DNA of 43,775 nt from Treponemataceae bacterium (GTDB lineage: Bacteria; Spirochaetota; Spirochaetia; Treponematales; Treponemataceae): assembly GCA_024402495.1 (NCBI GenBank), contig JAKSTR010000016.1, positions 1 through 43,775 of the forward strand. The letters are read 5' to 3'. The translations under genes were made by a program, and so were the position numbers. Of this stretch, positions 1-43,775 are shown in pieces. The notes below the pieces were generated by a model. The model was not told where the DNA came from. It saw only the letters and a list, made by a program, of their open reading frames with translations, and made no database searches. Numbering within the stretch: position 1 is the stretch's first letter; every line of letters begins with the position of its first letter.

Positions 1-2
1 AA

Positions 3-203
3 AGTCGACATTCAGGCTATCAGGAATTATTAAACTGGAATTGCAGCCCGGTTTACTGCCTTTTTCTGCAAACTGCTAATTCCGCAGGATACGGAAAAGG
101 TTATCCGCAGGGTGGAAAACAGATAATTCCTGACAACGCGGAAGAAGTGTCCGCAAGGGCAACGGACACGTGTCCTTTAAAGTCCAGAATAGGTCTCCTT
201 TAG
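3..203 (+). CDS. possible 3' end of a truncated gene
   Basis: One frame is open from the window edge to a TAG at 201-203 and would encode about 66 residues with mixed, protein-like composition (N-terminal part aromatic, then Gly/Lys/Pro, ending CPLKSRIGLL). No start codon is inside the window and I do not recognise a family. The 3' part overlaps two possible RNA hairpins (147-169 and the palindrome 164-175), and another lies just past it at 193-215, so this stretch could instead be structured non-coding RNA. From 204 to 332 I see nothing else. Confidence 0.25.
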   Translation, partial: SRHSGYQELLNWNCSPVYCLFLQTANSAGYGKGYPQGGKQIIPDNAEEVSARATDTCPLKSRIGLL

Positions 204-332
204 TCTAGCGGAGACTTGTTCTTGTGATGACAGACATGAAAACAGAACTTATAAAACGTGCAGAATGAATACGCGCAAAGACTTTAAGGTTTGTGCCTTT
301 TCGGTGTATAAAGTTTACTAGAGATTTTAAAT

Positions 333-364
333 AAAAAAAAGCAAAGCGATTAAGCTTTGCTTTT
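333..364 (-). terminator. terminator of tRNA-Phe copy 1
   Basis: A 7-bp stem GCAAAGC/GCTTTGC (341-347 with 354-360, 6-nt loop) is flanked by an A run on the plus strand that becomes a U run on the minus-strand transcript, just after the tRNA 3' end. Confidence 0.85.
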
Positions 365-366
365 CG

Positions 367-439
367 TGCCGTCGGACAGAATCGAACTGTCGACACATGG
401 ATTTTCAGTCCATTGCTCTACCGACTGAGCTACAACGGC
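367..439 (-). tRNA. tRNA-Phe (GAA), copy 1
   Basis: The minus strand folds as a complete 73-nt tRNA. The 7-bp acceptor stem is GCCGTTG/CGACGGC (one T-G pair), the discriminator is A at 367, the D-arm and the T-arm with GTTCGATTC are present, and the anticodon loop CTGAAAA gives GAA (Phe). The 3' CCA is not encoded. The gene has its own promoter (455-483) and terminator (333-364), so it is a stand-alone unit. Copy 2 at 633-705 appears identical. Confidence 0.95.
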
Positions 440-454
440 TTGCTGATGTAAAAA

Positions 455-483
455 ATAATATATGTATTTCAAAAAAGTGTCAA
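455..483 (-). promoter_or_regulatory. sigma70 promoter of tRNA-Phe copy 1
   Basis: On the minus strand TTGACA (483-478) is followed by a 17-nt spacer and TATTAT (460-455). The predicted start falls about 10 nt before the tRNA. The element is nearly the same in copy 2. Confidence 0.85.
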
Positions 484-598
484 TAGAATGACTATTTTTT
501 TTCAATATTTTTATGCAATTTTTTTTCACCGGAGGAAAAGCCTTTTTTAGCCGAATACCAGTAAAAAACCGCAGCACCTTTACATTTGCGCTTTAAAA

Positions 599-630
599 TA
601 AAAAAAGCAAAGCGATTAAGCTTTGCTTTT
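599..630 (-). terminator. terminator of tRNA-Phe copy 2
   Basis: Same hairpin as at 333-364: GCAAAGC/GCTTTGC (607-613 with 620-626) followed on the minus transcript by a U run. Confidence 0.85.
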
Positions 631-632
631 CG

Positions 633-705
633 TGCCGTCGGACAGAATCGAACTGTCGACACATGGATTTTCAGTCCATTGCTCTACCGACTGAGCTACA
701 ACGGC
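633..705 (-). tRNA. tRNA-Phe (GAA), copy 2
   Basis: A 73-nt tRNA that appears identical to copy 1, with anticodon GAA, discriminator A at 633 and no encoded CCA. It lies between mnmA (same strand, upstream) and copy 1, with its own promoter at 721-749. Confidence 0.95.
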
Positions 706-720
706 TTGTTGATGTAAAAG

Positions 721-749
721 ATATTACATGTATTTCAAAAAAGTGTCAA
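721..749 (-). promoter_or_regulatory. sigma70 promoter of tRNA-Phe copy 2
   Basis: TTGACA (749-744), 17-nt spacer, TAATAT (726-721) on the minus strand, placed as in copy 1. Confidence 0.85.
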
Positions 750-801
750 TAACTTCAAGCCGTTTTTTAATTTTTTTTTGCAAATTAAGCAGAAAAAAAA
801 A

Positions 802-2013
802 TTATGCGTTTTCTGCCTTAATCGGCTGGGTAATAATTCCGCCACCGCAGGTAATTCCGTCAATGTAAAACACTACCGACTGTCCCGGCGCAACTGCACG
901 CTGCGGCTGTTCAAAAACAACCTGATAAGTATCAGAGGAAACCGTTCCGTCCGGCATTGTATACGGCTTGCAAAGTGCCTTTACCGGCTTGCTTGCCAGG
1001 CGGATTTTTACCATGGCTTCAAACTCGCAGTTAGGATTGTAGCCGGCAGGCCAAACCATATCGTTGCAAAGCAGCCCTGTACAAAACAAATCTTTATCCT
1101 TGCCAAGCACAACCAGATTTTTTTTCTGGTCTATTTCAGCAACATACAAAGGTTCCGGGGCACTAACCCCCAGCCCGCGGCGCTGACCGATTGTATAATG
1201 CTCAATTCCGCGGTGCCTGCCTAAAACCTTGCCGTCCAAATCTATAATATCGCCCGGCACCGATTTTTTGTCGGCAAAAATCTGTTCAAGATATTCGCCG
1301 CCAATAAAATCCTGACTTTCTTCTTTTTGGGCAGCACGCAGATTGCGGTCTTTTGCCATCTGCACAACTTCTTTTTTGCTGAAGCCGCAAAGCGGAAAAC
1401 GTACTTTTTCCAGAACGGAAGAAGGAATGCGGTACAAAAAGTAAGCCTGATCTTTTGTAATGTCGGTAGCAACCGCAATCTGTACAGGCTTTGCACAGGC
1501 ACCGTCTGCGGCTTCGCCTGCTTTACCGTAAAGGCTTGCAATACAGTCAGTTGGGCGCACAGCCGTTGCATAATGCCCGGTGCAAAAATAATCGTATTCA
1601 ATACCCATCTGCTGAACGCCAGCCAGAAGTGCACCGAATTTTATAAACTGGTTGCAGCGGATACACGGATTTGGAGTGCGTCCGGCGCGGTATTCGGATT
1701 TAAAATAGTCTAAAACCTGCTTCTGATAAGCCTGTTTTACGTCAATTACATAATATGGAAGATTTTGTTCAGCGCAAAATTTACGGCATTCTTCAATTTC
1801 ATATTCTTCGGCAGGGCTGTAACAGCTGTCTTTTATTTTTTCCGTACCTTCCGGTACTTTCAAATCGCCTTTCCACAAAGACATGGTTACGCAGGTTACG
1901 TCGCAGCCTTTTTCTTTAAGCAGAATTGCCGTCATTGTAGAATCAACACCGCCGGACAGACCGACAACGACCTTGTCACCGGCTTTTGGCATTTCAAGTT
2001 TCTGATAAGTCAT
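802..2013 (-). CDS. mnmA: tRNA 2-thiouridine synthase MnmA
   Basis: MnmA adenylates and thiolates U34 of Lys, Glu and Gln tRNAs, taking sulfur from a cysteine-desulfurase relay in the cytoplasm. The PP-loop SGGVDS is at residues 20-25, TPNPCIRCN at 113-121 holds the first catalytic cysteine plus a CxxC pair, and GHYA at 146-149 and a C-terminal beta-barrel follow. About 403 residues, somewhat longer than the usual 360-380. The second catalytic cysteine, normally in a G-I-C-F context, is absent: the site reads KEESQDFIGG (230-239). The start used is the ATG at 2013. A TTG at 2049 with AGG 8 nt upstream is a real alternative (415 residues), and another ATG lies at 1992. No clear terminator follows before tRNA-Phe. 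Confidence 0.93.
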   Translation of the reverse strand: MTYQKLEMPKAGDKVVVGLSGGVDSTMTAILLKEKGCDVTCVTMSLWKGDLKVPEGTEKIKDSCYSPAEEYEIEECRKFCAEQNLPYYVIDVKQAYQKQVLDYFKSEYRAGRTPNPCIRCNQFIKFGALLAGVQQMGIEYDYFCTGHYATAVRPTDCIASLYGKAGEAADGACAKPVQIAVATDITKDQAYFLYRIPSSVLEKVRFPLCGFSKKEVVQMAKDRNLRAAQKEESQDFIGGEYLEQIFADKKSVPGDIIDLDGKVLGRHRGIEHYTIGQRRGLGVSAPEPLYVAEIDQKKNLVVLGKDKDLFCTGLLCNDMVWPAGYNPNCEFEAMVKIRLASKPVKALCKPYTMPDGTVSSDTYQVVFEQPQRAVAPGQSVVFYIDGITCGGGIITQPIKAENA

Positions 2014-2184
2014 GCTGAAAAGTTTGCAACAAATATGCAGTTTTGGCAAGGCTTTTACCTACTGATTAGATAGAATTATAAAAGATTTGCGCAGATTATT
2101 TTCGTGTTTTTTTAAAAGCGGAAAGTTTCTTCCATATATAAAAGCGAAAAAATATTGAATTGGAATACAAGCTTTTGGTTTTGC

Positions 2185-2245
2185 AAAAAAAAGGCAGAAA
2201 AACCGGATGCCGCAAAATATGCGAATGGGTTTATCTGCCTTTTTA
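2185..2245 (-). terminator. terminator after exported TPR gene
   Basis: AAAGGCAGA/TCTGCCTTT arms (about 2190-2198 with 2234-2242) enclose a GC-richer inner loop. On the minus strand the stem ends in eight U. It sits about 40 nt past the stop of the TPR gene. Confidence 0.7.
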
Positions 2246-2281
2246 TAAAAAATGAAATAATTGCAGTTTTTTTCTATATTA

Positions 2282-2995
2282 TTATTCTGTTTTTTCGGTA
2301 TTTTGGGCATTGCCAGCCGGCTGTGTTTTTGCCGCTGATTCTGCTTCTGCGCCGCCGGAACCGTTTTTTTCAGGGTTTTCAGCATTTTCTGCTTCTTCCG
2401 GATTTTCTGCATTTTCGGTCTGGTCACCGGCATTTTCGTCTTCGGCTTTTTTCTGAACCAGCGCATCTTTATTTTCTTTCAGATATTTAATTGCGGCGCT
2501 GATTGCTTCCGCCTGTTCAGAATCCTGATCCAAAGACAAGTAAAGCTCGTAATCTTCAATTGCAAGCTGACTTTTGCCCAGCTTTATGCGGCTGTTGGCA
2601 CGGTTAAGCACAGCGCCGACCAGTTCTTCGTCGTCTTCAAGGGCTTTTGTGTAGCTTGTTTCGGCACGGGCAAAATCGCCAAGTGCAAAAGCTGCATTGC
2701 CGGCGTTAAAATACAGCAAAGCCTTGTTGCTGAACGGTACGGCGGCGCCTTTTACAAAAGCGTCGTAAGATTTTTCATATTCGCCGGTCTGGTAATAAGC
2801 ACAGCCCAGATAATTATAAAGCGCGGCGTCATCGCCTTCTTCTTTTATAGTTTTTTCAAGAAGAACAAGCGCTTCTGCCGGTTTGTTGGCTTTAAAAGTT
2901 TCTACGGCTTTTTCGTATAAATCGCTTGCAAAGCAGAATGAAGAAAATGCGGCAACAATTGCAGTACAGGCAATCGTTTTTATATGTTTTTTCAA
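2282..2995 (-). CDS. exported TPR protein with acidic tail
   Basis: 237 residues. Residues 1-24 are a signal sequence (MKKHIKT, then a hydrophobic core ending SSFCFAS); cleavage after CFA is likely, though the Cys at about 21 might serve as a loose spirochaetal lipobox. Residues 25-170 form about four tetratricopeptide repeats (for example ALYNYLGCAYYQTGEYEKSY), a scaffold for protein-protein contacts, so the protein probably acts in the periplasm. The last 60 residues are Glu/Ala/Asn-rich and low complexity. The start is TTG at 2995, supported by GAGG 6 nt upstream. The partner is not evident. A similar TPR gene is divergent at 3328. Confidence 0.75.
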   Translation of the reverse strand: MKKHIKTIACTAIVAAFSSFCFASDLYEKAVETFKANKPAEALVLLEKTIKEEGDDAALYNYLGCAYYQTGEYEKSYDAFVKGAAVPFSNKALLYFNAGNAAFALGDFARAETSYTKALEDDEELVGAVLNRANSRIKLGKSQLAIEDYELYLSLDQDSEQAEAISAAIKYLKENKDALVQKKAEDENAGDQTENAENPEEAENAENPEKNGSGGAEAESAAKTQPAGNAQNTEKTE

Positions 2996-3116
2996 AGTAA
3001 ACCTCGGTGCAAATGGTAAAACCAGTATTATTTTCGATATATTTCTGTAAAATTCTAAATAGTTTTGCGCAACTGCGTATTAGTTAAAGCAATTTTTACG
3101 TTAAAATGTTACAAAA

Positions 3117-3145
3117 TTGACATATTAAAGTAAAAGCTATACGAT
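3117..3145 (+). promoter_or_regulatory. sigma70 promoter for the TPR/nuclease-like gene
   Basis: TTGACA (3117-3122), 17-nt spacer, TACGAT (3140-3145). The transcript would carry a leader of about 180 nt before the ATG at 3328, containing a small hairpin CTAAAAA/TTTTTAG near 3192-3211. The rest of the 2996-3327 intergenic region shows nothing else I can name. Confidence 0.5.
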
Positions 3146-3327
3146 AAGCATAATTATTTCCATTAGTAAATTTTTAGTAAACAATAACGGCTCTAAAAAC
3201 TGCAATTTTTAGGGCAAACTAAAAAAAATGCGATGTTTCATGCCTTTCAAATTCCGGGCATAAAACTCGCAAGACATGCCTGAAAACATTTTCAGTCTGT
3301 CCGTATTTTGTATTTTTGGGAGTTTTT

Positions 3328-4677
3328 ATGCCACTCGCATTTATACCGCTTATTTTTGTTGGCGTAGTTTCAATTGTTATCTTAGTTGCGGTTTTAAAAG
3401 CCATTCTTGCGCCTAAAAAAACAGAAGAAGTAAAAAGGCTTATTGAAGAAGGCGAATACGCGCAGGCAATTAAAATCGGCAAAAGCCTTATTGATCGTGA
3501 TAATGAAAACATTCTGGCACATTTTTATTTGGGCAAAGCCTATATGTGCGTAAAAAAATATCAGCTCGCAATGGAACAGTTTGAGTTTCTTGTTTCTAAA
3601 AGCGCTTTTCACGGCAGCACCCGCGAAATTGACTTCAGGGAATCAATGGCGGAACTTTACCTTGCGCTTGGTCAGCCGGAAGAAGCCCTTAAAGAATATC
3701 TTCTGCTGGAAACGCTGGAACCGAAAAACCCTACAATCTGGGTTGCCGCAGGCAATATTTTTATTGAACGCGGAAAAACCGATCAGGCGTTAAAGCAATT
3801 CAACAAGGCTATTGAACTTAACGGCAGAAACGCCGCCGCCCGCGAAGGTCTTGCAAAGCTGCTTATCTCGATGAAGCAGTACATCGATGCAAAAAAAGAA
3901 ATAAGTCTTGCAATCAAATACGAACCAAATAAATTTTCCAATTATTACTATCTGGGTAAAATTCACCGTGAACAGCAGAATTATGCAGATGCGGTTAACG
4001 CATTTGAAAAAGCAACCCGCGACCCGGCTTTTAAGCAGAAAGCTTTTCTGGAGCGCGGCATCTGTTACAGCGCTACAAAACAGTACGATAAGGCAATATT
4101 TGAATTTCAGCGTTCGTTAAGCAATTCAAAGCAGAGCGACGATAACGACACTTTGTATACGCGCTATTTTATGGCACAAACTTACGAAAACATGCGCAAT
4201 CTTGACAAGGCTATTGAACAGTGGGAAGAAATCAGCAAGGTTAAGAAAAAGTTCAAGGATGTTCCGGCTAAACTTACGGAATATCAGGATTTGCGCGCAA
4301 ATGACCACATGAAAGATTATTTGACAAGCAGCAATGCCGAATTTATTGAGCTTTGCAAGGGAATTACGGTAAAATCTTTCGGGCTTGCGGTTGCAGAAAG
4401 CAGCGGCGTAAGCGACTGCTGTACAATAAAGGCTGTGCCGGATGCAAAAGATACTTTCAGCAACGTGCGCACGCAAACCACGCTTATATATTTTTTCCGC
4501 AGCAGCGACCCTATTCCGGAACAGTTTTTACGCCGCCAGCAGGAAGAAATGAAATCCGGGGCTATTACCAAATGCATTATCTGTACAAGTTCAATTTTTA
4601 CAAGTTCTGCCGAAGCTTTTGCAGAAGGAAGACCTTTTGAACTTATAGATAAAAACAAACTTTCGTCGATAATGTAA
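3328..4677 (+). CDS. membrane-anchored TPR protein with Mrr-like C-terminal domain
   Basis: 449 residues. Residues 1-25 are one transmembrane helix (FIPLIFVGVVSIVILVAVL). Residues 30-310 are a run of TPR repeats with typical AxFYLGKAY and LAxLYLALGQPEEALKEY cores. The last 110 residues are different: an alpha/beta segment with strands ITVKSFGLAV, TTLIYFFRSS and TKCIICTSS, ending PFELIDKNKLSSIM. That ending looks like the last part of Mrr-type restriction-endonuclease-fold domains (family resemblance by eye), but I do not see a clear D-ExK active site. The ATG at 3328 is chosen because GGGAG lies 5 nt before it; a TTG at 3316 has no such site. A hairpin (TGCTGC GTA GCAGCA, 4691-4705) follows the stop. 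Role unknown. Confidence 0.7.
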   Translation: MPLAFIPLIFVGVVSIVILVAVLKAILAPKKTEEVKRLIEEGEYAQAIKIGKSLIDRDNENILAHFYLGKAYMCVKKYQLAMEQFEFLVSKSAFHGSTREIDFRESMAELYLALGQPEEALKEYLLLETLEPKNPTIWVAAGNIFIERGKTDQALKQFNKAIELNGRNAAAREGLAKLLISMKQYIDAKKEISLAIKYEPNKFSNYYYLGKIHREQQNYADAVNAFEKATRDPAFKQKAFLERGICYSATKQYDKAIFEFQRSLSNSKQSDDNDTLYTRYFMAQTYENMRNLDKAIEQWEEISKVKKKFKDVPAKLTEYQDLRANDHMKDYLTSSNAEFIELCKGITVKSFGLAVAESSGVSDCCTIKAVPDAKDTFSNVRTQTTLIYFFRSSDPIPEQFLRRQQEEMKSGAITKCIICTSSIFTSSAEAFAEGRPFELIDKNKLSSIM

Positions 4678-4737
4678 TATGATGTTTTTATGCTGCGTAG
4701 CAGCAATTTGCAAAAATCATAAAGTGGAAAAATAAAA

Positions 4738-5427
4738 ATGAAAATCTTATGTGTTTCAGACCAAATTGACCCGTTAGTTTACAGTTCTTCTGCAAAAGAA
4801 CGTTTTGAAGATATTGATTTGGTGCTTTGCGCCGGTGATTTGGCAATGGAATACGTTGATTACATTGTTTCGGCTTTGAACAAGCCTACCTACTTTGTTT
4901 TTGGCAACCATAACTTAAAAGAATTCTGTTTTTACCACCCTAATGAATGCCCCCAGCGCGGTGCTGCCCCGTATGACGCACTTAAATACGCCCACGGTGC
5001 CCATTATCTTGGTTTTAAAACTTTCAACGACGGCAAGCTGCTTATGGCAGGCGCATCTGGTTCCAAACTTTACAACAACGGGCAGTGCCAGTACACCGAC
5101 AAGCAGATGAAATACCGACTTATCAAAATGATTCCCCAGCTGTACTACAACAAATGGCGCTACGGCAGGTATCTGGACATTTTTTTAACCCATACGCCAC
5201 CAAAAGACATTCACGATAAAAGCGACCCCTGCCATCAGGGCTTTGACTGCTACCGCTGGTTCTTGAAAAAATTTAAGCCAACATATATGATTCACGGTCA
5301 TATTCATTTGTACGACATTCAGGATATCCGTGTAAGCAAATTTGAAGAAACTACGATTATTAACGCTTTCAGTCATTACATTTTGGAATTTGACGAAAAA
5401 GACTTAATGCACAGCGAAACAAACTAA
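4738..5427 (+). CDS. calcineurin-like metallophosphoesterase
   Basis: 229 residues, close to a single metallophosphoesterase domain. The metal-binding motifs are in order: SDQID (D8; the usual DxH is replaced by DxxD, D11), GDL (D34), GNHN (57-60), THTPP and the final HGHIH. These residues bind two metals and hydrolyse phosphomono- or phosphodiesters. The substrate cannot be read from sequence. The protein is cytoplasmic, with no signal or membrane segment. ATG at 4738 has only a weak GTGGA upstream. It lies 60 nt after the TPR gene, separated by a hairpin without a U tract, so cotranscription is possible. Confidence 0.85.
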   Translation: MKILCVSDQIDPLVYSSSAKERFEDIDLVLCAGDLAMEYVDYIVSALNKPTYFVFGNHNLKEFCFYHPNECPQRGAAPYDALKYAHGAHYLGFKTFNDGKLLMAGASGSKLYNNGQCQYTDKQMKYRLIKMIPQLYYNKWRYGRYLDIFLTHTPPKDIHDKSDPCHQGFDCYRWFLKKFKPTYMIHGHIHLYDIQDIRVSKFEETTIINAFSHYILEFDEKDLMHSETN

Positions 5428-5508
5428 TTTTTACTGTTTTATTTGGAAAATCGAACATTTATTCGATTGGGTAATTTCTATTTAATCACTTTTTAATGTG
5501 AGGAATTT

Positions 5509-6405
5509 ATGAGCAACGTTCACACACAAGCCGAAGACGATTTTTTCCGTGCCCGCAACAAGGCACTTTTTAACGAAGTTCAGCACTTTGTAAACCAGGA
5601 AGAAAGCCACCTGCTTTCTTTTAACGACATAAAGCAGCTGCTGAAACCTAAAAACGAAGTTTATTTGGGCATGCAGGTTGTACCGGTTGATTTGATTGCC
5701 GGCAGCGAAGGCCGTTATACCGACTTTGACAGCCACTTTTTCCCAAAAAACATGCACCTGAAAACCCGCTGGGCACACATTGACGAAGCCCATTTGACCG
5801 ACGTAATTCTTCCGCCTATAAAGCTTTACGAAATCGGCGGTCTATATTTTGTGCGCGACGGCAACCACAGGGTTTCGGTAGCAAGGGCAAAAGGCGTTGA
5901 ATGCATTGACGCAGAAGTTGTAAGCCTTAAAAGCGAAATCAAGCTGAAGCCGGGCTTAAGCAGAAAGCAGATTCAGAAAGAAGTCATCAATTACGAAAAG
6001 CGCGTTTTCTATATGGAAACGAATTTTGGCGACATTACCGACTTCTGGAAACTGGATTTTTCTACTCCGGGGCAGTATGACGTTATTTACAACCATATTT
6101 TGACCCACAAATATTTCATCAACCAGAATCAGACTGAAGAAATTTCAATGCCGGACGCAATTTTGTCATGGTACGAAAATGTTTACTGCCCGGTAATTGA
6201 AGTTGTACACCGCCGCCATATCATGCGGAAATTCAAAGGCCGCACCACCAGCGATATGTATGTCTGGCTTATAAAATACTGGGATGAACTGAAAACCAAA
6301 TTCGGCAGTGAAATTCCGCTGGACGACGTTACAGACGGATTTAAGCAGGAATTTGGAATGGGTTTTTTCAGACATTTTTTGAAAAATAAAAAATCAAAAT
6401 CTTGA
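5509..6405 (+). CDS. ParB/sulfiredoxin-fold protein
   Basis: 298 residues. A segment near residues 110-135 (YFVRDGNHRVSVARAKG, then ECIDAEV) is the core motif of ParB/Srx-fold nuclease-like domains, with a GN/DGNHR signature that binds nucleotide in ParB. The rest is helical and contains several His, Trp and Tyr clusters (EVVHRRHIMRKFKGRT) but no helix-turn-helix I can identify with confidence. It is not a chromosome-partition ParB, being too short in the DNA-binding part. Start ATG has GAGG 5 nt upstream. Its TGA stop lies inside the next operon's promoter. Function unknown; a nucleic-acid or nucleotide-binding regulator is plausible. Confidence 0.65.
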   Translation: MSNVHTQAEDDFFRARNKALFNEVQHFVNQEESHLLSFNDIKQLLKPKNEVYLGMQVVPVDLIAGSEGRYTDFDSHFFPKNMHLKTRWAHIDEAHLTDVILPPIKLYEIGGLYFVRDGNHRVSVARAKGVECIDAEVVSLKSEIKLKPGLSRKQIQKEVINYEKRVFYMETNFGDITDFWKLDFSTPGQYDVIYNHILTHKYFINQNQTEEISMPDAILSWYENVYCPVIEVVHRRHIMRKFKGRTTSDMYVWLIKYWDELKTKFGSEIPLDDVTDGFKQEFGMGFFRHFLKNKKSKS

Positions 6406-6430
6406 CGGTAGAAAATTTCAGTGTTAAGAT
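6402..6430 (+). promoter_or_regulatory. sigma70 promoter of the partner-switching operon
   Basis: TTGACG (6402-6407), 17-nt spacer, TAAGAT (6425-6430). The -35 box overlaps the stop codon of the ParB-like gene. Leader of about 75 nt to the TTG start at 6510. Confidence 0.7.
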
Positions 6431-6509
6431 TTTATTATGTGCGTAGCAAACATTTTGCATAAAAACAAGTGTTAAACTGCTAAAAAAGAAAGCACAAAGA
6501 GAGTTGACT

Positions 6510-8165
6510 TTGGTAAACGGACTTATTGCAAATATTCTGCTTATTTTAGCTTTGGCAGCCCTGTCTGTTTTTTTATTTCTCACAAACAAAACAAATAAAG
6601 CTGTTCCGGCTTTTAACGCCATAATGTATGTAAGTACAATTGGCATTGCACCGGCTCTTATTTTGCTTGTTATGGGCAAAAGTTTTGTTACAATTTATCT
6701 GGCAATTCTGCTTTTAGCCATTGTTGTATGGTTCTTTCTGGCTTATATCGCCTACGAACCTGTTCAGCTTGAAGACATAGATGCACCGACAGAAATGATG
6801 CCGCCGCCTGCTGCGACAGAAGAAGCTGTTGATCCAAAAATTGCAGAAGAAGCTGAAAAAGACAACGAAGTTATGTCTTTCGGCAGGGAATTTATGGTAA
6901 AAGCTTCTGAAGCCTTTGCCGCGAAAGACGGACTTGTTCAGCTTTTGGATACGATTAATCAGGCAGCAATCAAATGTACGGGTGCTGACGGCGGTGCAAT
7001 TCTTTTAATAGATGATTTTGAAGATATTATTACCGTAAAAACTTTTCACGGTACGTTTCCGCCGCCATATCAGCTGCCGGCAGATTTGCCGCATAAAGTT
7101 GCCAGGGTAGAAACAAGTTTTAGATTTGCACAGTTCAATCTGGGCGAAACAATTTTTGGTATGGCTGCAACAAGCGGCAAAGCAGAATTGATTACCGATC
7201 CGGTAAATGATGAAAGGTTTTTTCAGAATGAACCGGAAGATTTCTTAAAACTTGGTACTTATATTATTGCACCGATGATTGTAAACGGTTCTGTTATTGG
7301 TGTAATGGCTTTAGCCAGAAAGTTTGAAAGTGAAAAGTTTACCGAAAAAGATTTTTCTAGGGCACAGATTTTAAGTAACTTCGCTTCCGGCGCAGTACAA
7401 AGTGTTTTTTCTTATCAGGAAATTGTAGAAAAGTCAGAATTAACAAGAGAATCTGCAATTGCGTGTAATTTGCAGAAAAGCATACACGGCAAATTGAATT
7501 ATAATATTCCGGGTACTTCTTTTGCAGCCTTTTTTAATGCTGCCGAAGGTGTTTGCGGTGATTATTTTGATGTAATTCCTTGCCGTAAAGACAGAATAGC
7601 CTTTATTTTGGCAGATGTTGCCGGTAAAGGTATGAACTCGCTGATTGTTATGGTTATGATCAGGGCAATTATGCAGCTGGTTGTAAACACTCAGAAATCG
7701 GCAGCAACTATTCTGGCTTGGACAAACCGCGGTATTACGGGCAAAATTAATATTGACCATTTTGCTTCTCTGGTTTTGGCAAACTACGATTCTGAAAAGC
7801 AGATTTTTCAGATTGCGTCAGCAGGTAATGCACCGGTGCTTTTGTACCATGGCGAAAATGGTGAAATTGAATCGATAAATGAACCGAGTGACCCGATAGG
7901 CGTAGATAAGGCAACTGAATATAAAGATACAGAAATTGCTGTTAAATCTGGTGATATCGTGTTATTATATACAGACGGACTTATTGAAGCGGTTGATGCA
8001 AAAAACCGGCAATACGGCGTTGAAAATATTAAAAAGATTTTGTCAGAAAATGCTTCGTTAAAGGCACAAGATATTTCTAACAAAATCAAAAAGAATTTAC
8101 AGGATTTTTGCGGTAACGCGCGTCAGCACGATGACCAGACCTTAATGGTTGTAAAGATTCAGTAG
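6510..8165 (+). CDS. membrane GAF - SpoIIE-type PP2C phosphatase
   Basis: 551 residues. Three transmembrane helices fill residues 1-85, a linker rich in Glu and Pro follows, then a GAF sensor domain (about 130-295) and a SpoIIE/RsbU PP2C phosphatase domain (about 345-550). Metal-binding acidic motifs are CGDYFD, ADVAGKG, YTDGLIEA and HDDQTL. Such enzymes dephosphorylate the serine of an anti-anti-sigma factor and so release a sigma factor or another target; the GAF domain and membrane part would sense the signal. Two TTG codons lie close together; 6510 is preferred because AGAGAG lies 6 nt upstream, while the one at 6504 directly abuts that site. A hairpin CACAGGC-GTT-GCCTGTG (8174-8190) sits in the spacer before the STAS gene. 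The target switch proteins are the next two genes. Confidence 0.92.
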   Translation: MVNGLIANILLILALAALSVFLFLTNKTNKAVPAFNAIMYVSTIGIAPALILLVMGKSFVTIYLAILLLAIVVWFFLAYIAYEPVQLEDIDAPTEMMPPPAATEEAVDPKIAEEAEKDNEVMSFGREFMVKASEAFAAKDGLVQLLDTINQAAIKCTGADGGAILLIDDFEDIITVKTFHGTFPPPYQLPADLPHKVARVETSFRFAQFNLGETIFGMAATSGKAELITDPVNDERFFQNEPEDFLKLGTYIIAPMIVNGSVIGVMALARKFESEKFTEKDFSRAQILSNFASGAVQSVFSYQEIVEKSELTRESAIACNLQKSIHGKLNYNIPGTSFAAFFNAAEGVCGDYFDVIPCRKDRIAFILADVAGKGMNSLIVMVMIRAIMQLVVNTQKSAATILAWTNRGITGKINIDHFASLVLANYDSEKQIFQIASAGNAPVLLYHGENGEIESINEPSDPIGVDKATEYKDTEIAVKSGDIVLLYTDGLIEAVDAKNRQYGVENIKKILSENASLKAQDISNKIKKNLQDFCGNARQHDDQTLMVVKIQ

Positions 8166-8232
8166 TTAGTTTTCACAGGCGTTGCCTGTGTTAATGATAT
8201 GGTTAATTTAGGCATTAATTAGGAGCAAATAT

Positions 8233-8574
8233 ATGGAACTGAAGATCAGGAAAAACGGTGAAGTTTATATTATTGATGTAAACGGTGAAATGGATTTGTA
8301 TAATTCATATAAACTGAAAGAACTGGTTATGAAAATGTTGGAGAAGAACGTTCAGTTCTTCATTATTAACCTTGAACAGGTAGATTATATCGACTCGTCT
8401 GGAATCGGTGCTTTGATTTACATCTGTTCGACTGTTAAAAAAATGAATCTCAAGCTTTCAATTGCAAATATCCACGGTTCTGTTAAAAAGGTTATCGAAT
8501 TAACAAAACTTATGGGTTATTTCCCGATTGCAAACAGCGTTGAAGAAGCACTTTTGCAGGTAACAGAAGCATAA
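8233..8574 (+). CDS. STAS-domain anti-anti-sigma factor
   Basis: 113 residues, a single STAS domain of SpoIIAA/RsbV type. The phosphorylation site is in VDYIDSSGIGAL (Ser55/Ser56). In the family, the unphosphorylated form binds the anti-sigma kinase and frees its target, the kinase phosphorylates the serine, and the PP2C phosphatase reverses it. The phosphatase (upstream) and a kinase-like protein (downstream) are its immediate neighbours, making a complete switch. Start ATG has AGGAG 7 nt upstream. Confidence 0.93.
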   Translation: MELKIRKNGEVYIIDVNGEMDLYNSYKLKELVMKMLEKNVQFFIINLEQVDYIDSSGIGALIYICSTVKKMNLKLSIANIHGSVKKVIELTKLMGYFPIANSVEEALLQVTEA

Positions 8575-8607
8575 CAAAAAAATTAAATAAGATAAAAGAG
8601 GAAGTTT

Positions 8608-9156
8608 ATGACAAACAAAGAACTTATATCTGATGGAAGCAATGCCCTCTTTGACAAATCTAATATGCTGTACAAGGAGTTTCCGTCAGACTTTCGACAG
8701 ATTAGGTATTTTACCTTGCTTATCGTTCAGTCTGCACCACTTGAAATTAAGGAAATAAACCTTTTGGAACAGCAGATTAGCGAAGTAATTAAAAATGGCG
8801 TAAAGCACGGTAACAACTGTGACATCAATAAAAAAGTAAAGGTTTGGTATTCGTTTAGTCCAACACACGCACACCTTATTGTTGAAGACGAAGGTGAAGG
8901 TTTTAAAGACCTTGAAAAATGGAACGAGTTTAACAGAAAGCGTCTTGAATGTTTGCACACTCAAAACTTTGAGGAACTGGCTTCTTACGTTTCATTTAAG
9001 ACACAGAGAAGTGATGAACACGATGGTGGTAATGCACTTTTTGCAGCTTTGGAATACTGGAATGGTGGTTTTATTTACAACGATAAACGCAATGGTGTTG
9101 CAATGCTTAAAAAATATCAGCAGAAACGCCACGGTGTTGCAATTGACGGTGAATAA
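8608..9156 (+). CDS. GHKL anti-sigma-factor-type serine kinase
   Basis: 182 residues. The N-box EVIKNGVKHGN (E59, N63, H67) and G1 box VEDEGEGF (D94, G96, G98) mark a GHKL ATP-binding fold of the SpoIIAB/RsbW class, and a glycine-rich DGGNALFAALEYWNGG near the C-terminus provides the lid. The likely role is to bind a sigma factor or other regulator and to phosphorylate the STAS protein encoded just upstream. It is longer than RsbW (about 160), with extra N-terminal sequence. No sigma factor gene is adjacent, so the target is unknown. Start ATG has GAGG 6 nt upstream. A strong terminator follows at 9176-9210. Confidence 0.85.
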   Translation: MTNKELISDGSNALFDKSNMLYKEFPSDFRQIRYFTLLIVQSAPLEIKEINLLEQQISEVIKNGVKHGNNCDINKKVKVWYSFSPTHAHLIVEDEGEGFKDLEKWNEFNRKRLECLHTQNFEELASYVSFKTQRSDEHDGGNALFAALEYWNGGFIYNDKRNGVAMLKKYQQKRHGVAIDGE

Positions 9157-9175
9157 TAAGAATTAGTTAATTAAC

Positions 9176-9210
9176 TAAAAAGAGTATGTATCTTATACAT
9201 ACTCTTTTTT
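9176..9210 (+). terminator. terminator of the partner-switching operon
   Basis: Perfect stem AGAGTATGTAT/ATACATACTCT (9181-9191 with 9195-9205), 3-nt loop, ending in a T run. Confidence 0.93.
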
Positions 9211-9344
9211 ATTTTGACGTATTACCCTACTTGTTGCGATATATATAGCCAGAATATCAAATTTTTAATATATTCCTGAAAATTAAGAATAATCTATAAA
9301 ACGAAAGATAGCCACGAACATAAAAATCTCACAATCAAGGTCAT

Positions 9345-9371
9345 GTTTGCAGTATAACTGCAACATTTTTT
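9345..9371 (+). terminator. orphan terminator-like hairpin
   Basis: TTGCAGT-ATA-ACTGCAA (9347-9363) followed by CATTTTTTA. No gene lies between this and the operon terminator at 9176-9210, so it would end a transcript starting in between. From 9211 to 9431 there is otherwise only AT-rich sequence; a TTGACG at 9214-9219 is the only promoter-like motif and no good -10 box follows it. Confidence 0.35.
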
Positions 9372-9431
9372 ATTAAAAATATATTCAAGATAATCGCATT
9401 TATATTTTTAACCCTTCAAAGTCTTGGGCAT

Positions 9432-9484
9432 AAAAAACACCTCTAAAATTGAACTTTATTTGTTCAACTTTAGAGGTGTTTTTC
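9432..9484 (-). terminator. bidirectional terminator after the smc operon
   Basis: A 17-bp stem with one mismatch (9438-9454 with 9462-9478) and loop TTTATTT. It has an A run on its left and a T run on its right, so it can end transcripts from either side. It lies 40-90 nt past the lipoprotein stop. Confidence 0.85.
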
Positions 9485-9522
9485 ATAGCCTACAGGCTTT
9501 TATCAATTCGATTATCTTAAAA

Positions 9523-11424
9523 TTAATGAATCTTAAAATAGAAACGGTTGATATAAGTGATGCGTTTATTTGCATCCTTCCATAACGGACTTGACGGATA
9601 GCGCTCAACTAGAGTTTGGTAAGATTCCAAAGCAGTACGAACATTCTGGAAATTGCTATTAGGCGCTTCAAAAAGCTGACCGCGCAAATACCAGGCTTCA
9701 TCAAAATTATCAGTAGACTTTGTAAAGAACATATTCAAATATTCCAAAGCTTCATCATAAGCCTTTAAGGTGTATGCTTTTTTTGCCGCTGCCAAAAGCT
9801 GACTTGCATTCATATTTGCGGCATTTGCCATAAATTCTGCACCGGCATTAGAACTGTTACTTGGTTTAGCATTTTGGCTGGTTGCAACATTAGCGTTATT
9901 ATTCACATTTGCAGAATTATTTGCAGCCTGCCAGCTATTATTTGCATTTGCAACATTTTCGCTTGGCTGCAAAGTTTTGCTGACGCTTGTACCCTCACCT
10001 TTTTTAGCATTTTCTACCGGCGGTTTTGTTACAGCTGCAACAGCCGCAGCATTCTGTTCCGGCACTTTTGGCTGATTTTTCTGGCTTACAGCATTTGCAT
10101 TGCTTGCTATTTCGTCAACAGCAAGCGGCGAAGTTGTTGCACTGGTTGTTGTGCGCAAATTATCAGTTGGTAATGGCACCGGCGTAAGAGAAGCCGGATT
10201 TTCAACAACGTATTTGCGCTGGTTTGGCGGAACAATTTCTGCATAATACGGAGCAACAGCGTGCTGATTGCCGCTGTAAACATCAGGTTTTACAACAACT
10301 TCAAGATAGTCATCGATATAAGTGTTTGTTAAAACATCTTGCTTGTAAAAATGCAGAATCGTATAGCCTGGGCGCAAGGCACGCAATGTAAAATTGGTAT
10401 CCGTATTTTGTAGCGAGCGGTTTGAAAAACTTACCAGATTTTTGCCTTCGTCAACTTCACCAAGATATGTCCAGCCGGCACCCGGATAAAGGACATCCAG
10501 ATACTGGTTCAAATTGACACTTACAGTTCGTGAAGGTGTACGGTCTACAATCTGCTCGCTGACAGAAAGTGTCGGCAAATCGTCCGTTACAAGCGGAATA
10601 GTCTGAACTTTTTCCGCGTTACTATTACGTTCGCTGACAATTTTTTCCTGAGCGGCTTTTTGTGCCGCAATTTCGGCAGCCTTTTTTTCTTCAATTGCCT
10701 TTTGTGCCGCAGCAATTTCTGCCGCACGGCGTTTTTCTTCTGCTATGCGTTCTTCTTCAGCCTTCTTTGCAGCAGCTTCGGCAGCGCGGCGTTTTTCTTC
10801 TGCGGCTTTTTCAGCAGCAATACGCTCTTTTTCTGCCTTTTCGGCTGCCTGACGGCTTAATATTTTACGTTCTTCTTCAGCTTTCTTTTCTAAAGCAGCC
10901 TTTTTTTCTTCTTCTGCTTTTTTTGCAGCGGCGGCTTCGGCAAGACGTTTTGCTTCAGCAGCCTTGCGTTCTTCTTCCAGACGCTGGGCACGCACTTTAT
11001 CATCGTAAGCCTTTTTTGCAGCAGCTTCTTCTGCGGCTTTCTTTTCTGCTTCGGCTTTTTGTGCCGCCGCAACTTCGGCAGCTTTTTTTTCTTCTATTTT
11101 TTTATTTTCAGCTTCTCTGGCAAGGCGTTCTTCTTCAGCCTTTTTTTCGGCTTCTGCCAGCGCCAAAGCCTGTGCTTCTTCGTTTTTTACACTCTTCTCA
11201 GAATCTTCAGCGTTTTCGCCTTCGGCTTCTTCCAAAAGCGGATTAGGAGGCACCATAAAATCGTCGTCAATGGTAAGCCAGTCGTCATTGGCGGCGGCAG
11301 TTGCAGGCGCAGAATTTTGAGCAGCGGTATTAGCTGATGCCGGTGCAGAAGGTACAGAAACTTTCGCACTTTTGCACGAAACACAAAAAATAAGAACAAC
11401 ACACAAGAATAAAAACTTTTTCAC
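9523..11424 (-). CDS. large coiled-coil lipoprotein with TPR-like C-terminus
   Basis: 633 residues. A lipoprotein signal peptide ends in the lipobox FCVSC (Cys17). Residues about 75-270 are an Ala/Glu/Lys coiled coil that would span a long distance, as in TolA. Residues about 280-405 form a beta-rich domain (TVSVNLNQYLDVLYPGAGW onwards), residues 405-540 are Asn/Ala/Gln-rich and low complexity, and the last 95 residues form TPR-like helices (AYDEALEYLNMFF, RTALESYQTLVERYPSS). I infer an envelope-spanning or scaffolding role. The start is GTG at 11424 and overlaps the TGA of the upstream gene (GTGA), so translation is coupled to the membrane protein. No homologue is recognised by name. Confidence 0.8.
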   Translation of the reverse strand: MKKFLFLCVVLIFCVSCKSAKVSVPSAPASANTAAQNSAPATAAANDDWLTIDDDFMVPPNPLLEEAEGENAEDSEKSVKNEEAQALALAEAEKKAEEERLAREAENKKIEEKKAAEVAAAQKAEAEKKAAEEAAAKKAYDDKVRAQRLEEERKAAEAKRLAEAAAAKKAEEEKKAALEKKAEEERKILSRQAAEKAEKERIAAEKAAEEKRRAAEAAAKKAEEERIAEEKRRAAEIAAAQKAIEEKKAAEIAAQKAAQEKIVSERNSNAEKVQTIPLVTDDLPTLSVSEQIVDRTPSRTVSVNLNQYLDVLYPGAGWTYLGEVDEGKNLVSFSNRSLQNTDTNFTLRALRPGYTILHFYKQDVLTNTYIDDYLEVVVKPDVYSGNQHAVAPYYAEIVPPNQRKYVVENPASLTPVPLPTDNLRTTTSATTSPLAVDEIASNANAVSQKNQPKVPEQNAAAVAAVTKPPVENAKKGEGTSVSKTLQPSENVANANNSWQAANNSANVNNNANVATSQNAKPSNSSNAGAEFMANAANMNASQLLAAAKKAYTLKAYDEALEYLNMFFTKSTDNFDEAWYLRGQLFEAPNSNFQNVRTALESYQTLVERYPSSPLWKDANKRITYINRFYFKIH

Positions 11425-11855
11425 GGAGCAGCCCCCAAAACATCAGAAATAAGAGCATTATTTGTTTGCTCAAGTTCTTTCAACATCAAATCATCCGGAG
11501 CGGTGAACCAGACTTCGGCATCTTCCCTGCTCCATTTTCTTTTCTGTTCCCGGTAAAACTGGTAAGAATCGTCAATGCCAGGTTCTGCGGGCAAAACAAG
11601 TTCGTCTTCAACGGGCTTTACCAGATAAACTTTCTGTTTTTTTTCTTTTTTGTTGCTTTGAATTACGGTTGCAAAAACCGGCAAAAGCGACATAAAAATC
11701 AACAGAACCAGAAATGCAATGATACCGTAAGCCTGAGGCAAATGGTCTTGCAGATAGCCCGCAATATATGAAGAATTTCCAGCTTTCTTAAAGTCAAACT
11801 CTCCGTAGCCTTTAAAAAATCCCTTTAATTTTTCACCAAAAGAATTGTCACTCAT
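11421..11855 (-). CDS. single-pass membrane protein of unknown function
   Basis: 144 residues. A cytoplasmic N-terminus (about 40 residues, lysine and glycine rich) is followed by one strong transmembrane helix (AYGIIAFLVLLIFMSLLPVFATVI, residues 42-66), a basic stop-transfer KKEKKQK and a charged periplasmic tail. No recognised domain. The ATG overlaps the smc stop (ATGA) and its own stop overlaps the lipoprotein start, so smc, this gene and the lipoprotein are translationally coupled. The context suggests a link between chromosome or cell-division machinery and the envelope, but that is inference only. Confidence 0.75.
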   Translation of the reverse strand: MSDNSFGEKLKGFFKGYGEFDFKKAGNSSYIAGYLQDHLPQAYGIIAFLVLLIFMSLLPVFATVIQSNKKEKKQKVYLVKPVEDELVLPAEPGIDDSYQFYREQKRKWSREDAEVWFTAPDDLMLKELEQTNNALISDVLGAAP

Positions 11856-14764
11856 TTGTTTTTGTCCTCTGCTGTTCTTTTAGGCGGATGCGGCGGAATG
11901 AAAACATTTTCTTCCGGCGGAACATCTTCATCTTCAAAAACTTCTACTTCTTCATCTTTTACAAGATTAACCGTACCGGTTTCATTTTCAAGCTTGATTG
12001 TAACTGCTTTTGTAACGCCGGATTCCTGCATCGTAATACCCAAAAGCGTACTTGCACCGGTAACGGTTTTTTTGTTGTGGGTAATAACAATGTACTGGCT
12101 TACATTTGCAAAATCGCGCAAAGTATTTACAAAGCGAATAACGTTGTGCTCGTCAAGGGCGGCATCAATTTCGTCAAGAAGACAGAACGGACTTGGACGA
12201 ACCATGTAAGTTGCAAAAAGTAGCGCAACCGCGGTCATGGTTTTTTCGCCGCCGGAACGCAGGGCAATATTTTCAAGTTTTTTACCCGGCGGCTGGGCAA
12301 AAATTTCAATGCCGGATTCAAGCACATTCTGCGGATCAAGCAGGCGCAGTTCTGCGCGGCCACCGCCAAACAGACGGCGGAACATATTATGGAAATTCTT
12401 TTTAATGGTATTGTAAGTCTGCAAAAACAGTTCAGTTGCTTCGGCACGAATTTCTTCAGTAATGCGCTGCAAATCTTCCCGCGCTTTCTGCAAGTCTGCA
12501 AGCTGGTTGCTTAAAAAGTCATAGCGTTCTTTAACTTCCGCAAATTCTTCAACCGCGGCAAGGTTAATATTTGAACCTAATTCGCGCAGTGCCTGACGGC
12601 GTTCTGCCAGACTTTCGCGCAAATCCGCGGCAGGCGTAGTAATCGTATACATGCGCTCTTCAAATTCCATCAAATCGCGGCTGTGAGTTTCTATAAAGTT
12701 GTCTTTTGTATTTTTAATTTCAGTTTCTGCCATTGCAAGCTTCATGGAAATATCTTCAAGCTGAGCCTGCACTTTGGAAACTTCCGCATTCTTGCTGTCA
12801 AGCACCTTGCGCTTGTTCTTCACTTCGGAACTGCGGTTGTCGCGGTCTTTTTCAAGATTTTCAATCTCTTTGGTAAGAGAAACGCCCTTGTGTTCTAGGC
12901 TTGCAATTTCGCCTTCAATTTCGCGCATCTGGTCGGTAATGTCTTCCAGACGCTTGTTTTCGTTATACAAATCGTTTTCAACATTGCGCAGTTCGTTCTG
13001 CTTGCCGTTCAGTTCGCGCCGGATAATGCGCGCCTGTTCTTCGGCACCCTTAACCTGTGCAGACATCTGCGCCTGGTTGATTTTCAAATTCTGCAAAGTC
13101 TGGCGGTATTCTTCAATTTTTTTAACCAGACCGGAATTTTCAGAACGCAAATCGTTGATTTCCTGACGCTTTTCGTTAACCTGCTTTTTGTTTTCGCTGA
13201 TTTTCTGGTCGACGATACGCTTTTTGGTAATAATACCTTCAGGCGACAAGAATTCATCAATAAAACTTGGCGAAGTTTTTACCAGAGCCGCAACCGCATC
13301 GCTTAATTTTTGGGTCAATTCTTCAATTTCGCCAAAAGAATGAACTGCGTTATTGATAAATTTTTCAATTTCTTCGCCGGAATGATTTTGAACCTTTGCA
13401 AAATCCGAAAAAATATTTTTGCGGCCGGTTGCAAGAACCTGCAGCTGAGCCAGAACTTCATCAAGATCGGCTTTTGCCTGAATATGCGACGCAGAAGAAT
13501 ATCCGGCGTCTTTCAGCTTGGAATCGAGTTCCGTTACGATGTCTTCGGTAATTGCTTCAAGCTCTTTTTCAAGCTTGGAACGTTCGCCGTCAAGGACAAC
13601 AATTTCCTTTTCTTTTTTTGCCGCAAGCAAATCGTTATCTGTTATACGTTTAGAAGCCGCCGCAATGTTGCCTTCAAAGTCTTCAATGTTGCGGACAATT
13701 TCTTCAAGACGCTTGTTCAGGTCGCGTACAATCGATTCCTGTTCGTCGGCTTCTTCCGTTAAGCTTTCAATGCTGTTTTCAATGCCAATCTTGCGGCCTT
13801 CCAGGCTGGAAATATTCTGCTTTATTTCGTTCAGCTGGCTTGCGTAAACCTTGGCGAGTTTTTCTTTTTCGTTTTTTTCAACTGCAAGCGAAATTATTTT
13901 CTGCTGAATTTCGTTAATTTCGTTCTGCATCGAGTTAACTTCTTCCATGTTTTCAGAAAGAGAGTTTTCGATTTCGTCTATTTCGGCGCGCAAGCCGTCG
14001 CGGCGCTGGGTAATTGACTTTAACTCATTGTTGCGCCGCTCAAAATCCTGAGTAAAGTTTTTAAGGCGCAAAAGCTGAATGTCAAGTTCAAAATTAAATA
14101 TTTCGTCTTTTAATGTGCGGTATTTTGTTGTTTTGTCTGCCTGAATTTTTAAGGAATCGTGGGAACGCTTAACTTCGCCCAAAATTCCTTCAATCTGGCG
14201 CATATTTTCTTCGGTTTTTTCAAGCTTGCGTTCAGCTTCGGCACGCTTTGCCTTAAAGCGCGTAATTCCGGCGGCTTCTTCAAACAGATAGCGGCGGTCT
14301 TCCGGCTTGCTGGAAAGAATCTGGTCAATCTTGCCCTGTTCCATTACAGAATAGGCGGCTTTGCCAACACCGGTATCCCAAAACAGTTCGCGCACTTCTT
14401 TTAGGCGCGCCGGCACGTTGTTTATGTAATATTCGCTTTCGCCGCTGCGGTACAGACGGCGCTTAATGGTAATTTCGCTAACGTCAAGCGGCAAAAGATT
14501 TTTTTCGTTGGAAATGGTAAGGGCAACTTCTGCAACGTTCAATGCCGGGCGTTTTTCGGTACCGTTAAAAATGATGTCTTCCATTTTTTCGGCACGCATG
14601 GTTTTTGCAGCCTGTTCACCCAAAACCCATTTAACCGCATCAACAACGTTACTTTTTCCACAACCGTTCGGCCCAAGCAAGGCTGTAATACCGTCGGCAA
14701 ATTCAAAATGCGTGCGGTCGGCAAAAGATTTGAACCCAAATATGTCAAGATACTTTAAAAACAC
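11852..14764 (-). CDS. smc: chromosome segregation ATPase SMC, short form
   Basis: 970 residues, against about 1,150-1,200 for typical bacterial SMC. The N-terminal head has Walker A GPNGCGKSN (31-39) and the conserved LSSKPEDRRYLFEEAAGI. Coiled coils run from about 170 to 405 and 520 to 790. The C-terminal head has the signature LRSGGEKTMTA (about 835) and Walker B FCLLDEIDAALDEHN (about 860). The middle (about 405-520) lacks the usual glycine-rich hinge and holds only a short, partly helical segment. SMC dimers load DNA loops for segregation together with ScpAB; dimerisation here must use a reduced hinge. The C-terminus adds an acidic, proline-rich tail. GTG start at 14764 with AAAGAG 6 nt upstream. 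Confidence 0.92.
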   Translation of the reverse strand: MFLKYLDIFGFKSFADRTHFEFADGITALLGPNGCGKSNVVDAVKWVLGEQAAKTMRAEKMEDIIFNGTEKRPALNVAEVALTISNEKNLLPLDVSEITIKRRLYRSGESEYYINNVPARLKEVRELFWDTGVGKAAYSVMEQGKIDQILSSKPEDRRYLFEEAAGITRFKAKRAEAERKLEKTEENMRQIEGILGEVKRSHDSLKIQADKTTKYRTLKDEIFNFELDIQLLRLKNFTQDFERRNNELKSITQRRDGLRAEIDEIENSLSENMEEVNSMQNEINEIQQKIISLAVEKNEKEKLAKVYASQLNEIKQNISSLEGRKIGIENSIESLTEEADEQESIVRDLNKRLEEIVRNIEDFEGNIAAASKRITDNDLLAAKKEKEIVVLDGERSKLEKELEAITEDIVTELDSKLKDAGYSSASHIQAKADLDEVLAQLQVLATGRKNIFSDFAKVQNHSGEEIEKFINNAVHSFGEIEELTQKLSDAVAALVKTSPSFIDEFLSPEGIITKKRIVDQKISENKKQVNEKRQEINDLRSENSGLVKKIEEYRQTLQNLKINQAQMSAQVKGAEEQARIIRRELNGKQNELRNVENDLYNENKRLEDITDQMREIEGEIASLEHKGVSLTKEIENLEKDRDNRSSEVKNKRKVLDSKNAEVSKVQAQLEDISMKLAMAETEIKNTKDNFIETHSRDLMEFEERMYTITTPAADLRESLAERRQALRELGSNINLAAVEEFAEVKERYDFLSNQLADLQKAREDLQRITEEIRAEATELFLQTYNTIKKNFHNMFRRLFGGGRAELRLLDPQNVLESGIEIFAQPPGKKLENIALRSGGEKTMTAVALLFATYMVRPSPFCLLDEIDAALDEHNVIRFVNTLRDFANVSQYIVITHNKKTVTGASTLLGITMQESGVTKAVTIKLENETGTVNLVKDEEVEVFEDEDVPPEENVFIPPHPPKRTAEDKNK

Positions 14765-15162
14765 TTTAAACTCTTTTTGTAAAATACAAGTTTTTTTATA
14801 AAAATCTTCTATTGTACAGTTGTTTTTTTGTTAAAAAAGAAACGCAAAAATGCGAAAAAAGAAATGCTAAAACCCCACCCCTGGAATTTATAGACAATTC
14901 CAATATTTATTTTACAACACAATTGTTTTATATACAAGCCCGATTTTTCACTTTGCAAAATTGAAGGCAGTACAGGAAAACGCATTTTGCAGAAAAGCTG
15001 ATGAACGGATTTACATTTCAAGTACAAAAACGGCGCATTTTATACCGCCATTTTTCGCAAATAAGGCTGTAATGAAAAGAACGAAAGGATAAAAGTATTT
15101 TACTTTGCGAACTATTTTTAAATAATCATAAAAAAAGAGCCCGCAAAGTAAAGACCGTACTT
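14765..15162. other. intergenic, no gene seen
   Basis: About 400 nt of AT-rich sequence between the smc start and the first tiny reading frame. No reading frame of useful length with a ribosome-binding site and no clear hairpin terminator was found. It presumably holds the smc promoter on the minus strand; I could not pick a convincing one. Confidence 0.5.
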
Positions 15163-15243
15163 TTGCAGGCTTTGTACGAAATCCTGATAGCGGTTATCAG
15201 TGCAGTAATTGCTGAAGCACTGCTGCTTTTGATTTTCCACTAG
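15163..15243 (+). CDS. possible 26-residue hydrophobic peptide
   Basis: From a TTG at 15163 the frame encodes 26 residues, almost all hydrophobic with one acidic residue per face (ALYEILIAVISAVIAEALLL), ending IFH. It would form one transmembrane helix. No good ribosome-binding site is seen, so the start is doubtful. A GC-rich hairpin (AGGTGGGT/ACCCGCCT, 15251-15281) follows. It is the first of a group of tiny membrane-peptide frames and resembles type I toxin or holin-like peptides in size and composition only. Confidence 0.35.
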   Translation: MQALYEILIAVISAVIAEALLLLIFH

Positions 15244-15315
15244 CGGGAGCAGGTGGGTTTATGTTGACGCATGACCCGCCTTGCTTATTCATGATAATAC
15301 TTCAAGGGAGCGAAT

Positions 15316-15414
15316 ATGTCAAATAATGCAAAGCTTATTATTAAGAATGTTTTTCGCGGCATTATAATTGCCGTTGTTATTTTTATTATTGCAAAAGTGC
15401 CAATGGGAGCTTAG
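15316..15414 (+). CDS. 32-residue membrane peptide
   Basis: ATG at 15316 with GGGAG 6 nt upstream encodes 32 residues: a short basic N-terminus (MSNNAKLIIKNVFRG) and one transmembrane helix (IIIAVVIFIIAKV). Its stop is 4 nt before the ATG of the next small frame, so the two are probably cotranslated. No named family is recognised. Confidence 0.5.
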   Translation: MSNNAKLIIKNVFRGIIIAVVIFIIAKVPMGA

Positions 15415-15418
15415 TTTA

Positions 15419-15533
15419 ATGGAAGAAGAAAAAAAAATGGTCAAGAGCTGAAAAGCTGGCACTGGTTGCAATTATAGTTACAGCGATTCAGACAACATTG
15501 ACCGCAATAAGCGTTATCCTGATGCTTGGATAA
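15419..15533 (+). pseudogene. membrane peptide frame interrupted at an A9 tract
   Basis: ATG at 15419 (GGGAG 9 nt upstream) reads MEEEKK and then a TGA within 11 codons. If one A of the nine-A run at about 15429-15437 is skipped, the frame continues as WSRAEKLALVAIIVTAIQTT and on to a TAA at 15531-15533, giving 37 residues with one transmembrane helix. The shifted frame aligns without gaps to the peptide at 15600-15698 (R-x-E-K-L-x-x-V pattern, shared L-T-x-I), which supports it as the true coding frame. It may be a sequencing error, a disabled gene, or a gene read by slippage on the A tract. A terminator follows directly. Confidence 0.55.
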
Positions 15534-15536
15534 CGG

Positions 15537-15569
15537 ATAAGGCGAGGTAACTGCTCCACCTCGCCTTTT
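15537..15569 (+). terminator. terminator after small-peptide genes
   Basis: GGCGAGGT/ACCTCGCC stem (15541-15548 with 15558-15565), 9-nt loop, flanked by AA and TTTT. Confidence 0.8.
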
Positions 15570-15599
15570 ATAATAATTCATTTTTATAAGAGGTGTCAA

Positions 15600-15698
15600 A
15601 TGAATAGATTTGAAAAACTGATGATAGTTTTTATTTCAATTCAATCAGTTTCGATTGTCTTAACAGGTATTACTATTTTAATTAGATTTTTCAGGTAG
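15600..15698 (+). CDS. 32-residue membrane peptide (holin-like size)
   Basis: ATG at 15600 with GAGG 6 nt upstream. It encodes 32 residues: MNRFEKL, a transmembrane helix (MIVFISIQSVSIVLTGITIL) and a basic end IRFFR. Size, single helix and basic end are like small holin-like toxins, but I cannot name the family. Its leader AAGAGGTGTCAA-ATG recurs before the peptide at 16260 on the other strand. The next gene (RHH protein) starts 8 nt after its stop, so the two form a cassette. Confidence 0.6.
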   Translation: MNRFEKLMIVFISIQSVSIVLTGITILIRFFR

Positions 15699-15706
15699 GT
15701 GTTTGC

Positions 15707-15877
15707 ATGGACGGAGTACGAAATACCCACGGCGGAGCGCGTGAAGGCAGCGGCCGCAAAAAGCTTTCTGAAAGCGGAAGAAAGCAGATTCAGTTTTCTT
15801 TGCAGCAGGAAGAAATTGATTTGATTAAGCAGCTGTCAAAGGAAAACAACATGCCTGCAAGTCGTTTTGTCATGTAA
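15707..15877 (+). CDS. short ribbon-helix-helix type protein
   Basis: 56 residues. The N-terminus has a basic, glycine-rich tail (GGAREGSGRKK) common in phage and plasmid RHH proteins. A beta strand KQIQFSL and two helices (QQEEIDLIKQLSKEN, MPASRFVM) follow, as in Arc/CopG DNA-binding proteins. Translation is well supported by TAGGTG 5 nt before the ATG. It ends abruptly in helix 2; changing the stop TAA to a sense codon would extend it to RFVM-x-CVKA, so it may have lost its last few residues. A likely DNA-binding regulator of the cassette, perhaps autoregulatory. Confidence 0.6.
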   Translation: MDGVRNTHGGAREGSGRKKLSESGRKQIQFSLQQEEIDLIKQLSKENNMPASRFVM

Positions 15878-15938
15878 TGCGTAAAAGCATGACAGTCTTT
15901 GCACTGAAAAACAAAATACCTTTCTGCCTAACACGCAC

Positions 15939-15970
15939 GCCCCGGACTTTTGGAAAATCCGGGGCTTTGT
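15939..15970 (+). terminator. hairpin between convergent cassettes
   Basis: GCCCCGGA/TCCGGGGC stem (15939-15946 with 15958-15965) followed on the plus strand by TTTGT. It separates the plus-strand and minus-strand RHH genes. The U tract is weak. Confidence 0.6.
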
Positions 15971-15974
15971 GGTG

Positions 15975-16168
15975 TTAATTCAATAAAGATTCTATTATGT
16001 ATCGAGACAAGGTTTTTCCGTTTTCCTTTGCTTTCTACTTTAAGGCTTCCAGTTCTTCAGGCTTGCCGGATATTGTTATATTTTTGTAAACAATTTTTTC
16101 TTCCGGGTTTTTCTGTTTCCTGCCTCCGCCGTGACAGCCGTAGCCTGTATATTTTTTTTAGTTTCCAT
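15975..16168 (-). pseudogene. disrupted ribbon-helix-helix-like gene
   Basis: The ATG at 16168 has AGGGG 5 nt upstream, but after METKK an eight-A tract puts it out of frame. With one more A the frame reads YTGYGCHGGGRKQKNPEEK, then strand IVYKNITISG, helix KPEELEALK, an amber TAG at 16035-16037, and then KAKENGKTLSRYIIESLLN to a TAA at 15975-15977. That is the typical layout of small RHH proteins with a TPEELEALK...LSRYI core. Two lesions (a frameshift and a stop, perhaps from AAG) make it a pseudogene unless slippage and readthrough occur. TAG is an ordinary stop elsewhere in this window. Confidence 0.7.
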
Positions 16169-16176
16169 AAAAACCC

Positions 16177-16260
16177 CTAAAACAGAATAGAAGTAATTAA
16201 GAGAACAATGCCAGAAACAAAAGTACAGACAGCTATAAAGATTTTTGAAGATTTACTCAT
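16177..16260 (-). CDS. 27-residue membrane peptide
   Basis: ATG at 16260 with GAGG 7-8 nt upstream. It encodes 27 residues: MSKSSK and one transmembrane helix (IFIAVCTFVSGIVLLITSIL). The leader AAGAGGTGTCAAT matches that of the peptide at 15600, and the RHH-like gene follows 8 nt later, mirroring the plus-strand cassette. Function unknown. Confidence 0.5.
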   Translation of the reverse strand: MSKSSKIFIAVCTFVSGIVLLITSILF

Positions 16261-16289
16261 ATTGACACCTCTTTATTTAAGATGTAACT

Positions 16290-16318
16290 TAAAAAGATGC
16301 CAGTTGAATGACTGGCAG
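16290..16318 (-). terminator. terminator between small minus-strand genes
   Basis: On the minus strand TGCCAGT-CATTCA-ACTGGCA (16317-16298) is followed by TCTTTTT. It ends transcription of the frame at 16338-16499. Confidence 0.8.
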
Positions 16319-16337
16319 CATATCCAATTTAATCAGC

Positions 16338-16499
16338 CTATTTAATTAGACTGATAACCAATCCGGCAAGGCTTGCCAAAGTTCCAATTAAAGCAACAGC
16401 CTTCCAGAATAAATCGTCCGATTTTTTGTCGGGCGATTTTTTTTCTTCGTTTTCTATTTTCTTTCACTTATCTTTAATACTTTCGCCTGCTGTACCCAT
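16338..16499 (-). pseudogene. membrane peptide frame with an in-frame TGA
   Basis: From ATG at 16499 the frame reads MGTAGESIKDK, an opal TGA (16466-16464), then a Lys/Glu/Asp-rich stretch and a transmembrane helix (FWKAVALIGTLASLAGLVIS) to TAG at 16340-16338: 53 codons in all. There is no start codon between the TGA and the helix, so the helix is translated only if the stop is bypassed or the sequence is in error. No ribosome-binding site is visible before the ATG. A good terminator follows, which argues that this was once a transcribed gene. TGA is a normal stop in neighbouring genes. Confidence 0.45.
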
Positions 16500-16531
16500 G
16501 CAAAAACCGGACGACAAACCCAATTGTTTTA

Positions 16532-16640
16532 CGCTTTAATGGCGGCTACCATTACATTTAAGTAGTAGCTAGAATTCTGTTTAAATACTAACTAGTATTG
16601 CGTTTAAATAGCAGTCAGTATTCAAATGCAGTATATCTAA
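16532..16640 (+). repeat. degenerate 23-bp tandem repeats
   Basis: TTTAA recurs at 16535, 16557, 16580 and 16603, i.e. a 22-23-bp period, inside units such as GTTTAAATACTAACTAGTA and GTTTAAATAGCAGTCAGTA. A fifth, weaker unit lies at about 16625. The period is about two helical turns, as for iterons or operators bound by RHH or RepA-like proteins. The array lies between the divergent serS and the minus-strand small-peptide genes. Confidence 0.6.
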
Positions 16641-16682
16641 AGCACGGCAACAACGAAGCTTGTATGCTCCTTTGCATTCTTA

Positions 16683-16711
16683 TAGACCAAAAATATGCAA
16701 AACGGTATAAT
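16683..16711 (+). promoter_or_regulatory. serS promoter giving a near-leaderless mRNA
   Basis: TAGACC (16683-16688, four of six consensus bases), 17-nt spacer, perfect TATAAT (16706-16711). The expected start at about 16718-16720 coincides with the ATG at 16720, which has no ribosome-binding site before it. Confidence 0.65.
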
Positions 16712-16719
16712 TTGCCATT

Positions 16720-17997
16720 ATGTTAGACTACAGATTTATTAAAGAAAACTTAGACGCTGTTAAAGCCAATATTACTGCCAGAAACATGAAGGCTGATGCC
16801 GATCTGGTTGTTGAACTTTTTGACAAACGCACCGCCCTGGTTACAGAATTACAGGCTTTGCAAGCCAAACGCAACGAAAACGCAGCTTCAATGAAAGGAA
16901 AACTTGAAGCTGATGTACGTGCAAAACTGATTGAAGACGGAAAAGCTATTAAAGCTGAAATTGCCGCAAAAGAAGCCGAAGTTGCTGCTGTAGAAGAACA
17001 GCTTGAAACTGCCGGTCGCCAGATTCCGAACATGGCACACCCTGCCGCACCGGTTGGCGCTGTAGACAGCGAAAACCTTGAAGTTAAGCGCGTGGGCACT
17101 GTCCGCGAATTTGATTTTGAACCAAAAGACCACGTACAGCTTGGTCAGGCACTGGATTTGATTGATTTTGATGCCGCAACTAAAGTTTCAGGACCAAAGT
17201 TTTACTACCTTAAAAACGAAGCCGTTTTTCTGGAACAGGCTTTGGTTATGTATTCGCTTAACATTCTGCGCAAGCACGGTTTTACGCCGTTCATTACACC
17301 GGACGTTGCCCGCGAAGAAATTTTAACAGGCATCGGTTTTAACCCGCGCGGAAACGAATCTAACGTTTACAACCTTGAAGGCGACGGAACCTGCCTTGTA
17401 GCCACAGCAGAAATTACTTTGGGCGGCTACCATTCTGGTGAAATCCTTTCAAAAGAAAAACTTCCGTTAAAATACTGCGGTCTTTCGCACTGTTTCCGCA
17501 AAGAAGCCGGCGCTGCAGGTCAGTTCTCTAAAGGATTGTACCGCGTTCACCAGTTTACAAAGCTTGAAATGTTCGTTTACTGTCTGCCGGAAGATTCTGA
17601 CAAGATTCACGAAGACCTTCGCCTGATTGAAGAAGAAATTTTCAGCGGTCTCGGCATTCCGTTCCGCGTTGTAGATACATGCACCGGCGACCTTGGCGCA
17701 CCGGCTTACCGCAAATGGGACCTTGAAGCATGGATGCCTGGTCGTAACGGCGGCGAATGGGGCGAAGTTACATCAACTTCTAACTGTACGGACTTTCAGG
17801 CACGCCGCCTGAACGTGCGCTACAAGGACGACGACGGAAAGAACAAGTACGTGCACATGCTTAACGGTACTGCGGTTGCAGTTAGCCGCGCTATGGTTGC
17901 CGTACTGGAAAACTACCAGAACGCTGACGGTTCTATTACAGTGCCACCAGCTTTGGTACCTTTCTGCGGTTTTGACAAAATTGAAGCTAAAAAATAA
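16720..17997 (+). CDS. serS: seryl-tRNA synthetase
   Basis: 425 residues, the usual length. It charges tRNA-Ser and tRNA-Sec with serine in the cytoplasm. Residues 1-105 form the antiparallel coiled-coil arm that grips the tRNA-Ser long variable arm. The class II catalytic core has motif 2 in GLSHCFRKEAGAAG (about 252-265) with the following FSKGLYRVHQFTKLEMF, and motif 3 near the end, NGTAVAVSRAMVAVLENYQ. The ATG at 16720 is the only good start, it begins the conserved MLDYRFIKEN, and its message is probably leaderless. Monocistronic, with a terminator at 18010-18050. Confidence 0.97.
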   Translation: MLDYRFIKENLDAVKANITARNMKADADLVVELFDKRTALVTELQALQAKRNENAASMKGKLEADVRAKLIEDGKAIKAEIAAKEAEVAAVEEQLETAGRQIPNMAHPAAPVGAVDSENLEVKRVGTVREFDFEPKDHVQLGQALDLIDFDAATKVSGPKFYYLKNEAVFLEQALVMYSLNILRKHGFTPFITPDVAREEILTGIGFNPRGNESNVYNLEGDGTCLVATAEITLGGYHSGEILSKEKLPLKYCGLSHCFRKEAGAAGQFSKGLYRVHQFTKLEMFVYCLPEDSDKIHEDLRLIEEEIFSGLGIPFRVVDTCTGDLGAPAYRKWDLEAWMPGRNGGEWGEVTSTSNCTDFQARRLNVRYKDDDGKNKYVHMLNGTAVAVSRAMVAVLENYQNADGSITVPPALVPFCGFDKIEAKK

Positions 17998-18009
17998 GTT
18001 TTGATTTAT

Positions 18010-18050
18010 AAAAAGCCAAGGGCACGATTTTAGCGCACTTGGCTTTTTTT
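18010..18050 (+). terminator. serS terminator
   Basis: AGCCAAG/CTTGGCT stem (18014-18020 with 18038-18044), loop about 17 nt, flanked by AAAA and a run of T. Confidence 0.9.
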
Positions 18051-18131
18051 ATGCGCACTTCATTTCTGACGCATCAGTTTTTCAAATTTTCAGCAAATTG
18101 AATAAATAATAAGGTAAACAAGGTAAAAATA

Positions 18132-19379
18132 ATGTTAAAAGCACCAAAACGTTTTGCTTCTTCCAACTTTTTTATAATGCTGTTTCTTGCCATAATCGTG
18201 GCACTTGCAGTAATGAAAATTGCCGCAAAAGTTTTAATACCGATTGTGGTAGCAATCCTGCTTTCCTGCGTACTTGCACCGGTTGCAAACCTGCTAAACA
18301 AGAAATTAAAAATACCCTACTATCTGTGCGTTGTTCTGGGACTTTTAATTTTAATTTTAATCGTTTTTGTTGTTGGCACTATTTTGTTTTCCAGCCTGCG
18401 TACAATTTTTGCCCAGTATCCAAAGTACGAACAGCGCTTTATGTCAATTTACGAAACTATTGCCGAAATGTTTGACCTTAGCTTTGACCGTGATTTAGGT
18501 CTGGCTACCAATTTGTGGAATCAGGCGATGGTAAGGGATTTTATACAGAACTTTGCGCTTAGTTTTTCTGCAAAAGCCATAAATCTGGTCAAAGATATTC
18601 TAATGACATTCCTGTTCATGCTGTTTTTCATGTCCGAATTCCGCAACCTGAACGAAAAAATAGAACTTGCCTTTGCCGACATTTTGCCGGACAAAATCCG
18701 CGACGTTATTTCAAACGTAATCAACCAGATTACCCGCTATATGTCAGTAAAATTCTACGTTTCGCTTATAACCGGCGTAATTGTTTATCTGGGCTGTATT
18801 TGCGTACACATGGACTTCCCTATCGTCTGGGCATTTCTGGCTTTCATAATGAACTTTATACCTACAATCGGTTCAATTTTGTCTACTGTTTTAACCAGCC
18901 TGTTTGCACTTTTGCAGTTCTGGCCCAGCATGACAGAATTTATCGTAATTCTTCTGGTAATGCTTGGCGTAAACATGATAATCGGCAACATTATTGAACC
19001 AAAAATACAGGGCGAAAACCTTGGACTGAGTCCGTTTGTAATCATTATTTCCCTTTCCATTTGGGGCTGGATCTGGGGCTTTGTAGGAATGATTCTTGCC
19101 GTGCCGATTATGGTGGTTGTAAAAATTATCTGCGAAAATGTTGACATGCTGAGCCCTATTTCCATTCTGCTTGGTAACTACAGCCGCGAAAAGGCAAGCA
19201 TGGAAAAACAAAACGCCGAAAAAACTGAAAGTGAAAACGAAGCCAAAACCTCTGAAGAACCAGATTTTGAAGCATGCTGCGAAAATATTGAAAATACCCC
19301 AAATATCGCCGCCGCAGAAAAAGCCGCAGTTGCAGAAGATAATACCGCAGATGCCGCGCAAAACACAGCTGAAAATTAA
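18132..19379 (+). CDS. AI-2E family transporter (TqsA/PerM-like)
   Basis: 415 residues. Hydrophobic segments give about eight transmembrane helices over residues 12-340 in the order typical of the family: two near the N-terminus, a soluble stretch at about 90-150, then helices including ITGVIVYLGCICVHMDFP, FLAFIMNFIPTIGSILS and ILLVMLGVNMIIGNIIEPKIQG. The NFIPTIGS and IEPKIQG motifs are family hallmarks. Members export small molecules or act as ion antiporters; the substrate here is unknown, and the family name does not prove AI-2 transport. The last 65 residues are a cytoplasmic Glu/Ala/Asn-rich tail. ATG at 18132 has AGG 8 nt upstream. Confidence 0.9.
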   Translation: MLKAPKRFASSNFFIMLFLAIIVALAVMKIAAKVLIPIVVAILLSCVLAPVANLLNKKLKIPYYLCVVLGLLILILIVFVVGTILFSSLRTIFAQYPKYEQRFMSIYETIAEMFDLSFDRDLGLATNLWNQAMVRDFIQNFALSFSAKAINLVKDILMTFLFMLFFMSEFRNLNEKIELAFADILPDKIRDVISNVINQITRYMSVKFYVSLITGVIVYLGCICVHMDFPIVWAFLAFIMNFIPTIGSILSTVLTSLFALLQFWPSMTEFIVILLVMLGVNMIIGNIIEPKIQGENLGLSPFVIIISLSIWGWIWGFVGMILAVPIMVVVKIICENVDMLSPISILLGNYSREKASMEKQNAEKTESENEAKTSEEPDFEACCENIENTPNIAAAEKAAVAEDNTADAAQNTAEN

Positions 19380-19413
19380 AAGGCTTAAAAATACGCAGAA
19401 ACGCGTTTAAAGC

Positions 19414-19480
19414 AAAAAGCCCGCCAAGATACGGTTTTATGCAATATTTTGCAAAAATCATATTTCGGCGGGCTTTTTTT
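19414..19480. terminator. bidirectional terminator between convergent genes
   Basis: GCCCGCC/GGCGGGC arms (19419-19425 with 19467-19473) flanked by A5 and T7, with a 41-nt loop that can form an inner GCAA...TTGC stem. It serves both the AI-2E gene and the convergent gene at 19523. Confidence 0.8.
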
Positions 19481-19522
19481 CATTCAATTTGTTTGTGCTG
19501 TTCGCGGTAAACAGCCCGTAAA

Positions 19523-20017
19523 CTATTTAAAATATTTTTCCAGCTTTTCAACCACCTTTGCAGGTTTTTCGTTAACCGTAAAATACAGAACCTGTTCTTT
19601 ATCGGCGGCGGCACTTTTGTCGTCTTTGTCTTTTAAGCCGGGCTCAAAACTTAAGCATACGTCGTTTTTAGGCATAAAAAGACCGATAAAGCCTTTTGTA
19701 ACCGGCACAAAAGCGCAGAAAGCCGGTAAACTGCTTAAACACGCGTACTGTTCGCCCGGCGCCTTACCGCCTGCACGTATCCTGAAAAGCGAAGTCATTG
19801 CAGATTCCCATGCCGGGGCGTAAAAATGCAGTTTATCACCTAAAACCAAAAGCCCCCATAATTCGCCGCTGGCTGGCGGAAAATGAAGACCAATACTTTC
19901 CAGCACCGCAGAAGAACCGAATATTTTTACCATCAAAACTTCTTTTACTTCATCGCCATACTGGGCTTTAAAATCAGCAAAAAATTCATCCTGCTGCTGC
20001 TTTATGTTATCGTTCAT
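19523..20017 (-). CDS. conserved-looking protein of unknown function
   Basis: 164 residues, soluble, with no signal peptide and no recognised domain. The N-terminus is helical (QQQDEFFADFKAQYGDEVKEV). The middle is beta-rich with aromatic and glycine positions (SGELWGLLVLGDKLHFYAP, FVPVTKGFIGLFMPKNDV), and the tail is Lys-rich and helical. ATG has AGGAG 5 nt upstream, so it is a real gene. It lies 9 nt downstream of the PilZ-like gene on the same strand and is probably the last gene of that operon. Confidence 0.7.
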   Translation of the reverse strand: MNDNIKQQQDEFFADFKAQYGDEVKEVLMVKIFGSSAVLESIGLHFPPASGELWGLLVLGDKLHFYAPAWESAMTSLFRIRAGGKAPGEQYACLSSLPAFCAFVPVTKGFIGLFMPKNDVCLSFEPGLKDKDDKSAAADKEQVLYFTVNEKPAKVVEKLEKYFK

Positions 20018-20026
20018 AACAGCTCC

Positions 20027-21178
20027 TTATATTCTTCCGGCAAGCAAAGCGCCAAAATGTTTTTCGTATAAAAAACGCCTGTCTTCCGGAGTCATTCCGG
20101 TAAAGCGGCAAACCACCGCAACACGTTCTTCTTCTACCATAACGCTTAAAACCACGCATTTGGCAACAATTTTTCTAAAGCCAATCGCAATTTTAAAAAT
20201 ATATTCTTCGCGCTCGGTCATGGAAATTGTATTGAGCGAACAGCCGAAGCAAACAAATTCATCGCTTAAATACAGAATATCAATTGGTGCAATGCGCCCC
20301 TGCACCGAACTTTGCGAATCTACCGCCAGATTAGACAGATACGCCGCCGCAGGCAGATACGCAATCTGTTCTTCCGTAATTTTTGCGCAGGCACCGGGCT
20401 TCTGGTTTGTAAAGCAGCTGCGTTCAATACTTACCGCCCTGCCGCCGGTTATGCCCGGAATCGGGATATAGCACAAATCTGCAAGCAAATGCAAGCTGCT
20501 GCGTACCCGGGCAAGCTCGTCGCTAACAGGCGAACGCTGGTCCAAGTCGCGCACGGTAAAGCACGCATCAAAAGGAAACGGCGGATTTGAAGGAAATCGT
20601 TTTTCGGGGAAAAACAATATTTTTTTCGTATTCAAAAGCAGAGATTCAATTTCTTCAGGCAAATCGGCAGCCTGATGCAAATTGCTGTACCGCGAAAGTA
20701 TTGAAAAAAATGCAATTTCGTCATCGGGTTCAATAGTTTTCCATACCGCCGGGTTAAAAAGCGGAAACAGCGTGCTGGAAACGCAAGGTACAAAATTCTG
20801 CTGCGATTTTCCCACATTGTAAAAAAGCTGTCCGCGGTAACTTGGCGAATCAAACGAAATCGTATCCGCGGTTTTTTCAATCGCGTCCGGTATGCCAATC
20901 GCCGCATTTACGTCGCTTGTCTGCAAAACGGAATCAAACTGCAAGCCGCGCTTACGAAAATAGAACGAAACCCGAATGTCATTTTTTTCAATGCGCATCC
21001 ATTGGGGCGTAAGTTTTTTAGAAAAAATAATGACCGACTGCTGCACCGTATACTGCCCTTTTTCAAGTTCAAAAGCCGTTTCATAAGCCCCGTCGCAGGA
21101 GATTTTCAGCAAAGGAAATTCGGTGCGCAAATATTGTATAACTACGTCACGCTGAATACCGGTGAGCATTTCATTCAT
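20027..21178 (-). CDS. PilZ-like protein, degenerate
   Basis: 383 residues. The N-terminal half is beta-rich and resembles YcgR/PilZN-type domains. The C-terminal about 110 residues (GRIAPIDILYLSDEFV through RFTGMTPEDRRFLYEKHFG) have the layout and typical ending of a PilZ domain. The c-di-GMP motifs RxxxR and D/NxSxxG are not intact (only DILYLSDEFV), so binding is doubtful. The ATG at 21178 is chosen because GGAG lies 9 nt upstream and it overlaps the lipoprotein stop (ATGAATGA); a TTG at 21208 is less likely. It may act in envelope or motility control with the neighbouring lipoprotein. Family assignment is by eye. Confidence 0.5.
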   Translation of the reverse strand: MNEMLTGIQRDVVIQYLRTEFPLLKISCDGAYETAFELEKGQYTVQQSVIIFSKKLTPQWMRIEKNDIRVSFYFRKRGLQFDSVLQTSDVNAAIGIPDAIEKTADTISFDSPSYRGQLFYNVGKSQQNFVPCVSSTLFPLFNPAVWKTIEPDDEIAFFSILSRYSNLHQAADLPEEIESLLLNTKKILFFPEKRFPSNPPFPFDACFTVRDLDQRSPVSDELARVRSSLHLLADLCYIPIPGITGGRAVSIERSCFTNQKPGACAKITEEQIAYLPAAAYLSNLAVDSQSSVQGRIAPIDILYLSDEFVCFGCSLNTISMTEREEYIFKIAIGFRKIVAKCVVLSVMVEEERVAVVCRFTGMTPEDRRFLYEKHFGALLAGRI

Positions 21179-21821
21179 TGGTCTGGTCTCCAAAATATAT
21201 TTGTTCAATTACCCAGCTTCTGCCTTTTGGGTGCATAAAAACCTGCAAGTCCGTATGCACGTTTTCACCCTGCAGCCGCACGGGAATCTGTAAAGTATCT
21301 TCTATAAAAGAAGGTTTTGCGTAATATATTTTTTTTACTTCGTGAATATTCTTAAAAGAGTTTTCCAAAAGAAAAGGCAAAAATACAAAACGGTCATCTA
21401 AAAAATCGGCGTTTATCTTACGTTTTTCAATTTGTTTAAGCGCCGCCTGGGCAAAAAAAGTCGTTAAAGCCTGATAAGCCGCCGGGTCTAAGCTGCGCGT
21501 ATCCAAAACGGCAAAATCATTTAGGGAAGGAAAAACCGGCGCAGGGCAATTTATTGCAGGCAAAGCATCTGGCAGCGGCAGACTGTTATTCTGAATGTTT
21601 TTTTGCGGCAACCCGGCAGAATCAAGTTCTTCAGCCCATTCCAGCTGCCCGGCAATGCTGCGCGCCTGATTGCGCAAAACCGTGTCTACCGGCGCAATTT
21701 TGCTAACGTTCCGGGTACAGCCGGTCATTAAAACTGAAACTGAAGGAATGCCGAAAATCAGGCATGCCCTGAAAATGAATGAAAAAAACTTTTTGCAATT
21801 AAAAAAACTTATAGCGCGCAC
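21171..21821 (-). CDS. lipoprotein of unknown function
   Basis: 216 residues. A long signal peptide (about 34 residues, basic then hydrophobic) ends in lipobox VLMTGC, so the mature protein is lipid-anchored at the inner or outer membrane. The mature part has no recognised domain; it includes helices (AAYQALTTFFAQAALKQIEKR) and a beta-rich C-terminus (VRLQGENVHTDLQVFMHP). The GTG start at 21821 has no clear ribosome-binding site. It is the first gene of the minus-strand operon lipoprotein - PilZ-like - unknown, with an 8-bp overlap to the second gene. Confidence 0.7.
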   Translation of the reverse strand: MRAISFFNCKKFFSFIFRACLIFGIPSVSVLMTGCTRNVSKIAPVDTVLRNQARSIAGQLEWAEELDSAGLPQKNIQNNSLPLPDALPAINCPAPVFPSLNDFAVLDTRSLDPAAYQALTTFFAQAALKQIEKRKINADFLDDRFVFLPFLLENSFKNIHEVKKIYYAKPSFIEDTLQIPVRLQGENVHTDLQVFMHPKGRSWVIEQIYFGDQTNE

Positions 21822-21871
21822 ATAACGATTTTACCACAATTCCCAAAACTTTGCAAAAACCCGGTTTTCAG

Positions 21872-21900
21872 TTGACACAATTGCAGAAAAAAATTATTGT
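21872..21900 (+). promoter_or_regulatory. sigma70 promoter of the GNAT gene
   Basis: TTGACA (21872-21877), 17-nt spacer, TATTGT (21895-21900); leader of about 50 nt to the ATG at 21960. Confidence 0.6.
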
Positions 21901-21959
21901 AATTTTCCATTTTACGGTTTTTCCGTTTTTTAAATTCAACAAAAAAAAAGAGGTGAATT

Positions 21960-22487
21960 ATGCAGATTGAAACAGAACGGCTTATTTTGCGCGAATACAG
22001 AACAGAAGATTTTGACGCACTGTACGAAATCGTTTCGGATGAAGAAACGATGCAGCATTACCCTGCACCTTTTTCGCCGGAAAAAACCCGCAGCTGGATA
22101 GACTGGAATATTGAAAACTACCAGAAATACGGGTTCGGGTTGTGGGCAGTTACCCTGAAACCCGGCGGCGAATTTATAGGCGACTGCGGAATTACAATTC
22201 AAAATATTGACGGAGAACAGCTGCCCGAAATCGGCTACCATATCAACAAAAAATACTGGCGCCGCGGCTATGCAAAAGAAGCAGCACGTGCCTGCCGCGA
22301 CTGGGTTTTTACAAATACCCTATACACCCGGATTTATTCCTACATGAAATATACAAACGTCGGTTCATACTCTACCGCAATTGCAAACGGCATGAAAAAA
22401 ATAAAAGAATACCCCGACCCCAAAAATACAGTTTCCTGCGTGTATTCAATAACCAAAGAAGAATGGCAAAACCTGACAGAAAAATAA
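21960..22487 (+). CDS. GNAT N-acetyltransferase (RimJ/RimL-like)
   Basis: 175 residues, a full-length GNAT domain. The opening IETERLILREYRTEDFDALYEI and the central GDCGITIQNIDG, then EIGYHINKKYWRRGYAKEAARA, are typical. The last segment is motif A with the (Q/R)xxGx(G/A)-type acetyl-CoA loop (RRGYAKEA). These enzymes move an acetyl group from acetyl-CoA to an amine, such as a protein N-terminus or small molecule; the substrate is unknown. ATG has GAGG 6 nt upstream. Single-gene unit with its own promoter. Confidence 0.9.
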   Translation: MQIETERLILREYRTEDFDALYEIVSDEETMQHYPAPFSPEKTRSWIDWNIENYQKYGFGLWAVTLKPGGEFIGDCGITIQNIDGEQLPEIGYHINKKYWRRGYAKEAARACRDWVFTNTLYTRIYSYMKYTNVGSYSTAIANGMKKIKEYPDPKNTVSCVYSITKEEWQNLTEK

Positions 22488-22490
22488 ACA

Positions 22491-22532
22491 ATTCCTCATT
22501 TTTGCCGCAGAAATTCAGCAAAAATGAGGAAT
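22491..22532 (+). terminator. inverted repeat after GNAT gene
   Basis: Perfect 15-bp stem (22491-22505 with 22518-22532), 12-nt loop. It sits right after the stop but is not followed by a U tract, so termination is plausible but not certain; it could also protect the mRNA end. Confidence 0.5.
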
Positions 22533-22651
22533 GTAAAAGCAAAATTTACAGCTAAAGAAAACATCACACGCATAGACACAAAACTTTATAACAGATAAAA
22601 TAACAGCAAATGTTTTTACAACGTTTATAATTTTCCCCCAGGAGAACTATT

Positions 22652-24658
22652 TTGGCACTCACCCTAGCAGAAAAAATTTTGCAGGCGCACATTGTAGACA
22701 GCGCTGAAAAATTTACCAAAGGTCAGCCCATTACACGCGGCAGCGATATTGCTATTCGCATTGACCAAACCCTTACTCAGGATGCCACCGGTACAATGGC
22801 TTATCTTCAGTTTGAAACAATCGGTATTCCACGCGTAAAAACCGAAGTGTCTGTTTCTTACATTGACCACAATACATTGCAGACCGACTTTAGAAACATG
22901 GATGACCACCGCTACTTGCAGTCAATTGCTGCAAAATACGGTATTTATTTTTCTCGTCCGGGCAACGGAATCTGTCATCAGGTTCATCTTGAACGTTTTG
23001 GCGTACCGGGAAAAACTTTGCTTGGTTCTGACAGCCACACACCTACAGGCGGCGGTATCGGTATGATTGCTATCGGTGCAGGCGGTCTGGACGTTGCAGT
23101 TGCAATGGGCGGCGGTGCTTTTCACCTGGCAATGCCAAAAGTTTTTGGCGTTAAATTAACCGGAAAATTACAGAAAGGTGTCGGCGCAAAAGACATCATT
23201 CTTGAAGTATTGCGCAAGGAAAGCGTAAAAGGCGGCGTTGGTGCCGTTTATGAATATTTTGGTCCGGGCGTAGAAACTTTAACAGTTCCGCAGCGTGCCA
23301 CAATTACAAACATGGGTGCAGAATTAGGTGCAACCTGTTCAATCTTCCCTTCTGACGAAGCAACCAAAGCCTTTTTAACGGCAATGGGCCGTGCAGACGC
23401 ATGGAGCGAACTGAAAGCCGACAAAGGCGCAGTTTACGATAAAATCGTTGAAATCAATCTTGACGAACTTGGTTCAATGGCAGCATGTCCGCATTCACCG
23501 GATGCAGTACAGACAATTGCAAGCCTTGCAGGCAAAAAAGTTACGCAGGTTGCAATCGGTTCTTGTACAAACAGCTCGCTTGACGACCTTGCAGCCGTTG
23601 CCGCAATTGTTAAAGGCAAGCACGTTGCACCTGGCGTAGAAGCCGGCATTGCACCCGGCAGCCGCACAACCTTGATGATGGCAGAAAAAGCCGGCATTCT
23701 TGGCGAACTGATTCGCGCAGGTTTCCGCATTCTTGAAAGTGCCTGCGGTCCGTGTATCGGTATGGGCTTTGCACCAAACAGCGAAGGCGTTACGCTGCGC
23801 ACATTCAACCGCAACTTTAAAGGCCGCAGCGGTACGGCAGACGCTTCAGTTTATCTTGTTTCGCCGGAAACAGCCGCAGCTGCCGCAGTTACAGGCGTTA
23901 TTACAGAACCAAAGACATTGCAGTTTGAAAAATTAATCGGCGAAGGCAAAACAATGCTTTCGGGCGAAGCTGCCGTACTTAACAAAGACCAGATTTTGAA
24001 TTTTGCAAAAGATGACGGAATGCTTATTGCTCCGCTCAGCATGGAAGAAGCAGCAAAAGTTGAAATTGTACGCGGTCCTAACATCAAGCCGTGCCCGGCA
24101 ACAGCAGAAGCTGCCGCAAAATTAACACTGCCGGTTCTTTTAAAAGCAGGCGACAACGTAAGTACCGACGACATTATGCCGGCTGGTGCAAAAGTATTGC
24201 CGCTGCGCTCAAATATTCCGGAAATTTCTAAGTTCACATTTGAACGTCTGGACACCACTTTCTACGAACGCGCTTCGGCACTTAACCCGAAAGGCTGTTT
24301 TGTAGTAGGCGGCGAAAACTACGGTCAGGGTTCTTCACGCGAACACGCAGCACTTGCACCAATGTATCTGGGCGTACGTGCCGTAATCGTAAAATCTTTT
24401 GCACGTATCCACAAGGCAAACCTTGTAAACTACGGCATTATTCCGGTTGTATTTGCAAATCCTGCCGATTACGACAAAATCAATCAGGGCGATACTTTGG
24501 AAATTACAAACATTGAACAGGCACTTAAGACCGGCGGCAACTTTGAACTGAAGTGCGGTGCAAACACATTTGAAGGCACCAACACTTTGGATCAGCGCAG
24601 CCGTAACATTCTGCTTGCAGGCGGTTTGGCAGCATATACACGCAACGGCGGACAGTAA
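22652..24658 (+). CDS. aconitate hydratase
   Basis: 668 residues, an aconitase of the shorter class (large LeuC-like domain plus LeuD-like swivel domain). It interconverts citrate and isocitrate using a [4Fe-4S] cluster. The cluster cysteines are in GSCTNSS (about residue 307) and ACGPCIGMG (about 367). GSDSHTPTGGGIG and the swivel-domain GGENYGQGSSREHAALAP with FARIH are also present. In an anaerobic spirochaete it would serve glutamate synthesis through a partial citrate pathway; no other pathway gene is next to it. Start is TTG at 22652, supported by GGAG 7 nt upstream. I cannot tell AcnA from other subtypes by name, so no symbol is given. Confidence 0.93.
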   Translation: MALTLAEKILQAHIVDSAEKFTKGQPITRGSDIAIRIDQTLTQDATGTMAYLQFETIGIPRVKTEVSVSYIDHNTLQTDFRNMDDHRYLQSIAAKYGIYFSRPGNGICHQVHLERFGVPGKTLLGSDSHTPTGGGIGMIAIGAGGLDVAVAMGGGAFHLAMPKVFGVKLTGKLQKGVGAKDIILEVLRKESVKGGVGAVYEYFGPGVETLTVPQRATITNMGAELGATCSIFPSDEATKAFLTAMGRADAWSELKADKGAVYDKIVEINLDELGSMAACPHSPDAVQTIASLAGKKVTQVAIGSCTNSSLDDLAAVAAIVKGKHVAPGVEAGIAPGSRTTLMMAEKAGILGELIRAGFRILESACGPCIGMGFAPNSEGVTLRTFNRNFKGRSGTADASVYLVSPETAAAAAVTGVITEPKTLQFEKLIGEGKTMLSGEAAVLNKDQILNFAKDDGMLIAPLSMEEAAKVEIVRGPNIKPCPATAEAAAKLTLPVLLKAGDNVSTDDIMPAGAKVLPLRSNIPEISKFTFERLDTTFYERASALNPKGCFVVGGENYGQGSSREHAALAPMYLGVRAVIVKSFARIHKANLVNYGIIPVVFANPADYDKINQGDTLEITNIEQALKTGGNFELKCGANTFEGTNTLDQRSRNILLAGGLAAYTRNGGQ

Positions 24659-24732
24659 AAATTGCATGCCGTGTTTTTAGTTCTGTTAAAAGCCCGGCAG
24701 CGCATATTTTTTATGCATAGCCTTTAACCAAT

Positions 24733-24778
24733 AAGCCCCGGATTTTGAATGATGATTCAATGCCGGGGCTTGTTATTT
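24733..24778 (+). terminator. aconitase terminator
   Basis: AAGCCCCGG/CCGGGGCTT (24733-24741 with 24763-24771) with an inner TTGAAT/ATTCAA stem, then TGTTATTTT. Confidence 0.75.
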
Positions 24779-24997
24779 TAAAAACAGCAGCATACACAGA
24801 AACACAAAAAGTCCGCCGGTAACTTACCGGACGGCGAAATATTACGCCGTGCGTTCAGCATAAAAAAACTGCAAAAGCCGGGTCTGCGCACCGCCAGCGC
24901 CAATCAGCAACCTCGCCGCAAGCACCCTGAACGCCAGTTTCCGCGCATAAAAACCTGCCGCGCAGATAAAATTTCTTTCAAATTAAGAATTCTGCTG
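24779..24997. other. intergenic with small palindromes
   Basis: No gene seen. The perfect palindrome CCGGTAA-C-TTACCGG lies at 24816-24830, and a 23-nt segment (24902-24924) recurs almost exactly at 35212-35234. The region is more GC-rich than usual intergenic DNA here. Confidence 0.5.
24902..24924 (+). repeat. dispersed 23-bp repeat, copy 1
   Basis: Matches 35212-35234 at 22 of 23 positions; the common core is CAACCTCGCCGCAAGCA. Both copies are intergenic. Confidence 0.6.
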
Positions 24998-25003
24998 TAT
25001 AAT
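24998..25003 (+). promoter_or_regulatory. -10 box giving a leaderless HD-GYP mRNA
   Basis: Perfect TATAAT eight bases before the ATG at 25012. No ribosome-binding site fits between them, and the -35 region is weak (CTTTCA at 24975-24980). Confidence 0.5.
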
Positions 25004-25011
25004 TATTCTGC

Positions 25012-26310
25012 ATGAATTTGAAATACAATTTGGAATTTGACATTTGCGGAATAATAATTCATATCGTTTTGCTGGTAATCCTTAACAGCCTTTACTCAAA
25101 ATCAGAGAACAACCAGCTTTTTAAAAGATTTTTATTTATCAGCCTGATTTCCGGCATTTTTGACGTAATCAGTGCCATAACAATAAGTTACAGTACCCGG
25201 CTGCCGGTTTACGTAAACCTTTTTACCAATACGGTTTATTTTGTTTCGGCGGCGTGCACAGCCTACAAAATGTATCTGTACATTTATACCTGCGTGGACT
25301 TTAAACCCAGATTTGACATTTTTGCAAGCCACCTTGTGCTTTTTGTCTATTTTATTCTGCTTGCAGCAAACTGTTTTACCGGCATAATTTTTAATTTTGC
25401 AGGCGGAACTTATAACGCCGGGCCTTTATATCTGCTGAATTATCTGGTGCCGTTCTTTTATTTCCTTCATTTTACGTACCTTCTGGTTTTTAAATCTGAA
25501 CTTTTCAGCGAAAAACAGAAAATTCTGCACAGCTTTATAATCATTCTGCCAGTTGCGGCGATAATCATTCAGATTATTTACCCAAAAAACCTTTTAACTT
25601 TCTTCGCGTATGCTATTTTTTCTGTAATCATGCTTTTTTCGCTGGAAACCCCGGATTTTGAAGAGCTGGAATACCTGCGCAAAAACCTTGAAAACGAAGT
25701 TGAAAGGCAAACCGCCACCGCCAACGAACGCAGAGAAAAAATCCAGACAATGTCGATGGAGATTGTAGAAGCTCTGGCTGACGCCATTGACGCAAAAGAC
25801 AGCTATACCAACGGGCATTCGCTGCGGGTAGCAAAATATTCGGTACTGCTGGCAGAATCTTTGGGCTGGCACGGCGAACAGCTGGATATTTTGAAGCGCT
25901 GTGCCCTGCTGCACGATGTGGGCAAAATCGGCATTCCGGATTCTATTCTGCAAAAACCGATGAAGCTGAGCGACGAAGAATTTGCCGTGATAAAAAATCA
26001 CACCGTAACGGGCAGCAAAATATTAAAGAACATTTCTTCCCTGCCGGAAGCTTCTCTGGCGGCAAAATATCACCACGAATGCTACGACGGAACGGGCTAT
26101 CCTGAAGGTTTGCAGGGCAAAAACATTCCAGACTACGCAAGAATTATTTCTATTGCCGATGCCTTTGACGCGATGAACACAAAGCGCATTTACAGGGACA
26201 AGCTTTGCCGCGAAGAAATACGCCGCCGTTTGGCAGAAGGCAGCGGCACCCAGTTTGACCCGGATTTGATGGAAAAATTCCTGATGATTATGGACATGAA
26301 CCTGATTTAG
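25012..26310 (+). CDS. membrane HD-GYP phosphodiesterase
   Basis: 432 residues. Residues 1-215 contain about seven hydrophobic helices (a 7TM-like sensor), then a coiled-coil linker (NLENEVERQTATANERREKIQ) and an HD-GYP domain (about 250-425) with HDVGKIGIPD (about 302), the HHE site (about 350) and YDGTGYPEGLQG. HD-GYP proteins hydrolyse cyclic di-GMP, so this would lower c-di-GMP in response to a membrane signal. All catalytic His and Asp positions I can check are present. It is probably translated from a leaderless transcript and is followed by a strong terminator. The PilZ-like gene 4 kb away may belong to the same signalling network, but that is inference. Confidence 0.92.
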   Translation: MNLKYNLEFDICGIIIHIVLLVILNSLYSKSENNQLFKRFLFISLISGIFDVISAITISYSTRLPVYVNLFTNTVYFVSAACTAYKMYLYIYTCVDFKPRFDIFASHLVLFVYFILLAANCFTGIIFNFAGGTYNAGPLYLLNYLVPFFYFLHFTYLLVFKSELFSEKQKILHSFIIILPVAAIIIQIIYPKNLLTFFAYAIFSVIMLFSLETPDFEELEYLRKNLENEVERQTATANERREKIQTMSMEIVEALADAIDAKDSYTNGHSLRVAKYSVLLAESLGWHGEQLDILKRCALLHDVGKIGIPDSILQKPMKLSDEEFAVIKNHTVTGSKILKNISSLPEASLAAKYHHECYDGTGYPEGLQGKNIPDYARIISIADAFDAMNTKRIYRDKLCREEIRRRLAEGSGTQFDPDLMEKFLMIMDMNLI

Positions 26311-26330
26311 ACTGCAAAAACTGAAAAATA

Positions 26331-26370
26331 GCGGCTGGAAAAAAGAGTGCCTTATCCAGCCGTTTTTTTT
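26331..26370 (+). terminator. HD-GYP gene terminator
   Basis: CGGCTGG/CCAGCCG (26332-26338 with 26356-26362) followed by eight T. Confidence 0.93.
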
Positions 26371-26424
26371 ATGCCGGCAGCATTTGAACAGATAAAATAC
26401 TGCACCTTATCTGCCAGCCCAGGC

Positions 26425-26601
26425 TTTAAAATACCGTATTTTAAAGCGCCAAGAACTCTTTTCCGTTTAAAATATTTTATTTTAAAGCGGCAAGAAGTCT
26501 TTTTCATTTAAAATATTTTATTTTAAAGCCACAAGAAGTCTTTTCCATTTAAAATATTTTATTTTAAACGGAAAAGAACTTTTTTCATTTAAAATACGGG
26601 G
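26425..26601 (+). repeat. 41-bp tandem repeats with internal inverted repeat
   Basis: Units start at 26425, 26466, 26507, 26548 and (partial) 26588, a period of 41, 41, 41 and 40 bp. Each full unit has TTTAAAAT-N5-ATTTTAAA (8-bp arms; centre ACCGT in unit 1, ATTTT in units 2-4), followed by a more GC-rich stretch with CAAGAA(C/G)TCTTTT. Units 2 and 3 are almost identical, 1 and 4 more diverged. The array lies between the HD-GYP terminator and the HD hydrolase start. Confidence 0.9.
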
Positions 26602-26627
26602 AAAAGCACCGCAAAACGGCGGCATAC

Positions 26628-26656
26628 TTTTCAAAACCGGCATTGCAACTTACAAT
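26628..26656 (+). promoter_or_regulatory. promoter of the HD hydrolase, near-leaderless
   Basis: TTTTCA (26628-26633), 17-nt spacer, TACAAT (26651-26656). The start would fall at about 26663, which is the ATG itself; no ribosome-binding site is seen. Confidence 0.45.
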
Positions 26657-26662
26657 ATAAAA

Positions 26663-27889
26663 ATGCTTTTAGACAACTTCAATTTTTGCCATGCGGTGCG
26701 CGACCCTGTCTGGCAGCACATTTATTTAACGGAAGAACTTTATCAGACCTGCCAGTCTGCGCCTTTTAAGCGCCTGCAGAATATCCGCCAGCTTGGTCCT
26801 ACAATAATGGTTTACCCCGGCGCAAGCCACACGCGTCAGGCACATTCGTTCGGGGTGTACAACACCGCCCGCAAGCTTTTGCAGCGGCTTTTGAAGCAGG
26901 GCGCGCAAAACTGGGTAAGCCCAGCCGGAGCGATGTCTTTTCTGGCGGCGGCACTTTGGCACGATGCCGGGCATTTTCCCTACACTCATTCGCTAAAAGA
27001 ACTGCCCCTGCGCGACCACGAAGACTTAACCGCAGACATTCTGCTTGCAGAACCCGTAAAAACCCTTATTGACAAAACCGGCGCCGACCCTTTTCAAACC
27101 GCCTCAATAGTCAGCCACCAGCTGCCGGCAGACGAAGAAACCGCATTTCTGCGCAAGCTGCTTTCAGGCGCGCTGGACCCTGACAAGCTGGATTACCTTA
27201 ACCGTGACGCCTATTACTGCGGCGTGCCCTACGGCGTGCAGGACTGCGATTTTATTTTTTCCCATGTTTTTCCGCACAAAAAATACGGAATAGTTCTGGA
27301 CAATCAGGCGGTAATGTCTGTTGAACATCTGCTTTTTTCCAAATATTTAATGTATCAGGCAATTTACTGGCACAAAAACGTGCGCATTGCCACCGCAATG
27401 ATGAAAAAATGTCTGTTTGCCGCATTGCAGCAAAAGCAGATTGCGCCGGAAGAATTATATTCCCTTGACGATGCAAGCATTTTTACGCTGATTAACAGCA
27501 GAAATTTTGCAGAAAAAGCCATTGCAGAAGAACTGCAAAACCAAAAGCTTTTTTCCATTGTTGCCGAAACGCCGTTTAATGAAGAAAACCAGCTGCACGA
27601 TAAGCTGCAAAAGCTGGAATACCGCAGCCAGATTGAAGCAATTCTGGCAGAAAAAGGAAAAATTGCGGCGCAGAATATTTTAATCGACATCCCCGAAAGC
27701 ATAAGTTTTGAATGCAACTATAAAGTTTTTGATTCTTCGGGCAACGAACAGGAACCAAAATCTGTATTTACGCCGGAAACGGTAAAGGCTTTTACAGGCA
27801 ATTTGCGGCAAATACGCATAGCCGTAAAAGCAGATACGCCCCCAAGCACAAAAAACGCAATTGCAGAAACTTTTGCCAGCCTGCAATAA
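26663..27889 (+). CDS. HD-domain phosphohydrolase (dNTPase/SAMHD1-like family)
   Basis: 408 residues. HTRQAHSFG (H56, R58, H61), LWHDAGHFPYTHS (H100, D101, H104, H109) and LDPDKLDYLNRDAYYCG (D177, R181, D182) make up the HD active site of the family that includes dGTP triphosphohydrolases and SAMHD1. Such enzymes remove triphosphate or phosphate from nucleotides and often act on dNTP pools. The C-terminal third is helical and less conserved. There is no regulatory domain that I recognise. Own promoter and terminator. Confidence 0.85.
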   Translation: MLLDNFNFCHAVRDPVWQHIYLTEELYQTCQSAPFKRLQNIRQLGPTIMVYPGASHTRQAHSFGVYNTARKLLQRLLKQGAQNWVSPAGAMSFLAAALWHDAGHFPYTHSLKELPLRDHEDLTADILLAEPVKTLIDKTGADPFQTASIVSHQLPADEETAFLRKLLSGALDPDKLDYLNRDAYYCGVPYGVQDCDFIFSHVFPHKKYGIVLDNQAVMSVEHLLFSKYLMYQAIYWHKNVRIATAMMKKCLFAALQQKQIAPEELYSLDDASIFTLINSRNFAEKAIAEELQNQKLFSIVAETPFNEENQLHDKLQKLEYRSQIEAILAEKGKIAAQNILIDIPESISFECNYKVFDSSGNEQEPKSVFTPETVKAFTGNLRQIRIAVKADTPPSTKNAIAETFASLQ

Positions 27890-27898
27890 CTTTACCCG

Positions 27899-27934
27899 AA
27901 CACGCCTTTGCAAAACATGCGGGGCGTGTTTTTT
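27899..27934 (+). terminator. HD hydrolase terminator
   Basis: ACACGCC/GGCGTGT (27900-27906 with 27923-27929) followed by six T (27929-27934). Confidence 0.85.
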
Positions 27935-27993
27935 ATGCTGAAAAATAATGCAAACTCATAACACGCCAAAACTTTTATGTTTCAGTTTTGCGT

Positions 27994-28134
27994 GCAGGCA
28001 ATATTTTGGTTTATAAGTCAAATGCTGAACTTGTTCTTGAATCTGCGGCAGATGCTGAACTAAATTCAGCATGACAAAATGAATTGCATTATAAAAGCGC
28101 AGCATGAAAATTGCAGGCAACATTTGGTTTATAA
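27994..28134 (+). repeat. REP-like palindromic element between direct repeats
   Basis: The centre (28022-28074) has TGCTGAAC, CTGCGGCAG and TGCTGAA-CTAAA-TTCAGCA, a hairpin-forming pattern like dispersed REP elements of many bacteria. It is bracketed by near-identical segments 27994-28016 and 28113-28134 (GCAGGCAAYAT..TTGGTTTATAA). No gene lies here. Confidence 0.6.
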
Positions 28135-28173
28135 AGAAAAATTAAAAAATATTAAAATATTTTTCAAAAGCAA

Positions 28174-28202
28174 TTGACACAAATTAATATATTTTATATA
28201 TT
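28174..28202 (+). promoter_or_regulatory. sigma70 promoter of tRNA-Pro
   Basis: TTGACA (28174-28179), 17-nt AT-rich spacer, TATATT (28197-28202), 13 nt before the tRNA. Confidence 0.85.
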
Positions 28203-28215
28203 CTAAACATCGATT

Positions 28216-28288
28216 CGGAATGTAGCGCAGTTGGTAGCGCGTCTGGTTTGGGACCAGAATGTCGCAGGTTCAAGTCCTGTCATTCCGA
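28216..28288 (+). tRNA. tRNA-Pro (TGG)
   Basis: A 73-nt cloverleaf. Acceptor CGGAATG/CATTCCG with discriminator A, D-arm GCGC..GCGC, anticodon stem TCTGG/CCAGA with loop TTTGGGA giving TGG (Pro), and T-arm GTTCAAGTC. CCA is not encoded. No terminator lies directly after it (only an A/T-rich run), so read-through into the cyclase gene is possible. Confidence 0.95.
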
Positions 28289-28330
28289 TTTTTTTATTTT
28301 AAACTACGTAGTTGCACAAATGAACCACAA

Positions 28331-30184
28331 ATGAAAAACCGCAAGTCGTTTCTAATTCCTATTGCGGTAAAACTTATTACCATCAGTACAATAATAATTC
28401 TCGTTACCATTACGGTTTCTACTGCTGTTGTTAGCGGAATTATCAGAAACGACGTACGCATCACAGCCGAAAACAACAATCTTTCGTTAAACCAGCACGC
28501 CGCATCAGAGGCGGAAATCTTTATAAATTCAATAATAACAAACACCGGGCTTATTCTGAACCTTGGCGAATTCGGCGAAAATTCTGCAAATTCAACTAAA
28601 AGCAAAAAGCAAAACGATATTTTTGACAGCATGCCCAATATTGCGGCTATTGTTGTGCCCAGTTTTGCAAAAGTTGTAAACCAGCAGTATCTGCAAAGCC
28701 TTGGTTTAACCGAAAACGACATTGACCGCTTCATTCAAAACGAACAGAGCAATTTTGAACGTGCCGAACACGGCGAAATCATTCTTTTAAACGCAAGCCC
28801 GTTCTTTAACTGCAACCTTACTGCCCTTTTAATGCCCGTTGAATTTGCAGACACGCAGGAAGCGGTTCTGGCACTTTTTTCGTGCGAAAGCCTTGCAGAC
28901 ACTTTTTCCAGCGGCACAAACAAGGTGCTTATGGTCAATTCTTACGGCGACGTAATTGTAAGCGACAATTTAAGCCAGATTCTTGACGGCAAAAACATAG
29001 GCAACACAAAAATTTTCAGCATTATAGAAAAAAGCCAAAGCCGCCAGCAGCAGCTAATTTACACCGACGAAAACCAGAATGAATATTTTGCTTCGTTCAG
29101 CAAGCTTTTAAATGGCGAACTTTGCATTATTACCCAGATTGACGGCGAAATTGTTTTTGAAGCGCTGAACCGGGCTTTGCAGCAGAACAAATGGCTGGAT
29201 ATAAGCATTCTGTGTGCGGCGATTCTGTTTGTATGGTTTTTCGCCAAAACCATTACATTCCCGGTAGAAACGCTGAAAAGCGCAGCACAGAAAATTAAGC
29301 AGGGCGAATTTGACGTAAAGATAGACGTTAAAAGCCACGACGAACTTTCGCTTCTGGCTAAAAGCATGCAGAACATGAGTACCGGTCTTGCCGAACGCGA
29401 GCGCCTTAAAGAAAGTTTCGGGCGTTTTACAAATACCCAGATTGCGGAAAAAGCTGCCAAAGGTGAGCTTAAGCTTGGCGGCGAAAAGCGCTATATTTCG
29501 GTATGTTTTGCCGACCTGCGCAATTTTACGGCTTTTTCTGAAAAACTTCAGGCGGAAGAAGTTGTGCGCTTTTTGAACAAATATCTGGAACGGATGATTG
29601 GCTGTATTGGCACAACCGGCGGTAATGTTGACAAGTTTATCGGCGACGCGATTATGGCAGTCTGGGGCGCGCCAAGCGGCATTTCTCCAAAACAGGATGC
29701 GCTGAACGCGATTACCGCGGCTTTTTTAATGCGCTATGCCCTGATTGAATTGAACAAAACGCTGGACGGTCATCAGATTAAAAACGGCTGCGGCATTTCC
29801 AGCGGCGAAGTTATTGCCGGACAAATCGGTTCAAGCGAGCGCATGGAATATACGGTTATCGGCGATACGGTAAACCTTGCTTCGCGCATTGAAGCCATCA
29901 ACAAGCAGCTTGCCACAGACATTCTGATAAGCGAAGAAACATTCAATTTAGTTAAAGATGAAATTATTGCAGAAGAAATGCCGGCGTTTTTTGTAAAGGG
30001 CAAGGAAGAGGCTATACGGCTTTTTGCGCCTGTTGCCCTTAAAAATACGGCAGGAACGCCTTTGCAGGATATTGAACAAGTAGAAAATATTGAACAACTG
30101 CGAAATATTCTGGGCTATAAAGCACCAGATTTTACAAAAGTGGACATAAATGAGGAAGAAAAAAAATATAAAATTAAAAAATAG
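28331..30184 (+). CDS. membrane adenylate/guanylate cyclase with HAMP domain
   Basis: 617 residues. A transmembrane helix near 20-40, an extracytoplasmic sensor region of about 260 residues, a second helix (about 303-320, ISILCAAILFVWFF), a HAMP linker (about 320-370), then a class III cyclase domain. FADLRNFTAF (metal Asp about 394) and GDAIMAVWGAPSG (metal Asp about 438) carry both metal-binding aspartates, and GEVIAGQIGS and YTVIGDTVNLASRIE follow, so it should be active in making cAMP or cGMP. A start farther upstream (28259) would lie inside the tRNA and is rejected; ATG 28331 begins the basic KNRKSF before the first helix. No clear ribosome-binding site. Its last 35 nt overlap the next gene, suggesting coupling. 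Confidence 0.9.
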   Translation: MKNRKSFLIPIAVKLITISTIIILVTITVSTAVVSGIIRNDVRITAENNNLSLNQHAASEAEIFINSIITNTGLILNLGEFGENSANSTKSKKQNDIFDSMPNIAAIVVPSFAKVVNQQYLQSLGLTENDIDRFIQNEQSNFERAEHGEIILLNASPFFNCNLTALLMPVEFADTQEAVLALFSCESLADTFSSGTNKVLMVNSYGDVIVSDNLSQILDGKNIGNTKIFSIIEKSQSRQQQLIYTDENQNEYFASFSKLLNGELCIITQIDGEIVFEALNRALQQNKWLDISILCAAILFVWFFAKTITFPVETLKSAAQKIKQGEFDVKIDVKSHDELSLLAKSMQNMSTGLAERERLKESFGRFTNTQIAEKAAKGELKLGGEKRYISVCFADLRNFTAFSEKLQAEEVVRFLNKYLERMIGCIGTTGGNVDKFIGDAIMAVWGAPSGISPKQDALNAITAAFLMRYALIELNKTLDGHQIKNGCGISSGEVIAGQIGSSERMEYTVIGDTVNLASRIEAINKQLATDILISEETFNLVKDEIIAEEMPAFFVKGKEEAIRLFAPVALKNTAGTPLQDIEQVENIEQLRNILGYKAPDFTKVDINEEEKKYKIKK

Positions 30185-32207
30185 CGATATTCTTGTATGT
30201 TCAATTTGTATTTTGGGCATTGTTTATTCGCTATTTAATTATTTTTCAGACATTTACCATACCTCTAACCGCAGCGATATTGAACCTATCGCGTTTATTG
30301 CCACCAAGGTTAAATCTGTGCAGCGGCGTTTCCACGACCGTCTGGTCTGGGACATGCTTAAAAACAATTCTGCCCTTTATGCCGGCGACTTTGTGCGTAC
30401 CGGCGAAAATTCCATGGCAGAAATCAAGTTTGAATCGGGCACGCTGATTATGATGGGACAAGACAGCCTGATTGAGATTTTGCCCGAAAGCGGAAACGCC
30501 AGACTTTTGATTGCAGCCGGAAATGTAAATATCAACACCACGCAGAAAATGCGCTTAATGGCAGGTAACGAAATTGTTGAACTTGCAGAAAATTCAATTG
30601 TAAATATGACCATTGAACCGCTGCCGGAAGTTGAAGAAATTACGGATAACGGCGTTGAAAACGCAAGCGCAGGCGGCAGAGCTTCTGCCAAAGAATACGC
30701 AGGCGGCGAAACTGGCGGTGCCGAAGCAAGCGCAAAGAACGCCCGAAGAGGAAAAACGCCGGATAAAATAAAAGTTGCCGGTTCAATCGGCAAAAAGAAT
30801 AAAGAAGAAGCCCAAACGGTTGAAAACCAAATCAGCAAAACCGTGCGCCCAAAAACTACGGCAAGCGTGGTCAGCGTAAAGGTTGAACAGGGCAAACTGA
30901 GCCAAAGCCAGATAAACGGCAGCGTGGTAGAAGTAAACGCCGGAAAACAGGTGGTTTTAAGCCAAAAACAGGTTTATACCGAACCGGCTCTGGTAATTAC
31001 AAGCCCGCAGGTAAAGCATCAGATTATAAAAAGCCTTAGCGATAAGGCAAACGTTGAATTTGAATGGCAGGCGTATAATCTGCCCCAAAACTACAAGCTT
31101 TGCGTAGAAATTGCCTACGACGAAAACTTTAAATATCCGTATAAAACCCAGCAGTTTGAAATCGGGCAAAATACCGGCACTTTTGCCGATTTACCAAGCC
31201 GCCTGATGTTCTGGAAAGCGTATCCTGTGGAAGACGGTGCAAAAGTGCCGGCAGGCGAATATGAAAAACTTTTGCAGCGCGGAAGCATTTCTGTTTATTC
31301 AGTTACGCCGGTAAAAAAACTGCGGCCTTTTAACAATGCACAAATTACTTATAAAGGCGCAAAAAGCGGCGTAACCTTTGCATGGACTCAGGATAATTTT
31401 GCAAAAGGTTACCGGCTGATTATTACCGCCGACGACGATTTTACAAAACCTGTTTTTGTTGCCAGCACTACCGAAACCAGCATGAATGTTCTGGATTTGC
31501 CGAGCGGCGATTTGTTCTGGCAGGTACAGAGCATTTACGACGATTCCATGCAAATTGGCGACAGTGAAAGCGAGATTTTTGCCTTTAGCGTGCAGGAAAA
31601 ACCCGAACTTCTGGCGCCGCAATGCATAAAACCGGCAAATCTGGAAGTACACTACACCGCCGGCGGCAGGCAGCCGCTGGTTTTTGCATGGCAAAATGTA
31701 AGCAGCGCCGCAGAATACACGCTTTTTATTGCCGATAATCCGCGGCTAAAAAATCCGGCGGTGCAAATTACCACAAAAGAACTTTATTTCAGCCTTGTGC
31801 CTTCAAAATACAACCTTGAAGAAGGCAAGCCCTGGTACTGGGGCGTAAGTTACAGCGACAATGAAGGCAGCGTTTCGCAGGTTTCTAAAATCAGCAGTTT
31901 TTATATGCTGAATGCAAAACCATACCTGAACTGTCCTGTTCCCGGCAACAATTTTGAAATAAAATGCGGAGAGCTGAAAAATCTGCTTTTTGAACTTGAT
32001 ACCAATTTGCCGGTTGAAAAGACTTTTGCCGTTGCCAAAGACAGCAGTTTTGCAGACATTGTTTTGCAGGCAGAAATCAGCAAAAATGCGTTTAAGGTTT
32101 CAAGCGAACTGCTGCCGGGCGAATATTACTGGCGCGTTAACTGCGGAAAACTGAACAGCGAAACGCGCAAAATTATTTTGCTTGCAGACGAAGCAAGCGA
32201 AAACTGA
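30150..32207 (+). CDS. FecR-domain periplasmic protein
   Basis: 685 residues. An N-terminal transmembrane anchor (ILVCSICILGIVYSLFNYF, about 13-31) leads to a FecR-type beta domain (about 45-160; NSALYAGDFVRTGENSMAEIKFESGT, RLLIAAGNVNI). A low-complexity Ala/Gly/Glu/Lys linker (about 165-260) and several immunoglobulin- or Fn3-like beta modules (about 280-680) with repeated FEWQAYNLP / FAWTQDNFAKGY / FAWQNVSSAAEY motifs follow. It is probably exposed to the periplasm and may bind cell-wall or other ligands. The ATG at 30150 overlaps the cyclase gene by 35 nt with GTGG 6 nt upstream, so the pair is an operon. Whether it modulates the cyclase is inference. Confidence 0.85.
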   Translation: MRKKKNIKLKNSDILVCSICILGIVYSLFNYFSDIYHTSNRSDIEPIAFIATKVKSVQRRFHDRLVWDMLKNNSALYAGDFVRTGENSMAEIKFESGTLIMMGQDSLIEILPESGNARLLIAAGNVNINTTQKMRLMAGNEIVELAENSIVNMTIEPLPEVEEITDNGVENASAGGRASAKEYAGGETGGAEASAKNARRGKTPDKIKVAGSIGKKNKEEAQTVENQISKTVRPKTTASVVSVKVEQGKLSQSQINGSVVEVNAGKQVVLSQKQVYTEPALVITSPQVKHQIIKSLSDKANVEFEWQAYNLPQNYKLCVEIAYDENFKYPYKTQQFEIGQNTGTFADLPSRLMFWKAYPVEDGAKVPAGEYEKLLQRGSISVYSVTPVKKLRPFNNAQITYKGAKSGVTFAWTQDNFAKGYRLIITADDDFTKPVFVASTTETSMNVLDLPSGDLFWQVQSIYDDSMQIGDSESEIFAFSVQEKPELLAPQCIKPANLEVHYTAGGRQPLVFAWQNVSSAAEYTLFIADNPRLKNPAVQITTKELYFSLVPSKYNLEEGKPWYWGVSYSDNEGSVSQVSKISSFYMLNAKPYLNCPVPGNNFEIKCGELKNLLFELDTNLPVEKTFAVAKDSSFADIVLQAEISKNAFKVSSELLPGEYYWRVNCGKLNSETRKIILLADEASEN

Positions 32208-32231
32208 AAAATTATCAGGCACGCAGGCAGA

Positions 32232-32273
32232 TAAAAAAAAACTTTGCGGTACGTTTGCAGCGCAAAGTTTTTT
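32232..32273. terminator. bidirectional terminator between convergent genes
   Basis: ACTTTGCG/CGCAAAGT stem (32241-32248 with 32261-32268), loop 12 nt, A run on the left and T run on the right. Confidence 0.85.
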
Positions 32274-32318
32274 AACATACTCCGCGCCATACCGGACAAC
32301 CCGGTTATGTGCTGCCTG

Positions 32319-32840
32319 CTAGCAGAAAGCTTCCAGAATTTTATCCAAATTGTACTCGTCGTCAATTTCTACAAAAGGCGTGCCGTTGGCAATGCAGTCT
32401 TCCTTAAAGCTTTTGCTGCAATCTATAAGCCGCTCAATATTTACTTCATCGTCAATACGGTTTTCTATCACGCTGGCATATCTTGAAATGTCTTCAGAAT
32501 GGGTACGAAGATAACGTTCGCTCATCACGATAAAAACGGCACGTATTTCTTTAAGATATTCGGGCGTAAAACTTTCCTTCCACTGCCGCGGAATGTAACA
32601 GCCTTCAATAATCATGTTCTGCTTGTTTTCAATTGCCGTTTTTATCATTTCGGCGGCAAAAGGCCAAAGCCAGAAGCGCATTTTGTAATCATCTTCCACT
32701 GTAAGTTCCGTGCGCCCTGTGCGTATAAAACCCATTTTAAGATGGTCTAAACTTGTACACGGGTAGTGAAATTTTTCTATAAGCTTTTGTGAAATTAAGG
32801 TTTTTCCTACGTGGCTTGAACCGCCAATTAAAATAATCAT
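32319..32840 (-). CDS. P-loop small kinase, substrate unknown
   Basis: 173 residues. The first residues MIILIGGSSHVGKT hold a P-loop (GGSSHVGKT), and a later IEGCYIPRQW looks like the Walker B/substrate region of small kinases such as 2-phosphoglycerate kinase-like or nucleotide kinase proteins. A longer reading frame extends upstream to 33005, but the ATG at 32840 has GGAG 5 nt before it and begins exactly at the P-loop strand, so it is the start. It follows the MBL gene after 49 nt on the same strand. Confidence 0.8.
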   Translation of the reverse strand: MIILIGGSSHVGKTLISQKLIEKFHYPCTSLDHLKMGFIRTGRTELTVEDDYKMRFWLWPFAAEMIKTAIENKQNMIIEGCYIPRQWKESFTPEYLKEIRAVFIVMSERYLRTHSEDISRYASVIENRIDDEVNIERLIDCSKSFKEDCIANGTPFVEIDDEYNLDKILEAFC

Positions 32841-32889
32841 TTTATCTCCGCATAAAAAATGTGCCAATTCAAACTGAACTGAAAAAATG

Positions 32890-33582
32890 TTACTGGGTAA
32901 GCAATACGGCGCAGCCGGCATCGCAGGCTTTAACCTGCGCACCAAACGGCATTGTTTTTTCCGTATAGCCTGCCCTGCCAGCCAGAACATTTTCTGCACC
33001 GGCAAGCAGTTTTTCTACCGTGTCATTTCCAAGCGGCAAATCGCCATGGCAGGCTAAAACCATATCAAAGCGGTCTTTCATTTTTAAAAGTTTTTGCAGG
33101 GAAGCAATATATGCCGGCAAATTTCTGCCCGGACCAAACATAAAAATTTCGCTGTTCTGCTGAACGGTATCGCCGCCGAAAAGCAGTTTTGCATTTACGT
33201 CCAGAATACCAATGCTTCCCGGTGTATGCCCCGGAATATGAATTATTTCCAGCGGTCTGCCGCCAAGATCCAGCACATTTCCTTCTTCAACAGCAACGGC
33301 ACGACCTTTTCCGTTTTTCATGCCGTAATATTCAACTTCGGCTTTATGCATGTAAATATTTTCAAATTGAAAATTACTGCCAATATGATCCGGGTCTCCA
33401 TGTGAAATAATTATTTTCAGCGGCAAACTGGTTATGCTTTCGGCGGTTTCTTTTGCTTTTCCTGCCTGCATTCCTGAATCAATCAAAAGTGCTTCCCTGC
33501 TTCCCGTCAAAAGAAAAAAGCGGACAAAACCTTCTTCAATAATCCATGTATTTTCGTTAAATTGCGTTACTTTGTATTCCAT
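32890..33582 (-). CDS. MBL-fold metallo-hydrolase
   Basis: 230 residues. The metallo-beta-lactamase fold is shown by SHGDPDHIG (H61, D63, D65, H66), HIPGHTPGSIGI (third His), LFGGDTV (bridging Asp) and VLACHGDLPLG (last His). All metal ligands for a two-metal site are present. Members hydrolyse thioesters, lactones or phosphoesters; the substrate here is unknown and there is no reason to expect antibiotic resistance. Cytoplasmic, with no signal peptide. ATG has GGAGG 6 nt upstream. Confidence 0.9.
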   Translation of the reverse strand: MEYKVTQFNENTWIIEEGFVRFFLLTGSREALLIDSGMQAGKAKETAESITSLPLKIIISHGDPDHIGSNFQFENIYMHKAEVEYYGMKNGKGRAVAVEEGNVLDLGGRPLEIIHIPGHTPGSIGILDVNAKLLFGGDTVQQNSEIFMFGPGRNLPAYIASLQKLLKMKDRFDMVLACHGDLPLGNDTVEKLLAGAENVLAGRAGYTEKTMPFGAQVKACDAGCAVLLTQ

Positions 33583-33758
33583 TCCTTTCCTCCGCCATAC
33601 TGTCTAAAAAATCGTCCCTGTTTAGCATTCAACTATTTAGCCTTTCATATTTAGACTTTCAATTGTACACAATTTTTAAAAACTTCATAGCCTTAGCGGC
33701 ATTCATATTAAAAAAACATATTCCACACATTTGCAAAATTGATTAGGATAAAGTACCT

Positions 33759-35117
33759 ATGAGCAAGAAAACAATCGACATGACAGAGGGAAATCCCCTT
33801 AAGCTTATTACAGCCTTTACAATTCCCATGATTTTGGGAAACGTTTTTCAGCAGCTTTACACCATGGTAGACACAATGGTTGTAGGGAAGTTTGTAAGCA
33901 AGGACGCTTTGGCGGCAGTTGGCGCTACCGGCGCAATTCTGTTTTTAATGATTTCAATTATTATTGGCTTTACGGTAGGAACTGCAATTGTTACCGCACA
34001 GAAAGCTGGCGCAAAAGATGCAGAAGGGATTCGCGCCATTTTTGCCACAGGATTTTTCATCGTTATTATCGAATCGGTTGCGCTGGTTATAATAGGAAAC
34101 ATCGGCATCCGCCCTGCCCTGCGCCTTTTGCGTACACCGGAAGAAATTATCGCCCATGCCGACCTTTATTTAAGAATAAACTTTTGCAGCTGCGTTGCAC
34201 CTATTCTGTATAACATTGTTTCGCAGTTCATGCGTTCACTTGGAGACAGCAAAACGCCGCTTTACGCACTTATTATTTCTTCTGTTACAAACATTATTCT
34301 TGATTTGGTATTTGTAATTTTCTTCGGCATGGGTGTTGCAGGCGTTGCCATTGCTACGGCAATTGCGCAGGCAATTTCGGCGCTTTACTGCCTTGCGGTT
34401 ACTTTCCGGCATTTTCCGGAATATATTCCGGGCAAAGGTGAATGGAAAATGAGCCACCCGATTGTTAAAACGATTTTAAAGTTTGGCATACCGATGTCGC
34501 TGCAGAATATGCTTGTGTCTTTTGGAATGATGTTCGTTCAGTCTATAATAAACGGCTTTGGTACGAATGTTGTAGCAGGCTTTACTGCCGGAAACAAACT
34601 TGACCAGATTGGCATTCAGTTTATGAATTCGGTTGGCACTGCCGCTTCTACATATACCGGTCAGAACTTTGGCGCAAAAAAGGTCAGGCGGCTTTTTGAA
34701 GGTCTTAAAGCTTCAATGATTTTCAATTTTATCATGACTGCCGTTCTTTCGCTTACGCTTGTGCTGTTTGGCAAGTACATTGTCCTGCTTTTTGTAAAAT
34801 CAACCGAAACCGAAGTTATTTCCGTTGCGGCAAATTACCTGAAAATTGTGTGTTCTTTTTACCTGCTGTGCGGTATAAGCAATATTTTGCAGAACTACCT
34901 TAGAGGCATAAACTATGTGGCAGTGCCAACGGCATCCAGCATAATTGAACTTGTTGTGAAAATTGCCGTTGCTTTTGGTTTTTCCTATATGTTTGGATAT
35001 AACGGCATTTGGTGGGCTTGGCCTGTTGCATGGTTTGTTACCGATGTTTTCCTGTTCGGATATCTGTTTTTTAAGGCAAACCCGGCAGTGAAAAAAATGT
35101 TTTCAGCCCAGCAGTAA
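33759..35117 (+). CDS. MATE family multidrug/metabolite efflux transporter
   Basis: 452 residues with twelve transmembrane helices and the typical opening (NPLKLITAFTIPMILGNVFQQLYTMVDTMVVGKFV, here split: P-M-I-L-G-N then D-T-M-V-V-G). The second half repeats the pattern (SLQNMLVSFGMMFVQSIINGFG). MATE proteins export cationic drugs or metabolites in exchange for Na+ or H+; the substrate is unknown. The ATG has AGGA about 10 nt upstream, a weak site. It is a single gene; a 12-bp hairpin (35156-35190) follows the stop. Confidence 0.9.
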   Translation: MSKKTIDMTEGNPLKLITAFTIPMILGNVFQQLYTMVDTMVVGKFVSKDALAAVGATGAILFLMISIIIGFTVGTAIVTAQKAGAKDAEGIRAIFATGFFIVIIESVALVIIGNIGIRPALRLLRTPEEIIAHADLYLRINFCSCVAPILYNIVSQFMRSLGDSKTPLYALIISSVTNIILDLVFVIFFGMGVAGVAIATAIAQAISALYCLAVTFRHFPEYIPGKGEWKMSHPIVKTILKFGIPMSLQNMLVSFGMMFVQSIINGFGTNVVAGFTAGNKLDQIGIQFMNSVGTAASTYTGQNFGAKKVRRLFEGLKASMIFNFIMTAVLSLTLVLFGKYIVLLFVKSTETEVISVAANYLKIVCSFYLLCGISNILQNYLRGINYVAVPTASSIIELVVKIAVAFGFSYMFGYNGIWWAWPVAWFVTDVFLFGYLFFKANPAVKKMFSAQQ

Positions 35118-35155
35118 AAAATACTGAAAAAACAGAAATAAATAGTGAAAAAATT

Positions 35156-35190
35156 GTCCCCGAAACAGGTTTTAAGCTTGTTTCGGGGAC
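35156..35190 (+). terminator. hairpin after MATE gene
   Basis: GTCCCCGAAACA/TGTTTCGGGGAC (35156-35167 with 35179-35190), 11-nt loop, no U tract. Either a weak terminator or a repeat-like palindrome. Confidence 0.5.
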
Positions 35191-35211
35191 AGAAAATACG
35201 AGAGAACAGAA

Positions 35212-35234
35212 AATCAACAACCTCGCCGCAAGCA
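35212..35234 (+). repeat. dispersed 23-bp repeat, copy 2
   Basis: Almost identical to 24902-24924 (22 of 23). It lies 65 nt from the stop of the GH43 gene. Confidence 0.6.
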
Positions 35235-35298
35235 GCAAGGTATGTTGTTCTTAATAAGTGGTTGCAGTCGGGGTAACAAAACCTCCGCACGAATAAAA

Positions 35299-36762
35299 TT
35301 ATTTCAGTTCAAAGCTCATAAAGTCTACGGCACCTTCGCCAGTGTAAGTAAAATACAAAGGCTTTTTACCAGAATCCACAGAAAGCGCGGCACCAAAATC
35401 CTTCCAGTCGCTGCCAGCATCTACAGGAATTTCTGCCACAATTTTACTGTCAGATTCCCGCCCGTCACGAACTACAAACTTTCCTTTTCCAAAAGCATCA
35501 GCTTTTGGGCAAACTTTACCAGCCCGTCCTGCATCACTAGTTCCGCGTACCTTTACGCTAATCCAGTTTGCCTTTTCAAAATTAAAATAGCGGTAACCGG
35601 CAGTAGCGCCATCGCGCATATTATTGATGTACTGATTTGGATTTTCCTCTCTGTCATCCCCTTCCTGTGTAAAAGCTGGATGTTCCTGATTCTGCTGGTC
35701 TTCCAGACTTTCCGTTGTTCCGTTTTTACTGTAAAGATGGCAGGCAATCCGGGCTTCATAAACGCCTTCATCCTTCAAAGGCGCGCCGTTCAAACCGCAG
35801 GAAGTAACTTCTGCCTGATAGAATTTTTCGCCGTCAAATTTAATTTCTTCTGCACAAGCCTGACGACTGAAAAAATGGCGGTTGGTCTGGCGGTGATAAA
35901 AAACATACCACTTGCCGTTTACAAAAGCCACGCTGCCGTGAGTATTTCCGCGGTAATTAAGCGCCTCTTTATTTCCGTTAGCCCCAATATCAGAATTGCT
36001 TACAAGAACTCCACCAAAACGGTAATCTCCCAGCGGAGTATCCGCTACAGCCCAGCAAAGTTCATGCATCCATGTGGAACTGTAAATAAAATAATATTTG
36101 CCGTTGATTTTGCGTACTGAACTTGCTTCAAAAAACGGATGTTCCGCATATTCCGTTCCCGGTGCGGCAGTAATAATAGGAAGATTTTCTACAGGCGCCG
36201 ATTTAATAGTCAGCATATCACGTTCCAGTTCCATTTTCTGGCTGTTTTTGTCTTTATTTGGCATATCAGCATAGCGCGGGCTGTTTCCAGAATAAAGATA
36301 AATGCGTTCATCATCGTCGATAAAAATTCCCGGGTCAAACTGGCGGGTATCATTTTCTGTTCCCAAAACACGCCCGTCCTGCCAGCGGACAAAGCCTAAA
36401 AACTGATATTCCCCGGCAGGTTCGTCACAAACTGCAACACCAATTTCCTTCAAAAAATCAAGACAATAATAAAGGTAGAATTTTCCATCCAAACCCTGAC
36501 AAACATCCGGCGCCCACAAAGCATGGCTTCCGTCCGCATTGCGCGGATCCTGAGTTTTCTTAAAAATTACACCTTCGTATCGCCAGTCAGACAAATCAGT
36601 TTCCGGCGCAGACCAGCAGACATAATCATTCTGGCAGTAAACGTCTCCATTAAATTTGTCGTGGCTTCCGTAAATGTAAAGCCTGCCATTAAAAACACGA
36701 GGTTCACCATCCGGAATATACTCGTAACTTGGAAGATAAGGATTAAAAACCTGCTTTTTCAT
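35299..36762 (-). CDS. GH43 glycosidase with CBM6-like domain
   Basis: 487 residues. The N-terminal about 310 residues are a five-bladed GH43 catalytic domain: general base D18 in EYIPDGEP, WAPD at 83-86, D143 in FDPGIFIDDD, and general acid E212 in HPFFEASSV. The C-terminal about 130 residues are a beta-sandwich like CBM6 (YRYFNFEKANWISVKVRG). GH43 enzymes remove arabinose or xylose from plant polysaccharides or their oligomers. No signal peptide is present, so it probably acts on imported oligosaccharides in the cytoplasm. ATG has GGGG 5 nt upstream. It follows the mutarotase gene after 12 nt in one operon, which fits sugar use. Confidence 0.9.
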   Translation of the reverse strand: MKKQVFNPYLPSYEYIPDGEPRVFNGRLYIYGSHDKFNGDVYCQNDYVCWSAPETDLSDWRYEGVIFKKTQDPRNADGSHALWAPDVCQGLDGKFYLYYCLDFLKEIGVAVCDEPAGEYQFLGFVRWQDGRVLGTENDTRQFDPGIFIDDDERIYLYSGNSPRYADMPNKDKNSQKMELERDMLTIKSAPVENLPIITAAPGTEYAEHPFFEASSVRKINGKYYFIYSSTWMHELCWAVADTPLGDYRFGGVLVSNSDIGANGNKEALNYRGNTHGSVAFVNGKWYVFYHRQTNRHFFSRQACAEEIKFDGEKFYQAEVTSCGLNGAPLKDEGVYEARIACHLYSKNGTTESLEDQQNQEHPAFTQEGDDREENPNQYINNMRDGATAGYRYFNFEKANWISVKVRGTSDAGRAGKVCPKADAFGKGKFVVRDGRESDSKIVAEIPVDAGSDWKDFGAALSVDSGKKPLYFTYTGEGAVDFMSFELK

Positions 36763-36774
36763 CTTTTCCCCTAT

Positions 36775-37689
36775 CTATTTTTTATATCTTATATCCTGCT
36801 GGCAAACAAAAGTTTCTCCAGGTTGAATTTCATTTAAGCCAATTTTATTTTCCCAAATGTGATCTGTATTTTCAGTATCTGGTAAACCGTGCCATGGTTC
36901 AATACACACAAACTGAGGTGTGCCATTTACATTTTGCCAGATCATACAGTACGGAAAGCCGTCGGAAGAAATTGTGAGTAATGAATTATCCTTTTTGTTG
37001 CGAAGGCCAACCCATTTTGAAGTAAAATTCCCAAACAAATGTCCGTTTCCAAATCCTGCATCTGTTAACGGAACAAATCCTTTTTCTTTTTCACCATATG
37101 GGAAAGTTACCGGAGTTTTACCATCATCCTGGGTAACAATAAATGCATCCGGCGTGCATTTTACTCCAGTTAATGCTTCATGATTTTCAAATTCAACTGC
37201 ATAATCAGAAATTTGTGTTCCGGGAGCATCGGTATTTCGGGGACAGGCAAAAGCGGCATGAGTTCCAATACCAAATTTAAATGGCTTAGTATCAGTATTT
37301 TTTACAGTCATCTTCCAGTTCAAACCATCATCCGTAACTTCATATTCTGTAACCAGCGAAAATTTATAAGGATAGCGGTAAGTTGTTTCTTCAGATTCTG
37401 TAAGTTCAAATGCTACTTTAGCAGGTTCCTGCAAAATCACTTTTGTATCAAGATTGCGGGCAAAACCATGATTTTTTGTATATTCGCATTTTTTGCCTTC
37501 AATCATGAAATAGCCGCCAAGACACCGGGCTACAAACGGAAACAAAAGAGGCGCATGATTTCCCCAAACTGCCTTGTCGCCATTCCAGATTAATTCTGTT
37601 CCATCATCTTTTTTTATTAAATGCTGGATTTCAGCTCCAAAAGAACTGATTTCTGCCTTAAATTTTTGATTTTCAATTATTACGTTCAT
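36775..37689 (-). CDS. aldose 1-epimerase (mutarotase) family
   Basis: 304 residues, a galactose-mutarotase-like beta-sandwich. KNHGFARN has the catalytic His, FGIGTHAAFACP has the second His, and CIEPWHGLPD carries the catalytic Glu region. The family interconverts alpha and beta sugar anomers, or related hexose-6-phosphates, in the cytoplasm. The start is set at ATG 37689 because GGAG lies 5 nt upstream; an ATG farther up (37728) adds 13 residues with no support. Its operon partner, the GH43 gene, starts 12 nt later. Confidence 0.9.
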   Translation of the reverse strand: MNVIIENQKFKAEISSFGAEIQHLIKKDDGTELIWNGDKAVWGNHAPLLFPFVARCLGGYFMIEGKKCEYTKNHGFARNLDTKVILQEPAKVAFELTESEETTYRYPYKFSLVTEYEVTDDGLNWKMTVKNTDTKPFKFGIGTHAAFACPRNTDAPGTQISDYAVEFENHEALTGVKCTPDAFIVTQDDGKTPVTFPYGEKEKGFVPLTDAGFGNGHLFGNFTSKWVGLRNKKDNSLLTISSDGFPYCMIWQNVNGTPQFVCIEPWHGLPDTENTDHIWENKIGLNEIQPGETFVCQQDIRYKK

Positions 37690-37926
37690 TTTTTCTCCAT
37701 GAATATAATCATTATAACTTAGTTTCATTGATTTATGGAAAATAATTGCAATTTAATTCAAATGTTCAAGGTTTTAAGAATACGAAAACGTCTAATCAGC
37801 ACAGAAATTTCTTCCCAAGCTGATATTTTTGCCTTGTAAAAGCTGAACGCCCGGCAAAACCGCAAACATTTCAGCCTGAAAACTGAAAAATGGTTTATAA
37901 TTCTTGTTGGAATATGGAGACATTAA

Positions 37927-38529
37927 ATGATTTACGATATTACACAACCACTTTTTGAATGTGAAGTTTTTCCCGGCGACCCTAAACCTGAAAAGAAAAT
38001 AATGATGAGGCTGGAAAAAGGCGACGTTTGCAACCTTACGGCTTTTTCAATGTGCGCCCACAACGGAACTCATGTTGACGCGCCTTTTCATTTTATAAAT
38101 GACGGCAAGGGAATTGACAAAGTTGCACTGGAAAAGTTTATTGGTCCGGCTTACGTAAAAGAACACAAGGGCGATGTAAGTGCCAGCGACGCAAAAGAGA
38201 TTTTGAAGAAGGCAAAAGCCGCATATAACGGCGCAGAAAAAAAGATTTTGATAAAAGGCGCGGCGGTGGTTACGCTGGAAGCGGCGAAAGTTTTTGCCGA
38301 AGCCGGCGCAGATTTAATCGGCAATGAATCGCAAACTGTAGGCCCGGAAAATGCGCCAAAAGCCGTTCACCTTGTTCTGCTTGGTGCAGAAGTTGTCCTG
38401 CTGGAAGGAATAAGGCTTGATGCCGTGCCGGAAGGCGCCTATCTTTTGAACTGCGCGCCGTTAAACCTTACGGATACGGACGGTGCGCCTTGCCGTGCGG
38501 TGCTGATGGACTGCTTAATTAATGGTTAA
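37927..38529 (+). CDS. cyclase-family hydrolase (kynurenine formamidase-like)
   Basis: 200 residues. The HNGTHVDAPFHF motif (residues 45-56) is the HxGTHxDxPxHF metal-binding signature of the cyclase/arylformamidase family, and the C-terminal GA-E-V-V-L-L-E-G-I-R-L pattern fits. Members hydrolyse N-formylkynurenine or amides and lactones using a divalent metal; the substrate is not predictable here. ATG has GGAG 7 nt upstream. A TATAAT lies at 37896-37901 but no clear -35 box. Confidence 0.88.
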   Translation: MIYDITQPLFECEVFPGDPKPEKKIMMRLEKGDVCNLTAFSMCAHNGTHVDAPFHFINDGKGIDKVALEKFIGPAYVKEHKGDVSASDAKEILKKAKAAYNGAEKKILIKGAAVVTLEAAKVFAEAGADLIGNESQTVGPENAPKAVHLVLLGAEVVLLEGIRLDAVPEGAYLLNCAPLNLTDTDGAPCRAVLMDCLING

Positions 38530-38631
38530 AATTCAAAATGCGCTGATTATTTAAGCCTGCACTATTGATTAAAACCTTTATTTTATATAAACTTATGTAA
38601 ATTACATTTATTTGAAAGAATCACCGGAAAG

Positions 38632-38641
38632 AAGGAGGTGA
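38632..38641 (+). promoter_or_regulatory. perfect ribosome-binding site of rpsU
   Basis: AAGGAGGTGA matches the 16S anti-Shine-Dalgarno over ten bases, 6 nt before the ATG. It is the strongest such site in the window. Confidence 0.9.
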
Positions 38642-38647
38642 CAATAT

Positions 38648-38854
38648 ATGGCAACAATCCAGGTTGACGATTCAGAAAACCTTGAAAAAGCAATCAAACG
38701 TTTTAAACGTATGGTTGAAAAAGAAGGTATCATTCGCGAATACAAAAAACGTGAATATTTCGAAAAACCTTCTACAATTCTTCACCAGAAGAAAACAACT
38801 TTGGAACGTAAACTTTTGAACAAAAAACGTAAGTCTGAAAAAAAAGACTACTAA
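38648..38854 (+). CDS. rpsU: 30S ribosomal protein S21
   Basis: 68 residues, typical of bS21: an acidic start, then a very basic helical protein ([21 protein letters not shown], cut at 21 in the family core: I[13 protein letters not shown]) and a Lys-rich tail. bS21 binds next to the 16S 3' end and helps mRNA recognition. The strong Shine-Dalgarno site may allow autoregulation, as proposed for some other phyla; here that is inference. Terminator at 38870-38908. Confidence 0.95.
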
Positions 38855-38869
38855 GTTCTGTTAGTTCTA

Positions 38870-38908
38870 TAAAAAATCCTTTCAGTTAGCTGAAAGGATT
38901 TTTTTTGC
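38870..38908 (+). terminator. rpsU terminator
   Basis: ATCCTTTCAG-TTAG-CTGAAAGGAT (38876-38899) followed by nine T. Confidence 0.95.
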
Positions 38909-39019
38909 CTATTTTGAAATGCAGCGTTCTTTTCTTGCAAAAAGAATAATGCAGAAACACCGCAACGCAGAACATCAGGAAGTTTTGAGAACAATAATAA
39001 AAGAGAGTGCTGTAATGAA

Positions 39020-39181
39020 CCTCTAAATATTGTTGAATAAACTTTAATCCACTAAATCGCGAACCTGTTTACCCTTCCAAACAAAAGGACGCTGGATTTC
39101 TGGAATCGCGATTTCGTTAGATTTAATGAAGTTTAAAATTTATTCGACTGTGTAGTCGTGAACGCTGTATTTTTCGGACAT
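39020..39181 (-). pseudogene. remnant of a DUF262 (GmrSD-like) gene start
   Basis: From ATG 39181 the frame reads MSEKYSVHDYTVE, TAA (39142-39140), then [21 protein letters not shown] and [13 protein letters not shown] (39046-39044), then SLFNNI and TAG. The N-E-I-x-I-P-E-I-Q-R-x-F-V-W...V-x-D-L-x-D-S-L pattern is the typical N-terminus of DUF262/GmrS-type nucleases found in defence islands. Two in-frame stops and loss of everything after about 50 codons make it a decayed fragment. AAGG lies 9 nt before the ATG. From 38909 to 39019 I see only a plus-strand 35-codon frame (38919-39026) with no ribosome-binding site. Confidence 0.8.
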
Positions 39182-39217
39182 GGTTAACAACCTTACATAT
39201 TTAACTTAACGAATCGC

Positions 39218-39841
39218 TTATAACGGTAATGAATTGTTATTATAATTAGCAATAAAATATGTGTAATATTTTATAAATTCATCATTTATTTTATTTTTTA
39301 TTATTTCAAGTTTCTTGTATAAAACATCATTAGAATTAAGAGATCTCATTTTTAATTCAATATTTTCTCTACAGTCAAGTAATTGTTCACATATCCAAGC
39401 TAAATTGTGAATAGGTCTATATAATCTTAATTCCCTAATCATATTAGCTGCTTTTGCATCTTTTGAAGATATCGTTCCAGAACTGTCTCTAAAAAAATGT
39501 AAGCTAAAGTCTTCTATTGATGGATTATAAAATAATTGATTATCTAAAGGGGAAGAATAAATATCTCCCTCAAATTTATTACTTTTTGCAATATTACATT
39601 TCTTACATGAGTAAACTAAATTATCATATAGAGTTAATAATTCAGGTCTGTTATTTTCGAAACTTTTTTTTGGGATATAATGATCAATTTCAAAATACGT
39701 AGTTATTTGATTATCTTTCAAATTACAATAGGCACATCTACATTTAAAATCGTTCTGTAAATAACTTTTATAATCTTGGTAGTTATTAAATTTTTTGGAA
39801 CAAGTTCTAACAATTTGGAAATTACGAAAAGGATATATCAT
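39218..39841 (-). CDS. HNH endonuclease
   Basis: 207 residues. A treble-clef HNH domain lies at about 34-85: zinc ligands CAYC (C36, C39) and CKKC (C79, C82), the catalytic EIDHYIPKK (D53, H54), and N74 in LYDNLVYSC. The C-terminal 110 residues are helical and unrecognised. HNH domains cut DNA or RNA with one metal ion; as the last gene of an AT-rich cassette with a methylase and a kinase-like regulator it is the probable effector. The start is ATG 39841 with GGGGAG 5 nt upstream; the GTG at 39847 is too close to that site. It begins 2 nt after the stop of the receiver-like gene. No terminator seen. Confidence 0.88.
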   Translation of the reverse strand: MIYPFRNFQIVRTCSKKFNNYQDYKSYLQNDFKCRCAYCNLKDNQITTYFEIDHYIPKKSFENNRPELLTLYDNLVYSCKKCNIAKSNKFEGDIYSSPLDNQLFYNPSIEDFSLHFFRDSSGTISSKDAKAANMIRELRLYRPIHNLAWICEQLLDCRENIELKMRSLNSNDVLYKKLEIIKNKINDEFIKYYTYFIANYNNNSLPL

Positions 39842-39843
39842 AT

Positions 39844-40533
39844 TCACTCCCCGATTAATTTATTGGCTTCATTAATTAACAACATAATGTTTTCAATTTT
39901 TTCTTTAGTAAAACTTAAATCTGCTTGTGTAATTTCTAATGGAACATATTTTGACAATTTTCTCTCTATTTCAATAATTTTTGAGGTTGTTTCTATTTTT
40001 CTTTCTGAAACTTCTGTATTTGTTTGCATATCTAAATATTCTAATTCTTTCTGACAATCTTTTAATTGAACATTTAAATTGTCACGGGTATTAGTATACT
40101 TAATCATAGAATTAATAATATTAGAGACTTTCTCTTTAGAATAATCTTCTTTTATTTTTAAGAATAAAGCTTTTGTATAAACTTTATCAGAGTCTACAAA
40201 ATCGGGTTTTTTGCTATCTTCAGGTAAGTTAGTTAAAACGATAATAGGAAAATCTGATAAAACATTCTTTATTTTATCATATAATGCCACTCCTTCAATG
40301 TTATGTGATTTGTTAACAATTTTGTTATCTATTATTAAGGATTGAATATTATTTAATAAAATATCAGTCAGTATTTCATCAAATAATATTTGAAAAGATG
40401 AGCCTTGAATTTTCTCAATATCATAAGTTTTGAACTCAATATCTACTTCTTTGCTATTATTTTTTTTTATGACCGCTCGTATATCACTAAGTTGGTTTTG
40501 ATCATCATCAACAAGTCCTATAGTATACTTCAT
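39844..40533 (-). CDS. receiver-like protein with coiled-coil tail
   Basis: 229 residues. Residues 1-130 have the features of a response-regulator receiver domain: acidic pocket VDDDQ (D9-D11), phosphoacceptor D69 in SLIIDNKI, the Thr switch T101 in IVLTNLPED, and Lys in VYTKALF (K121). The spacing is stretched by an insertion between the acidic pocket and D69. Residues 145-225 form a coiled coil with many Glu and Lys; there is no DNA-binding output domain. The partner is likely the kinase-like protein 9 nt upstream, and its output probably acts on the HNH protein through protein contacts. ATG has AGGAG 6 nt upstream. AT-rich like its neighbours. Confidence 0.8.
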   Translation of the reverse strand: MKYTIGLVDDDQNQLSDIRAVIKKNNSKEVDIEFKTYDIEKIQGSSFQILFDEILTDILLNNIQSLIIDNKIVNKSHNIEGVALYDKIKNVLSDFPIIVLTNLPEDSKKPDFVDSDKVYTKALFLKIKEDYSKEKVSNIINSMIKYTNTRDNLNVQLKDCQKELEYLDMQTNTEVSERKIETTSKIIEIERKLSKYVPLEITQADLSFTKEKIENIMLLINEANKLIGE

Positions 40534-40542
40534 ATTGCACTC

Positions 40543-42981
40543 CTATTTTGGAAAAACAATTCTGATTGTAAATTCCTTTTCAATATTAATTACATGAATA
40601 GTACCTGAATTCCTTCTTACAGATTCTCTTGCTATCCATAAGCCTAATCCAGTCCCTTTTTCTTTCGTAGTTACTCTTGCCTCAAAAATTTCATCAGGAT
40701 TACTTTTAAACTTTTCAGCCAATAAAGGTCCTGAATTTTTCATATCAAGAATTACAGAATCTAAATTATTTAATAGCGTAAATTCAATTTCTTTTTTATT
40801 TTTTGAATTCTCAAGAAAATATGCTGAATTTAATATAAAATTATTTATAATAAGATGTAAATCAGCTTTAGAAATCTGTAAAGTATCATCACTATCTGTA
40901 AGTATAGGAGGTATAATAGATATCCTTTTTGTTTTTAAAAGGTTTTCCCACAATTTACAATTTTTTTCTAAAAACTCAGAAATTGTTATAGTATGTGTTA
41001 CAAAATTGTCTGGCTCTACTGTATCCATAATTAAACTAACCCATTCAGATAATAAAACATCAGTAGCATTCAGTCTATTTAATCGAGAATAAGGATTAAA
41101 GTCTTCATCACCTTCATAATCCTTTCCTTGTAATAAATTATCAATAGATACTTCTAATAATTGGCCGCGGCTTCCTAAATCAGTTCCAATATTTCTTATT
41201 TCATGCGCAAAAGTTTGTGCTAGTACACCTGCAGAACTTAAGAGCATCAATAACTGTTGTGTTGCAATATCATCTTCTCTGTATTTACCTAAAACATATA
41301 CAGCATTTTTTAATTGTTCTTCTGTATACGTTTCATTTTGTCGTCCATTTTCTTTTTCGTTTTTAATTTTTTCGAACGTTAAAAGTTGCTCATCTGTGTT
41401 TTCCCTTTTTTGTAAATCTATCCATTCAGCATACTCCCTTAAAGGTTTTTGACGATCTTCTTCAAATTTTCCAATAATAAAATGAATAAGTCTAACAAAT
41501 AATTCATAATAAGAAGTATTAGTCATTCCTTCCCTATTCGCATTATCATATAAATGAGGATTTTTTAATCTACTTATTGATATATATCCAAATAATTGAT
41601 TTGAAGGTATTCTCCATTTTCCAAATTGATGTGAAGCTGCAGCAGGACTCGCTTCATGCCTCGATGCAAGATTAAGCCAGTCATACAAAATTCCTGAGTC
41701 TCCATATCCTTTTAATCTAAATCCATCCCTATAAATTTTTACGCCATTAATCGTTTCTAAAACACGATTTCGTTCTTTTACAAGAAAATCATTAATTATT
41801 GGAACTTTACTTTTTTGTCGTTTAGAATAGTACAAATTTAACGAAAAATCCCCAACCCCATCAATTATCTCTTGTGAGAAATCATCAATTTTATCAATGT
41901 CATTAATATTGTAATCAAATTTTACAGTTGTATTATATGATTCTCTGGAGTATTGAGACGAAGAAAAAGTTGATGAACTCCAAAAATCTGATAATGATAA
42001 TGTTTTTAACGATTTGTCAGCTAATTCTATAGAAACAGAATTAAGATTATTATTTATTTCATTTCTTGTTAATTCTAAATGGATTTTTTTATTTTCAATA
42101 TTTGCTTCTATATGATAGTCATATGTATTTGGAGTGATTTCTTCTTCTGAAGTTACAAAATCAAAAATAGGGAAATAATCATTTCTTAAAACCACATTAA
42201 ATTTATCAATTGAGTTATAAGGATTTATGTTATTCAAGCTTTTTTGTATTGCACTTAACTGCCCTTTTGACAAAAATTCTCTTAATGGGTTTAATTCTAT
42301 TAATGTTCCAGACTCCCAATCATAATCTTTTATAGCTTCTCCAAAAGTATCATAAACCTTAGAGAGAAAATCTAATTGTGTTTTATTAAGAACGGCTTTA
42401 ACCTGTTTTAACATATCTGCTTTATCAAATTGTGCCCAGTTTATTTTCCATTCCCAAGTATCATTGTTTCGAGTTTTTGATATAACTTTTGTAGCTGTAG
42501 ATAACTTATCAAGAGCAAATCTACCTATTCCCTTAGCACCTGTTTTAATTCTTCCCTTTTTTGAACTTTTATAGTTAATTTCTTTATCATTGGTTCCAAT
42601 ATTCATCCATACCGTAGATAAAATATCATGAGACATTCCAGTACCATTATCAGCAATAACTATTTTTGATTGTGATAAAAGTAAATCTGATATTAAGTCG
42701 ATATCTTCTGATGGTAAATTCTCTCTTAATAAGTATTTTCCGTTGATGGTTTCATAATACTTTTCAAAATCAAAGTTCTTGAAAAACATTTCACGTTCAT
42801 TAAATGTAACTTCTCGTGGTATTGAGAAAAATGGCATAATAATTCTAATGAAACAACAATCAGCATCAGCATCATATCCATTTTTTATTAACTCCAATAA
42901 CGCACTAGATGCATCAGAAATATTTTCTCTACCAATAAGTCTTGCAGTTTTTGCACTTACCTGAAATTCGATTTCTTCCAT
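40543..42981 (-). CDS. dual GHKL ATPase: MORC/Hsp90-like plus histidine-kinase-like
   Basis: 812 residues. The N-terminal ATPase has ALLELIKNGYDADA (E30, N34, D37), ADNGTGM (111-116) and TGAKGIGRFALDKL (147-160), as in MORC, Hsp90 and MutL-type ATPases. A long middle region (about 165-560) has no named domain. The C-terminal part carries an H-box-like TFAHEIRN (H593), N-box IINNFILNSAYF (N714, N718), DMKNSGP (G1-like) and GTGLGLWIARESVRRNSG (776-793), i.e. a histidine kinase core. No transmembrane helix, so it is cytoplasmic. It probably senses DNA or a ligand with the first ATPase and phosphorylates the receiver-like protein next to it. The methylase gene ends 14 nt upstream. Very AT-rich codon use. 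Confidence 0.85.
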   Translation of the reverse strand: MEEIEFQVSAKTARLIGRENISDASSALLELIKNGYDADADCCFIRIIMPFFSIPREVTFNEREMFFKNFDFEKYYETINGKYLLRENLPSEDIDLISDLLLSQSKIVIADNGTGMSHDILSTVWMNIGTNDKEINYKSSKKGRIKTGAKGIGRFALDKLSTATKVISKTRNNDTWEWKINWAQFDKADMLKQVKAVLNKTQLDFLSKVYDTFGEAIKDYDWESGTLIELNPLREFLSKGQLSAIQKSLNNINPYNSIDKFNVVLRNDYFPIFDFVTSEEEITPNTYDYHIEANIENKKIHLELTRNEINNNLNSVSIELADKSLKTLSLSDFWSSSTFSSSQYSRESYNTTVKFDYNINDIDKIDDFSQEIIDGVGDFSLNLYYSKRQKSKVPIINDFLVKERNRVLETINGVKIYRDGFRLKGYGDSGILYDWLNLASRHEASPAAASHQFGKWRIPSNQLFGYISISRLKNPHLYDNANREGMTNTSYYELFVRLIHFIIGKFEEDRQKPLREYAEWIDLQKRENTDEQLLTFEKIKNEKENGRQNETYTEEQLKNAVYVLGKYREDDIATQQLLMLLSSAGVLAQTFAHEIRNIGTDLGSRGQLLEVSIDNLLQGKDYEGDEDFNPYSRLNRLNATDVLLSEWVSLIMDTVEPDNFVTHTITISEFLEKNCKLWENLLKTKRISIIPPILTDSDDTLQISKADLHLIINNFILNSAYFLENSKNKKEIEFTLLNNLDSVILDMKNSGPLLAEKFKSNPDEIFEARVTTKEKGTGLGLWIARESVRRNSGTIHVINIEKEFTIRIVFPK

Positions 42982-42995
42982 ACTAATAAAACCTT

Positions 42996-43775
42996 TTAAA
43001 ATCTATATTCCACTATATCTTTAGAAGTAATTCTGACAGATGACCCTGTAATCGAAATACCGACTCTTTTAGTATATTCTAAAAATCTATTATCGCGAAG
43101 AATTAAATTTGCATCTTCCAAAGATAATTCATTTTTTGCAGTTATATACATACCTGCATACGGAATACATTCATTTGATAATCTATAGACTGGAACCTCG
43201 TCTGTAATAACTGTTGAAATTAATAGTTTTTCTTTATTAATTTTTGAAAGCGCTTGTGAACGACCATATTCAAACCACAAGGCATTTTTATCTGCTTTTC
43301 TCAAATATAAAGATGTTTTTTTTGACAATAAATATGCATATGCTTCAGGAAATAATTCAGAAAACTCTTTATCCGAATAATGACACAATAAATTGTTTTC
43401 ATAATAATATGGGAAAATAATTTTTTCTTCGTGACCATATCGCAATGAACGAGGTGTAGCTGTAGGTTTCACACAAGATTTTTCTATTCTATAGTTTTCA
43501 ACGTAATAATATGTATCATCTTCTGTATAATCATTTAGAACAAAAACAGAATTGTTAAGAGTAGCAACAACATGTGATACTTCGAAGTAATCTCCAAATC
43601 TTCTTGCATTTACCTCTTCTTTATTCTCGAAAATCCACTTATCGTTGAGAATATTTTTCTGAAGAGTTTTTTCTGTACCATTGTTTATATACAAAAATGT
43701 TTCAGATATATTATTTTTTCTAAGTTGAAAAATAGATGACTTTACCAGAATTTTTTCAAAAACCTGTAAATTTGA
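42996..43775 (-). CDS. DNA N6-adenine methyltransferase, C-terminal part
   Basis: The frame is open to the window edge, leaving the last 260 residues. The region looks like the target-recognition and C-terminal part of Eco57I/TaqI-type or type I-like N6-adenine methylases: KPTATPRSL, AYLLSKK, WFEYGRSQALSKINKEKLLISTV and GITGSSVRIT-like end positions. The catalytic NPPY motif would be outside the window. It is the first gene seen of the AT-rich cassette and sits 14 nt before the dual ATPase gene, so they are cotranscribed. Whether it is a complete enzyme, and whether it also carries a nuclease domain, cannot be told here. Confidence 0.75.
   Translation of the reverse strand, partial: SNLQVFEKILVKSSIFQLRKNNISETFLYINNGTEKTLQKNILNDKWIFENKEEVNARRFGDYFEVSHVVATLNNSVFVLNDYTEDDTYYYVENYRIEKSCVKPTATPRSLRYGHEEKIIFPYYYENNLLCHYSDKEFSELFPEAYAYLLSKKTSLYLRKADKNALWFEYGRSQALSKINKEKLLISTVITDEVPVYRLSNECIPYAGMYITAKNELSLEDANLILRDNRFLEYTKRVGISITGSSVRITSKDIVEYRF

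Follow-up and report, generated by a model that had tools for sequence, protein, structure and literature searches.

A probable lineage-specific repeat of tandem palindromes upstream of an HD-domain gene in a Treponemataceae bacterium

Introduction

Three kinds of described bacterial repeat come close to the arrays reported here. BOX elements of Streptococcus pneumoniae are built as boxA-boxBn-boxC, according to the excerpted text of PMC3049150. REPs usually number more than 100 copies per genome and are associated with a RAYT transposase as well as a GTAG or CGTC tag, as stated in the excerpts of PMC2817692, PMC3116915 and PMC3733652. MITEs are considered under the definition quoted in PMC3049150.

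In this study, we analyzed a stretch of 43,775 nucleotides (the window; contig C68) from a Treponemataceae bacterium with a genome of 2.97 Mb in 202 contigs. It holds an array of tandem palindromes between two HD-type genes, and similar arrays lie elsewhere in the genome. Like BOX elements as the excerpt describes them (PMC3049150), these are short intergenic elements with seemingly distinct end parts, variable internal tandem modules and stable predicted folding, found at several genomic places; unlike BOX elements, they are few, and each end is a variant form of an inner module that builds perfect 21-bp palindromes. The two are likened by build, not by sequence, and by this analogy BOX elements appear to be the nearest known kind in build. 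REP, BIME and REPIN sequences, as far as the excerpts go (PMC2817692, PMC3116915, PMC3733652), are likewise palindromes outside genes that follow one another at regular spacing and in alternating half-orientation, and their paired arms diverge by complementary changes. In contrast, our arrays occupy only five or six loci, no RAYT was recognized, and neither a GTAG nor a CGTC tag was seen at the array ends, which read CGTGATTTAAA / TTTAAATCACG; a REP/BIME family with RAYT was rejected for these reasons. With MITEs, as defined in the excerpt of PMC3049150, the arrays share AT-richness, inverted-repeat ends, strong folding and a lack of visible coding capacity, and the two elements recovered whole, with their folds, show both the terminal inverted repeats and the highly base-paired sequence of that definition. 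Unlike MITEs, they vary in unit number. No clear target-site duplication was seen, and no partner transposase was found.

Architecture of the array

The sequence-only reading of this DNA had described a five-copy 41-bp repeat upstream of an HD phosphohydrolase gene. The repeat is there, with unit steps of 41, 41, 41 and 40 bp and the reported centers (ACCGT in the first unit, ATTTT in the next three), but instead of five copies it consists of four full palindromes of 21 bp (TTTAAA-N9-TTTAAA), spaced 41 bp apart, followed by half of a fifth (Table 1), with linkers of 20, 20, 20 and 19 bp. Tandem Repeats Finder reported 26425-26596, with period 41, 4.2 copies, 87% match and a score of 239. The window contains four exact matches to TTTAAAAT-N5-ATTTTAAA (at 26425, 26466, 26507 and 26548), and 0.88 matches would be expected by chance if up to two mismatches were allowed. 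In none of 60 dinucleotide-shuffled versions of the window did 21-bp palindromes spaced 36-46 bp apart form a chain longer than 1, whereas the observed chain has 4. These results indicate that the chain is far from chance.

Table 1. Features of the tandem-palindrome array and its surroundings in the window
Feature	Position	Strand	Description
Type A tandem-palindrome array	26425..26599		4 full 21-bp palindromes, 4 linkers of 19-20 bp, 1 terminal half-palindrome
Palindrome 1	26425..26445		TTTAAA-ATACCGTAT-TTTAAA, 10/10 dyad pairs
Palindrome 2	26466..26486		TTTAAA-ATATTTTAT-TTTAAA, 9/10 dyad pairs
Palindrome 3	26507..26527		sequence identical to palindrome 2
Palindrome 4	26548..26568		sequence identical to palindrome 2
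Terminal half-palindrome	26588..26599		TTTAAAATACGG, the supposed fifth copy; left half only, then unrelated sequence
Linker 1	26446..26465		
Linkers 2-4	26487-26506, 26528-26547, 26569-26587		
Upstream gene	25012..26310	+	HD_5 domain protein, 432 aa
Terminator-like hairpin	26330..26370	+	rho-independent type, after HD_5 gene; GCGGCTGGA...TCCAGCCG, then T8; fold -17.2 kcal/mol, z -4.4
Downstream gene	26663..27889	+	HD / HD_assoc_2 protein, 408 aa; start 63 bp past array end

The downstream product matched PF19276 (HD_assoc_2) at 85.2 bits and scored 21.6 bits against PF01966 (HD), narrowly under the cut-off of 22 bits, which agrees with the earlier assignment as an HD phosphohydrolase. The array is downstream of the terminator-like hairpin, a feature missing from a separate terminator scan with a loop limit of 8, and is hence set apart from the HD_5 gene. 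The array had also been said to abut the promoter of the HD gene; a single 9/12 sigma-70-like match between them (26628-26656, + strand) lends this weak backing. Scanning of the array region gave five sigma-70-like sites, whereas shuffled sequence would be expected to give 1.3. Of the five, three at 26479-26588 on the - strand overlap the repeats, one for each repeat unit, and we speculate that the repeats could generate antisense promoter-like sites.

Related arrays in the same genome

A genome-wide search for further copies, which had been suggested as a check, was positive. Pattern search, DNA search and a profile of 20 units all pointed to one set of loci: C128:25991-26124 and C113:6256-6608, together with the starts of C2, C17 and C120 and the end of C148. 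Four contig ends thus lie inside arrays, of which C2 and C17 could be joined: the C2 start (reverse complement) shares an exact 53-bp overlap with the C17 start, which makes the two a single array interrupted by a contig break. C148 carries a left array end and C120 a right one, and their flanks match the two C113 flanks; they may form one further array. By our sequence comparison, the total is five or six loci. The pattern TTTAAA-N7..12-TTTAAA had 46 matches in the genome (28 for the control, the pattern read backwards), with 24 inside arrays and 22 scattered, and no solitary site of either type described below was present when the list of 22 was read by eye. The two-palindrome tandem pattern gave 17 matches compared with 0 for its control, and unit-profile matches outside the arrays began only at E 0.02.

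The arrays are of two types. Type A (C68 and C128) reads TTTAAA-ATA...TAT-TTTAAA, and type B (C113, C2/C17, C148 and C120) reads TTTAAA-TC(A/G)...(T/C)GA-TTTAAA; the TTTAAA ends and the linkers are common to both, whereas the inner palindrome differs at mirror-image positions. At positions 7-8 and 14-15 (pairs 7-15 and 8-14), 6/20 units were changed on both sides and 0 on one side, a count whose cells are not independent, as the arrays are homogenized, and which possibly reflects one event. Covariation was absent at pairs 9-13 and 10-12, with 5/20 cells unpaired at each. All four window linkers beat 300/300 shuffles in matching the type B linkers of other arrays on the opposite strand, and so did two of the three C128 linkers, the third (16 bp) being equalled once. 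Because the linkers match across types, types A and B look homologous despite their differing palindromes. Judged from these alignments, dyad symmetry is kept through a sequence change, and such divergence would imply a reader of the palindrome, either a dimeric protein or a hairpin-recognizing enzyme. Conserved arms around a variable center had earlier been taken as a sign of dimer binding. The dyad is indeed kept beyond the individual sequence, since both inner arms change together, but the same pattern also results from tandem amplification of a hairpin repeat.

The whole type B elements show how the arrays are put together. The C113 element is 353 bp long with linkers of 16-15-20-20-20-20-20-16-16 bp, and the computationally joined C2/C17 element is 270 bp long with linkers of 16-15-20-20-20-15-16 bp. 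Both run in mirror order, with half palindromes at their ends (CGTGATTTAAA...TTTAAATCACG), and the observed dyad symmetry of linker order was reached by only 83/5000 and 97/5000 permutations, respectively. Between the 15-16 bp edge linkers lie five units with 20-bp linkers in C113 and three in C2/C17, and each end part is itself a variant of the inner unit. No edge modules are seen in the type A copy in the window. Ten array ends read by eye comprised six half sites, two three-quarter sites (the C2 end and the C128 right end) and two full palindromes (C68 left and C128 left).

A second and far more abundant dispersed repeat of about 190 bp, containing GTCATTCCGAACTTGCTTCGGAATCTG (C113 6020-6215), had 60 matches with E no higher than 1e-4 in its own genome, a count for which 40 of 186 candidates were scored. 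Pieces of it occur in 6/8 genus genomes, own included, and in the left flanks of three arrays (C113, C148 and, reversed, C128).

Occurrence in other genomes

The tandem pattern was found in 1/274 family genomes and 1/8 genus genomes, the own one in both cases. In the seven other genus genomes, the best unit-profile match had E 0.007, and the sequence there was not an array. The earlier reading had held that absence from close relatives together with a lack of other genomic copies would speak against it; the arrays are absent in the relatives searched, but other copies are present in the own genome. The type B pattern had 0 matches over GTDB contigs. The generic two-palindrome pattern matched 47 GTDB and 6 viral stretches, each one a single pair and mostly without inner symmetry: at least 3/4 inner dyad pairs in both palindromes were seen in 3/56 pairs from these 53 loci, compared with 13/17 array pairs of the own genome. 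No chain of three or more palindromes was present in 132 loci outside the own genome. With their low inner symmetry and no such chains, the GTDB and viral pairs were set aside as chance matches; own or very near records are possibly absent from these collections. The plasmid collection gave no match, so a plasmid origin is unsupported, and no description of such arrays in Treponema was among the papers listed from open-licence PMC text. From these searches, the family looks private to this species.

Interpretation

We consider it probable that the window array is a single member of a modular, AT-rich repeat of intergenic DNA that is private to the lineage, similar in build to BOX elements and MITEs, with tandem amplification. 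An arm-linker-arm module with dyad-symmetric arm ends and a 15-20-bp linker would have multiplied head to tail; where two arms abut, they would then read as a perfect 21-bp palindrome, with a linker between one palindrome and the next. Module copies would have been carried to several intergenic places, presumably by spread as an element, and homogenization within each array would have given each its own inner-arm sequence. A dimeric protein, or else an enzyme that acts on the hairpin, may maintain the dyad, and the HD gene would be affected only incidentally, if at all, with the array serving as spacer, roadblock or promoter-like AT-rich DNA. This repeat-element reading is supported by the five or six loci, the linkers common to types A and B, the mirror-ordered linkers, the strong folds and the unrelated neighbors, and further by the dispersed-repeat pieces at three left flanks and the absence from 273 other family genomes. 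Against it count a copy number that is low for an interspersed element and array ends that are not uniform. Inspection by eye of the flanks of C113 and C2/C17 revealed no clear target-site duplication. A Y1_Tnp search of the genome found no cognate transposase; its single match (C186:8801-9157) is an ORF that reads by eye like an ordinary IS200 transposase and has no array units nearby. The C113 and C148 flanks are alike beyond the array; therefore, these two copies can stem from segmental duplication instead of transposition.

The array might instead be an operator to which a dimeric regulator or nucleoid protein binds cooperatively at four or five palindromes, thereby controlling the HD gene, with similar arrays controlling other genes. 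The mirror-image substitutions between types would suit such a site, as would the gene start that adjoins the array and reads away from it at all loci except C128; the C2/C17 array would, if the contigs join, separate divergent TetR-type and MCP genes. However, the C128 array lies between convergent genes for a MATE transporter and thiamin pyrophosphokinase, and the neighbors share no function that would suggest a regulon: the TetR-type gene has a GGDEF-EAL protein behind it, C113 is flanked by unassigned proteins and a UDG-like protein, C148 by ruvA and C120 by an unassigned ORF (the domain scan, and with it the comparison of functions, covered the neighbors at the other loci). Operator sites would be expected to recur before co-regulated genes and also singly, whereas we found arrays only, beside unrelated genes and without solitary type A or B sites. 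The spacing of 41 bp within arrays gives way to 36-37 bp at their edges, a shift of half a helical turn against the 41-bp register, and all seven other genus genomes retain an HD orthologue (56-62% identity) but not the arrays. Owing to the edge spacings, the convergent locus, the unrelated neighbors and the lack of solitary sites, we regard the operator as unlikely, and the proposed in-phase binding as a switch of the HD gene is not supported. As an account of the window array, a repeat element specific to the lineage is more likely than a switch controlling the neighboring gene.

A more speculative proposal, which we rate as quite unlikely, is that the palindromes are sites of a putative reader, either a dimeric DNA-binding protein or an enzyme acting on hairpins, and that its specificity for the inner arm has diverged within one genome into two classes, ATA..TAT and TCA..TGA, with whole arrays switching together by homogenization. 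If true, this would be a tandem-palindrome system with paired evolution of site and reader, private to one species.

The palindromes could also be targets of a recombinase, partition protein or telomere resolvase, with the tandem chain as a loading site. The tandem perfect dyads, the half sites found at several ends and the four contig ends inside arrays would fit this; we nevertheless find it very doubtful, because those contig ends are accounted for by repeats breaking a 202-contig assembly, as the exact C2/C17 overlap illustrates, and no partition or recombinase gene was among the flanking proteins scanned.

Stable single-strand folding is a necessary property of palindromic DNA. The RNA fold of the window array had z -8.1, and that of C113 z -15.7 (+ strand) and -12.4 (- strand). 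Pairing is kept at 95.0% across the linker and 94.4% within the palindrome, so these data do not discriminate between the two possible hairpins, if either is important at all. A functional structured RNA, with the arrays transcribed as long hairpin RNAs, would suit these very stable folds on both strands and the pairing kept in both ways, yet it is the least credible explanation, as the strands fold about equally, which any palindromic DNA would do, the covariation is one A/B contrast inherited by whole arrays, a gathering search of Rfam with the window and six loci matched only tRNAs, and the window array lies beyond a terminator-like hairpin and has no more than a weak promoter match downstream of it. 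A CRISPR array was rejected, as the linkers are near-copies within and between arrays and not unrelated spacers.

On the repeat-element reading, what was suspected to be a local operator becomes a repeat family specific to the lineage, represented in one genome by two symmetric variants. The arrays would offer a clean natural case of how palindromic intergenic repeats amplify, homogenize and retain dyad symmetry, and they call for caution in taking such arrays for promoter control sites.

Two further observations concern the window. Its gene order is an aconitase gene (22652-24658), HD_5 and HD; in the genus relative G004 (L103), an aconitase-like coding sequence, read by eye in the printed DNA, comes immediately before the HD orthologue, so that HD_5 and the array sit between two genes that adjoin each other there. 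Tandem Repeats Finder also reported a further short tandem repeat at 16557-16611 (period 23, 2.4 copies, TTTAAATAGTAACTAGAATTCCG), in which the TTTAAA motif is present.
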